Below are positions 1 through 47,555 of a DNA stretch of 47,555 nucleotides, in pieces. A program made the position numbers and the translations under genes. This stretch comes from Alphaproteobacteria bacterium (GTDB lineage: Bacteria > Pseudomonadota > Alphaproteobacteria > Elsterales > Elsteraceae): positions 1 to 47,555 of the forward strand of contig RDXE01000050.1 of assembly GCA_004292755.1 (NCBI GenBank), read 5' to 3'. The first letter of the stretch is position 1. The number at the start of each line of letters is the position of its first letter. The notes below the pieces were generated by a model. The model ran no database searches, was not told the DNA's origin, and saw only the letters and a list, made by a program, of their open reading frames with translations.

Positions 1-656
1 GGGGTATGGGCAAAGCAGTTCACCTTGGCTAGCACGGCATCGGCCGTCACCGCCGTGCGCCAGACTTGGCAAGCGCGCGTCATCGCGACGAACAGGTGCC
101 GCTCGGCTGGGTCCAGCGCGATGCCGTTCGGGCTGGGGCCGGTGTCCAACAACCGCTCGACCCGGCCATCGGGGCATAGGCGATACACCCGCCCCGTCGG
201 GTCCTGGAGGCCTGTCTGGCCCTGATCGGTGATGTACACCGTGCCATCGCGGGCCAGCACCAAATCGTTCAGACCCTTAAAGCTTTCCGAGCGCACATGG
301 GTGAGCACGGGCGTGAGGCTGCCGTCGCTTGGGTCCAGGCGCAACAGGCCCCGGCGATAGTCCGCCACCAGCAAGTGACCATTGGGCAGACGTGCCAACC
401 CGTTGGGCCAGCCATCCCAAGCCGCAACCAGCCGCCAATCCCCTGACGGCGTGATTGCGAACACTCGGCCATGGGGAATGTCGACGACAAACAGTGTTCC
501 GTCCGGGCCAAAGGTCGGCCCTTCGAGGAAGGAGCCGATCGCCACCCCGCCGCGATTGGCATCGGCCCAATCGCTGCGCACGGGGTGCTGGAACGCGGGG
601 GGCAGGCGGAACAGCACCCGGGTTGCAATCGGCTCCGGCGGAGCGAACCAGCTCAT
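1..656 (-). CDS. SMP-30/gluconolactonase-family lactonase (partial, 3' end outside window)
   Basis: This is a six-bladed beta-propeller sugar-lactone hydrolase of the SMP-30/regucalcin family. It reads from an ATG at 656 to the window edge, giving 218 residues and no stop. Visible family features are a Glu at the start of the propeller (SFLEGPTFGPDG), the GWPNGLA and SPNGIALD strands that carry metal-binding Asn residues, and repeated DGTLFVVD / DGTVYITD blades. The gene starts 7 bp after the stop of the upstream Bug receptor gene, so the two are probably co-transcribed. Known members hydrolyse gluconolactone, xylonolactone or related lactones. The real substrate cannot be read from the sequence, but an aldose dehydrogenase and an epimerase lie 8 kb away. 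A closely similar alternative name is strictosidine-synthase-like hydrolase. Confidence 0.85.
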   Translation of the reverse strand, partial: MSWFAPPEPIATRVLFRLPPAFQHPVRSDWADANRGGVAIGSFLEGPTFGPDGTLFVVDIPHGRVFAITPSGDWRLVAAWDGWPNGLARLPNGHLLVADYRRGLLRLDPSDGSLTPVLTHVRSESFKGLNDLVLARDGTVYITDQGQTGLQDPTGRVYRLCPDGRVERLLDTGPSPNGIALDPAERHLFVAMTRACQVWRTAVTADAVLAKVNCFAHT

Positions 657-663
657 CGCGGTG

Positions 664-1641
664 CTAGAGTGTGATCCGCGCCGTGCGGATCACCTCCGCC
701 CACGCTGCGGTCTCTGATACAATATAGGACGCGAAGGCGTCGGGCGTGCCGGGCTTCGGGATACCACCCTGATCGGCGATCCGCTGACTGAGCGCACCAT
801 CGGCGAGCGCCGCGCGCAGCAGCTGGTTCAACCGTTCCACCACCTGAGGCGGCGTGGCAGCCGGTGCTAGCACGCCAAACCATTGCTCGGCCACAAACCC
901 CTGCAGCCCCTGTTCCAAGGCCGTTGGCGTGTCCTTGAACGCAGGCAGCCGCTCGCTGCCCGTGGTTGCGATCAAGCGCAAGGTGCCTGCCGCGATGTGG
1001 GACGATGCCGTCGGGCCACCAGTGAACAGCACCTGAATCTGGCCCGCCACCAGGTCCTGCAGGGCGGGCGCATTGCCACGATAGGCAATGTGCTCAATCG
1101 ACAAACCGGCCTTGGCCTTGAACATTTCCCCATGCAAGTGGGGGCCGGTGCCGATCCCGCCGCTGCCGAAATTCAACTTGCCGGGATTGGCGCGGGCCAG
1201 GGCAATCAACTCCGGCAGCGTGCGGGCAGGCACACTCGGATGCACCACCAGCACCGAGGGGAAGGCCGCCGCCAAGATCACCGGCGCGAAGGCGCGCGGG
1301 TCAAGCCCGGCCCCCGGATTGAGCGTTGGCGTGATGGCGATGGAGGTGTCGGTCATCACAATCGTGTGGCCATCGGGCTGGCTGCCCGCCACCTCCTTCA
1401 TCCCGATCACCCCAGCGGCACCGGCGCGGTTTTCCACCAGGACGCGCTGGCCCACCAACTCACCCAGCTTTTCCGCCAGGATGCGGGTCAAGAAGTCTGT
1501 GGTGCCGCCCGCGGGATAGGGGCAGACGAAGCGGATTTGACGCGTGGGAAAGCCCTGTGCGCCTGCTGCGCCTGGTCCAGCGAGAACGGCACCAGCAGCT
1601 GTCGCGCCAGCCAACAGCTGGCGGCGGGTGAGTGTGGTCAT
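664..1641 (-). CDS. Bug-family tripartite tricarboxylate transporter substrate-binding protein (TctC-like)
   Basis: This is a periplasmic solute receptor of 325 residues. The ATG at 1641 is preferred because GGAGG precedes it closely and it opens directly on a twin-arginine-type leader (LTRRQLLAGATAAGAVLAG, then AGAQG). The mature N-terminus carries the Bug signatures FVCPYPAGGTTD, VLVENRAGAAGVIG and a later FGSGGIGTGPHLHGE-type segment. Bug proteins bind carboxylates or other small polar solutes and normally feed TctA/TctB permeases. No tctA or tctB lies in the window, so it is an orphan receptor here, as is common for this expanded family. Its partner is the downstream SMP-30 lactonase, which suggests a sugar acid or lactone ligand. 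That last point is inference. Confidence 0.92.
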   Translation of the reverse strand: MTTLTRRQLLAGATAAGAVLAGPGAAGAQGFPTRQIRFVCPYPAGGTTDFLTRILAEKLGELVGQRVLVENRAGAAGVIGMKEVAGSQPDGHTIVMTDTSIAITPTLNPGAGLDPRAFAPVILAAAFPSVLVVHPSVPARTLPELIALARANPGKLNFGSGGIGTGPHLHGEMFKAKAGLSIEHIAYRGNAPALQDLVAGQIQVLFTGGPTASSHIAAGTLRLIATTGSERLPAFKDTPTALEQGLQGFVAEQWFGVLAPAATPPQVVERLNQLLRAALADGALSQRIADQGGIPKPGTPDAFASYIVSETAAWAEVIRTARITL

Positions 1642-1658
1642 GGCATCCTCCCTCCTCT

Positions 1659-1679
1659 GGGCAGGGTCGCTGCCCTTTT
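1659..1679. promoter_or_regulatory. Hairpin in the divergent tctC-like / heparinase-like intergenic region
   Basis: GGGCAG (1659-1664) and CTGCCC (1670-1675) form a perfect 6-bp stem with a 5-nt loop, followed on the plus strand by TTTT. In the minus-strand transcript it would sit in the 5' leader just upstream of the GGAGG of the Bug receptor gene. On the plus strand it looks like a short terminator, but no plus-strand gene ends here. A role as leader structure or operator is possible; neither is shown. Confidence 0.3.
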
Positions 1680-1757
1680 GACCAGTGTACCGATGCCCCT
1701 GGGTGCATTCCATCCCAGCTCTGGTCCATTCGCCCCGCTGAGGCTAAGGTTTTCGTC

Positions 1758-3569
1758 ATGAGGACGTTCTCGCGCCGTGCCATGCTCACGGGCGCAGCGG
1801 CCGTGGCGACGGCGGGCTGTGTCACCACCCCCAATGCGCAGCCGCAAGCACCTCTCGCGGCAGCCGGTCGTCCCCGGCTGTTGGTGACGCCCGAGATGCT
1901 GGCAACTCTGGAGCAGCGGCTTGGCGCCGATGCCACGGGGCGCGCGTGGCGGGCGGCGCTGCTGCGCGAGGCGGATCGCCTGGGCTCTCAGCCGCCCGTG
2001 GAGCGACGGATGGAGGCACGGCGCACCGTGCTGCTACCAACCTCCCGCGAGGTGTTGCGCCGGGTGGAAGCGCTGGGCGCGGCATGGCTGATCCGGCGTG
2101 AGCCGCGCGATGCCACCCGGCTGGCAGCCGAAATCACCCGCGTGTGCAGTTGGGCTGATTGGAACCCCGGCCATTTCCTGGATGTGGCGGAGATGGCAAC
2201 CGCCATCGCTCTGGCTGTGGACTGGTGCCAAGACGGCCTACCGGACGCAGTGCGGCGCCAAGCCCTCGGTACGTTGGTCAGCCACGCGCTGCTGCCTGCG
2301 GTGGAGGAGCATGACCGCCGTCGCAGCTGGACCCGCGCAACCCATAACTGGTCGCTGGTGTGCAATGGCGGCATGGTCCTGGCAGCCATCGCTGCCTTTG
2401 ACCACGCGCCTGCCCTTTGCCAGCGGGTGATCGAGCTCAGCCTTGCCGCCGTGCGTCCGGCCTTCGCCAGCTATGGCCCCGATGGTGGCTGGGATGAGGG
2501 GGTGAGCTATTGGGATTATGCCACCCAATACGCCGTGTTTCTGGTGGCTGGCTTGGAAAGCGCCTATGGCACCAGCTTTGGGCTGGCTGACACGCCGGGC
2601 TTTGCCAACACGGCGCTGTTCCGCCTGCAGTTGGAGGCGCCCTCGGGCCGGGTGGTCAATTTCGCCGATGGGGCCGAGCGGGTGCGCCACACCCCGGCTC
2701 TGATGTGGCTGGCTGGTCGCTTCCAGCAGCCCCACGCCGCCTGGATTGCCGCACGCACGCCCAACAGCCACGGCACCGGTGTGCTGTGGTATCAGCCCCA
2801 TGGCCGAAAGCCCGAGGGCTTGGCACGGGCAGTTCGCTTCCGCCGCGCCGAAGTTGCCTGCCTGCGCAGCCGGTGGGACGACCCGAAAGCCGCCTTTATC
2901 GCGCTGAAGGCAGGCGACAATGGCGCCAATCATTCCAACCTCGACATTGGCAGCGTCGTGGTGGAGTTGGGGGGCGAGCGCTTCGCCCTGGACCTTGGCC
3001 CGGATGATTACGCCCTGCCCGGCTACTTCAACCGCCAACAGCGCTACAGCTACTACCGCACGGGCACTGCGGGCCAGAACACCCTGCTGCTGGATGGTCA
3101 AAACCAACCCGCCGCCGCCAAAGCCGTGCTGGGCGCGGTGGGGGAGCATCACGGCGTCGCCATTGCGCTGGCCGACCTGTCCCCAGCTTATCCCGCCGCC
3201 CGCGCGGTGCAGCGCGGCGTCGCTGTGCTGGATGACGCCAGCGTGGTGATCGCCGATGAACTCAACTGCAATGGCATGCTGGACTGGCGCATCCACACCA
3301 GTGCCGAGATTCAGGTGGCGGGCGCAGAGGCGCATTTGACCCTGAACGGCACCACAGTGCGTGCCGTGATTCTGGACCCGCCGGAAGCTGTGTTCACCAT
3401 CGGCTCTGCCGCACGGCCACCACCGGAAGCACCGAACACGGGCATTCGCCGCCTGGACATCCGTCAGCCGATCACCGGTGAGGCGCGCCTGACGGTGCTG
3501 CTGACCCTCGGCCCTGTGGACGAGCGGCGCACCCGGCTGGCACGACGCCCGCTGGCGGCATGGGTCTAG
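1758..3569 (+). CDS. Heparinase II/III-like polysaccharide lyase family protein, exported lipoprotein-like
   Basis: This 603-residue protein has an N-terminal all-alpha barrel and a C-terminal heparinase II/III-like beta domain. The ATG at 1758 opens on a leader with SRRAM (twin-arginine type) ending in a lipobox-like ATAGC with Cys at about residue 20, so an exported lipoprotein is likely. The barrel shows THNWSLVCNGGM and GPDGGWDEGVSYWDYA, typical of this superfamily. The C-terminal part shows GDNGANHSNLDIGS and a TAGQNTLLLDGQNQ motif, matching the Hepar_II_III region in which His and Asn shape the active site. Family members cleave uronic-acid-containing glycans such as alginate or heparin. 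No other polysaccharide-utilisation genes are near, so the substrate is unknown. It is transcribed divergently from the Bug receptor gene. Confidence 0.85.
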   Translation: MRTFSRRAMLTGAAAVATAGCVTTPNAQPQAPLAAAGRPRLLVTPEMLATLEQRLGADATGRAWRAALLREADRLGSQPPVERRMEARRTVLLPTSREVLRRVEALGAAWLIRREPRDATRLAAEITRVCSWADWNPGHFLDVAEMATAIALAVDWCQDGLPDAVRRQALGTLVSHALLPAVEEHDRRRSWTRATHNWSLVCNGGMVLAAIAAFDHAPALCQRVIELSLAAVRPAFASYGPDGGWDEGVSYWDYATQYAVFLVAGLESAYGTSFGLADTPGFANTALFRLQLEAPSGRVVNFADGAERVRHTPALMWLAGRFQQPHAAWIAARTPNSHGTGVLWYQPHGRKPEGLARAVRFRRAEVACLRSRWDDPKAAFIALKAGDNGANHSNLDIGSVVVELGGERFALDLGPDDYALPGYFNRQQRYSYYRTGTAGQNTLLLDGQNQPAAAKAVLGAVGEHHGVAIALADLSPAYPAARAVQRGVAVLDDASVVIADELNCNGMLDWRIHTSAEIQVAGAEAHLTLNGTTVRAVILDPPEAVFTIGSAARPPPEAPNTGIRRLDIRQPITGEARLTVLLTLGPVDERRTRLARRPLAAWV

Positions 3570-3592
3570 CGGCGGCGGCGCACCCCGGCCCC

Positions 3593-4336
3593 CTAGCGGC
3601 GTTCGATCTCCTCCAGTGCACGGCGTGCCATATCGCCCGCTGGACCGTCCGGTTGGCGGGCCGCGGCGGCCACGAAGTCTTGGCGCGCGCCTGCCAGATC
3701 GCCGCGGGCATAGCGCTGCCATGCGCGCTCCACCAGCGCCTCGGGATTGCCGGGCTCCAGCCGCAGTGCCGTGGCGATGTCTTGCTCGGCCAACTCCCCC
3801 AGGCTGGCATTGCGATAGGCGGTTGCCCGCAGCACCAGCACATCCAGGCGGCGGGGTAGCCGCTGGATGATCACGGTCAAATCGTCGGCTGCCTCCACCC
3901 AGCGCTTGGCCTCGGCGTGCAGCAACGCCCGCTCGAAGCGCAGATCGACATTGAATTGATCCAGCCGCAGCCCGGCCTCGATCACACCGGCTGCCCGCTC
4001 CGGCTGGTCAGCGGCCTGCCAGGAGGTTGCGGCTTGGGCCAGAATCTCTGCCCCCAGCGTGGGGCGGGTGCGGCCAACATCCTGGGCCAAGCCTTCCAGC
4101 CGCTGGGCTGCCTCACCATGGCGTCGCAACCGGACCAGGGCGGAGGCAGCACAATGGCGGGCGGGAAAGCCGCCGCCCTGCAAGGCAAAGGAACTCGCCC
4201 GCTCAAACGCAGCCGCTGGGTCGCGCTGGACCAAGGCCATACACTGTTGATACTCCGCCTCAGCGCTGATCCGCTGGGCGACGGCTGGGCCGCTGCCCAC
4301 AAGGGCAACGGCGGACAGAAGAAGGAGACGACGCAT
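3593..4336 (-). CDS. Secreted TPR-repeat protein
   Basis: This 247-residue protein starts with a clean Sec signal peptide (MRRLLLLSAVALVGSGPAVAQ, cleavage near residue 21). The rest is a run of helical repeats with TPR-like spacing of small and aromatic residues (for example AAFERASSFALQGGGFPARH, ALLHAEAKRWVEAADDL, YRNASLGELAEQDIATAL, RYARGDLAGARQDFVAAA). It is probably a periplasmic scaffold for protein-protein contact, and no enzymatic motif is seen. The start ATG (4336-4334) overlaps the start codon of the divergent SDR gene by two bases. The signal peptide begins exactly at this codon, which supports the start. The SD is weak (TAGGG about 10 nt upstream). Confidence 0.8.
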   Translation of the reverse strand: MRRLLLLSAVALVGSGPAVAQRISAEAEYQQCMALVQRDPAAAFERASSFALQGGGFPARHCAASALVRLRRHGEAAQRLEGLAQDVGRTRPTLGAEILAQAATSWQAADQPERAAGVIEAGLRLDQFNVDLRFERALLHAEAKRWVEAADDLTVIIQRLPRRLDVLVLRATAYRNASLGELAEQDIATALRLEPGNPEALVERAWQRYARGDLAGARQDFVAAAARQPDGPAGDMARRALEEIERR

Positions 4337-5249
4337 GCGGGCGCACCCTAGCGAAGCAGAGCCGTGGAGAAAACCGGGCGTGCTGTTCTGCTTCGGCTTT
4401 GGCTATTCCGCCCGTGCCCTCGCCGCACAGCTGGCACCCGCAGGGTGGCAGATTCACGGCACCGCCCGCAGTGCTGCGCGTCTGGCCGAGATTGCCGCCA
4501 CCGGTGCAACCGCCCACAGCTTCGACCGCGGCCAACCGCTGACCGACCTCACAGCTCTGATGGCTGCGACGCACATCCTGTCCTCCGTCCCCCCCGATGA
4601 GGCGGGCGACCCGGTGCTGGATGCGCACGCAGCCGACCTCGCACAGTCGTCAGCGGCCTGGGTTGGCTATCTCTCCACCACGGGTGTCTATGGTGACCGC
4701 CAAGGCGGCTGGGTTGAGGAAGACGACGCCCTGCGCCCGGTCGGCCCGCGCCAAGCCCGGCGCGTGACAGCCGAAGCAGGCTGGCGCGCCCTTGGCCTGC
4801 CGCTGCACATTTTCCGCCTCGCTGGAATCTACGGCCCCGGCCGCTCCGCCATCGACACCGTGCGCAGCGGACGCGCCCAGCGGGTGGTGAAACCGGGCCA
4901 GGTGTTCGCCCGCATTCATGTGGACGACATCGCGACGGTGCTGGCCGCCTCCATCGCCCGGCCCAATCCGGGTGCCATCTACAACGTCGCCGACAACGAA
5001 CCCGCCCCACCCCAGGACGTGATTCTGTACGCCTGCCAGTTGCTGGGCGTCACCCCGCCGCCAGAAATCCCCTTCGACGCTGCGGACCTCTCCCCGATGG
5101 CCCGCAGCTTCTACGCCGAATCCAAACGCGTCTCCAACCGCCGCATCCGCGAGGAGTTGGGCGTGACACTCCGCTACCCAACTTATCGCGAGGGGTTGGT
5201 GGGGGTGATGGGCGATTCAGCGGCGGTGGACCAGCAGGCTACTGCGTAA
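4335..5249 (+). CDS. Atypical SDR / NAD(P)-dependent epimerase-like protein (YeeZ-like)
   Basis: This is a 304-residue Rossmann-fold protein. VLFCFGFGYSARALA near residues 16-30 is the nucleotide-binding glycine motif. LSTTGVYGD, FRLAGIYGPGR and a RIHVDDIA segment match the extended/atypical SDR class that includes E. coli YeeZ. The usual catalytic YxxxK is not intact: the Tyr of VYGD is followed by RQGG rather than a Lys four residues on. It may therefore bind nucleotide-sugar or NAD(P) without classical SDR chemistry. AAGGAG at 4322-4327, 7 nt before the ATG, fixes this start even though it overlaps the divergent TPR start. It converges on the MOSC gene with an 11-bp overlap of ends. The substrate is unknown. 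Confidence 0.85.
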   Translation: MRAHPSEAEPWRKPGVLFCFGFGYSARALAAQLAPAGWQIHGTARSAARLAEIAATGATAHSFDRGQPLTDLTALMAATHILSSVPPDEAGDPVLDAHAADLAQSSAAWVGYLSTTGVYGDRQGGWVEEDDALRPVGPRQARRVTAEAGWRALGLPLHIFRLAGIYGPGRSAIDTVRSGRAQRVVKPGQVFARIHVDDIATVLAASIARPNPGAIYNVADNEPAPPQDVILYACQLLGVTPPPEIPFDAADLSPMARSFYAESKRVSNRRIREELGVTLRYPTYREGLVGVMGDSAAVDQQATA

Positions 5250-6045
5250 CCCCCACCACCTCATCCCCCACAGCGATGCTGGTGCCCTCGCGCAGGATGG
5301 CGTTCATGCCGAACAGCACGGCGCCGTTGGGGCCGCGGCGGAAGGTGGCGAGGGTTTTCAGGGGTTCTTTGCCGGTGACGGTGCCGGTCGCTTGGTCCAC
5401 GGTTGGCACGGCGCAGCGGGCGCAGGGTTTGGGGGTGTCGAACAGGGCGGTGCCAATGCGGACCTGACGCCAGCCATCCTCCTCAAACGGAGACGTGCCG
5501 CGCAGCACGATGTTGGGGCGGAAGCGGGTCATGGGCAGGTCCATGGCGCCGCGGTGGTTTAGCTCCGCAAGGGAGGCTTCGCCGATCAGCAGGGCGGGAA
5601 ACCCATCGGCGAACGTGACTTGGTCACCAGGGCGGGCGAAGCTGAGGTCCACTTGGCGCTGATAGGCGGGAGTGCACCCAACCAGCCTAACGGCAGCCCC
5701 CAGATGCGCGCTCAACAGAGCGGCCGCAGCATCACCAGCATCCGCGGCCAGCACCGTGTCACGCCAGATCACCACCGGGCGGGTGGCCGCGTCGGCAGCG
5801 GGGGTTGGCACCTCCACCACGCCACCATCGGGGACCGTAAGGCGGAGGCCACCCGGCACCATCGTGGGTGCAACAACCGCAAGGCGCGGATGCTCGCGCT
5901 GGGTGACGAAGTGCCCGGCCTCGTCCACCACCAGCCAGCGGCGGTCACCAATTGGACCGAAGCGGTCAAACTCCACCTGCTCAACCGCCGTGCCTGCTGC
6001 ACCTTTGACCGGATACAGTGCCAAAGCCGAAACTGTGATCGACAT
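5239..6045 (-). CDS. MOSC-domain molybdenum-cofactor sulfurase C-terminal / mARC-YcbX-like protein
   Basis: This 268-residue protein has a MOSC N-terminal beta-barrel (SALALYPVKGAAGTAVEQVEF...GDRRWLVVDEAGHFVTQR) followed by the MOSC domain. RFRPNIVLRG (174-183) and KPCARCAVPTVD, with Cys208 and Cys211, match the mARC/YcbX family, where a conserved Cys ligates molybdenum. Family members reduce N-hydroxylated compounds such as N-hydroxylaminopurine using an electron-transfer partner. No fused 2Fe-2S ferredoxin domain is present, unlike in YcbX, so a separate partner would be needed. The ATG at 6045 begins exactly at the barrel's first strand; the longer open frame upstream lies in the intergenic region and the preceding gene. 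It is the last gene of an EamA-YgjV-MOSC operon. Confidence 0.88.
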   Translation of the reverse strand: MSITVSALALYPVKGAAGTAVEQVEFDRFGPIGDRRWLVVDEAGHFVTQREHPRLAVVAPTMVPGGLRLTVPDGGVVEVPTPAADAATRPVVIWRDTVLAADAGDAAAALLSAHLGAAVRLVGCTPAYQRQVDLSFARPGDQVTFADGFPALLIGEASLAELNHRGAMDLPMTRFRPNIVLRGTSPFEEDGWRQVRIGTALFDTPKPCARCAVPTVDQATGTVTGKEPLKTLATFRRGPNGAVLFGMNAILREGTSIAVGDEVVGVTQ

Positions 6046-6091
6046 CTCTGACCGCGCCTCGCAACACACCAACGCACTTGCCCTACCCGCT

Positions 6092-6616
6092 TCAGCGCCG
6101 GGTGTCCACCCCGCGGCGCGCACGCCAGTCGCGCAGGATGGTAACCAGCAGCACCGCCCCCGTGCAGGTGTCTGCCACCATGCCGGGCAGCGAGCCGACC
6201 AGCGCGTTGTGGGTGAACCAGAACGGCACCGACAGCGCCATGAACAGGCGCAGACGGTCGGGCGCGATCTGCCAGCGGCCGAGGGAGACAATCGTCATCG
6301 CCACGGCCGCCGCGGCCGACGCAAGCCCCTGCCAGCTGGCCACCGTCACGCTCGCAATCACCGGGATGGTGGCAAGGTAGACCCAGCGGAACTGCGGGCG
6401 GGTCGCCAGCGGCACGGCTGCGGCTGCCTGCGTGCCGGACAGCGCATTCAGCCACGCGCCGGTCATCGCGCCGATCAGGGCGTAGTGGCCGGTGAACAGC
6501 ACGCACACGCCCAACTGGGCCGCCAACATGCCGGTGCGGCTGCGAAACAGCGGCCAGGACACCGCCAACACAAAGCCAACCCAGCCAAGGGCGGCCGCAA
6601 TGGTCTCCGCCGTCAT
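6092..6616 (-). CDS. YgjV-family inner-membrane protein
   Basis: This 174-residue hydrophobic protein has about five to six membrane segments, including ALGWVGFVLAVSWPLF, LGVCVLFTGHYALIGAM, VYLATIPVIASVTVA and LFMALSVPFWFTHNALVG. The FTGHYALIGA and WFTHNALVGSLPG motifs match the E. coli YgjV (Imp-YgjV) family. The function of the family is not established. Its ATG overlaps the TGA of the upstream EamA gene in a 4-bp ATGA arrangement (6613-6616), so translation is probably coupled. The shared operon suggests a role tied to export or membrane homeostasis, but that is inference. Confidence 0.8.
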   Translation of the reverse strand: MTAETIAAALGWVGFVLAVSWPLFRSRTGMLAAQLGVCVLFTGHYALIGAMTGAWLNALSGTQAAAAVPLATRPQFRWVYLATIPVIASVTVASWQGLASAAAAVAMTIVSLGRWQIAPDRLRLFMALSVPFWFTHNALVGSLPGMVADTCTGAVLLVTILRDWRARRGVDTRR

Positions 6617-7485
6617 CGCCGGATCACGTCTAACGAGGCGAGCACCGAGCCCGCCACCACTAACGCCGCAGCCAGCGCCACCACCAGGGTCAAACTGCCA
6701 CCACCGAAGGCCGCCAGCAGCAGAGTGGACAGCAACGGCGTGCCATAGCTGGCAGCCGCCAGCAGGCGCAGATGGCCGTGCTTCATGCCGATGTCCCAGG
6801 CAAAGAAGGCAAGGCCCGCGGGTCCAAGACCCAACAACACCAGCGCCACCCACCCCCCCAGGGTGGGGGTAACCCACGCCTCAAACAGCAGGTGGCACAG
6901 CGCCGCCAACAGCGCCGCACCCAGGCAGAAGCCGCCAACGGCATCGGTCGGCACCGAGCCAAAGCGGCGGCTGAGCACGGAATAGCTGGACCAGATCACG
7001 CCGCAGCCAACCGCAAGGCCATAGCCAGCCCAATGCTCTTGCCGGAACTCGCCACCACCCACCAACAGCACCACGCCAGCAAAGCCAATCGCCGCACCGG
7101 CGACATGGAACCAGCGCAAGCGCTCCCCCGGCAGGGTGGCAGAGAACAACACGATCAACAGCGGCCAGAGATAGTTGACCAGATTGGCTTCCAGGGGCGG
7201 GGCCAGCTTCAGCGCAGCAAAGTAGCAGGCGTGATAGCCGAACAGGCCATAGAGACCCAGCGCCCACACCACCAGCGGCTGGCGCAGCACCGGTCGCGGG
7301 TCAAGGCCGCGCACCACCCAGGTGCCCGCCGCCGCAAGGCCAGCGATGGTGAAGCTGATCGCCGTCACTTGAAAGGGGGGCAGGCCCGCGGTCCAGGTGG
7401 TGAACAAGGCCAAGGTGCCCCACAGCAGCAGCGCCCCGGCACCAATGCCAGTCGCCACCGCCGCACTGCTGCCGCGCGCTGTCAT
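6613..7485 (-). CDS. EamA/DMT-family exporter, YddG-like
   Basis: This 290-residue protein has about ten transmembrane helices in two EamA repeats of five. LYGLFGYHACYFAALKLAPPLEANLVNYLWPLLIVLFSA is strongly reminiscent of the YddG aromatic-amino-acid exporter branch of the drug/metabolite transporter superfamily. Loops carry few charges, and a short Arg-rich end (LASLDVIRR) closes the protein. The substrate is likely an amino acid or related metabolite, by family only. It is the first gene of a three-gene minus-strand operon with YgjV and MOSC. The aldose epimerase gene upstream ends 18 bp before its start and may be part of the same transcript. Confidence 0.88.
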   Translation of the reverse strand: MTARGSSAAVATGIGAGALLLWGTLALFTTWTAGLPPFQVTAISFTIAGLAAAGTWVVRGLDPRPVLRQPLVVWALGLYGLFGYHACYFAALKLAPPLEANLVNYLWPLLIVLFSATLPGERLRWFHVAGAAIGFAGVVLLVGGGEFRQEHWAGYGLAVGCGVIWSSYSVLSRRFGSVPTDAVGGFCLGAALLAALCHLLFEAWVTPTLGGWVALVLLGLGPAGLAFFAWDIGMKHGHLRLLAAASYGTPLLSTLLLAAFGGGSLTLVVALAAALVVAGSVLASLDVIRR

Positions 7486-7503
7486 AACAGACGTATCGTT
7501 CCG

Positions 7504-8400
7504 CTAGAGGGCGTGGATGGTGAAGCGGCACCCGCCAGACACCGACTGCCCCGGCGCCAACACGGGCAGACTTGCCGGGTCCAGATTCAGCATGTCGGGC
7601 GCGTGGCTGGTGGGCTCCACACAGAAATAATCCGCATCGGGGGTGAACACGACGAGGTGACGCAGCTTCGCCCCTGCCGTGATCTGCACGGCAAAGCCAT
7701 GCTCCGGCCAGGTGATCTCGGCCTGACCGGTCCAAGCCGCAAAGCAATGGTCAAGCCCGAGGCCTGCCACAGGCCGCGCGGGGGAAAGGCGCCAGGGCTG
7801 CGGTGTCGGGATGCGGGCCGCTGGGCGCTTCCAGGCGTCCCAAATCCAAACCTCTGGCGCCTCGGCCATAACGGTCACCGCATGGGTGCGCTGGAAATAG
7901 GGGTGAAAGCCAAAACCAACGGGCATCGGCGTCTTGCCGCGATTCTCAATCGCCAGGGAAAGAGTGAGGCAATCCGGGGTCAGATCGATGGTCTGCTCCA
8001 CCCGATAGGGCCACGGCCACGCAACACCAGACGCTGCCGTGGCACCGGGATGGTCATAGGCCATCTGCGCCACCTGCTCTCCCACCGCCACCATCGTCCA
8101 GGGCGCCTGCCAAGCATCGCCATGGATGGCGTGCGGCTCACCGGGGAAGTTGGGGCGGAGGGCAAACATCTCCTCCCCCCAGGCAAAGCGCGCCAAGGAT
8201 ACCCGCCCAGAGAAGGGCACCATGGGAAAACAACCCATGCCGCGCGGGTTCTGCTCTGCCAGTGCCTGAGCGGAGGCTGGGCGAAAGATCGGTACGCCGG
8301 CACGCTCGAACCGCGCGATGCCACCGCCCGCCTCGGGGGCGAGCGTGACCGAGAGGGCACCTGCGACAAGCTTGACAGGGTCTTGGTGAGCCTGGGACAT
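7504..8400 (-). CDS. Aldose 1-epimerase family protein
   Basis: This 298-residue galactose-mutarotase-like beta-sandwich protein interconverts alpha and beta anomers of aldoses. Family residues are visible: FPMVPFSGRV near the N-terminus, PHAIHGDAW with the substrate-binding His, VGFGFHPYF with the second His, and the catalytic-Glu segment DYFCVEPTSH. No signal peptide is seen, so it acts in the cytoplasm. It is divergent from a XylB-like aldose dehydrogenase, with only 59 bp between their starts. That pairing makes sense because many aldose dehydrogenases use a single anomer. The sugar is unknown; xylose, arabinose, galactose or glucose are all possible. Confidence 0.9.
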   Translation of the reverse strand: MSQAHQDPVKLVAGALSVTLAPEAGGGIARFERAGVPIFRPASAQALAEQNPRGMGCFPMVPFSGRVSLARFAWGEEMFALRPNFPGEPHAIHGDAWQAPWTMVAVGEQVAQMAYDHPGATAASGVAWPWPYRVEQTIDLTPDCLTLSLAIENRGKTPMPVGFGFHPYFQRTHAVTVMAEAPEVWIWDAWKRPAARIPTPQPWRLSPARPVAGLGLDHCFAAWTGQAEITWPEHGFAVQITAGAKLRHLVVFTPDADYFCVEPTSHAPDMLNLDPASLPVLAPGQSVSGGCRFTIHAL

Positions 8401-8459
8401 GGGGCGGACCCTGCCACGGCCCAGCCATGGCCTGCAATCGCCATCCCGGAGGACCAGCC

Positions 8460-9227
8460 ATGTCGCGCTATGCTCGCTATCCCAGTTTGGAGGGTCGGGT
8501 GGTGTTTATCTCCGGTGGTGCGAGCGGCATCGGAGCCTGCTTGGTGGAAGAGTTCTGCGCCCAAGGGGCGGCTGTTGCCTTTGTCGACATTGATGCAGCC
8601 GCTGGCGACGCGCTGGCCCAACGCCTCGCCCAGGAGGGCAAGCGGCGGCCGCTGCCCTTGGTGGTTGATGTGCGCGATATCCCGGCCTATCAGGCCAAGA
8701 TCGCCGAGGCGGCCGCTGCCCTGGGTCCGATCGCTGTGCTGATCAACAACGCCGCGCGCGATGACCGCCACAAGGTGGATGACGTGACAGCCGACTATTG
8801 GGACGACTGTCTTGCCGTCAACCTCCGCCACCACCTGTTTGCAGCCCAGGCCGTGCTGCCCGGCATGCGCCAGGCGGGATGGGGATCCATCCAGAATCTC
8901 GGCTCCGTCTCCTGGATGCGCGGGCGGGACGGCATGATTGGCTATGTTACCTCCAAGGCCGCGATCCACGGGCTAACCCGCGCGCTGGCCCGCGAGGTTG
9001 GGCCAGACAATATCCGCGTCAACTCCGTCGTGCCGGGCGGCATTGTGACCGAGCGTCAGAACCGCCTGTGGCGTACAGCCGAATTGGACAAGTCACTGCT
9101 GGACGCCCAATGCCTGAAGCGCCGTCTGGTGCCCGAAGATGTGGCCCGCATGGTGCTCTGGCTGGCGGCCGACGACAGCGACGGCTGCACCGGCCAAGCC
9201 TTCCTGGTTGATGGCGGGATTGTGTAA
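8460..9227 (+). CDS. SDR-family aldose 1-dehydrogenase, XylB-like
   Basis: This is a 255-residue classical short-chain dehydrogenase. The NAD-binding GGASGIGA lies near residues 20-27, INNAARDD at about 95, a Ser in SVSW, and the catalytic YVTSK. It matches, from memory, the Caulobacter D-xylose 1-dehydrogenase pattern in several places: PSLEGRVV at the start, RDDRHKVDDVTADYWDD, NLRHHLF and AQCLKRRLVPEDVA. It probably oxidises an aldopentose or aldohexose to its lactone in the cytoplasm. The ATG at 8460 is chosen because GGAGG (8448-8452) sits 7 nt upstream. An earlier in-frame ATG at 8427 has no SD. Divergent from aldose epimerase; a lactonase lies at the window's left edge. Confidence 0.88.
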   Translation: MSRYARYPSLEGRVVFISGGASGIGACLVEEFCAQGAAVAFVDIDAAAGDALAQRLAQEGKRRPLPLVVDVRDIPAYQAKIAEAAAALGPIAVLINNAARDDRHKVDDVTADYWDDCLAVNLRHHLFAAQAVLPGMRQAGWGSIQNLGSVSWMRGRDGMIGYVTSKAAIHGLTRALAREVGPDNIRVNSVVPGGIVTERQNRLWRTAELDKSLLDAQCLKRRLVPEDVARMVLWLAADDSDGCTGQAFLVDGGIV

Positions 9228-9249
9228 GGGGTGCCAGACCCCGCCAGAC

Positions 9250-12200
9250 CTATCTCAGCCAGGGTTTCACCACCCGCGGCGGGAAGGCGAGGTCATAGCC
9301 CGGCGCGATCAAGGTTAGGTTTGGGTTGTAGAAGGGGTCGTTCGCCAACTCCGCCTGCCAGCGGGTGCGCATAACCTCAATCTCGCGCTGGAACCGAGCC
9401 AGCTTTTTGCCCGACAAGTCCGACCCGCGGCTGGCACTTTCCAGATGATACAGCACGGCGTGCTGAGCCTGAACGATGCGATACCCGGCTTTGCGGATCT
9501 TCAAGCAGAAATCGACGTCGTTGAACGCCACTTTCAAACCCTCGGCGTCCAATCCGCCGACGGCGTCGAACACCTCGCGCCGGGTCAACAGACAGGCCGC
9601 CGTGACACAGGACAAGTCCTGCGGCAGCACAGCCCGCTTGAACCAGCCGCCCTCATGCTGGGCGATGCGCAGGAAGGCATGCCCGGCCACTCCGCCCAGT
9701 CCCACCACAACGCCGGCGTGCTGTACCCGACCGTCGGCATACAGCAGCTTTGCCCCCACAGCACCGATGGCGGGCTGCAGCGCATAGCTGACCATTTCCT
9801 TCAGCCAATCCGGTCCGATCACTTTGATGTCGTTGTTCAGCAACAACAGCAAGTCACCTTTGGCCTCCGCCACACCAGCATTATTGATGGCGGAGAAGTT
9901 GAATTCACCTGGAAACTTGATCACCCGCACCCGCGGATCGGCTTTCACCTCAGCAAACCAAGCCAGAGTGTCTGGCTCAATGCTGTCATTGTCCATAATG
10001 ATGATGTCGAGGGCGGGATAGTCGGTTCCGGTCAGCAACCCCTCCACACAGCCGCGCACCAACTCCAACCGGTCGCGGGTTGGAATGATCACGGAGACGC
10101 AGGGCAACTCCTCCGGCAGCGGCCAGCGGATCCGCGGAAACTCCAGGCCTGCTTGCTCATCGACCCGCGCGGCTGAGCCCAGTGCCACCAAGTGATCCTG
10201 GATCGCACGGCGCGCAGCAGCGTAAGACCGCTCGCGCTGCACCGTAGAAAACGTCCCAGCGTTGGGATGGATACGCCAGTGATACAGAATATAGGGAAGA
10301 TGGCGAATGCGCTGTGCCAATACCTGACGCGCAACACGCAAGACCAAATCGTGATCTTGGCTGCCCTCATAGCCTTCCCGGAACCCACCAACGGCCTTCA
10401 AAACCGCAGTTCGATACACGCCTAAGTGGTTGACCATATTCTGGGTCAAGATCAACTCAGGGTTCCAGTCAGACTTGAAATGCGGATCAAACCGCTGGCC
10501 GTCTGGGCCGATCTTGTCTTCATCGCTGTACAGGACATCCACTGCGGGATCGCGCGCGATGGATTGCGCCACCATGTACAAGGCGTGACGTGGCAGCACG
10601 TCATCATGATCAACCAGGGCGACCCATTCGCTGGTCACGAGGTCAAGTGCACTGTTGGAGGCGGCACAGATGTGTCCATTGGTCTCGCGCATCACCAGCT
10701 TGATACGCGGCTCACCCGACGCTGCCTTGCGCAATACGGCGTGGACAGCAGGATCGGTCGAGCAGTCATCCGCGATGCACAACTCCCAATGCGGATAGAG
10801 TTGGTCTTGGATGGACGCAATGCAGGCGATTAAATCGGCCGGGCGCGGATTGTAGACGGGCATCACAATCGACAGCACGGGGCGGGTTGGCAGTGCTGCG
10901 ATGTCGGCCATAATCCGCACGATATCATCGTCACTCAAGCTGTCGTACCGGCGAATCCACTCCTGGTAGGTTTCACCCAAAGTCACGGCTTGCGGACGGA
11001 GAACCTGCAAGAAGCGGTCGACGGTGCGTTTGGTGCCGTGGGTGCGCCAATAGCGCAGGGCACCCTTCCAGGCGCCTGGATTGCGCACCTCCCGCATCAG
11101 CTTTTCGGCTTTGTTGGCTGGAACCGGCGTGTATTGAATGGCGTTCAAGGTGAATTCTGTGGGGCGCACCGATGGGTCCAGGCGAATGGCCTGGATGGTC
11201 TCTGCCCGCGGCAGTTCCACGGCCACCGTGCCATTGATCAAAGAGGGCAGGCGGATTTCATCGTGGGTGCCGCCACAATCCAGATACAGCACGGGGTCCA
11301 GCGGCTCGGTCGCGTCGCTGATGGTGAGGGAAAACCGGATCGTGCCCGACAGCCCCAACAGCGGTGGCGAGGCAAGCTGGAACTGGGGATCGGTACCCGT
11401 CGCTTCCCATCGTCCGTCACTCAACGCTTGCAGTTGCTGCAGCGGCAGGAAAGGGACACCGACTGTTTGGGAGCGGCCGAGGGCGCGGTACAGCAGCCGC
11501 AAGATCCGCCGCAACGGCCCTGCCAACCGCCAGGAGCTAGAGCGATACACGGCATCCAGGCGCTGTGACAGCAACCCAACTCTGAACTCCGCGTCAGAGC
11601 GACCACGCTCCGAGTGGCTGATGTCTTCTTGTGCTTTGGCAAGACTTGCCAGTTGTTTGCTGGAATCCGACCGTAATTCACCAATCACTTGATGCAAATG
11701 GTCCAATTCTCGTATGCGCTGACCGCTCACTTGGGCCAAATCGCGCTGGAAGTTATCCTTCTCGGTACGATCCCGGATCGCTTGCTCAAACACGCCACCG
11801 CGCGCCTGGAAGAATTGCCTTACCTCGTCCCGTTGATCTTGTCCTAGATTGAACAGCCACTGCATGTCGGGGCTTTGATTGGCACCGACCGCCAAGACAC
11901 CCAAACCATTGCAATGGAGAAAGGAGAAATGGGGATAGTAACTGGAGATTTCCTCCCAGAACCTCCAAACACCAAAATCCCGCTCCCGAACATTGATATC
12001 ATGGAATAGGACCACGCTGCGGTCAGACAATGTCTCACGCCATGTCTCGAAATCATGTCGAACCGCCTCATAACTGTGGAAACCATCAATATGCAAAAGA
12101 TCAATCGACTGTGGACTGAAGTGAACACGCGCTTCGTCGAACGTCTGACGCAACAAACGCGAGCGATGCGCATAGAATTTGATGTTGCGCTGCTCAACAT

Positions 12201-12495
12201 CCTGAAACACGGTGTCGTCGTAAAAACCCGCGTGCTCCTCCCCTTTCCACGTATCCACTGCATAGCACTGCGTGTCCAAGCGCAGGGTGTTGGCAGCTTG
12301 GCAGAATGCGAAGTAGGAGACACCAGTATGGGTGCCCAGCTCAACCAAGGAGCGCGGGCGCATCGCCTCCATAATCCAGAATGCGAAAGGTAGGTGCCCA
12401 ACCCAGGCGGAGATATGCAAACACTCAGGAGCGTCAAGAACCAAAGGTCGGCAGAGGCGTGCCCAAGTGTCGCTTTGAGGCAAGGTGCCGATCAC
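9250..12495 (-). CDS. Multidomain methyltransferase / double GT2 glycosyltransferase
   Basis: This large cytoplasmic glycan-assembly protein is about 1081 residues. Residues 30-230 form a class I methyltransferase of the Methyltransf_24/cephalosporin-hydroxylase type (SLVELGTHTGVSYFAFC, then IDLLHIDGFHSY and VVLFHDINV). Residues about 238-320 are a polar coiled coil. The first GT2 domain starts near 540 (VLSIVMPVYNP, ALVDHDDVLP) and the second near 797 (VSVIIPTRDR, LLLLNNDIKV, and a late GGLD...DVDFCLKIRKAGYRI). The GTG start at 12495 is preferred because a strong GGAAGGA lies 7 nt upstream. A longer reading from a TTG at 12528 would overlap the upstream gene. It is probably co-transcribed with the methyltransferase gene 19 bp upstream. 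It likely extends and modifies a surface polysaccharide or glycoprotein glycan. Confidence 0.9.
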   Translation of the reverse strand: MIGTLPQSDTWARLCRPLVLDAPECLHISAWVGHLPFAFWIMEAMRPRSLVELGTHTGVSYFAFCQAANTLRLDTQCYAVDTWKGEEHAGFYDDTVFQDVEQRNIKFYAHRSRLLRQTFDEARVHFSPQSIDLLHIDGFHSYEAVRHDFETWRETLSDRSVVLFHDINVRERDFGVWRFWEEISSYYPHFSFLHCNGLGVLAVGANQSPDMQWLFNLGQDQRDEVRQFFQARGGVFEQAIRDRTEKDNFQRDLAQVSGQRIRELDHLHQVIGELRSDSSKQLASLAKAQEDISHSERGRSDAEFRVGLLSQRLDAVYRSSSWRLAGPLRRILRLLYRALGRSQTVGVPFLPLQQLQALSDGRWEATGTDPQFQLASPPLLGLSGTIRFSLTISDATEPLDPVLYLDCGGTHDEIRLPSLINGTVAVELPRAETIQAIRLDPSVRPTEFTLNAIQYTPVPANKAEKLMREVRNPGAWKGALRYWRTHGTKRTVDRFLQVLRPQAVTLGETYQEWIRRYDSLSDDDIVRIMADIAALPTRPVLSIVMPVYNPRPADLIACIASIQDQLYPHWELCIADDCSTDPAVHAVLRKAASGEPRIKLVMRETNGHICAASNSALDLVTSEWVALVDHDDVLPRHALYMVAQSIARDPAVDVLYSDEDKIGPDGQRFDPHFKSDWNPELILTQNMVNHLGVYRTAVLKAVGGFREGYEGSQDHDLVLRVARQVLAQRIRHLPYILYHWRIHPNAGTFSTVQRERSYAAARRAIQDHLVALGSAARVDEQAGLEFPRIRWPLPEELPCVSVIIPTRDRLELVRGCVEGLLTGTDYPALDIIIMDNDSIEPDTLAWFAEVKADPRVRVIKFPGEFNFSAINNAGVAEAKGDLLLLLNNDIKVIGPDWLKEMVSYALQPAIGAVGAKLLYADGRVQHAGVVVGLGGVAGHAFLRIAQHEGGWFKRAVLPQDLSCVTAACLLTRREVFDAVGGLDAEGLKVAFNDVDFCLKIRKAGYRIVQAQHAVLYHLESASRGSDLSGKKLARFQREIEVMRTRWQAELANDPFYNPNLTLIAPGYDLAFPPRVVKPWLR

Positions 12496-12514
12496 GGTTG
12501 TTCCTTCCTGATGT

Positions 12515-13735
12515 CTAGGATCGACCAAAGAGTTTTGCGAACATTCGGCCCGCCCGCACCCGCAAGGAGGCCACCCACCGGACCTTGCGCAGAATCGCCA
12601 AAGCCTCGTCGCGCGCCGTCGTCACGGTCGTCAGGGCTTGCCGCAACTCCGCCCCCTGCAGACGCAGGGCCTCGATCTCATCCCGGTACTGATCGATGCG
12701 GTGCTGCAAGGCTGCCAGACGGTGAGCAGAGGCGACGCGCTCGTCATGCAGATCGTGGCGGGCGCGATCCAGCGCCTCGAACAGCCGGCTGCGGGCGTCA
12801 GCCGCTGGATCGGCTGGGTTGACGGGCGCAGGCAGTGTCGCCAGCAGCGCGGCTTGCCGCTCCGGCCCCGGTGCCAGATCCGACCGTTCCAACACGACGA
12901 GGAACTCCAGGTCCCCTGGGGCCGTCTCTGCAAAGTCCACCACGCCAAAGCCGACCAGATCGCCTTGGATTAAGGCCGCCAGCGCCGTGATGAAGCTGGA
13001 CGGCGAGAAGACATGGCAGTGGACGTCAACATACTCGCCCGCGTCTGCCAGACGAACCATTGGCCACGCCGTGTCCAGCGGGCCGTGGCTGGGCTCGCCA
13101 GTGACTCCTGCCGCGACGCGCACTGCTCCGGCGCGCCACAGGTTGTTGGCCGCGGCATGAGTCATCAACCCCAACCCATCCAGCACAGCACCGGGCGACG
13201 GTCGCTTGCGCTGTTGGCGGTGGGCGTCCAGCAACTGCCCTGCTGTGGTGAGCGGTCGCTGATAGTCAAAACAATAGCGACCATCAGGGATATACAAGAA
13301 CACCCGCCCACCCGGTCGCAGAATGGCGTGCAACTCCGCCAGCCAGCCAATCACGTCGGGCACATGCTCAATCACATGGCTGGCAACAATGGCATCAAAC
13401 CGCGCCTCGCCCACGATCTCCGACAGTGGGCGGCCATCCAGGACATAGCTGACTGGGACAATGCGCTGGCAATCCACCACAGGATCATCGCGATACTTGT
13501 GCTGCAAGCCTGCGGTATCCAGATGGTCGGCATAGCGCACCGTCGCGCCAACCGCCAGGGGACGGTTCAAGGCACCGATTTCCAGCACGGCGGCCGTCGT
13601 CGTATCCAAGCCCGCCAGCAGCCGGTGACGGCGCCGCAGATGGATCGCATCAGCAGCCGATGTCGCAATCATCCCCGCAGCCACCAGTGACGGCGCCGGT
13701 TCCACCTCGGGACTGGCTGAGGAAGCCTCTGACAT
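12515..13735 (-). CDS. Class I SAM-dependent methyltransferase with C-terminal coiled coil
   Basis: This 406-residue protein has a methyltransferase domain at about residues 40-270: VLEIGALNRPLAVG is the SAM-binding motif I region, followed by FDAIVASHVIEHVPDVIGWL and LRPGGRVFLYIPD. The EIGALNRP form and the later VHCHVFSPSSF resemble methyltransferases found in O-antigen and cell-surface glycan clusters. The last about 90 residues are a long charged coiled coil (SAHRLAALQHRIDQYRDEIEALRLQGAELRQAL) ending in a basic tail with RVRAGRMFAKLFGRS. That may be a membrane or partner anchor. The ATG at 13735 gives a natural N-terminus, although no strong SD is seen and a later Met at about residue 22 is possible. 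It is upstream of the GT2 gene in the same operon. Confidence 0.85.
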   Translation of the reverse strand: MSEASSASPEVEPAPSLVAAGMIATSAADAIHLRRRHRLLAGLDTTTAAVLEIGALNRPLAVGATVRYADHLDTAGLQHKYRDDPVVDCQRIVPVSYVLDGRPLSEIVGEARFDAIVASHVIEHVPDVIGWLAELHAILRPGGRVFLYIPDGRYCFDYQRPLTTAGQLLDAHRQQRKRPSPGAVLDGLGLMTHAAANNLWRAGAVRVAAGVTGEPSHGPLDTAWPMVRLADAGEYVDVHCHVFSPSSFITALAALIQGDLVGFGVVDFAETAPGDLEFLVVLERSDLAPGPERQAALLATLPAPVNPADPAADARSRLFEALDRARHDLHDERVASAHRLAALQHRIDQYRDEIEALRLQGAELRQALTTVTTARDEALAILRKVRWVASLRVRAGRMFAKLFGRS

Positions 13736-13994
13736 TGACGCGATGCCCGCTGGCCTGAAACTGCGGGGGCGATTAGTGCCACTGTGATTGGGAGGATACA
13801 AGCGTTCGTTTCCGGACCGAATTGGCCGGAGGGGCCAGCTGCACCACGGCCTGCGGGGCGACCAAACCACCCCTTCCGGGACAGGCTGGCGCCTTCCCCA
13901 ACCGACGGGTCACTCGGTCTTGGCTTGCAGTAGCGTATCTTTCTGTGACATACGTAGATATACCCCGTTTGGGCTCACCGCGCGCACGAGATTG

Positions 13995-14663
13995 ATGATG
14001 ACCTCCGGCCCTGCCTCCCTTCCAGTGTCGACCACGTTGCGTGGCGGGCCGGGCAATGACCTGCTGATCGGCGGGCCAGGGCAGGATTTGGCGGTTTTCA
14101 CTGGTCCAGCCACGGAGTATCGCATCACGGTCGTCGGTCGGTTTGCGCGGGTGGATCATCAGGTCGCGACCGGCCAGATGGTTGGGGCACCACAGCCTGA
14201 CGGGCGGGATACGCTGGTCGATGTGGAATTGCTGCAGTTCAGCAATGGCACGGTGACGATCGGCTCCCCAGCGGTTCCCAGCTTCGTCGGTGGGTTTGAC
14301 GCCCGCTTTTATCTGGTCGTGAACGCCGATGTCGCGCGTGCTGTTGGCACCGCCGATCCCACGGCCTTTGCCCTGGCACACTGGACAACCGCTGGCTGGC
14401 GGGAAGGGCGCGATCCCAACGCGTTTTTCGATACCGACTGGTATCTGGCGAACAATCCCGACGTCGCCCGCGCGGGCATCAATCCACTCGATCACTATAT
14501 GGGCGGTGGATGGCGGGAAAACCGCGACCCCTCACCCAATTTCGACACCTCAGCCTATCTCGCCAGACACAGCGATGTGCGTTTGGCAGGCCTTAACCCG
14601 CTGGAACATTTCCTGGGCTCTGGGTTCTTTGAAGATCGGATTTTTTTCCCCGCCGGAGCCTGA
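13995..14663 (+). CDS. Small RTX-like protein with repeated WREGRDP/NPDV modules
   Basis: This protein is about 222 residues. Near residues 14-27 it has a single RTX-type nonapeptide stretch (GGPGNDLLIGGPGQD), which in RTX proteins binds calcium. The C-terminal half carries three related units of about 40 residues: FYLVVNADVARA, then WYLANNPDVARAGINPLDHY, then AYLARHSDVRLAGLNPLEHF, each followed by a GWRE-type segment. Such modules occur at the ends of secreted or surface proteins and some glycan enzymes in alphaproteobacteria. Their function is not known to me. No N-terminal signal peptide is visible, so type I secretion is possible by RTX analogy only. It starts at tandem ATGs (13995 and 13998) with a weak SD and lies beside the glycosyltransferase genes. 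Confidence 0.7.
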   Translation: MMTSGPASLPVSTTLRGGPGNDLLIGGPGQDLAVFTGPATEYRITVVGRFARVDHQVATGQMVGAPQPDGRDTLVDVELLQFSNGTVTIGSPAVPSFVGGFDARFYLVVNADVARAVGTADPTAFALAHWTTAGWREGRDPNAFFDTDWYLANNPDVARAGINPLDHYMGGGWRENRDPSPNFDTSAYLARHSDVRLAGLNPLEHFLGSGFFEDRIFFPAGA

Positions 14664-14691
14664 GCCGCGGGTCACTCGCCAGCCCAGGCCG

Positions 14692-15555
14692 CTAGTCCGG
14701 GAACACCACGGTGCGGCTGCCGTTCAGGAACACCCTGTCGTCTAGATGATACCGAATGGCGCGCGCCAGGACGCGGCGTTCGATGTCCCTGCCCTTGCGC
14801 ACCAAATCCTCCGGTAGGTCACGATGGCTGATGCGCTCCACATCCTGTTCGATGATCGGGCCTTCATCCAGGTCTGAGGTGACATAGTGCGCCGTGGCAC
14901 CGATCAGCTTCACACCGCGCGCATGGGCTTGATGGTAGGGTTTGGCGCCCTTGAATCCCGGCAAGAAGGAATGGTGGATGTTGATGCACCGACCGCCCAA
15001 ATGCCGCGCCAAGTCATCCGACAGCACCTGCATGTAGCGGGCCAGCACCACCAACTCGGCACCGGTATCGGCAATCAGCGCCTTCAGCGCAGCTTCCTGG
15101 CGCATCTTGGTGCCCGCGGTGACGGGCAGATGGTGGAACGGCACGCCAGACAAATCCAGATGCGCATAGGTGTCGGCCGGATGGTTCGCCACGATGCCAA
15201 CCAGATCCATCGGCAACTCGCCGGTGCGCCAGCGGTACAGCAGATCGACCAAGCAGTGATCGAACTTGGAGACCAGCACCAACACCCGCCGACGCTGCCC
15301 TCGCGGACGAATGGTCATGGTCATGCCGAACCGTTCCACCTCTGGCACCAAGGCGAGGCGGGCAGCGGCTCCGCCATCATCCGGACCAACAGCCGCAAAG
15401 ATGATGCGCAGGAAGAAACAATTGGTCTCCTCATCGCTGAACTGCTGGGAGTCGAGGATGTTATAGCCAGCCTCGAACAACCGGCTGCCGATCGCCCCAA
15501 CAATACCAGGGCGATCCTCACACGAGAGCGACATGACGTAGGCGGACTTGGTCAT
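14692..15555 (-). CDS. purU: Formyltetrahydrofolate deformylase
   Basis: This 287-residue enzyme hydrolyses 10-formyl-tetrahydrofolate to formate and tetrahydrofolate, supplying formate for purine synthesis and balancing one-carbon pools. An N-terminal ACT domain ([28 protein letters not shown], residues 12-39) is followed by a formyltransferase-fold domain. The catalytic triad region is visible as [10 protein letters not shown] (Asn192, His194) and SDLDEGPI (Asp230). The ATG at 15555 fits the family N-terminus. The SD is a modest AGGGG about 8 nt upstream. A longer open frame upstream runs into intergenic sequence and is not supported. It is divergent from the DUF1289 gene. Confidence 0.96.
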
Positions 15556-15680
15556 CCAACACACCCCTTCTCGGTCGAGCCTTACGCCACGCTCCGTCCT
15601 TGCGCAACCGTTGGGCAGCACGAGCGCCAACGCGGATCGGTGGACCTGGGCGCGCCACTCCGCTAGCGTCCGCGCACACA

Positions 15681-15899
15681 ATGGAAGCCGTCTCCCCGAT
15701 GATCGAGCCTAGTCCTTGCGTTCGCGTGTGTGTGATCGACCCGACAACCGGCTGGTGCACTGGGTGTGGCCGCACCGGTCAGGAGATTGGTGACTGGCTC
15801 GCCATGACGGGGGATCAGCGACGGGCGCTGAAGGCGGCCCTGCCCGGTCGGCTGGCAACGCTGACCGACCGTCGCCCAAAGCGTGGGGCAGCCGAGTAG
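15681..15899 (+). CDS. DUF1289 domain-containing small cysteine protein
   Basis: This 72-residue protein has the four-Cys DUF1289 signature: [22 protein letters not shown] followed by [17 protein letters not shown]. The four cysteines could bind a metal such as zinc or an iron-sulfur centre, but the family's function is not established to my knowledge. Two Met codons are possible (15681, 15699) and both lack a strong SD; the longer form is given. It is followed after 5 bp by the double-GNAT gene and is probably co-transcribed with it. Confidence 0.8.
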
Positions 15900-15904
15900 C
15901 GGGG

Positions 15905-17149
15905 ATGGCCCAACTCCTTCCTGTTCTGGTGCGTGCAGCCCGGATTGACGACATCGACGCGATGGCTGAGGTGTGGCACGCGGGCTGGCATACCGCCCAT
16001 GGGTCCATCGCCCCACCGGCGCTGGTGGCCCTGCGCACGCGCGCTGCGTTTGCCGAGCGGCTGCTGTTGCTCTGGATGGATGCCTGGGTGGCCGAGCAGG
16101 CAGGCCGCATCCTGGGCTTGGTCATCCTGGAGGGCGATGAAGTCGCCCACTTGTTTCTCGACCCCGCGGCCCGTGGTCGTGGTCTCGGCGCGCGTCTGTT
16201 GGCGCAGGGGGAGCTGGTGCTGGCACGGCGCGGCCACACCACTGCGCGGTTGCTGTGCGCGCGCGACAACCATAGCGCAGCGCGCTTCTATGCGCGCCAG
16301 GGGTGGCAGGAAGGGCCAGCCGACACCCAGTTGCTCGACCTCGGGGGGGCCAGCGTCACCCTGCCCATGCGTCCGTTCACCAAGGCGCTGGTACCCGATG
16401 ATCCGCATCGTCTGGTGCACGCGCTTGAGGTGCAGGCACTGGGGGCTTGGCCCGCCTTGGCGACGGCGTGGGATGGCAGTTGGGTGGTGCGCATGGCCCG
16501 CGGCGTAACCCGCCGGGCGAATTCAGCTACACCCCTCTCGGCCGATGCCAATGACGAGCCCGCGCGGATTGATCGCGTGGTTGCACGCTATCGCCAGCAC
16601 GGCTTGCCGCCGGTGATCCGCCTCACGCCCCTGGCACCGCCTGGCTTGGATGAGCACTTGAGCCTGCGAGGTTGGCAGCGCGAGGGAGATGCGCACGTGA
16701 TGGTGCGCCGCCTGCTTGACCCCACGGAAGGGTCAATGGAGGGGATCAGCATCAGCCCAACACCAGACCCGGCTTGGCTGGAGGCTGCTGTGGTCACCGG
16801 CGCTTTGGTCCCGGAGCGAGTGGAGACCACGCACGCCATGCTAAGCCAGCTGGTCCCACAGGCAGGCTTCCTTCGCCTTACCGTCGAGGATCGACCGGCG
16901 GCCGTAGCCATGGCGGTGGTGCAGGGATACAGCGTCGGATTGTTGGAGGTTGCCAGCGACCCGCTGCGCCGACGCTGCGGCTTTGGTCAGCGCATTGTTG
17001 CAGCCGCATTGGCCTTTGGCGCAGCGGCTGGCGCCACCGCAGCATGGTTGCAGGTCGTCTCAAGCAACCTGCCTGCGATCACCCTGTATCAGCGCATGGG
17101 CTTCCGCAGCCTCTATGCCTATCACTATCGCATCGGCCCGCTGGCATAG
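15905..17149 (+). CDS. Tandem GNAT N-acetyltransferase
   Basis: This 414-residue protein has two GNAT folds. The N-terminal unit (residues about 5-155) has the acetyl-CoA loop DPAARGRGLGARLLAQGE and the closing helix NHSAARFYARQGWQ. The C-terminal unit (about 270-410) has DPLRRRCGFGQRIVAAAL and LPAITLYQRMGFRSLYAYHYR. In the middle, a degenerate segment links them. Both acetyl-CoA motifs look intact. The acceptor substrate cannot be predicted and could be a small amine or a protein N-terminus. It sits 5 bp after the DUF1289 stop and converges with the histidine kinase gene, 15 bp between stops. Confidence 0.88.
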   Translation: MAQLLPVLVRAARIDDIDAMAEVWHAGWHTAHGSIAPPALVALRTRAAFAERLLLLWMDAWVAEQAGRILGLVILEGDEVAHLFLDPAARGRGLGARLLAQGELVLARRGHTTARLLCARDNHSAARFYARQGWQEGPADTQLLDLGGASVTLPMRPFTKALVPDDPHRLVHALEVQALGAWPALATAWDGSWVVRMARGVTRRANSATPLSADANDEPARIDRVVARYRQHGLPPVIRLTPLAPPGLDEHLSLRGWQREGDAHVMVRRLLDPTEGSMEGISISPTPDPAWLEAAVVTGALVPERVETTHAMLSQLVPQAGFLRLTVEDRPAAVAMAVVQGYSVGLLEVASDPLRRRCGFGQRIVAAALAFGAAAGATAAWLQVVSSNLPAITLYQRMGFRSLYAYHYRIGPLA

Positions 17150-17164
17150 CCGCCCCAGCCGCGA

Positions 17165-19612
17165 TCATGCCGCAGGGGCGCGGGCGCGGATTTCCTCCTC
17201 CAGTCGGGCAATACCCGCCGCGAGGACGGTGAGCAATGACGCCGCATCGGTGGCGGTGGGTGCCTCTGCTTCTGCAATCTCGCGAGAGAGTTGGAACAGA
17301 TGGGGCAGGCCAAGGTGCCCTGCTGACCCGGCAATGCGATGGGCCAGCCGCGCCAGGGGCACGCCCTGGGGTGGCGGGTCCGTTGATATCTCCGCCAACC
17401 GATCCCGCAACTGGCCCAGCGCGCGGTCCAGGAACGCCATCAACCGTTCCTCTCCCAAATCGGCAGCCAGTTCGGCCAGGGCATCACCATCGAAGCTGGG
17501 CGCATCAACGGCATCCTTGGTTTCCATCAAGCCGATCACTCGCGAGGCAACCTCCAGCAAGCGGCTGCGCGGCACCGGCTTCGGCAGCAGTTCAACCATG
17601 CCCGCTGCCCGACCGCGTTGAACGATGTCCGGCGACAGCCCAGCCGTCAGCCCGACAACAGGCACCGTCGCCACGCGCCCACCCAGAGTCTTCAGGCGAT
17701 GGGTGGCCTCGATCCCATCCATCTCCGGCATTTGCACATCCATCAAGATCAAGTCGTAGGGCACATGGCTGGCAAGGTGCAGTGCCTCGGAGCCGGTGGA
17801 CGCGATGTCAACCCGCCATCCCGCCCGCTCCAGCATGGAGCGGGTAACTTCTTGGTTCACGGGATTGTCCTCCGCGACCAAGACCCACCGCCCCTCGGCA
17901 TGGGGCAGATGGTCGCTCTCGCCCACTTCCAGCAGCGGGTTCGCGGCGGGCTGCAGGGGCAGGTCAACGACAAAGCAGCTGCCGGCCCCGAGGGTGCTCT
18001 CCACCCTGACATCGCCACCCATCATGCGGGCCAGACGGCGCGAGATCGCGAGACCCAACCCTGAGCCACCATACAGCCGCGAGATGGAGCCATCGATCTG
18101 GTTGAACTCCTGGAACAACGAGGCCATCGCCTCTGGCGCAATGCCAATCCCAGTGTCAATCACAGCCAGACGGGCCTGCACCTGCCCGTTTGGCTGCGTG
18201 TGTGCATCGACAGCAACGGTCACTGAGCCGCGATCAGTGAACTTCACGGCATTGGCAACCAGGTTCAGCAGGATCTGACGGATGCGCCCAACATCGCCGC
18301 GCACAGCGCGCACGGCCTCCGGTGCACTGGCCAGCGCCACCGTCAAGCCCTTGGCCGTCGCCTGTGGGCGCACGAGGTCCAACACGGCGTCGGATTCCGC
18401 GACTAGGTCGAAGTCCGTCTGCTCCATCTCCACCCGCCCGGACTCCAGCTTGGCGAAGTCCAGGATGGTGTTGAGGACGGACAACAAGTGGTCGGCCGAT
18501 TTCTTGACCGAATGGGCGTAGCGCCGCTGCGTGGCATCCAGGCTGGTGTCCAGCAGCAGGCCGACCATGCCCAGCACACCATTCATCGGCGTGCGGATTT
18601 CGTGGCTCATCACCGCCAGAAAGCTGGATTTGGCGCGGCTGGCGGCTTCCGCTGCTGCTTGAGCCGCCCGCAGATCGCGGATCCGGCGGTTCAAAACCAA
18701 CATCGTCACCACAACGACGGCCACCAGCAGGCAAAGCGCAACGCTGACAGGTGTAAGATCGGTGCGCCACTGGTTCAACAAATCCGCCCGCCGGGTCGAC
18801 ACCTCTACCACCAGTGGCCAGTTGCGCACCCCCCGCCAGGCGGCGACGACCGGGCCAAACACGGGGTCATTGTCTTCAAACACTCCGATGTCATCATGGG
18901 GAAAGCGTTCGCGGAACAGCGGCCCGCGGGACAAATCGGTGCCGACCACGCCATCATCAGGGTCGCCACTGGCGATCAACACGCCATCGGCTGCGATCAA
19001 ACGGATGGCGAAGCGAACCTTCAAATCCGGCACATCATACAGCCGGGCAAACACGTCCGGGTTCAACAGGGCAATCACTTGCCCACCCGTCGCCAATCGG
19101 CGCCCATGAATCAATGGCAAGACCGTGACCGCACTCGCCTGTGGCGGCTCAGGGGTCAACACCCGTCCCAACAACGGCCGCGCCAGTTGCGCCGATGCTC
19201 CGGCTTGCGCACCGATGCCAACGAGGGGGGGCACGGCGAACCCAGTCGGGCCGCCATTGGTTTGGTGGATCACCTGACCATGGGCGTCGGTCATCACCAA
19301 TCCCCGCAGCAGGGGGGTTGCTGCCAGCGCGCTGGTCAAACGCTCAAGATGTCTGTCCGCGGGGAAGGTGTCGAGGTCCTGAACCACGCCATCCAGATGC
19401 AGCACCAGGGTTTGGAACGCACGCTGGGCTTGATCCTCAAACAGCCGAGCCAGGAGGCGGGCTTCCTGGTTCGCAAGCGACAGCAAGGCCGCACGGCTGC
19501 GTTCCATGTGCAGTGCAAACACTGCCACCATGATCACAATGATCAAGCCACCCGCGACCGCCGGACCGGCGATGCCGCGTCTGTATCCCCTGTCCACCGC
19601 TGCCACCCCCAT
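17165..19612 (-). CDS. Hybrid sensor histidine kinase with receiver and HPt domains
   Basis: This membrane-bound sensor has about 815 residues. TM1 is at 21-36 ([16 protein letters not shown]). A periplasmic Cache/CHASE-like sensor spans about 40-283. TM2 is at about 289-308. HisKA has the phosphoacceptor His337 ([11 protein letters not shown]). The HATPase domain has [18 protein letters not shown] and [10 protein letters not shown] receiver has Asp625 ([13 protein letters not shown]) and Lys678. A C-terminal HPt domain has His758 ([16 protein letters not shown]). The full phosphorelay from H to D to H is therefore present in one protein and should pass phosphate to a separate regulator. The divergent REC-GGDEF protein is the obvious candidate. 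The ATG at 19612 is preferred over a TTG at 19633, which lies within a palindrome. Confidence 0.93.
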
Positions 19613-19618
19613 GCCGAA

Positions 19619-19634
19619 ATTGCACGCGTGCAAT
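19619..19634. promoter_or_regulatory. Perfect 16-bp palindrome between divergent kinase and cyclase genes
   Basis: ATTGCACGCGTGCAAT is an exact inverted repeat placed 6 bp upstream of the kinase ATG, within the 97-bp region shared with the diguanylate cyclase gene. Its size and position suit a dimeric repressor or activator site that could act on either gene. Which protein binds it is unknown. Confidence 0.45.
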
Positions 19635-19709
19635 ATAACCGGACTCCTGACAGTTCTGGTACCCTGCTTCGTGACGAACCAGCTTGCAAGGCAGTGAGGG
19701 AGAGATTGG

Positions 19710-20987
19710 ATGACCGTGGATCACCACTTGCCCGCCCCGAATGATGAGCCCAGCAGCACAGGCCTCGTCGCTTTGCTTGACCTCGGCGTGCCTGAGGCGC
19801 TGCGCGCAAGCCTCGTGCGCCTGGGGTGGTTCATCCTAACCCCCAGTGATATGGCACCAGAGGCCCTGCCCGCCCTGCGCCCAGCTGTGGCCCTGGCCCC
19901 GATCGATCAGCTGGAGGCTGCGCTGCGCTCTTGCCAGCGGATGACGGCGACGGTGCCGCTGTTCGCAGTCTCGAACAGCTCCGGTCTGGGGCCGCGTCTT
20001 GATGCTCTACGCGCGGGTGCCTCGGGCTTTGTCGCGTTGCCCGCGAGCGATGGGGACGTGATGCGGCTTCTCGACACCGCCATCAATCCACCACCGCCAC
20101 CGCGCGAGCGACGCATCCTGCTGGTGGACGACGATCCCGTGGTAGCAAGTCTCTACGGTGGGTGGCTGGAGCATGCGGGCTATCAAGTCCACTCTGTCGA
20201 GACCGGGGAAGAGGGGTTTGCCGCACTCGACCGGGTGCGGCCAGAGGCGATGCTGATCGATCTCTCGCTCCCCGATTGTTCGGGGGACGAGTTGGCAGCA
20301 ATCATCCGCCAGCACCCGGACCGCGCTGCGATGCCGATCCTGTTCCTGTCCGGGGAACGGCGGCCCGCACGCCAGGGCCAAGCGCTACGCTGCGGCGGCG
20401 ATGCGTTCATCGTCAAGCCAGTGGATCGCGACGCGCTTCTGGGCCATGTCGCAGCTGCCCTCGCCCGTCAGGTTCAGTTGTTGAGCCTGATTGCCCGCGA
20501 TCCCCTCACCGGACTGTTGAACCCCGTGGCGTTCCGGCGCGACCTGCAGCAACTGACGGCGCTGGCGGCCCGGACAGGGCGCCCCCTGTCACTGGCGATG
20601 ATCGACATCGATCACTTCAAAGCAGTTAACGACACCTATGGTCATCCCGTTGGTGACCGGGTGTTGCGGCGCCTGGCGCACCACATCTCCGGCTCGCTGC
20701 GCCGCTCGGATGTGGCGGGACGCTTGGGTGGGGAGGAGTTTGCGGTGATCCTGCCATCCACACCCCCGAGCGCCGCCCGCCACGCCATTGACGATCTGCG
20801 CCGCAGCTTCACGGCTTTGGTTGAGGCCAACCACCATGGCGATGAGCCCGTGACCATCAGCTTCTCCGGGGGCATCGCCGGGTGGGATGGAACCGAATCG
20901 CTCGATCAGTTGCTGGCCCGGGCGGACCGAGCGCTGTATGCCGCCAAACACGCCGGGCGCAACCGGGTGGAGGTGGCATCGCCGTGA
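19710..20987 (+). CDS. PleD-like response regulator diguanylate cyclase (REC-REC-GGDEF)
   Basis: This 425-residue protein makes cyclic di-GMP from two GTP. The first receiver-like domain (residues about 18-125) has lost the acidic pocket. The second (about 134-250) is intact, with the acidic patch LLVDDDPV, phosphoacceptor Asp184 in MLIDLSLPD, and Lys236 in IVKPVD. The GGDEF domain (about 263-425) has the active-site GGEEF at 340-344 and an RRSD inhibitory I-site at 331-334, so product feedback is expected. This architecture matches Caulobacter PleD, which drives the motile-to-sessile switch. It is divergent from a hybrid kinase that is likely its phosphodonor, and its stop lies next to the cheZ stop. 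Confidence 0.93.
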
Positions 20988-20988
20988 G

Positions 20989-21504
20989 TTAGCCGAACAG
21001 CGCGTCGATGTCCGACTGATTGACGCCCTTGTTCTCCAATTGCGGGCCATTCAACAGGGCTGCCTCGCCACCACGGCTTTCCGGCACTGGCACTTCGGCG
21101 AAGGTATCCTCACCGATCTGGGCAATCATCGCTTCGATGCGCTGTTCGACGAAGGTAAGGGTGGTCACCACCTTCTGCACGCGCTGGCCGGTAATGTCCT
21201 GGAAGCTGCACTGGGTGAACAGGTCGGCGACCAAACGATCCAGGGTCTCGGCCTGAGCTGCCGCGGCGTCGATGCCTTGCAACGCTTCGGCGACGGCGCC
21301 GATTTCTTCGGCAGTCGCAAGAATGCTGTTGGTTGCGCCTTCGGTTGCGCGGACGATCGCATCCAATTCCTGGCTGGCAGCGCTCAGCCGGTCCTCTGTT
21401 GAAAACGGATGACGAACCATCGCCACCTCGCCCTGCAGGGCGCGGATCAGATCGCGCAGCTCGGTCAGCTCGCGGGCGACGTCGCTCATGTTTGTGTCGG
21501 CCAT
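20989..21504 (-). CDS. cheZ: Chemotaxis phosphatase CheZ
   Basis: This 171-residue protein is a short CheZ that dephosphorylates CheY-P and so controls flagellar switching. The catalytic helix segment CSFQDITGQRVQKVV (99-113) supplies Asp103 and Gln107, equivalent to the E. coli Asp143/Gln147 pair. The C-terminal peptide VNQSDIDALFG matches the CheY-binding tail. The middle helix is long and amphipathic, as expected for the four-helix dimer. GGAGGA a few bases before the ATG at 21504 supports the start. No other che gene lies here. It converges on the diguanylate cyclase gene with one base between stops. Confidence 0.92.
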   Translation of the reverse strand: MADTNMSDVARELTELRDLIRALQGEVAMVRHPFSTEDRLSAASQELDAIVRATEGATNSILATAEEIGAVAEALQGIDAAAAQAETLDRLVADLFTQCSFQDITGQRVQKVVTTLTFVEQRIEAMIAQIGEDTFAEVPVPESRGGEAALLNGPQLENKGVNQSDIDALFG

Positions 21505-21636
21505 GCCATCCTCCGGTGCGGCACAATGGCGCCCCTTGCGCTACCGATCAACCTCGTGCGCATCAACGTGACACGAAGTCCGTGACTCAACTCCGCAGCA
21601 GCCGCCAACCGTCTGTGATTCCAGGACCTATGGCCC

Positions 21637-22722
21637 CTAAAAAAACGTCTCGACCAAGTCGACGGTCCCGTACTGGTTCAGCGCATCCTGGTGCCGGGCA
21701 AGCCACCCATCGGCCGTCTCGCGACCGATTCCCTTCAAGTGCAGCAGAAAATCCAGGCTCGCGTTCAACTTGGTTGACGCGCCGAGATCGACCATCGCCT
21801 GCTGTGCCTCAACGATGTGGATGTGCAGCTTCTTATATTGCTCGCCCGACAATTGTCCCTGATCGATCAACCGCGTGACAAAGTGGACTGCGCGCATTTC
21901 CCGCATCAGGGAGCTGTTGAAGCTGATTTCATTCACGCGTTCGAGGATCTCGCGCGCACTGGTCGGCAGTTTCTCCCGGTGCAGCGGATTGATCTGCACG
22001 ATCATGATGTCCTTGGATTGGCAGGCGTAAATCAAAGGAAACAGGGCTGGGTTGCCCATGTAGCCGCCATCCCAATAATGCTCCCCATCAACTTCGACAG
22101 CATGGAACATAAAGGGTAGGCAGGCCGAGGCCAGCAGCGCATCAACACACAGTTCTGAGGTGTCAAACACCTTCACCTTGCCACTACGCACATTGGTCGC
22201 TGAGATAAACAGCTTGATGCAATCCGGACGGCGCAGAAGATCGAAATCTACTTCTTCCGCCAGGATATCGCGCAGCGGATTGTACCCCGTCGGATTCAGT
22301 TCATAGGGGCTGAACAAGCGGGTCATCAAATCGAAGAAGAAGTAACCGGGCGAATAATCCATGCGATAGGGGTGTATCATTTGGTCCAGCCAGGACGGCT
22401 TCATCGGCGAGGTCTTTCCAGCCTCGGCAATGCGACGCCAGAATCGATCCAACCCCTCACGGGCACCTCTGTGCTTGTCGCGCGCCCATCCGCAGGCCAG
22501 CACCGCCGCGTTCATCGCACCAGCCGATGTGCCAGAGATGCCCTCGAACGACAGCCACTCCTCCTCAAGCAGGCGATCCATCACGCCCCAGGTGAAGGCG
22601 CCGTGAGACCCGCCACCCTGAAACGCCAAATTGATGCGCTTCAGCGTCTGCGCCCCATCATTGGCCGCCGCTGGCGTAGCCCCTGGTTCCTTGCGCACAG
22701 CGCGCCGACGATCCGCAGCCAT
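21637..22722 (-). CDS. Patatin-like phospholipase family protein
   Basis: This 361-residue acyl hydrolase has a Ser-Asp dyad. The oxyanion loop GGGSHGAF lies at about 37-43, the nucleophile elbow GTSAG at 64-68 (Ser66), and the catalytic Asp is Asp218 in YWDGGYMGN. The region after Asp218 (PLIYACQSKDIMIVQINP) and the C-terminal helices with the NSSLMREMRAVHFVTRLI segment are typical of alphaproteobacterial patatin-like proteins. The ATG at 22722 has a good AGGGGG at 7 nt. No signal peptide is present. It may act on membrane phospholipids or neutral lipids; the natural substrate is unknown. The zwf gene lies upstream on the same strand, 105 bp away. Confidence 0.9.
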   Translation of the reverse strand: MAADRRRAVRKEPGATPAAANDGAQTLKRINLAFQGGGSHGAFTWGVMDRLLEEEWLSFEGISGTSAGAMNAAVLACGWARDKHRGAREGLDRFWRRIAEAGKTSPMKPSWLDQMIHPYRMDYSPGYFFFDLMTRLFSPYELNPTGYNPLRDILAEEVDFDLLRRPDCIKLFISATNVRSGKVKVFDTSELCVDALLASACLPFMFHAVEVDGEHYWDGGYMGNPALFPLIYACQSKDIMIVQINPLHREKLPTSAREILERVNEISFNSSLMREMRAVHFVTRLIDQGQLSGEQYKKLHIHIVEAQQAMVDLGASTKLNASLDFLLHLKGIGRETADGWLARHQDALNQYGTVDLVETFF

Positions 22723-22827
22723 TCGAGCCCCCTTATCAACCCTGAACCAAACCTGCCAGAGCCCGACGAAAACGTCGAGAAAACCCTTGTGCCTCGCACT
22801 CCCGGTGTCCCGTCGCCTGCACCTCCG

Positions 22828-24348
22828 TTACCCAATGTCTTCGGCCCAGGTGCGGCCATCACGCTCAATCAGTGCGACGGCGGCCGATGGCCCCCAGGAC
22901 CCGGCGGGATAGGGTTTCGGCCGCTCGCCGCTTTCCGCCCACCCGGCCAGGATCGGCTCCACCCACCGCCATGCCGCCTCGACCTCGTCGCGCCGCATGA
23001 ACAGAGTGGGATTGCCACGCACCACATCCATCAACAGCCGTTCGTAGGCATCGGGCAGCCGACCCGAGAAGGTTTCGGCGAACGACAGATTGAGGGCGGC
23101 ATCCTTCAACCGCACCCCGCCGGGGCCTGGCTCCTTCGCCATCAGATGCAGGCGGATGCCCTCGTCGGGCTGAAGGCGGATCACCAACCGATTGGCGCGC
23201 GGCGCCTGTGGGAAGATCACGTGGGGCACGGGGCGGAACTGCAGCACGATCTCCGACGTGCGGTCCGCCAACCGCTTGCCGGTGCGCAGATAGAACGGCA
23301 CCCCGGCCCACCGCCATGTTTCCACCTGCGCCTTGATCGCCACGAAGGTTTCTGTGGCACTGTCTTGGCCCAATTCCTCGGCATAGCCCGGCACGGCAAG
23401 GCCAGCGACGGCTCCTGCCCGATACTGGCCGCGCACGGTGTTGACTGCCACGTCGCCACCGCGGATGGGCCGCAGGGTGCGCAACACCTTCAGCTTTTCA
23501 TCGCGGACAGCGTCTTGATCCAGGCTGGCGGGTGGCTCCATCGCAATCAAGCACAACAACTGCAGCAGATGGTTCTGCACCATGTCCCTCAAGGCGCCGG
23601 ACTGGTCGTAGTATCCCGCTCGCCCCTCGACGCCTAGGGTCTCTGCAACTGTGATCTGTACATGGTCTACTTCGGCATGGGACCACAGATGCTCAAACAA
23701 CACATTGGCAAAGCGCAGCACCAACAGGTTCTGCACGGTTTCCTTGCCCAAATAGTGATCGATGCGGAAGGTCTGGCGTTCGCTGAATACGGCCCCAACC
23801 GCATCATTGATCGCGCAGGAGGAGGCAAGATCACGGCCTAATGGCTTTTCCAGCACCACCCGGCTGTCTGGCGTCACCAACCCGGCCGTGGCGAGAGCGG
23901 CTGCAATTGGCCCAAACAAATCAGGCGCAGTTGCCAGATAGAACGCCCGGACCCGCCCAGGCTGGTCGCTCAGATGGGGCGCCAGCGCGCTGAGCGCAGT
24001 GCCATCGGTGGCATCCAACCCCAGATAGACCACACGCTGCAGAAACCCCTGATGGATGGCCTCGGGAACTTCTCCCGCATGACGGTGAAGCGCCTCGGCC
24101 ACCCGTGCCCGAAATCCCGCCGTGTCGCCGGGGGAGCGACCGACGGCAATAATCCGGCTGTCCGCGGTCAATTGACCATCAGCATCTCGATACAACAGGG
24201 CTGGCAGCAGCTTGCGCAGCGCCAAGTCGCCGCCACCGCCGAACACCACGATGTCGCAGGGCGCCACCAGCGCAGTCGGCGGCAAGGCCGCGCCGAAGCC
24301 GGAACTGCCGGGAGAGCCTGGATGTCTGGTTGGATGCGAGGCTTGCAT
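22828..24348 (-). CDS. zwf: Glucose-6-phosphate 1-dehydrogenase
   Basis: This 506-residue enzyme oxidises glucose-6-phosphate to 6-phosphogluconolactone with NAD(P), opening the oxidative pentose-phosphate and Entner-Doudoroff routes. The Rossmann loop reads FGGGGDLALRKLLPAL (about 36-51), slightly unusual in having four Gly where most have GASGDL. EKPLG is at 167-171. The catalytic RIDHYLGKE is at 195-203 with His198. The ATG at 24348 is preferred; a TTG at 24387 would only add 13 unusual residues. No pgl or edd gene follows, so this locus is not a full Entner-Doudoroff operon. It is transcribed away from the tRNA-Lys gene. Confidence 0.95.
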   Translation of the reverse strand: MQASHPTRHPGSPGSSGFGAALPPTALVAPCDIVVFGGGGDLALRKLLPALLYRDADGQLTADSRIIAVGRSPGDTAGFRARVAEALHRHAGEVPEAIHQGFLQRVVYLGLDATDGTALSALAPHLSDQPGRVRAFYLATAPDLFGPIAAALATAGLVTPDSRVVLEKPLGRDLASSCAINDAVGAVFSERQTFRIDHYLGKETVQNLLVLRFANVLFEHLWSHAEVDHVQITVAETLGVEGRAGYYDQSGALRDMVQNHLLQLLCLIAMEPPASLDQDAVRDEKLKVLRTLRPIRGGDVAVNTVRGQYRAGAVAGLAVPGYAEELGQDSATETFVAIKAQVETWRWAGVPFYLRTGKRLADRTSEIVLQFRPVPHVIFPQAPRANRLVIRLQPDEGIRLHLMAKEPGPGGVRLKDAALNLSFAETFSGRLPDAYERLLMDVVRGNPTLFMRRDEVEAAWRWVEPILAGWAESGERPKPYPAGSWGPSAAVALIERDGRTWAEDIG

Positions 24349-24416
24349 GCACCATGCTTGCCTGCCCGCCCCGCGCTTCGCAACCAAGGCCAGGGGTCTC
24401 CGCTGGATTTTTCCGC

Positions 24417-24445
24417 TTGATCTTAGCCTGGGAACCGCCTATCAC
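24417..24445 (+). promoter_or_regulatory. Probable sigma70 promoter of tRNA-Lys
   Basis: TTGATC (24417-24422) and TATCAC (24440-24445) are separated by 17 bp and lie 17 bp before the mature tRNA 5' end at 24463. The distance fits a transcript starting just upstream of the tRNA. Four of six bases match each consensus hexamer. The assignment is by eye. Confidence 0.5.
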
Positions 24446-24462
24446 CTCGGGCCTCGCGGGCT

Positions 24463-24538
<76 letters not shown>

Positions 24539-24615
24539 TCCTCCTTCCTGGGGATGACAGCGCCGCGACCGATCTTCGATCAGTTTGGCCGAGCAACCGG
24601 CCCAGGGCGGACGCA

Positions 24616-28646
<4,031 letters not shown>

Positions 28647-28650
<4 letters not shown>

Positions 28651-30281
28651 CGCGGGGCGTCCGTTGAGAAGATGAAGGAAAAGCTGGACGCCAGATTGGC
28701 CGGATTGACAGGTGTCGCCGCCGCGTCAGAGCTGCTGCGCGGCGCGCTGGTCAGGACCCGCAAACGGCCATTGGCAATGGTCTGTCCTGCGGCTAACCCG
28801 GAGTTGAACAAAGTGGAGATGCCCGCACTGGCGTGGCAGTCCATGCAAGTGCCCTGCACATTGGCACCCGATCCTGCCTGGACATAGGTTTCCATCGTCG
28901 TGTTGGCGATGATGCGGGTGTTGGAGTTCAGCACCGCCAAGGTCGGCACCATGTTGGTGGGATAGGCTGACTGGCCCTGACCCGTGCCTGCCACCGTCGC
29001 GCCTGCCGTCAGTTGCGGGGCGGGATTGGACGGCCATTGCACATCGATCAGGCGGTAGTAGTTGAACACCGACGCGGGCGCCAAGGCCCCCCAGACATAA
29101 GCATTGACCCGGTTGGCATCAGCATTGACCGGCGTTGTGCGCACCACTTGCTGCGGGGCCGAATAGGGATAGCAGGGAGACGACGGGGTCGGTTGCTGCC
29201 CCTGGGCGCAGGGCGTGCCAGGAGCCTTGTTGGCTTGGCACTGATAGATGTCTGTCTGCGGGTTGCACTGGGGGTTGTAATAGGTATAGCCGGGTGAGGG
29301 GCGCCGATTGGTGTTTGCTGGCAGGTTCGGTGGCGTCACGCCGGCACCACTGCCCACGCTTTGATCGGGCGAGTTGTCCACCTGTTCAAAGGTGGACCAC
29401 AGCATTTGCGACGCGCCGGGCAGGCGGCGGATGATGTGCAAGCCAACCAGCCCAACCGTCACATTGGTCCGCGTCACCCCAAACGGATCTGTGATGGTGG
29501 CTTGAGAGGTCAGATACCGGTAGTTCAGCGAGCCGTCAGCGGGTAGCTCCGTCCAGGCGGCTTTCAGCTCAATCGCACCGGTGTCATCGCCGAATTTGGC
29601 TGCATTGCCCAGGCAATCGGTGTCGTTGCCATACCCCATGGGCAGGCGGAAGCCTGCGTTGGAGCCTGCGGGCCGGGCCGTCGCACACAGATACTGATTG
29701 AAGGAGGCGGTCAGCGGCATCGGCACGCGCACCGTCTGGCTCACCTGGAGATACATCGCCTTCTGGATGAAGTCGACTTCGGCCTGATTGATGCGCACAT
29801 CATAGTAGGTCAACTGGCCACGCTGGTTGGTCAACCACACGGGACCACTGGCCTGATCGATGCCGCTGACGGTCGCCAAGCCGAACTTGGAGGTTGCCTT
29901 CAATACCAGCGGCGGTGGCGTTGCTTGCGGCCCGGCCGAGGGGTTGAACACGTTCAAATCGATGGCATAGCTCTGCCACACCGTCGCGGCCGTGCCTGAC
30001 AACACACCGAACTGGCTGAACGACACCGTCGTGTCCGGCTGCTGGCGACCAGTTTGCGCTTGCCAGTTCAGATAGACGAACATTTGCCATGCTTGGCAAT
30101 TCGCCGTGATCTGACTGTCAATCGCGCCCGACGCCTGGAACCGAACCGGCAGCGTTGGTCGATAACTCGATCCCAAGGCAAAGCCTGAGCAGGGGTTCGA
30201 TTGTGCAGCAGCAGGCATGGCAGCAAGACACGTTGCCAAGGCCGCACTGACCAGCAGCCCAGTTTTGATCCTGATCTCCAT
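28647..30281 (-). CDS. Secreted protein with one CxxCH haem motif (cytochrome-like)
   Basis: This 544-residue exported protein has a signal peptide of about 26 residues ([20 protein letters not shown]). The body has [15 protein letters not shown] near the N-terminus, [24 protein letters not shown] in the middle, and a Cys/Pro-rich stretch ([28 protein letters not shown]). A single CMDCH at residues 479-483 could attach one c-type haem. I recall similar large proteins with one C-terminal CxxCH in proteobacteria annotated as cytochrome family proteins of unknown role. No canonical distal-Met cytochrome c domain is visible, so haem binding is a prediction. The stop overlaps the PaaY-like gene tail to tail. 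Confidence 0.75.
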
Positions 30282-30506
30282 CGCTCTCTCCCTCTGCGAC
30301 AGATGGGTCTGGCAGCAGTTCCATCACCGCGCCGGAACCCATAGTGCGCGTAGGGAATTCCCGTTGTCAGGAGACTTTGCGCCGAAGTAGACATCCTCGG
30401 AGTTGAATCGACCGCCTGCCCTTGCGCCGCCTGCCCCCCAGCCCTACAACCCCTCACCGCCCCGCGCTGGTGCGCTCGGGCCGGACAGATCAATTGGGAG
30501 GGGCCG

Positions 30507-30989
30507 GTGTCCGAGCAGGCAACCAAGTATTTTCCGGTCAGTTGGGATGAATTGCACCGCAACGCCAAGGCCTTGGCCTGGCGGCTGGTGGAGCGTGGTC
30601 CCTGGCAAGGCATCATTGCTGTCACCCGCGGTGGCTTGGTGCCTGCCGCCATCGTTGCGCGGGAACTGGAAGTGCGGTTGATCGATACGATCTGCATTGT
30701 CACCTACCAGCACACAGTCAAGGGCGAGCCGCAGATCATCAAGCCGGTGTCGGGCGACGGTACCGGCATGCTGATCATTGATGATCTGGTGGACACCGGT
30801 CACACCGCGAAAGTCGTGCGCGAGGTGCTACCAAAAGCGCATTTCGCGACGATCTACGCCAAGCCCGCCGGTCGCCCAATGGTCGACACCTTCATCACCG
30901 AGGTGAGCCAGGACACCTGGATTCATTTTCCCTGGGATCTGGAACAGCAATTCGCCCAGCCGATCGCCAAGGTGAAGGACCGGTCTTGA
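30507..30989 (+). CDS. gpt: Xanthine phosphoribosyltransferase (Gpt-type)
   Basis: This 160-residue type I phosphoribosyltransferase salvages xanthine or guanine to the nucleotide using [28 protein letters not shown] near 33-58 and the PRPP loop [14 protein letters not shown] are the family signatures. The end WIHFPWDLE also matches E. coli Gpt. The start is a GTG at 30507 with a strong GGGAGGGG upstream. The stop TGA overlaps the TTG start of the downstream methyltransferase gene by two bases, indicating coupled translation. Confidence 0.93.
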
Positions 30990-32167
30990 CCCGTCCCGTC
31001 ATCCGCCTGCAGCCGGATCGCCATCGGCGCATCCTGGGGGGGCATCCCTGGGCCTATTCCAACGAAATCGCCATGACGCCTGCCGCCAAGGCAGTGCCGC
31101 CGGGGTCGTTGGTGCAGTTGGAAACCGCCCAGGGTGAGGCAGTGGGCGTCGCACTGTTCAACCCCCATCCCCTGGTCTCCGCCCGCTTGCTGAGCCGAGC
31201 CGTCGACGCCGAGATTGACGCCGCCTGGATTGCCGATCGCCTGACGCGCGCCCTGGCGCTCCGCCAACGGCTGGGTCTTGGGGCCTTTTGTCGGCTGATC
31301 CATGCAGAGGCCGACGGCCTACCCGGTCTGGTGGTTGACCGCTATGGCTCGGTGGTGGTGGCCCAGCTCAACACCGCAGGAATGGACCTGTTGGCAGACG
31401 CCATCGTCACTGCCATTCAGCAAGTGTTGGCCCCCGAGGCGATTGTCCTGCGCAACGACAGCAGCGCCCGGCTAACCGAAGGCCTGAGCCAGAGCGTTCG
31501 GGTCGCCGCAGGCACCCTGCCCGATGCCGTGTGGATTGAGGAGAATGGGGTTCGCTTTCCCGTTGATCCCGTGGATGGTCAAAAGACCGGCTGGTTCTAT
31601 GACCAGCGCGACAACCGTGCCGCTGCAGCCGCGATGGCCGGCGGCGGTCGGGTGCTGGATGTGTTTGCCTATGGCGGCGGCTTTGGCCTTGCGGCCCTGA
31701 AGGCCGGTGCGGCCGCCCTCACTGTGATTGACCGCTCCCGCCCAGCGTTGGAGCGGATTGCAACAGCCGCAGCAGCGAACGACCTGCCGACGCCTACCGC
31801 CCTGGAGGGCGATGGGCTCGATACCATGGATGCCCTGGTCAAAGCTGGGGAGCGCTTCGATTTGGTGATCGCTGACCCACCAGCCTTCGCCAAATCGCGC
31901 AAGGATGTGCCGGTTGGCCTCAAAGCCTATCGTAGGATGAGCCGCCTGGGTGCGCTGCTCACTGCCCCTGGTGGCTTCCTGTTGCTCGCCTCTTGCTCCC
32001 ACAATGTCGAGCCTGAGCAGTTTGCGACGGAAGTCCGCACCGGCCTCGCCCGCGCCGGTCGCAGCGGTCGTATTCTCCGCAGCGCCGGTGCTGCGTCAGA
32101 CCACCCGGTCCACCCGTTCCTCCCCGAAAGCGCTTACCTCAAAGCCCTGCTGTTGCAGATTGATTGA
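30986..32167 (+). CDS. RlmI-like class I SAM-dependent rRNA methyltransferase
   Basis: This 393-residue protein has an N-terminal PUA-like domain ([22 protein letters not shown]...[18 protein letters not shown], about 5-65). The methyltransferase domain follows, with motif I in [20 protein letters not shown], the [11 protein letters not shown] motif and the catalytic-Cys motif LASCSHN. This order matches the RlmI/YccW family, which makes 5-methylcytosine in 23S rRNA. The start is an uncommon TTG at 30986 overlapping the gpt stop, preceded by AAGGTGAAGGA. No ATG is available near the PUA domain start. The target base is inferred from family resemblance only. Confidence 0.9.
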
Positions 32168-32181
32168 GGTGGCCACGCGGC

Positions 32182-32766
32182 TCAGGCCGCGCAGCAGTCA
32201 ATCCACGTCGCGGCGTTGCCAACCAAGTGGCTGGAGACGAAGCCGTCGGGCGACAGAAGCGGAAGGATCAGGCGGCCCCAGACCACCATGCCGTGCTGTT
32301 GAGGTAGCATCTGGAAGGTCAGCAGTGGTTGGCGGCGGGCAGCCGCTGCACGGTAGAAGGCGAGGACGAGGCGCCCGCCACCCAGCGGGGCGCGACGACC
32401 GACGCCGGATACCAGTCGACCGGTCAAGTCGGCACCAGAGGCGGCCGCAATGGCGGTGCCATAATGGCGGTAAACAAAATCCTCGCCCCCCTGCACGGGC
32501 TCCACAATCATCGTGTCGGCTGCGCAGGCGCCGAGAGCGTTCGCATCGACGGCAGCGGCAGGGGGCAAATCCTGGGTGCGCGGCATCGCCTGCCAGCGCT
32601 CATTGACGGCCGCCAGGCGACGGTCGCGGATATCGGCACTGCTGGGAGCCCAGCGCAACAGGGGCGGCTCGCGATCAAAGGCAGCGAACACCCGAACAAC
32701 CTCCTCCGGGATCGCATCTTCAATCACAGATTGTAGTGTCCGCATCGAAATAACGGGGATAACCAT
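32182..32766 (-). CDS. PAS_5-type PAS-domain protein
   Basis: This 194-residue soluble protein has a C-terminal PAS domain. GGEDFVYRHYGTAIAAASGADLTGRLV is the hallmark of the alphaproteobacterial PAS_5 family, in which YR.YGT...GxDLTG is conserved. The N-terminal 40 residues are non-conserved. No output domain is attached. It may sense a ligand or redox state or act as a partner for another protein; the family has no settled role known to me. The ATG at 32766 has a GAGGG-type SD. It is divergent from the Gln/Arg-rich secreted protein. Confidence 0.8.
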   Translation of the reverse strand: MVIPVISMRTLQSVIEDAIPEEVVRVFAAFDREPPLLRWAPSSADIRDRRLAAVNERWQAMPRTQDLPPAAAVDANALGACAADTMIVEPVQGGEDFVYRHYGTAIAAASGADLTGRLVSGVGRRAPLGGGRLVLAFYRAAAARRQPLLTFQMLPQQHGMVVWGRLILPLLSPDGFVSSHLVGNAATWIDCCAA

Positions 32767-32883
32767 GCGCCCTCACTCCCCTGCGAGTGGGCAGCTGCCC
32801 TTCCCCCACGGACCAGCCTCGTCCACCGATGGTATCTCTCTTCGCGTCGAAATCAACACCAAAAATAAGAAAACTTCATAGGC

Positions 32884-32939
32884 CTGACAACCGGCATATC
32901 CGCGCCACAATTCACCACCAGTCTGGCATAGAGTGGTGA
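32884..32939 (+). promoter_or_regulatory. Candidate promoter and inverted repeat upstream of the Gln/Arg-rich secreted protein
   Basis: CTGACA (32884-32889) and CACAAT (32906-32911) with a 16-bp spacer form a plausible sigma70 promoter. Immediately downstream, TCACCAC (32912-32918) and GTGGTGA (32933-32939) form a 7-bp inverted repeat with a 14-nt loop, ending just before the GAGGAGG ribosome-binding site. The repeat could be an operator or leader hairpin. Confidence 0.35.
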
Positions 32940-32951
32940 GGAGGAGGCCGC

Positions 32952-33374
32952 ATGATCACCCCCCGCGATCGGTTTCACCCAACGTCCCGCAAGCACCGAA
33001 CCCTGACTGGTCTGCTGGTCGGTCTGGCCCTGGTGATGGCAAACATCGGGGGAGCACTGGCACAGTCTCAACGCCATCAGGATGCCGTGGATCGGTGGGA
33101 GCAGCAGCGCCAGCGCGACCAGCGCCTGGATCAACAGAATGATCGGGCGTTTCAGCAGCGCCAATGGCAGCGCCAGCAGCAGGAAACCCAGCGCTCCTTC
33201 GATCAGCTGGAAATCGAGCGGCGGCAGATCCTGAATGATCGACTGGACCGCCGACCACTGGAATTCGACCGGCCACCCACCACTGTCGTGGTACCCCAGC
33301 AACCGACCTGCCGCCAATACACCCAAGCCTACGACGCGGCCGGTCGTCCCTTGGGCCTTATCTGCTTGCGCTGA
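32952..33374 (+). CDS. Gln/Arg-rich secreted small protein
   Basis: This 140-residue protein has an N-terminal basic region (TPRDRFHPTSRKHRT), a signal anchor or peptide (LTGLLVGLALVMANIGGALAQS) and a highly polar helical middle rich in Gln, Arg and Asp (DRWEQQRQRDQRLDQQND and similar runs). It ends in VVVPQQPTCRQYTQAY and a Cys near the C-terminus (GLICLR). The two cysteines could form a disulfide. I recognise no family. A strong GAGGAGG precedes the ATG. It may be a periplasmic or envelope protein. The end overlaps the pxpC stop by 17 bp. Confidence 0.65.
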   Translation: MITPRDRFHPTSRKHRTLTGLLVGLALVMANIGGALAQSQRHQDAVDRWEQQRQRDQRLDQQNDRAFQQRQWQRQQQETQRSFDQLEIERRQILNDRLDRRPLEFDRPPTTVVVPQQPTCRQYTQAYDAAGRPLGLICLR

Positions 33375-34359
33375 CCACACCATCGATCAGCGAGAGCGCC
33401 AGCAACCGCTCGCTTGAGCGATCCCAACTGTCGCCTGCTGGCCCCACTGCATCGGCCAAGCGGGCCAAGCGCGTGGCGAATCGCTGTGCCTCCCCCTCGG
33501 CATCGGCCAGCGAGATGGCCCGAAAGCGCACCGGATCGCCCGGCTTCTTGCGCGCCAACAGGCCGAGATCGGGTCCAATCACAGTCGCGATCTTTGGATA
33601 ACCACCGGTTGACTGTCGATCCGCCAGCAGAATGATCGGGCGACCATTGCCGGGCACTTGGATCGAGCCGATGGTGATGCCATCGGAGACGAGGTTGTAA
33701 TCCCCCGCATGCTCCACTGCAGGCCCATCCAGCCGATAGCCCATCCGGTCGGCCTCGACAGTGACCTGGAACGTTGCAGAGAGGAGTGTGGCGATGCCGG
33801 CCGCGGTGAAGTGGTCGTCCTGCGGCCCCAGCACCACGCGGATCGCGCCATCGTGCAAGGCGGCGGCGTCGGGTGGCAAGCAGCGCTCGCCAGGGTGAGG
33901 GGGCGGACCCGCCAGCGGCAGACGATCCCCAGCTGCCAGGGCGCGCCCCGGCCAGCCGAGCTTGGACCGCAGATGCTGCGCGCGGCTGCCCAGCACAGGA
34001 GCGATGTCAAACCCACCCTCCACTGCCAGATAGCCGCGCACCGGCAGGCCGCTGATGGTCAGCCGCTCGCCGGGCTGCAGCGTGACGGTGGTGAGTGGCG
34101 CAATTGGCTGGGCACCGTGTCGCACCGACACCGCGGGGGCGACAGCAATGCGAACTGGTCCGCCCTCGACGGTCCACACCCCACCCATCAGGGTGAGTTC
34201 AATTGCGTGATCCGTTCCCCCGGCCAGGGCGACGGCCGCCTCAAACCCCAGGCGATCCATCGGCCCGGCCGGTGTCACCCCAAAGCGCTGCAACCCAAAC
34301 CGCCCGCGGTCCTGAATTGTTGCCAACGGGCCGGGGTCAAGGCACACCAGTGCTCTCAT
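33358..34359 (-). CDS. pxpC: 5-oxoprolinase subunit C (biotin-dependent carboxyltransferase family)
   Basis: This 333-residue protein is the KipA/PxpC subunit of the ATP-dependent 5-oxoprolinase that opens 5-oxoproline (pyroglutamate) to glutamate. Family features are DPGPLATIQDRGRFGLQRFGVTPAGPMD at the N-terminus, GYLAVEGGFD, and RMGYRLDGP near the centre followed by SDGITIGSIQVPGNGRPIILLADRQSTGGYPKI. Its start overlaps the pxpB stop by 4 bp. The pxpA partner is divergent, 1.9 kb away. The complete A-B-C set is therefore present in the window. Confidence 0.93.
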   Translation of the reverse strand: MRALVCLDPGPLATIQDRGRFGLQRFGVTPAGPMDRLGFEAAVALAGGTDHAIELTLMGGVWTVEGGPVRIAVAPAVSVRHGAQPIAPLTTVTLQPGERLTISGLPVRGYLAVEGGFDIAPVLGSRAQHLRSKLGWPGRALAAGDRLPLAGPPPHPGERCLPPDAAALHDGAIRVVLGPQDDHFTAAGIATLLSATFQVTVEADRMGYRLDGPAVEHAGDYNLVSDGITIGSIQVPGNGRPIILLADRQSTGGYPKIATVIGPDLGLLARKKPGDPVRFRAISLADAEGEAQRFATRLARLADAVGPAGDSWDRSSERLLALSLIDGVVSASR

Positions 34360-35117
34360 CCGCCCCGGCTCCCGGCCTGCACAGGACCCAGATCGCGCGG
34401 CACCGCCAGCGGATCGCTGGCGAGGGCATCAAAGGTCGCCTGATCAATCACTTCAAACTGCAGTTCATCCCCCGCTGCAAACAGGAACGGTCGCTGCGAC
34501 CGCTCAGGATCAAACACCGTGAGCGGGGTGCGCCCGATCAGATGCCAGCCAGACGGCATGTCAATTGGGTTGATCCCAGTTTGCTGTCCACCAATCGCAA
34601 CCGAGCCTTTGGGTGTGGTCAGGCGGGGCGAGACGCGACGGGGTGTGTGCAGGCGCGGGTCCAATCCGCCGAGGTAGGTGAACCCAGGAATAAAGCCAAT
34701 CATATAGACCAGATACACACCGCCGGTGTGTATTCGAACCACATCCTCCTCCGTCAGGCCGCGCGCCTCGGCCAGGGCGGGCAGGTCTTCGCCGGCTGCA
34801 CCGCCATAGACGGCGGGCACGGCCAACCGGCGCCCTTGAGTCGTTGCCGCTACCGGCTGGGCCAGAGCAGCGGTGATTGCGTCGGCCATCGCCGCGTGAC
34901 TGGTCCGGCCGGGGTCAAACACCACCAGCAGCGAGCGATAGGTCGGCACGCATTCCACCAGCCCCACCGGCGCCAGCGCCGCCAAGGCCGCGTCCAGCGC
35001 CTGGACGCGCGCGTGCAGCAGAGGGTCAATGGTGCTACCAAACTCCACCGTCACAGCGGCATCGCCCGCAGGCAGCAAGCGATGGGGTGGGAGGAGGACC
35101 GAAGACGAAACTGTCAC
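34356..35117 (-). CDS. pxpB: 5-oxoprolinase subunit B (KipI family)
   Basis: This 253-residue subunit pairs with PxpC. The cyclophilin-like motif region FIPGFTYLGGLDPRLHTPRRVSPRLTTPKGSVAIGGQQTGINP is the diagnostic stretch. The N-terminus (RLLPAGDAAVTVEFG) also matches KipI/PxpB. It starts at 35117 with an ATGA overlap onto the upstream dctP stop and ends with an ATGA overlap onto pxpC, so dctP-pxpB-pxpC is one translationally coupled unit. Confidence 0.93.
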   Translation of the reverse strand: MTVSSSVLLPPHRLLPAGDAAVTVEFGSTIDPLLHARVQALDAALAALAPVGLVECVPTYRSLLVVFDPGRTSHAAMADAITAALAQPVAATTQGRRLAVPAVYGGAAGEDLPALAEARGLTEEDVVRIHTGGVYLVYMIGFIPGFTYLGGLDPRLHTPRRVSPRLTTPKGSVAIGGQQTGINPIDMPSGWHLIGRTPLTVFDPERSQRPFLFAAGDELQFEVIDQATFDALASDPLAVPRDLGPVQAGSRGG

Positions 35118-36097
35118 GACAGGCTGCGGATCAAAGCGTCACCCTCAGCTCCCGCACGTTTCAGCCAGTCCTCAATCACCGGGCGGGCGGCGCGGGTGAA
35201 GCCATCGGTCAGACCGCGCGACGGGGACAGCACCTGCACCCCATTCTGAGTCAACTTGGCCCGCATGTCTTGCTGGAGCATGACGGCCGAAGCCCAGGCC
35301 TTGGCTTCGATGCGCGCTGCTGCTTCCAGCAAGGCCGCCTGGAGATCAGCCGACAAGCGGCGGAACGCGCGGTCATTGACGACCACGGCGTTGCGTGGGT
35401 ATGCGGCACCCAGGTCCAGCACGGCACCGGCGAACTGCCAGGAGCGCTGCTCGACCGCAGCGCCCAAGGTGGTGAACCAGCCGCGCACTGTACCGTGTCG
35501 AAACGCCTCCGGCAGGTCAATCTGGCTGACCGTCGCGGGCACTGCCCCCAAGGCGCGCACAAAGCCCGCGAAGGACCGACTACCGGGGCGGATCGGTTGC
35601 CCCAGCAAGTCCGCGACCGCTTGGATGGGGCGGCTCAGCACCAGGGCAATGCCAGTGCTGGGCACGGAATACAGCCAGCGTAGCCCCGCCTGGGTGCAGC
35701 GCCGCTCCAGCAAAGGCTTCTGACGGGCATAAAGCTTGGCTGCCCCCTCGATGCCCGGCGCTAGGAAGGGCACTGTATCCGCACCCCAGACGGGATCGTC
35801 ATTGGCCTGGGTTTGCAGCGGAAACTCGCCCACGGGGACCTGGCCCGAGGCGACCGCGTGCAAAATCTCCGGTGCCTTAAACAACACGGCCCCTGGATGC
35901 ACGGCTAGGTCCAGGCGCCCGCCGGACTCGCGAGCGACCTCCGCTGCGAACAGGCGTGCCATGCGGGTATGGGGGTTGGCGTCTGGATAGGAGACGGCAA
36001 AATCCCATGTCTCAACAGCCGCGAGTGCCGGACGCGCAACCAGCGTCGTCGGCAACGCAGCCAACAGCAAACGGCGAGACAGCGACACGGCACTCAT
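35114..36097 (-). CDS. TRAP-type solute-binding protein, DctP family
   Basis: This periplasmic receptor has about 327 residues. The ATG at 36097 opens on a Tat-like leader (LSRRLLLAALPTTLVARPALAA). The mature part shows the DctP pattern: NPHTRMARLFAAEVARESGGRLDLAVHPGAVLF, PVGEFPLQTQ, then RPGSRSFAGFVRALGAVP with the ligand-binding Arg. No DctQ or DctM membrane subunit lies in the window. The coupling to pxpB suggests the ligand is 5-oxoproline or a related compound, which is inference. An earlier start at 36175 is possible but would add a hydrophobic stretch before the leader. No strong SD is seen at either. Confidence 0.9.
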   Translation of the reverse strand: MSAVSLSRRLLLAALPTTLVARPALAAVETWDFAVSYPDANPHTRMARLFAAEVARESGGRLDLAVHPGAVLFKAPEILHAVASGQVPVGEFPLQTQANDDPVWGADTVPFLAPGIEGAAKLYARQKPLLERRCTQAGLRWLYSVPSTGIALVLSRPIQAVADLLGQPIRPGSRSFAGFVRALGAVPATVSQIDLPEAFRHGTVRGWFTTLGAAVEQRSWQFAGAVLDLGAAYPRNAVVVNDRAFRRLSADLQAALLEAAARIEAKAWASAVMLQQDMRAKLTQNGVQVLSPSRGLTDGFTRAARPVIEDWLKRAGAEGDALIRSLS

Positions 36098-36240
36098 GGC
36101 AGCCGAAGCAAACAGTCCGAAGATGGCGAAACCCAGACCGCCGCAGCCACCACTCGCCCATCCCTGGCTGAGCATCGGCAGCGCGCACGATCATACTGTC
36201 TACCCTTCCAAGCCTCGCACCCAGACGCAAGAGGATTCCC

Positions 36241-37008
36241 ATGGCGCGCATCGATCTTAACAGTGATTTGGGCGAAAGCTTCGGCGCCTGGACCATGGGC
36301 AATGACGAGGCGATGTTGAGCATCGTGACCTCAGCCAATGTCGCCTGTGGGTTTCATGCGGGCGACCCCGTGGTGATGGCCTCTACGTTGGCACTGGCGC
36401 AGCAGAAGGGTGTCGCGGTTGGCGCCCATCCAGGGTTTCTCGACCTCTGGGGGTTCGGGCGCCGCGTGATCCGCGGGGACAGCCCGTCCGATATTGAAGC
36501 AATGGTCGCCTACCAAATCGGTGCCCTGCAAGCATTGGCGGTTCGCGCGGGGCTGCGCGTTACCCATGTCAAAGCCCATGGCGCGCTGGGCAATCTGTCG
36601 GCTGAGGAAGAGGAGCTAGCCCTCGCCATCGCACGCGCCGTCCGCGCGGTTGACCGCGATTTGATGCTGGTCGCCATGGCGGGCAGCCAGCAGGAGCGCG
36701 CCGCTGAGGCGATGGGCCTCGCGTATGCCCGGGAGGTGTTTGCCGACCGTGCCTATGATGATGCCGGGCGCTTGGTCAGCCGCAAACTACCAGGGGCCGT
36801 GCTGCACGATACCGAGGCGTGCGCCATCCGCGCCCTCAGGATGGTGGAGGATGGTGCCGTCACCAGCCAATCCGGCAAGCGCATCCCCGTCGGGATCGAC
36901 ACGATCTGCGTCCATGGCGACACCCCCGATGCCGTTGCCATGGCACGGGCGGTGCGAGCGACGTTGGAGGCAGCCGGTGTCACCGTTGCCCCCTTTCATC
37001 TGAAATAG
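36241..37008 (+). CDS. pxpA: 5-oxoprolinase subunit A (LamB/YcsF family)
   Basis: This 255-residue protein begins with the diagnostic [23 protein letters not shown], followed by [13 protein letters not shown] and [15 protein letters not shown]. It is the LamB/YcsF subunit of ATP-dependent 5-oxoprolinase, working with PxpB and PxpC. The [13 protein letters not shown] segment and the terminal [11 protein letters not shown] are conserved family regions. AGAGGA sits 7 nt before the ATG. The gene is divergent from the dctP-pxpBC unit, with 143 bp between starts, so both may share one regulated region. Confidence 0.95.
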
Positions 37009-37022
37009 GTGTGGTGGGCAGG

Positions 37023-37733
37023 CTAAACCCGCACCCACACCACCCGGATTGTCTCGTCAAACTCCGCCAGATCCGACAGCCGATCCAGCAGGGATGCGGT
37101 GAGCACTTGGCCTTTTGCCAGCAGCAAGTTGCCGGAGACGCCACGCATGTCACGCGCCAGCACCGCACCGGGGAGCACCGCCACCAGATCCTTCTGCACC
37201 ATCGCAGGTTCCCGCAGCGGTGCTGTGGGGGGTGGCAACAGCACACCGGGGTTGAGCGGTGCGCCAGATGGAGTTGGCAGGCGGAAGTCCGGAATCTCGA
37301 TCCCGCGATAGACTGCTGCCTCGCGGATCGGGACTGGGCGCAGGAAGATGCGGTTAATCCGCTCGCCCAGCTGGGCAGCAGACACTGGCTTGGCGATGAA
37401 CGCGTGGGCATCAAGGGCCAGTGCTGTGCCAACAATCGCTTGATCGGTGTGCCCCGTCAGCATCGCAATCGGCACGTCGCGGCGAATGGCCGGGACCACG
37501 CCCGCGCGGACATCGCGCAGCAATTCCAGCCCATTGCGACCGGGCATGTTGATGTCGCACAGCACCAGCCCAGCCTTCGCCGCCTCAATCGCGGCCAAGC
37601 CCTCGGGAACATCGCCAGCGAGGGTGACCTCGCTCACGCCCAGCTTGCGCAGCAGGCCGCGCACCATGCCGCGCACGACATCCTGGTCATCGATTACCAC
37701 CACCGAGACCCGCGATAAATCCATGCTACCCAT
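37023..37733 (-). CDS. Response regulator with C-terminal non-DNA-binding domain
   Basis: This 236-residue protein has a receiver domain (residues 8-130) with phosphoacceptor Asp60 (LVLCDINMPGRNG), Thr93 and Lys115. A proline-rich linker follows. The last about 70 residues (DLVAVLPGAVLARDMRGVSGNLLLAKGQVLTASLLDRL) resemble the small domain that often precedes or accompanies HD-GYP regulators, without the HD-GYP catalytic part. It has no DNA-binding domain, so output is probably by protein contact. GGAGGA precedes the ATG. It lies 23 bp downstream of an ABC permease gene and may belong to that transcript. Confidence 0.85.
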   Translation of the reverse strand: MGSMDLSRVSVVVIDDQDVVRGMVRGLLRKLGVSEVTLAGDVPEGLAAIEAAKAGLVLCDINMPGRNGLELLRDVRAGVVPAIRRDVPIAMLTGHTDQAIVGTALALDAHAFIAKPVSAAQLGERINRIFLRPVPIREAAVYRGIEIPDFRLPTPSGAPLNPGVLLPPPTAPLREPAMVQKDLVAVLPGAVLARDMRGVSGNLLLAKGQVLTASLLDRLSDLAEFDETIRVVWVRV

Positions 37734-37756
37734 CGTGAGCGTCCTCCGTCAGACCA

Positions 37757-38476
37757 TCAGCGCAAGGCATCGATGGAAGGTGGTGCGTGCGGCACACGCC
37801 GGAGATGGGGCGACAAGCGCCACTCCAGAGCGGCCACCAGCCGCGTGATCACAAAATTCAACAACAGGTAAATAGCCCCAGCGACGATGAACACTTCAAT
37901 CGCGCGGAAGGTTTCAGAGATCATTTTGTGCGCCAGCCCGGTGATCTCCATCAAGGTGATGACCGAGGCAAGCGAGGTTGCCTTTACCATCAAAATCAAT
38001 TCATTGGCATAGCCGGGTAAGGCCTGGCGCAAGGCAATCGGTGCGGTGACCCGGCGGAACAACAACAGACCCGACATGCCGCAGGCGCGCCCAGCCTCCA
38101 CTTGTCCGCGCGGCACGGACAGCAACCCGCCGCGGATGATCTCGCTGGCATAGGCCGCTGTGTTGAGGGTCAGCGCCAGAAGGGCGCACCAATAGGGCTC
38201 GCGCAGGTAAATCCACGCCCAGGTGCTGCGAATGCCCGGTATCTGCGGGGCGGCGTAATAGATCAAAAACACCTGGATCAACAAGGGCGTGCCGCGAAAC
38301 ACAAACACGTAGACGCGGGCGAGCCAATCGAGCGGCAGAATGCGCGACAGACGCATGATCGCCAACGCCAGGGCCAGCCAGAGTCCCAGGAACACCGATA
38401 GAAAGGCCAGTTGCAGGGTTACCGGCACACCGGGGACGATGCGTTGGACTGCTTCCCACAGAAAGCCCAGGTCCAT
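37757..38476 (-). CDS. Amino-acid ABC transporter permease (HisM/ArtM type)
   Basis: This 239-residue inner-membrane protein has about five helices. The ABC permease EAA loop is visible as VEAGRACGMSGLLLFRRVTAPIALRQALPGYANELI. VFRGTPLLIQVFLIYYAAPQI matches the His/Glu/Gln/Arg/opine permease branch. It starts 3 bp after the stop of the second permease gene. Together they would form the heterodimeric channel for a polar amino acid. Confidence 0.93.
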   Translation of the reverse strand: MDLGFLWEAVQRIVPGVPVTLQLAFLSVFLGLWLALALAIMRLSRILPLDWLARVYVFVFRGTPLLIQVFLIYYAAPQIPGIRSTWAWIYLREPYWCALLALTLNTAAYASEIIRGGLLSVPRGQVEAGRACGMSGLLLFRRVTAPIALRQALPGYANELILMVKATSLASVITLMEITGLAHKMISETFRAIEVFIVAGAIYLLLNFVITRLVAALEWRLSPHLRRVPHAPPSIDALR

Positions 38477-38479
38477 CGC

Positions 38480-39208
38480 TCAAGCCCTCCGAATGCCGCG
38501 CATCGCCCGTCTCTCCAGGTAGGAGAAGGCGACCGTGGTCACCGCCGTGATCACAAGGTAGAGGCAGGCACCAGCAGTCAGGAACAAAAACGGCTCCCGC
38601 GTGGACCGGGAGGCGACGAAGGATTGGCGCAGCAGCTCCGTCAAACCCGTGACCGAGATCAAGGCGGATTCTTTCAAGCACAGCTGCCAGCAATTGCCGA
38701 GGCCGGGCACGGCGAAGCGCAATACTTGCGGCGCGATCACCCGGCGGAAGGCCAACCAGCGCCCCATACCCATCGCGCGCGCGGCCTCAATTTCCCCCTT
38801 GTGGAGGGCAAGATAGGCGCCGCGCAGCACCTCGGCCTGATAGGCGCCATTGCAAACACCAACGGCCAGCATGCCGACGACAAACGCCGGGACGGAGACA
38901 AACCCCTGGCCGCCGAACCAATCCCGGTTGATCGCCGTGATCAAGGTGGATCCACCGAAGTAAAACAGATAGATCACCAACAGGTCTGGGATGCCGCGCA
39001 GCACCGTTGTGTAGGCGTCCGCCGTACCGCGCACGACGCGCCCGCCGGTCAGCTTGGCCCAGGCGGCCAAGCTGCCGAGGACTGTGCCGACGAGGAACCC
39101 CGCCGTCGACACAGCCACCGTCATGCCAGTCGCCGCGAGGAACTGCCAGCCCCAGCCGCGGGGGCCGAAACCCAGCACCTCCAAGCCCAGCAGATCAAAC
39201 AGGCTCAC
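38480..39208 (-). CDS. Amino-acid ABC transporter permease (HisQ/ArtQ type)
   Basis: This 242-residue membrane protein carries LRGIPDLLVIYLFYFGG and an EAA loop IEAARAMGMGRWLAFRRVIAPQVLRFAVPGLGN. Both are typical of the HisQ/ArtQ family. It is followed after 3 bp by the second permease. The usual ATP-binding subunit gene is absent from this operon and from the whole window, so the ATPase must be encoded elsewhere or shared. Confidence 0.93.
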   Translation of the reverse strand: MSLFDLLGLEVLGFGPRGWGWQFLAATGMTVAVSTAGFLVGTVLGSLAAWAKLTGGRVVRGTADAYTTVLRGIPDLLVIYLFYFGGSTLITAINRDWFGGQGFVSVPAFVVGMLAVGVCNGAYQAEVLRGAYLALHKGEIEAARAMGMGRWLAFRRVIAPQVLRFAVPGLGNCWQLCLKESALISVTGLTELLRQSFVASRSTREPFLFLTAGACLYLVITAVTTVAFSYLERRAMRGIRRA

Positions 39209-39238
39209 TGCATGATCCTCACGGCAAACCGTTCGGGA

Positions 39239-40108
39239 TTAGGACTGCGGAGCCGCGATGTCCGTCTTGAACCACTTCACCGACAAGCGGCTGATCGTGC
39301 CGTCGGCCAGTGCTTCGGTGATCGCCTTGTCAAACAAAGCCTGCAGCTCCGGGTCGGTCTTGCGCAGGCCAACCGCCACGCCCCGCCCCAGCAAGCCACC
39401 CCGGAAGCCTGGGCCGACCAGCGTCATGTCGCGGAACTGCGCGTTCTCCATCGTTGCAACCAACGCCGTGTGAGCAGCATAGATGGCATCGACGCGACCG
39501 TTGATCAGGTCGAGGTCATGCTCCTCGGTGGTCTTGTATTCGCGAATCGTGGCGACGTCCTTGAAGAACTCGTTCACGAAATTGGCATTGGTGGTGCTGA
39601 CCTGCACACCAATGGTCCGACCCCGCAAGGCTGTCCGCAGCGCATCGATCGCTGCGCGGGAGGCGGCCGCCTCGCCCATTGGGACAATCGTTCCAGCCCC
39701 TGCCACGCGGGCCAGCGGGGAGGATTTCAGCGTCGCGAACCCGTGTGGGCCACCGGCATAGGGGCGCGAGAAGTTGATCGTCTCCAGCCGCCGGTCGGTG
39801 ATGTTCATGCCAGCCATGATCGCGTCGTACTTGCCTGCGACCAGGGCCGGAATGATGCCGTCCCAATCCTGAGCGATCACTTCGCAGCGAACGTTCATGC
39901 GGCGGCAGAGATCGTTGGCGAGGTCAATCTCAAACCCATCCAGGCGACCGCCTGCGACGGTGAAGTTCCACGGAGCATAGGCGCCTTCGGTGGCGATCCG
40001 CACAGTTTGCCACTGCCGGGCCTGCGCCTGCGCTTCAGGCGCCAGTGCCAAGCTGCCAGCCAACGCCGCAAGTGCTGCGACGGCAAGGGTTACCTTTCGC
40101 ATTCCCAT
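39239..40108 (-). CDS. Polar amino-acid ABC transporter substrate-binding protein (HisJ/ArgT-like)
   Basis: This 289-residue periplasmic receptor has a signal peptide of about 30 residues (VTLAVAALAALAGSLALAPEAQAQA). The SBP_bac_3 fold is shown by IATEGAYAPWNFTVAGGRLDGFEIDLANDL, WDGIIPALVAGKYDAIMAGM and ITDRRLETINFSRPY. These match the lysine/arginine/ornithine/opine-binding branch. AGGGGAG precedes the ATG at 40108; the second Met at 40102 is also possible. It heads the operon with two permease genes. Confidence 0.93.
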   Translation of the reverse strand: MGMRKVTLAVAALAALAGSLALAPEAQAQARQWQTVRIATEGAYAPWNFTVAGGRLDGFEIDLANDLCRRMNVRCEVIAQDWDGIIPALVAGKYDAIMAGMNITDRRLETINFSRPYAGGPHGFATLKSSPLARVAGAGTIVPMGEAAASRAAIDALRTALRGRTIGVQVSTTNANFVNEFFKDVATIREYKTTEEHDLDLINGRVDAIYAAHTALVATMENAQFRDMTLVGPGFRGGLLGRGVAVGLRKTDPELQALFDKAITEALADGTISRLSVKWFKTDIAAPQS

Positions 40109-40460
40109 CTTACTCCCCTGATCCAGGTTGGCGCCGGGGCTCCCCGCGCCCGATCAACCAACCACTCCGTCGCCAAGACTAGTCGCAACCGGCGCGCACG
40201 CAAACCGCCGATTGCAGCCCACACGGTTGGACTGGACCCGCTGATGCCGACACCGCGCGATCTGCCATCGCGCGCAGACCGGCGGCTGGGCACAGCAGAG
40301 ACAACACGCCATGATAGCGAGTCCGAACTGGTGGTCATCCCCAGTTTTGCTGGGTAGAACAGATGCGCGCCCGTGCAATCACGTCCCAGAACAGCGGCCA
40401 TGCGCTGGCAACGTGCAGTCCGGCTTTGCCATGTCCCGCCCAATCCGTCACACTATGGTC
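40109..40460. other. Intergenic region with a REP-like hairpin
   Basis: This 352-bp stretch lies between the divergent amino-acid receptor and the next solute-binding protein. Open frames in it show no recognisable protein. A short hairpin CCCAG-TTTTG-CTGGG (40340-40354), preceded by GTGGTCAT, resembles the extragenic palindromes common in proteobacterial genomes (GTCAT-CCC...GGG type). No clear promoter or RNA gene was identified. Confidence 0.4.
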
Positions 40461-41264
40461 ATGAAAAGCAAGTCGGTCCTGGCATGGTTGTCGGTGATCG
40501 CTGTCATCGTGGGTGTCACTGCTCCCGCGCGGGCAGGGGATGAGTTGCGGCTCCGTGTTACGTACATTGACCGTGCTCCCTATATGTATCTGAGCGAGAC
40601 CGGCCCGGTTGGAGTGCTGTTCGACCGGATCGATCCCGTGCTGCGCGCTGTCGGCGTCGTGCCCAGCTACGAGCCCGTGCCGCCATCGCGCATTCTGGAA
40701 CTGTTCCGTCGGCAGGAACCGATGCACTGCTCGGTCGGCTGGTTCCGCACCCCGGAGCGCGAGGCCGCACTCTGGTTCAGCCTGCCGATCTACCGGAACC
40801 GGCCACCAGTGCTGGTGGTCAACGCGGCCGTGGCCGACGCTGTCGCCGCCACCGGGTCAGTCGCCGTCGCCTTGACCAATCCCGATTGGGTGGTCGGCGT
40901 GGTGGAACGCTACTCCTACGGAGTGACGCTGGACGCCATTCTGGCCCACGCACCGGCACGCGACATCGCGGTCGCCGATACGCCTGCCTTGATGCGCCGG
41001 GTGGCGCTGGGCCGCAACCACATCATGATTGCAGACCCGGAAGAAGTGGCTGCTCTGTGGGGGCGCGTCGGGATTGATGCGCATCGGGTCCGCGTGATCG
41101 CGTTTGCGGATATGCCGGAGGGCAACACACGGCACCTCATGTGTGATCGATCCATTCCACACCATATTAGAGATGCAATTGACGCAGAAATTCGCTTGCT
41201 CGATCTGGGATTACACCATCTTAAGGCAGCGCCGCTGGTCGCCAGACCAGCAAACGACGGCTAG
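40461..41264 (+). CDS. Secreted SBP_bac_3-like periplasmic protein
   Basis: This protein is about 267 residues with a Sec signal peptide (VLAWLSVIAVIVGVTAPARAGDE). The mature part resembles extracellular solute-binding proteins of family 3: LRVTYIDRAPYMYLSETGPVGVLFDRIDPVL, then FRTPEREAALWFSLPIYRNRPPVLVV, and RRVALGRNHIMIADPEEV. No fused kinase or cyclase is present. In-frame ATGs at 40431, 40455 and 40461 all lack a clear SD; the last gives the cleanest signal peptide. It may bind a small polar solute. It is followed 59 bp later by an exported MetX-like hydrolase and may be co-transcribed with it. Confidence 0.75.
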   Translation: MKSKSVLAWLSVIAVIVGVTAPARAGDELRLRVTYIDRAPYMYLSETGPVGVLFDRIDPVLRAVGVVPSYEPVPPSRILELFRRQEPMHCSVGWFRTPEREAALWFSLPIYRNRPPVLVVNAAVADAVAATGSVAVALTNPDWVVGVVERYSYGVTLDAILAHAPARDIAVADTPALMRRVALGRNHIMIADPEEVAALWGRVGIDAHRVRVIAFADMPEGNTRHLMCDRSIPHHIRDAIDAEIRLLDLGLHHLKAAPLVARPANDG

Positions 41265-41292
41265 GCAATAGAGCCGAGTTCTGCCACGCTCT

Positions 41293-41319
41293 GGTCTCCA
41301 TAAGACTTTTGTGGAGACC
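41293..41319 (+). promoter_or_regulatory. Hairpin overlapping the ribosome-binding site of the MetX-like gene
   Basis: GGTCTCCA (41293-41300) and TGGAGACC (41312-41319) form a perfect 8-bp stem with an 11-nt loop. The 3' arm contains the GGAGA that serves as SD for the ATG at 41324. In the RNA it could hide the ribosome-binding site. No known riboswitch consensus was recognised. Confidence 0.45.
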
Positions 41320-41323
41320 CCTC

Positions 41324-42517
41324 ATGCTACCGCGTCTGTCCCGCCGACTGTTGTTGGCGGCCGGTGTTGCACTGTCCGCTGCCTCTCTCTCCCCCGGCGC
41401 CGAAGCGCAGGAGGTGGTGGAAAAGCGGGTGTTTGAACTGCCCAGTTACACCACCCGCAACGGCACCGAGCTGAAGCAGGTGCGGGTCGGCTGGCAGTCC
41501 ATGGGCACGCTGAATGCTGACCGCTCCAACGCCATCCTGGTCGCGCACTTCTTCAGCGGAAACAGCCACTTCGCCGGTCGCTACACCCCGCAGGATGCTG
41601 CCCCCGGCTACTGGGACATGATCATCGGTCCGGGCAAGGCGATCGATACGAATCGCTACTACGTCCTGTCGGTCGATAGTCTGATCAACCTGAACACCGG
41701 GGACGGTCGCACCGTCACCACTGGTCCAGCCTCGATCAACCCAGCCACAGGCAAGCCCTATGGCGCCGACTTCCCGGTCGTCTCCATCCGCGACTTTGTC
41801 GATGTGCAAAAGGCTGTGGTCGAAAGCCTGGGGATCACCCGCCTGCACGCCGTAGCCGGTGCCTCGATGGGCGCTTTGCAAGCCCTGGAGTGGGCGGTCT
41901 CCCATCCCCAGATGGTCAGCCGCGTGATGCCGGTGATCGGCACCGGCCAAATGGATGGCTGGACCATGGCTTGGCTGAACCTGTGGGCGGCACCCATCCT
42001 GGTCGATCCGAACTGGAATGGCGGCAACTACCATGGCGGCGCTGCACCGATGCGCGGCCTGACCGAGGCGTTGAAACTGGTCACCCTTCATGCCCGCTCA
42101 TCGGGCTGGGTGGAGCAGGTTGCCAGCAACCGTCCGGCTCAGGGCCAGAACCCCGGCCAGGCGCTCGCCCAGAAATTCCAGATCGAATCGCTGCTGGATA
42201 CGGCAGCGGCCGCCCGCGCCCGCATCTCTGATGCCGCTCACTTCGTCTATCTGGTGCGCGCCAACCAGCTGTTCCTGTCGGAGTACCCATCGCCAGAAGC
42301 CGCCTATGCCCGCGCAACGGCGCGGTTCCTGATCCTGCCGGCCGCCAGCGATGTGCTGTTCCCACCAGCCGCCAGCCAAGCCTTGCGCGACCTGCTGGTT
42401 CGCCAGGGCCGCACGGTGGAATACGCTGAAATCCCAGGTGTTGGTGGCCATGTGGATGGTATCGCACCACCGATTCTGCAGGTCGCAGATCGTATCAAAG
42501 CGTTCATAGATCGCTAG
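41324..42517 (+). CDS. Exported alpha/beta hydrolase related to homoserine O-acetyltransferase (MetX-like)
   Basis: This 397-residue protein has a twin-arginine-type leader (RLSRRLLLAAGVALSAA, cleavage near AEAQ at 29). The body has the MetX-family fold: SNAILVAHFFSGNSH, the nucleophile elbow GASMG with Ser181, LPAASDVLFPP for the acid, and GGHVDGI for the His. Cytoplasmic MetX makes O-acetylhomoserine. An exported relative is unlikely to use acetyl-CoA, so a hydrolase or esterase role in the periplasm is more plausible. That is inference. The ATG at 41324 is chosen over a TTG at 41309. Confidence 0.85.
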   Translation: MLPRLSRRLLLAAGVALSAASLSPGAEAQEVVEKRVFELPSYTTRNGTELKQVRVGWQSMGTLNADRSNAILVAHFFSGNSHFAGRYTPQDAAPGYWDMIIGPGKAIDTNRYYVLSVDSLINLNTGDGRTVTTGPASINPATGKPYGADFPVVSIRDFVDVQKAVVESLGITRLHAVAGASMGALQALEWAVSHPQMVSRVMPVIGTGQMDGWTMAWLNLWAAPILVDPNWNGGNYHGGAAPMRGLTEALKLVTLHARSSGWVEQVASNRPAQGQNPGQALAQKFQIESLLDTAAAARARISDAAHFVYLVRANQLFLSEYPSPEAAYARATARFLILPAASDVLFPPAASQALRDLLVRQGRTVEYAEIPGVGGHVDGIAPPILQVADRIKAFIDR

Positions 42518-42700
42518 GCTCGCAATCGCTTCACGGTGCCCGAACCGCCACAACGGTGAGAAACCGTCGATCCGTCAGAACAAGCTATTGCTCGTATTGA
42601 CGGAATTTGGATTAATGCGACCAAATCCGCCGGGACCACCGCGCCACCACTGGCGGGCGCTTCCGGCGGAGACGGTGCGGCTGATCGGGACGAAGCTGAC

Positions 42701-43522
42701 GTGTCGAAGGATGCCAACAACCAACCGGCCAAGAATCATGGCATGGTGCTGCTGGAACGGGTTGTCCAGCGTTTGAAATTGGCGCGCTTGGCCGCAACTG
42801 AAGGCCGCGTCAACGATGTGGGCAAGTTGGTGGAAATTGTCCGCGAAGTTGTTCGCGACAGCCGGTTTCCCATCGAAAAGCGCACCGAGGTTTTGAACCT
42901 AGCCAAGGCGCTGGAGCTCGATTCTTACAAACGAGCAACGGATCTTGCCCTCAATGACGGGTTCGAATCCGCCCAGAAGGGCGACATGGAAACCCGCTAC
43001 AAGCACATCCAGAAAGCGCGCGAATTGATGGTGCGCGCCCTTGGTCTGGGTGCGGGGGATGACTTCAAGCAAATCTGTGACAAGAAGATTGAAGTCATCA
43101 TGATGTCGGGTGACAGCAAGATTGACGTCAATCGCAAGAAAGCCAAGCTGTCGACGGAAGAAATTCTAGCGAACGAAAAGAAGTATTCAGACCGTCGGGC
43201 CCATCCACGCTTCACAGATACGGTGCTGCAAGTCACCGTGAATGGTCAAACCTACGATACCATCGACTGGTCGTACGGTGGCATGATGCTCGCCAATCAC
43301 CCAGGCCCTGTCGCCGGTGGTCAGATTTGGCCGTGCCAAATTCGCTCCGCAGGCATGAAGCGGGTGATTGAGACCCCGGTCGAAGTGGTGCGCTGGCACG
43401 AAGACAAAACCGCCCTATCTCTGCGGTTCGTCAAGCTGCCACCAGCCGACCTGGGCGAGTTGCTGGGCGTCGTCCGCGCCAAAGCCATCACCGAAGCAAA
43501 AGCTGCCAAAGCCTCAGGCTGA
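42701..43522 (+). CDS. PilZ-domain protein with N-terminal helical region
   Basis: This protein has about 273 residues. Its N-terminal 160 residues are helical and charged. The C-terminal PilZ domain has the c-di-GMP motifs RAHPR (Arg166-Arg170) and DWSYGG (Asp189, Ser191, Gly194), so c-di-GMP binding is expected. No catalytic domain is present. It would be an effector for motility, exopolysaccharide or similar outputs, possibly responding to the GGDEF protein in this window. The only usual start is a GTG at 42701 with a weak SD. The same frame stays open for 47 further codons upstream, without ATG, GTG or TTG. Confidence 0.88.
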   Translation: MSKDANNQPAKNHGMVLLERVVQRLKLARLAATEGRVNDVGKLVEIVREVVRDSRFPIEKRTEVLNLAKALELDSYKRATDLALNDGFESAQKGDMETRYKHIQKARELMVRALGLGAGDDFKQICDKKIEVIMMSGDSKIDVNRKKAKLSTEEILANEKKYSDRRAHPRFTDTVLQVTVNGQTYDTIDWSYGGMMLANHPGPVAGGQIWPCQIRSAGMKRVIETPVEVVRWHEDKTALSLRFVKLPPADLGELLGVVRAKAITEAKAAKASG

Positions 43523-43560
43523 CCCGACGCGGTGCCGATGGCCATTTGGAGCATCCCCGT

Positions 43561-43592
43561 GTGTTGTGACAACACTCGCCAATAAGTATAGT
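43561..43592 (+). promoter_or_regulatory. Sigma70-like promoter overlapping a 15-nt palindrome
   Basis: TTGTGA (43564-43569) and TATAGT (43587-43592) are separated by 17 bp and lie about 80 bp upstream of the repeat-protein ATG. The -35 hexamer is inside a perfect inverted repeat GTGTTGTGACAACAC (43561-43575), a suitable operator position for a repressor. No T-run follows, so it is not a typical terminator for the PilZ gene. Confidence 0.5.
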
Positions 43593-43672
43593 GATGATTA
43601 GCTTTGGTCGGCGCTCGCGAGAATTCCACGCGTGGACGCGCCCTGTTGTTATTGGATGTTTGAGCTACCACC

Positions 43673-46207
43673 ATGACGCAGCCCGCAACACGCGCCCGGA
43701 TCATCCGCGCTGTTATCAACGGAGAGTGGGCAAACCTCCAAGACCAGCCCGAGGATGAGCGTATCGTCGACGCCAATTTCCTGCGCCGCCTGTTGCTTGG
43801 CCTGGAGGTTGGGAGCCGTGGCGCCGGCGATCCAGCCGAGGTCACCATCACAGCCGCGGGCGTGCGGATCAAAGGGGCAACCATCAAGGGCAAGCTCGAC
43901 CTTGCGGATTGCTCTGGCATCGGTGGGGAGGGTCTGCCCGCGCTCATGCTCGAGGGCTGCCGCTTCGAAGGGGACGGCCACCCCGACTCCGATGAGCCAG
44001 ACGTGATGACCTGCCTCGACCTCTCCCACGCCCGCCTCGCGCGCTTGTCTCTCAACGGCTCCCGCTTTAGCCACCTCCGCGCTCCCCACTGCCGGATCGA
44101 TGGCCCGCTCGACATCTCCAACGTGCAACCCCTTGATGGGTGGGTTGCACCGGCCTGGCCCGGCGTCGATCCAGCTGCGTGGCGCGCGTATATGCAGGCG
44201 TGGCGGGATTGGCATGCCCGGCGGGTCAAGGCGTCAGTAGCAAACGAACGATTTGAGGAAGCAGAACCGGAAAAGCCGAAAGAACCAGAGGCAGAACACC
44301 GACCGCCCTGGCCGACAGCTGTTGGTGCGCACTGCTGGATCAACCTGCGCGGCGCCCAGATCGACGGTGACCTAGCCGGAGCCAACGCGAAGCTTCTGGT
44401 CGCCCCACCGGCGAAAGGCAGCTCTCTCCATCGTTACGCGTTAGCCTTGGATAATGCGGTCATTCACGGAAGCGTCCGTCTCAGCCCTGGGGTCATGGCT
44501 TTTGGCGGTGTCTCTTTCCACACCGCTGCTATCGACCGCGACCTCGATATGAGGGGCGCGATCTTAACCGAGAGCGGCAACGGCATCGCACTCGCGGCCA
44601 GCCAAGTCTCAGTTGGCGGGACAGCCGGATTCAGCCAGCAGTTCTCAGCGAAGGGAACGATTTGGCTGTTTGGAGCAAAGATAGACGGCAGCCTCGACAT
44701 GGATGGCGCAATTCTGGACGGCTCCGGCGACAATGCATTAGCCGCCGATAATCTCTTTGTCGGTGGTTCAGCTTTCTTGCGGAATAATTTCAGTGCGAAG
44801 GGGCCGATCAGGCTGTTAGGAGCAAAGATAGACGGCAGACTTGACATGGATGGCGCAGTTCTGGACGGCTCCGGCGGTAATGCATTAACAGCCGATGGTC
44901 TCTCTGTCGGCGGTTCAGCTCTCTTGCGAAACAATTTCATTGCGAAGGGAACAATTTGGCTCCTCGGAGCAAAGATAGACACAACCCTCGACATGGGTGG
45001 CGCAGTTCTGGACGGCTCCGGCGGTAATGCATTAACAGCTGATGGTCTCTCTGTCGGCGGTGTAGCTTTATTGCGGCATCATTTCATTGCGAAGGGGCCG
45101 ATTCGGCTGTTGGGAGCGAAGATAGATAGCGGCCTCGACATGCATGGCACTATCCTGGATGGTTGTGGTCAGGCAGCATTGAATGCTAGTAACGCTTCAA
45201 TTAGGGGTGATTTACTCTTAGGTGATCCATTTATCGCAAAAGGAGAACTGATTCTGCTAGGCATCAATATTAAACAAGATTTCCAAATGATTAATGCAAA
45301 AATTTCAAAAAATGATGCGCAGCAGAATTCATCTGCAATAAATCTTCAGTCAGCACGCATTCAGGGGCGTTTTGCTCTGCAAGAAAATCTATTCTCTGGC
45401 TCAATTGTTTTTTCTGGTCTTGACGTTGGCTGCCTTGCAGATAGTGAGTCAGGGTATGAGGGCGCTGAACGATTGGTGCTTGATGGATTTGTCTACCATC
45501 GACTAGAGCAACCGATACTGGATGAAAAGCACAAGACTGCTGCCCTATCGCGAAAGGCTTGGCTGGCCCGAGACACAGAGTACCACGCGCAGCCCTACAT
45601 TCAGCTTGCGCGACGGCTGACCGCGCAAGGATACAGCGAGGAAGCAGGTCAGATCCGGGTATTCAAAGAACAACAAGAGCAGCGGCGTCGCTGGAAGGCG
45701 TTGGCTAATCTCAGTCTCAGCTGGCCAATCAGAGGGCTGGTATACTGCGTGATTTGGCTGTTCGGCCTCTTCTTCGGGTATGGCTACCGCCCCACTCGAG
45801 CAGTTGCGACGTTGATGGGCGGCATCGTCTCCGGATGGCTGTTCTTCTGGCTGTTAAACGGCGCAGGGCTCATGGTGGTTGACCAGCAGGCTGTCGCGGC
45901 CATGGTCCAGGGCACGGATGTTGGCGCGAGTCTGGCGGCGGGGCCGGTCGCCAAGGATATTCCCTGCGGCGATCAAATCCGCTCGTTCCTCTACGCATTG
46001 GATGTGTTTATCCCGCTGGTCGACCTACGACAGGAATCAAAGTGCGAGATCGGCTTGGCAGTTGGGTATGCTGAGCCGTGGTTTCCCGGCAGCGCCGACG
46101 TCGCGCGCTATCTGAAAGCGCTTTACGCCATCGCGGGCTGGCTGATCACGTCGCTCAGCATCCTCACCTTCTCCGGCTTGCTGCAGCGGCGCGATCAGGA
46201 TGTTTGA
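43673..46207 (+). CDS. Large beta-solenoid-like membrane protein with 49-residue tandem repeats
   Basis: This 844-residue protein is of unrecognised function. The N-terminus (1-130) is polar, with stretches such as ITAAGVRIKGATIKGKLDLA. A charged segment rich in Glu/Pro/Lys follows near 185-215. From about 230 to 580 it is a coil-type solenoid of units with the recurring pattern LLGAKIDGxLDMxGAxLDGSG, including four close 49-residue repeats starting at residues 326, 375, 424 and 473. The C-terminus (about 687-840) has three strongly hydrophobic segments (VYCVIWLFGLFFGYGY, LMGGIVSGWLFFWLLNGAGLMVV, LYAIAGWLITSLSILTFSGLL). The pattern resembles pentapeptide-like membrane-associated proteins of actinobacteria and proteobacteria. 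G+C is uneven along the gene, with a patch near 36% at 45181-45360. There is no signal peptide at the start. Confidence 0.8.
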   Translation: MTQPATRARIIRAVINGEWANLQDQPEDERIVDANFLRRLLLGLEVGSRGAGDPAEVTITAAGVRIKGATIKGKLDLADCSGIGGEGLPALMLEGCRFEGDGHPDSDEPDVMTCLDLSHARLARLSLNGSRFSHLRAPHCRIDGPLDISNVQPLDGWVAPAWPGVDPAAWRAYMQAWRDWHARRVKASVANERFEEAEPEKPKEPEAEHRPPWPTAVGAHCWINLRGAQIDGDLAGANAKLLVAPPAKGSSLHRYALALDNAVIHGSVRLSPGVMAFGGVSFHTAAIDRDLDMRGAILTESGNGIALAASQVSVGGTAGFSQQFSAKGTIWLFGAKIDGSLDMDGAILDGSGDNALAADNLFVGGSAFLRNNFSAKGPIRLLGAKIDGRLDMDGAVLDGSGGNALTADGLSVGGSALLRNNFIAKGTIWLLGAKIDTTLDMGGAVLDGSGGNALTADGLSVGGVALLRHHFIAKGPIRLLGAKIDSGLDMHGTILDGCGQAALNASNASIRGDLLLGDPFIAKGELILLGINIKQDFQMINAKISKNDAQQNSSAINLQSARIQGRFALQENLFSGSIVFSGLDVGCLADSESGYEGAERLVLDGFVYHRLEQPILDEKHKTAALSRKAWLARDTEYHAQPYIQLARRLTAQGYSEEAGQIRVFKEQQEQRRRWKALANLSLSWPIRGLVYCVIWLFGLFFGYGYRPTRAVATLMGGIVSGWLFFWLLNGAGLMVVDQQAVAAMVQGTDVGASLAAGPVAKDIPCGDQIRSFLYALDVFIPLVDLRQESKCEIGLAVGYAEPWFPGSADVARYLKALYAIAGWLITSLSILTFSGLLQRRDQDV
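44648..45235 (+). repeat. Four 147-bp tandem repeats inside the solenoid gene
   Basis: Units begin at 44648, 44795, 44942 and 45089, each starting with GCGAAGGG and exactly 147 bp (49 codons) long. The second and third share long identical stretches, including the GGCGCAGTTCTGGACGGCTC region. The second half of the fourth unit diverges, and a fifth, degenerate unit starts at 45236 (GCAAAAGGAG). High identity implies recent duplication or gene conversion, so the copy number may vary between strains. Confidence 0.9.
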
Positions 46208-46269
46208 CGGCTCTCGCGGCGGAAGGGAGGCAACCCATCCGGGCCACCTCCCCCGCCTGTCGAACCGGT

Positions 46270-46875
46270 CTAGGCTGGCTTGGTCGCCACCATCGAGGGG
46301 CGGGCGCTGAGCGTTTGGTACCACGCCGTCACCGCCGGGCGGCCTGCCAGCACATCACCCGCCACGTCGCGGAAGTAGCAATAGCCAATCGCCGCGCCGA
46401 CGGCGATGTGGCCGACATGCAGCGGGCCTTCCAGCTGGGCAGCGTGGGCCTCCAGATGGTCCAGCGACTGGAAGATCTTGCGGCGCTGCCCGGCGATCCA
46501 ATCCTGACTTTTGGTCGGCTCGGCCCGCAGGGTCTCATAGCGGACCAGCAGGGCCGCATCACAGATGCCATCGCCCAGGGCCTGCATCCGCTCCGCTGCC
46601 CAGCGCGCCGGGGCGGGCGGGATCAGGTGTGGACCGGACGCGGCAAGGCTGTCCAGGTAGGCGACAATCACGCGGCTGTCGAACAGGGCTTCGCCGCCGC
46701 CGATCTCCAGCGCGGGCACCTTGCCCAGCGGGTTGGTGACGAAATAGCCCTCGTTTGGCTGGGTCGGCGAGACGGCCGTTTGCACCAGCTCAATGCGGTC
46801 GGCCAATCCCCGCTCATGAGCCACCACCAACACCTTGCGGGCATAGGGTGACAGCGGGCTGTAGTGAAGCTTCAT
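46270..46875 (-). CDS. Glutathione S-transferase family protein
   Basis: This 201-residue protein has a thioredoxin-fold N-terminal domain (LHYSPLSPYARKVLVVAHE, with SPYARK as the active-site loop; NPLGKVPALEIGGGEALFDSRVI binds glutathione) and an all-helical C-terminal domain. It probably conjugates or reduces electrophilic or peroxide substrates. The ATG at 46875 is chosen because AGGGGGGA lies about 6 nt upstream; a start at 46911 would only add a non-conserved extension. The C-terminal ARPSMVATKPA is a common end in this subfamily. Confidence 0.93.
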   Translation of the reverse strand: MKLHYSPLSPYARKVLVVAHERGLADRIELVQTAVSPTQPNEGYFVTNPLGKVPALEIGGGEALFDSRVIVAYLDSLAASGPHLIPPAPARWAAERMQALGDGICDAALLVRYETLRAEPTKSQDWIAGQRRKIFQSLDHLEAHAAQLEGPLHVGHIAVGAAIGYCYFRDVAGDVLAGRPAVTAWYQTLSARPSMVATKPA

Positions 46876-46923
46876 GTTGGATCCCCCCTTGGTCGGTTGC
46901 GCGTCGATCACACTGCACCGACC

Positions 46924-47262
46924 TTAGAAATGGTCAGCGCGCAACACGTCTACGTCCGACACCCACACCACTCCAACGCCAGGGCCAACCACTGTCGGCG
47001 CCTTTGCCAGGATGCGATCGGCCACCGATGCCTCGCACACGGCGATCACCATGACGTTGTCAAACACCCCGGTGACGTGGGCCGACCCGCGGGCCCCGGT
47101 GTGCCCGCGTCCTGACGATGTCGGCAGCACAGTATACCCCTTGGCGCCGCAGCCATCGATCATGCGCAGCACCGCTGGCACCAGCGTTTGCTCCACAATG
47201 ATTTCCACCTTGCGCCGCCGATGGGTCGCCGGAGGAGTGGAGGGGGCAGGACCAGCGGTCAT
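46924..47262 (-). CDS. P-II-like regulator, SbtB-like
   Basis: This 112-residue P-II-fold protein has KVEIIVEQTLVPAVLRMIDGCGAKGYTVLP, a loop region TSSGRGHTGARGSAHVTGVFDN and VMVIAVCEASVADRIL. It starts with an ATGA overlap onto the stop of an SbtA-type transporter gene. SbtB proteins bind adenine nucleotides and regulate SbtA in cyanobacteria. The C-terminal CGPEGC redox motif of some SbtBs is not present here. The pairing is the main evidence for the name; a general P-II role is possible. Confidence 0.85.
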   Translation of the reverse strand: MTAGPAPSTPPATHRRRKVEIIVEQTLVPAVLRMIDGCGAKGYTVLPTSSGRGHTGARGSAHVTGVFDNVMVIAVCEASVADRILAKAPTVVGPGVGVVWVSDVDVLRADHF

Positions 47263-47555
47263 CGAGCAAAGCGCTCCGCCAAGGCAAAGTAGGTGGGAAT
47301 GCCGATCACCACGTTGAACGGAAATGTCACGCCAAGCGAGAGGCTGACATACAAGGCTGGGTTGGCCTTGGGCAGCGCCAAACGCATGGCTGCTGGCACA
47401 GCGATGTAGGAGGCACTGGCACAGAGCACGGCAAACAGCGTCGTTCCACCAAGGGACAAGCCCATGAGCGTGCCAAGACCCGCCCCCAAGGTGCCGCCGA
47501 TCAACGGCATGGCGATCCCAAACACTAACACCGAGGGGCGCAACACCTTGAAGCC
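47259..47555 (-). CDS. SbtA-type sodium-dependent bicarbonate transporter (partial, C-terminal part)
   Basis: Ninety-eight C-terminal residues lie in the window; the 5' part runs past the end. TLFAVLCASASYIAVPAAMRLALPKANPALYVSLSLGVTFPFNVVIGIPTYFALA is the conserved end region of the SbtA family (old name DUF897), which moves bicarbonate with sodium in cyanobacteria and has homologues in many heterotrophs. The preceding hydrophobic segment (VLVFGIAMPLIGGTLGAGLGTLMGLSLGG) is another helix. Its stop overlaps the start of the SbtB-like gene. Whether bicarbonate or another anion is the substrate in this organism cannot be read. Confidence 0.88.
   Translation of the reverse strand, partial: GFKVLRPSVLVFGIAMPLIGGTLGAGLGTLMGLSLGGTTLFAVLCASASYIAVPAAMRLALPKANPALYVSLSLGVTFPFNVVIGIPTYFALAERFAR

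What the first reader, a model, noticed from the sequence alone, without database searches (positions are those of the whole stretch)
43561..46207. Mosaic beta-solenoid membrane protein behind a palindrome-controlled promoter
Seen: an 844-residue gene with a GC-rich 5' end (one 60-bp sample near 67%), a 147-bp repeat block, a patch near 36% G+C at 45181-45360 and a GC-rich 3' end with three hydrophobic segments. Its likely promoter has a -35 inside a 15-nt perfect palindrome. Known: LxGAxIxGxLxxxGA solenoids with terminal membrane helices exist but lack a settled function. Inference: an acquired or chimeric surface or stress protein under specific control, and the best candidate for something undescribed here.
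Basis: partly seen in the sequence, partly recalled or inferred. Interest (0 to 1): 0.7.

Follow-up and report, generated by a model that had tools for sequence, protein, structure and literature searches.

The report
Solenoid protein with channel-like membrane pore
A large bacterial protein made of a long coiled sensor-like domain joined to a membrane part that is predicted to fold like an ion-channel pore; it belongs to a widespread, unnamed family whose members appear to sit in the membrane in either of two opposite orientations.

Summary
The gene (43673-46207, 844 aa), its 147-bp repeats, low-GC patch and hydrophobic C-terminus are real. The "palindrome-controlled promoter" is not above chance. 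The low-GC part is shared by a same-genus relative and a paralogue, so it is not a recent insert. AlphaFold2 gives a confident model (pLDDT 87): beta-solenoid (about residues 61-605), helical bundle, amphipathic helix, TM1, a loop with a short helix, TM2. Folded alone, the C-terminal part aligns best with TM-pore helix-TM channels: 48 of the 50 entries listed (32 of them Kir channels; Kir6.2 Z 9.1, 2.9 A over 91 residues), plus HalA, the Hailong phage-defence channel, and one unnamed protein. HalA is also Foldseek's top PDB hit for the whole protein (E 0.016). The K+ filter is absent; "PLVDL" stands there. Sequence profiles do not support homology to Ion_trans_2. The family is scattered over many phyla; no Pfam or NCBIfam model was found for its shared C-terminal part. 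Members with a signal peptide, including a paralogue in this genome, reverse the charge pattern of the pore loop (positive in 10 of 11 against 5 of 86), so are predicted inverted. Best reading: a solenoid-regulated membrane pore working like HalA. Channel activity, ligand and phage role are untested.

The parts
43673..46207 (+). whole gene, 844 aa
   Evidence: ORF; AlphaFold2 pLDDT 87.1, pTM 0.81 with a 50-row alignment
43853..45487 (+). beta-solenoid, about residues 61-605; in 50 aligned members 271-861 residues precede the QPY motif
   Evidence: Pentapeptide_3 below cut-off in this protein, E<=0.01 in 20 of 50 members
44648..45148 (+). 147-bp (49-residue) tandem repeat, 3.4 copies; residues 450-519 have no match in the same-genus relative
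45130..45399 (+). low-GC stretch (37-40% G+C) at the end of the solenoid
45533..45706 (+). helical bundle (residues 621-678) with the (P)QPYxQLA motif; proposed coupler between solenoid and pore
   Evidence: coupling is inference
45722..45784 (+). hydrophobic/amphipathic helix leading to GYGYRP (residues 684-704), perhaps at the membrane surface
   Evidence: interfacial position is inference
45791..45862 (+). TM1 (residues 707-730)
45983..46009 (+). predicted pore helix (residues 771-779, holds D777: D 50, E 2 of 52)
46010..46033 (+). predicted filter loop IPLVDLRQ (residues 780-787); D784 position is D 32, S 8, N 7, E 5 of 52
   Evidence: role as filter is inference
45965..45967 (+). Cys765, proposed disulphide partner of Cys791 across the pore loop
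   Evidence: disulphide is inference
46043..46045 (+). Cys791
46091..46171 (+). TM2 (residues 807-833) with Gly822, invariant in 52 of 52
46175..46204 (+). C-terminal tail GLLQRRDQDV (residues 835-844), RR at 839-840, predicted cytoplasmic
43561..43575 (.). 15-nt palindrome; regulatory role not supported
43564..43592 (+). sigma-70-like site, 9 of 12 matches
   Evidence: 2 found, mean 1.5 in shuffles

Best explanation
The gene encodes a membrane pore protein regulated by a cytoplasmic beta-solenoid. Shown by prediction: a long beta-solenoid, a helical bundle, then TM1 - short helix and loop - TM2 with the fold of P-loop channel pores. Inferred: the protein assembles as an oligomer (probably a tetramer like other P-loop channels); the pore loop, lined by oxygen-bearing side chains (D784 here) instead of TVGYG, forms a cation-permissive, not K+-selective, pathway; the solenoid recognises something in the cytoplasm and the bundle passes that to the pore. 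The closest working parallel is HalA, whose channel is blocked by poly-dA made by HalB. A likely use is an alarm or self-limiting membrane effector (phage or envelope stress); that last step is only a lead.
For: Full-length model pLDDT 87.1, pTM 0.81. C-terminal model (residues 595-844, pLDDT 81) aligned by VIA-align to 141 of Foldseek's 143 candidates: of the 50 entries listed, 48 are P-loop channels (32 Kir, 5 SthK, 11 others: AKT1, HCN3, a bacterial cyclic-nucleotide channel, CNG, Kv, THIK1, TRPV/TRPM family), one is HalA, one is titled only 'transmembrane protein'; Kir6.2 Z 9.1, 2.9 A, 91 residues; HalA Z 7.5, 4.3 A, 181 residues. HalA is Foldseek rank 1 in the PDB for the whole protein, probability 0.99, E 0.016. 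HalA as an ion channel blocked by poly-dA adducts of HalB: passage of PMC13275509. Against the same-genus relative, residues 766-844 are 86% identical (67 of 78), 231-540 only 40%. In 52 members D777 is D/E in 52, P781 in 51, the D784 position D/E/N/S in 52, W803 in 52. Loop cysteines come in pairs: of 86 members without a signal peptide 27 have exactly two and 4 have one; one row per 60% identity group, 20 and 3 of 53, as expected for a disulphide outside the cytoplasm; here they flank the pore helix. A copy is cargo in a lambda-like prophage between portal and terminase.
Against: No sequence-profile support for Ion_trans_2: hhalign probability 2%; with only pore helix to TM2, score 7.0 against 13.8 for the reversed template and a mean of 10.6 for block-shuffled controls, 60 of 60 as high. 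Foldseek E-values for the C-terminal model are all above 2; the aligner warns that Z under 13 for helical folds can be a common arrangement, and two thirds of the listed channels are Kir entries, so not independent. Over the whole family the pore is hardly more conserved than the solenoid (mean pairwise identity 36% at 767-840, 34% at 231-540, 24% around TM1). In 4 of 11 signal-peptide members the D784 position is R or K, which does not suit a cation pore in those. HalA could not be compared by sequence: a profile search of the PDB did not list it. No conserved partner gene was found; PADLOC model names near the gene (38 among 110 genes) against farther away (8 among 110) overlap within single proteins, so enrichment is unproved. 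No direct evidence for oligomers, ion flux or a ligand.
Confidence: 0.5

Rival explanations
1. A membrane-anchored scaffold: the solenoid is a protein-binding rod and the C-terminal helices are only an anchor; the channel likeness is a generic two-helix arrangement with a short helix between.
For: Only two or three hydrophobic helices; middling Z values; no sequence link to channels; family-wide conservation of pore and solenoid is similar. Solenoids commonly bind proteins (general knowledge).
Against: A pure anchor would not need a near-invariant D, P and W in the inter-helix loop, nor 86% identity there against 40% in the mid-solenoid in the same-genus pair; 48 of 50 listed structures are P-loop channels.
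Confidence: 0.3
2. Membrane-associated oxidoreductase, as related plasmid copies in Streptomyces are annotated.
For: Label on family members; an S. lividans gene of that label stands in a pentose phosphate gene run (table passage of PMC6302529; not tested for membership).
Against: No redox family among the Pfam and NCBIfam names matched by 50 members at the thresholds used; the label looks inherited, not tested.
Confidence: 0.03
3. Superinfection exclusion or anti-phage effector that depolarises the membrane on infection, with the solenoid as the phage sensor.
For: HalA parallel; prophage cargo position; patchy presence, 16 of 385 class genomes, own genome included; solenoid diverging faster than the pore in the same-genus pair.
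Against: Single gene, in some loci beside housekeeping genes such as recA or ruvB; kept next to the same genes in about ten Roseobacter-clade loci; no clear PADLOC enrichment; no match in 50,697 phage records with two members as queries.
Confidence: 0.2
4. An acquired chimera: low-GC solenoid DNA recently inserted into a GC-rich gene, with little functional meaning.
For: GC3 falls from 0.83 to 0.28 and returns to 0.80 within the gene.
Against: The dip is shared with a same-genus relative and a paralogue, and the architecture recurs over many phyla.
Confidence: 0.05

Closest known systems
HalA, ion channel of the Hailong anti-phage system (PDB 9nyi)
   Same: Top Foldseek PDB hit for the whole model; helical bundle plus pore align over 181 residues, chain 113-356.
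   Different: HalA chain is 333 residues, this protein 844; E 0.016 and 4.3 A rmsd only; no sequence match found; HalB partner not looked for with a profile.
P-loop channel pore domain (Kir, SthK, Ion_trans_2)
   Same: TM1 - pore helix - TM2 order and fold, 91 residues at 2.9 A to Kir6.2; a Cys pair round the pore helix, as in Kir channels (the Kir disulphide is recalled).
   Different: No TVGYG filter; no Pfam hit; no profile similarity.
Pentapeptide-repeat proteins (PF13576; Qnr, AlbG)
   Same: Solenoid; PF13576 in 20 of 50 members at E<=0.01; Qnr rows Z 11.6-12.7.
   Different: Repeat of 49 residues, read as two coils, here; a pertactin-complex chain and tailspikes score higher than Qnr.
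HglK, four-TM pentapeptide membrane protein of Anabaena
   Same: Membrane protein with a pentapeptide domain (passages of PMC8145042).
   Different: TM region N-terminal and repeats C-terminal, the reverse order.
Ionotropic glutamate receptors (recalled)
   Same: Signal-peptide members of this family would have an outside sensor domain and a pore loop entering from the cytoplasm.
   Different: No sequence or structure comparison made here.

Membership tests
Pentapeptide repeat (PF13576) | profile score over the gathering cut-off | tested here: not met
   18.3 bits against 27 for this protein; over cut-off in three of three relatives scanned
Pentapeptide repeat (PF13576) | right-handed quadrilateral beta-helix | tested here: inconclusive
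   Qnr and AlbG rows Z 11.4-12.7, but other beta-helices score higher
Ion_trans_2 / K+ channels | TM1-pore helix-TM2 fold | tested here: met
   on a predicted monomer only: Kir6.2 Z 9.1, 2.9 A, 91 residues; 48 of 50 listed rows are such channels
Ion_trans_2 / K+ channels | TVGYG-type selectivity filter | tested here: not met
   PLVDL at the place; alignment of 52 members
Ion_trans_2 / K+ channels | PF07885 or profile-profile match | tested here: not met
   no hmmscan hit; hhalign probability 2%; below shuffled controls
HalA (Hailong) | shared fold over sensor, bundle and pore | tested here: inconclusive
   Foldseek probability 0.99 but E 0.016; VIA Z 7.5 over 181 residues
HalA (Hailong) | HalB nucleotidyltransferase next door | not tested
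   no HalB profile used; upstream neighbours are PilZ-like, E22 esterase-like and SBP_bac_3-like proteins
HalA (Hailong) | binds oligo-dA | not testable with these tools
   needs biochemistry
HglK | N-terminal four TM helices, C-terminal repeats | tested here: not met
   order is reversed (for HglK)
Oxidoreductase | recognisable redox domain | tested here: not met
   none in this protein and none among the families listed for 50 members

The most novel reading that the evidence does not exclude
A widespread, unnamed bacterial family of beta-solenoid-gated P-loop pores that exists in both membrane orientations. Copies without a signal peptide (this gene) keep the solenoid in the cytoplasm and the pore loop outside, K+-channel-like; copies with a signal peptide (including the paralogue on contig 63 of the same genome) carry the solenoid outside and the pore loop inside, glutamate-receptor-like. 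Gain or loss of a signal peptide would have flipped the pore more than once, leaving the matching charge changes as a record.
Probability: 0.35. Interest if true: 0.85.

Novelty: new variant of a known kind. Interest (0 to 1): 0.66.

Why it matters
If right, a group of proteins now labelled 'hypothetical' or 'oxidoreductase' in many phyla would be a new class of regulated membrane pores, possibly relatives of a phage-defence channel. The two orientations in one family, even in one genome, would give a direct system for asking how an inverted channel pore arises, an open question for glutamate receptors (recalled).

Tried and rejected
Palindrome as operator: sites within 2 mismatches are fewer than in the control. 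Ion_trans_2 by profile comparison: negative twice; the channel reading rests on predicted structure only. PADLOC PDC-M32A, a weak hit in the solenoid: 1 of 50 members, 0 of 142 genomes, and none of 14 control genomes rang, dropped. Defence neighbourhood: 110 of 191 near genes and 110 of 205 far genes, drawn at random from non-redundant loci, scanned; 38 against 8 model names (25 of the 38 shown), but many are overlapping models of one protein, so not counted as enrichment. Conserved partner gene: among 776 neighbours of 79 loci, the clusters present in six or more loci (up to 10) come only from Rhodobacterales loci. Knotted solenoids (PMC13123833, outline with abstract, and passages): not tested. 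HalA paper (PMC12360457) not held. Literature: no listing showed a paper on this family (open-licence PMC only; listings, plus passages of PMC11925935, PMC8145042, PMC13275509, PMC6302529 and PMC11237479). Foldseek viral library: nothing at E<=0.001. A tree-based pair test of signal peptide against loop charge had one pair on well-supported branches and so cannot reach significance. More signal-peptide members were sought in another class (6 of 274 genomes matched) and one order (1 of 3, the query's own genome); the family members among those read were of the ordinary type.

Rows dropped or chosen: A5 uses 50 and A6 52 rows of about 90 members. The topology count (11 against 90) left out 6 rows without a clear pore motif or TM2; on checking, four rows had a misplaced motif or were cut (L053, L114, L119, L141) and were taken out (11 against 86), where near-copies were also thinned (10 against 53). 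L053 has a signal-peptide-like start but a different C-terminus and no pore loop. The 11 signal-peptide members were picked by eye, when loop charges of most had been seen, so not blind; the automatic call (12 of 82) had included three doubtful ones (L054, L135, L173) and missed L111.
Full report
What is there. The window holds an 844-residue gene at 43673-46207 +. Its start is GC-rich, GC3 falls from 0.83 to 0.28 and rises again to 0.80, and 3.4 copies of a 147-bp (49-residue) unit lie at 44648-45148. It stands 150 bp behind a PilZ-like gene (21.5 bits, just under the cut-off of 22.5). The proposed promoter is one of 2 sites where shuffles give 1.5; its palindrome has one exact copy in the genome, and sites within 2 mismatches are fewer than for a control pattern (6 against 12).

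The low-GC patch is not a recent insert. The one same-genus relative found (54% identity, its contig ends before the first 60 residues) and the paralogue on contig 63 show the same fall. Of 66 members with GC-rich flanks (of 85 measured), this gene included, 33 have lower GC3 in the late solenoid than in both ends, about 22 being expected. Against that relative, identity is 65% at 61-230, 40% at 231-540 and 541-605, 51% at 606-680, 52% at 681-765 and 86% (67 of 78) at 766-844. Over 50 family members the contrast nearly vanishes: mean pairwise identity 30-34% in the solenoid, 38% in the helical bundle, 24% around TM1, 36% from pore helix to TM2.

The family. Own genome included, matches were found in 4 of 60 relatives, 16 of 385 genomes of the class and 14 of 398 of the phylum (overlapping samples); 6 of 274 of another class matched with the signal-peptide subfamily as query. 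Some of these are weak. A scan of one genome for each of 84,980 species gave 147 pattern matches, 115 of them relatives, of which 79 loci were kept, in Cyanobacteria, Planctomycetota, Actinomycetota, Nitrospinota, Acidobacteriota, Bacteroidota and several proteobacterial classes. Plasmid copies: 36 of 72,556 records with a central member as query, 27 of them Streptomyces or Rhodococcus, some labelled oxidoreductase; 27 records with the window protein. None of 50,697 phage records, with two queries. Two viral contigs (identical over the stretch held) carry the same protein as a Desulfobulbaceae genome contig (957 of 957 residues after the start), on the strand opposite to the phage genes, between a lambda-type portal and a gpA terminase, with capsid E and head protein D genes nearby: a cargo position. 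Of Pfam families only PF13576 (20 of 50 members) matched more than one of 50 members, and no NCBIfam family matched more than 3, so no model covers the shared C-terminal part; the helical bundle gave faint TPR hits in two relatives (E 0.03 and 0.09).

Structure. The full-length model has pLDDT 87.1 and pTM 0.81. Residues 61-605 form a beta-solenoid that aligns with a pertactin-complex chain (Z 17.8), pertactin (13.7), tailspikes (up to 15.2), designed solenoids (about 13) and Qnr proteins (about 12). Then come a helical bundle (621-678) with the family's (P)QPYxQLA motif, a hydrophobic helix (684-704), TM1 (707-730), a loop with a short helix (771-779), and TM2 (807-833). Foldseek's best PDB match for the whole is HalA in complex with oligodeoxyadenylate, probability 0.99 but E 0.016. 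Folded alone (pLDDT 81), the C-terminal 250 residues give no significant Foldseek hit (best E 2.2). VIA-align on Foldseek's candidates (141 aligned) lists 50 entries: 48 P-loop channels (23 KATP and 9 other Kir, 5 SthK, 11 others including HCN3, CNG, AKT1, Kv, THIK1, TRPV6, TRPM3), one entry named only 'transmembrane protein', and HalA with Z 7.5 over 181 residues; the best is Kir6.2 with Z 9.1, 2.9 A over 91 residues. The Kir entries are one family, so this is fewer independent matches than it looks. I had guessed this fold from the motif before the model was made (note) and tested it first by profile comparison, which failed and failed again on the trimmed region. The claim therefore rests on predicted structure, not on sequence.

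The putative pore loop. Among 52 members D777 in the pore helix is D (50) or E (2), P781 is P in 51, the D784 position is D 32, S 8, N 7, E 5, Q787 is Q in 43, W803 is W in 52. TVGYG is absent, so K+ selectivity is not expected; a cation-permissive pore is inference. In the signal-peptide members the same position is D/E in 6, Q in 1 and R/K in 4 of 11 (motif column), so that inference does not carry over to all of them. Of 86 members without a signal peptide, the inter-helix loop has no Cys in 51, exactly two in 27, one in 4, three or more in 4; one row per 60% identity group gives 27, 20, 3 and 3 of 53. Pairs without singles suggest a disulphide, and so an extracytoplasmic loop; here these are Cys765 and Cys791, either side of the pore helix.

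Two orientations. Eleven members, including the paralogue on contig 63 of this genome, start with a signal-peptide-like segment (by eye). Their inter-helix loop has a positive net charge in 10 of 11 (mean +2.2), against 5 of 86 in the others (mean -3.9); Fisher p 2e-9. The last ten residues hold at most one K/R in 10 of 11 against 11 of 86. Thinned to one row per 60% identity group: 9 of 10 against 5 of 53 (p 8e-7), and 9 of 10 against 7 of 53. Automatic signal-peptide calling gave a weaker result the same way (8 of 12 against 8 of 70, p 1e-4). These p-values still ignore deeper relatedness; a tree-based pair test had one usable pair. On the tree the nine signal-peptide rows then counted need five changes, at least two by well-supported branches. 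In the group that holds seven of those nine (weakly supported) two members, L157 and L178, lack the signal peptide while keeping the motif that follows it elsewhere (by eye), and they have the acidic loop and the basic tail of the ordinary type. The K/R-rich stretch before TM1 is alike in both types (mean 5.4 and 5.6 of 30 residues), which does not fit a simple positive-inside reading and counts against. The two C-terminal domains are homologous (hhalign E 4e-16). The simplest reading is that the pore part can sit either way up. No structure of a signal-peptide member was predicted.

How it may work. The bundle and pore of rather constant length (143-285 residues from the QPY motif on, against 271-861 before it) and the HalA parallel suggest a sensor joined to a membrane effector. 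[quoted passage not shown] For this family the ligand is unknown, no conserved partner gene was found, and the defence-neighbourhood test was inconclusive. I put about 0.5 on a true solenoid-regulated pore and about 0.2 on a phage-related role.

Verdict. What deserves attention is the membrane end and its two orientations.

Noticed in passing
G000:C63:11975-14398 (L009:5976-8399): A second family member of the signal-peptide type lies in the same genome, with a positive pore loop and no basic tail; one organism would hold both orientations.
   Followed up: partly
L186:7977-10853 and L127: Family gene as opposite-strand cargo between portal and terminase genes of a lambda-like prophage in a Desulfobulbaceae genome.
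   Followed up: partly
L128, L133, L144, L169: Two family genes in tandem in Rhodobacteraceae, with the same upstream genes recurring in about ten loci.
   Followed up: no
L117:5854-8073: Gammaproteobacterial member whose C-terminus runs on past TM2 with a different sequence.
   Followed up: no
L053:4680-5858: A short relative with a signal-peptide-like start and solenoid but a different, single-helix C-terminus without the pore loop.
   Followed up: no
plasmid NZ_CP109348.1 252918-254375 (L188): Streptomyces plasmid copies annotated 'membrane-associated oxidoreductase', although no redox family was seen in the family; the label seems unfounded.
   Followed up: partly
window 43673-46207 model, Foldseek viral library: Paracoccus phage Shpa protein A0A0U2C121 matches the model with probability 0.93 and target TM-score 0.49 but E 0.34.
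   Followed up: no
window 44648-45235: Repeat units 1 and 3, and 2 and 4, resemble each other in their first 20 bases, hinting at duplication of a two-unit (294-bp) block.
   Followed up: no
window 41309-42517: E22-family MetX-like putative esterase (NCBIfam 512.5 bits, cut-off 450) two genes upstream.
   Followed up: no
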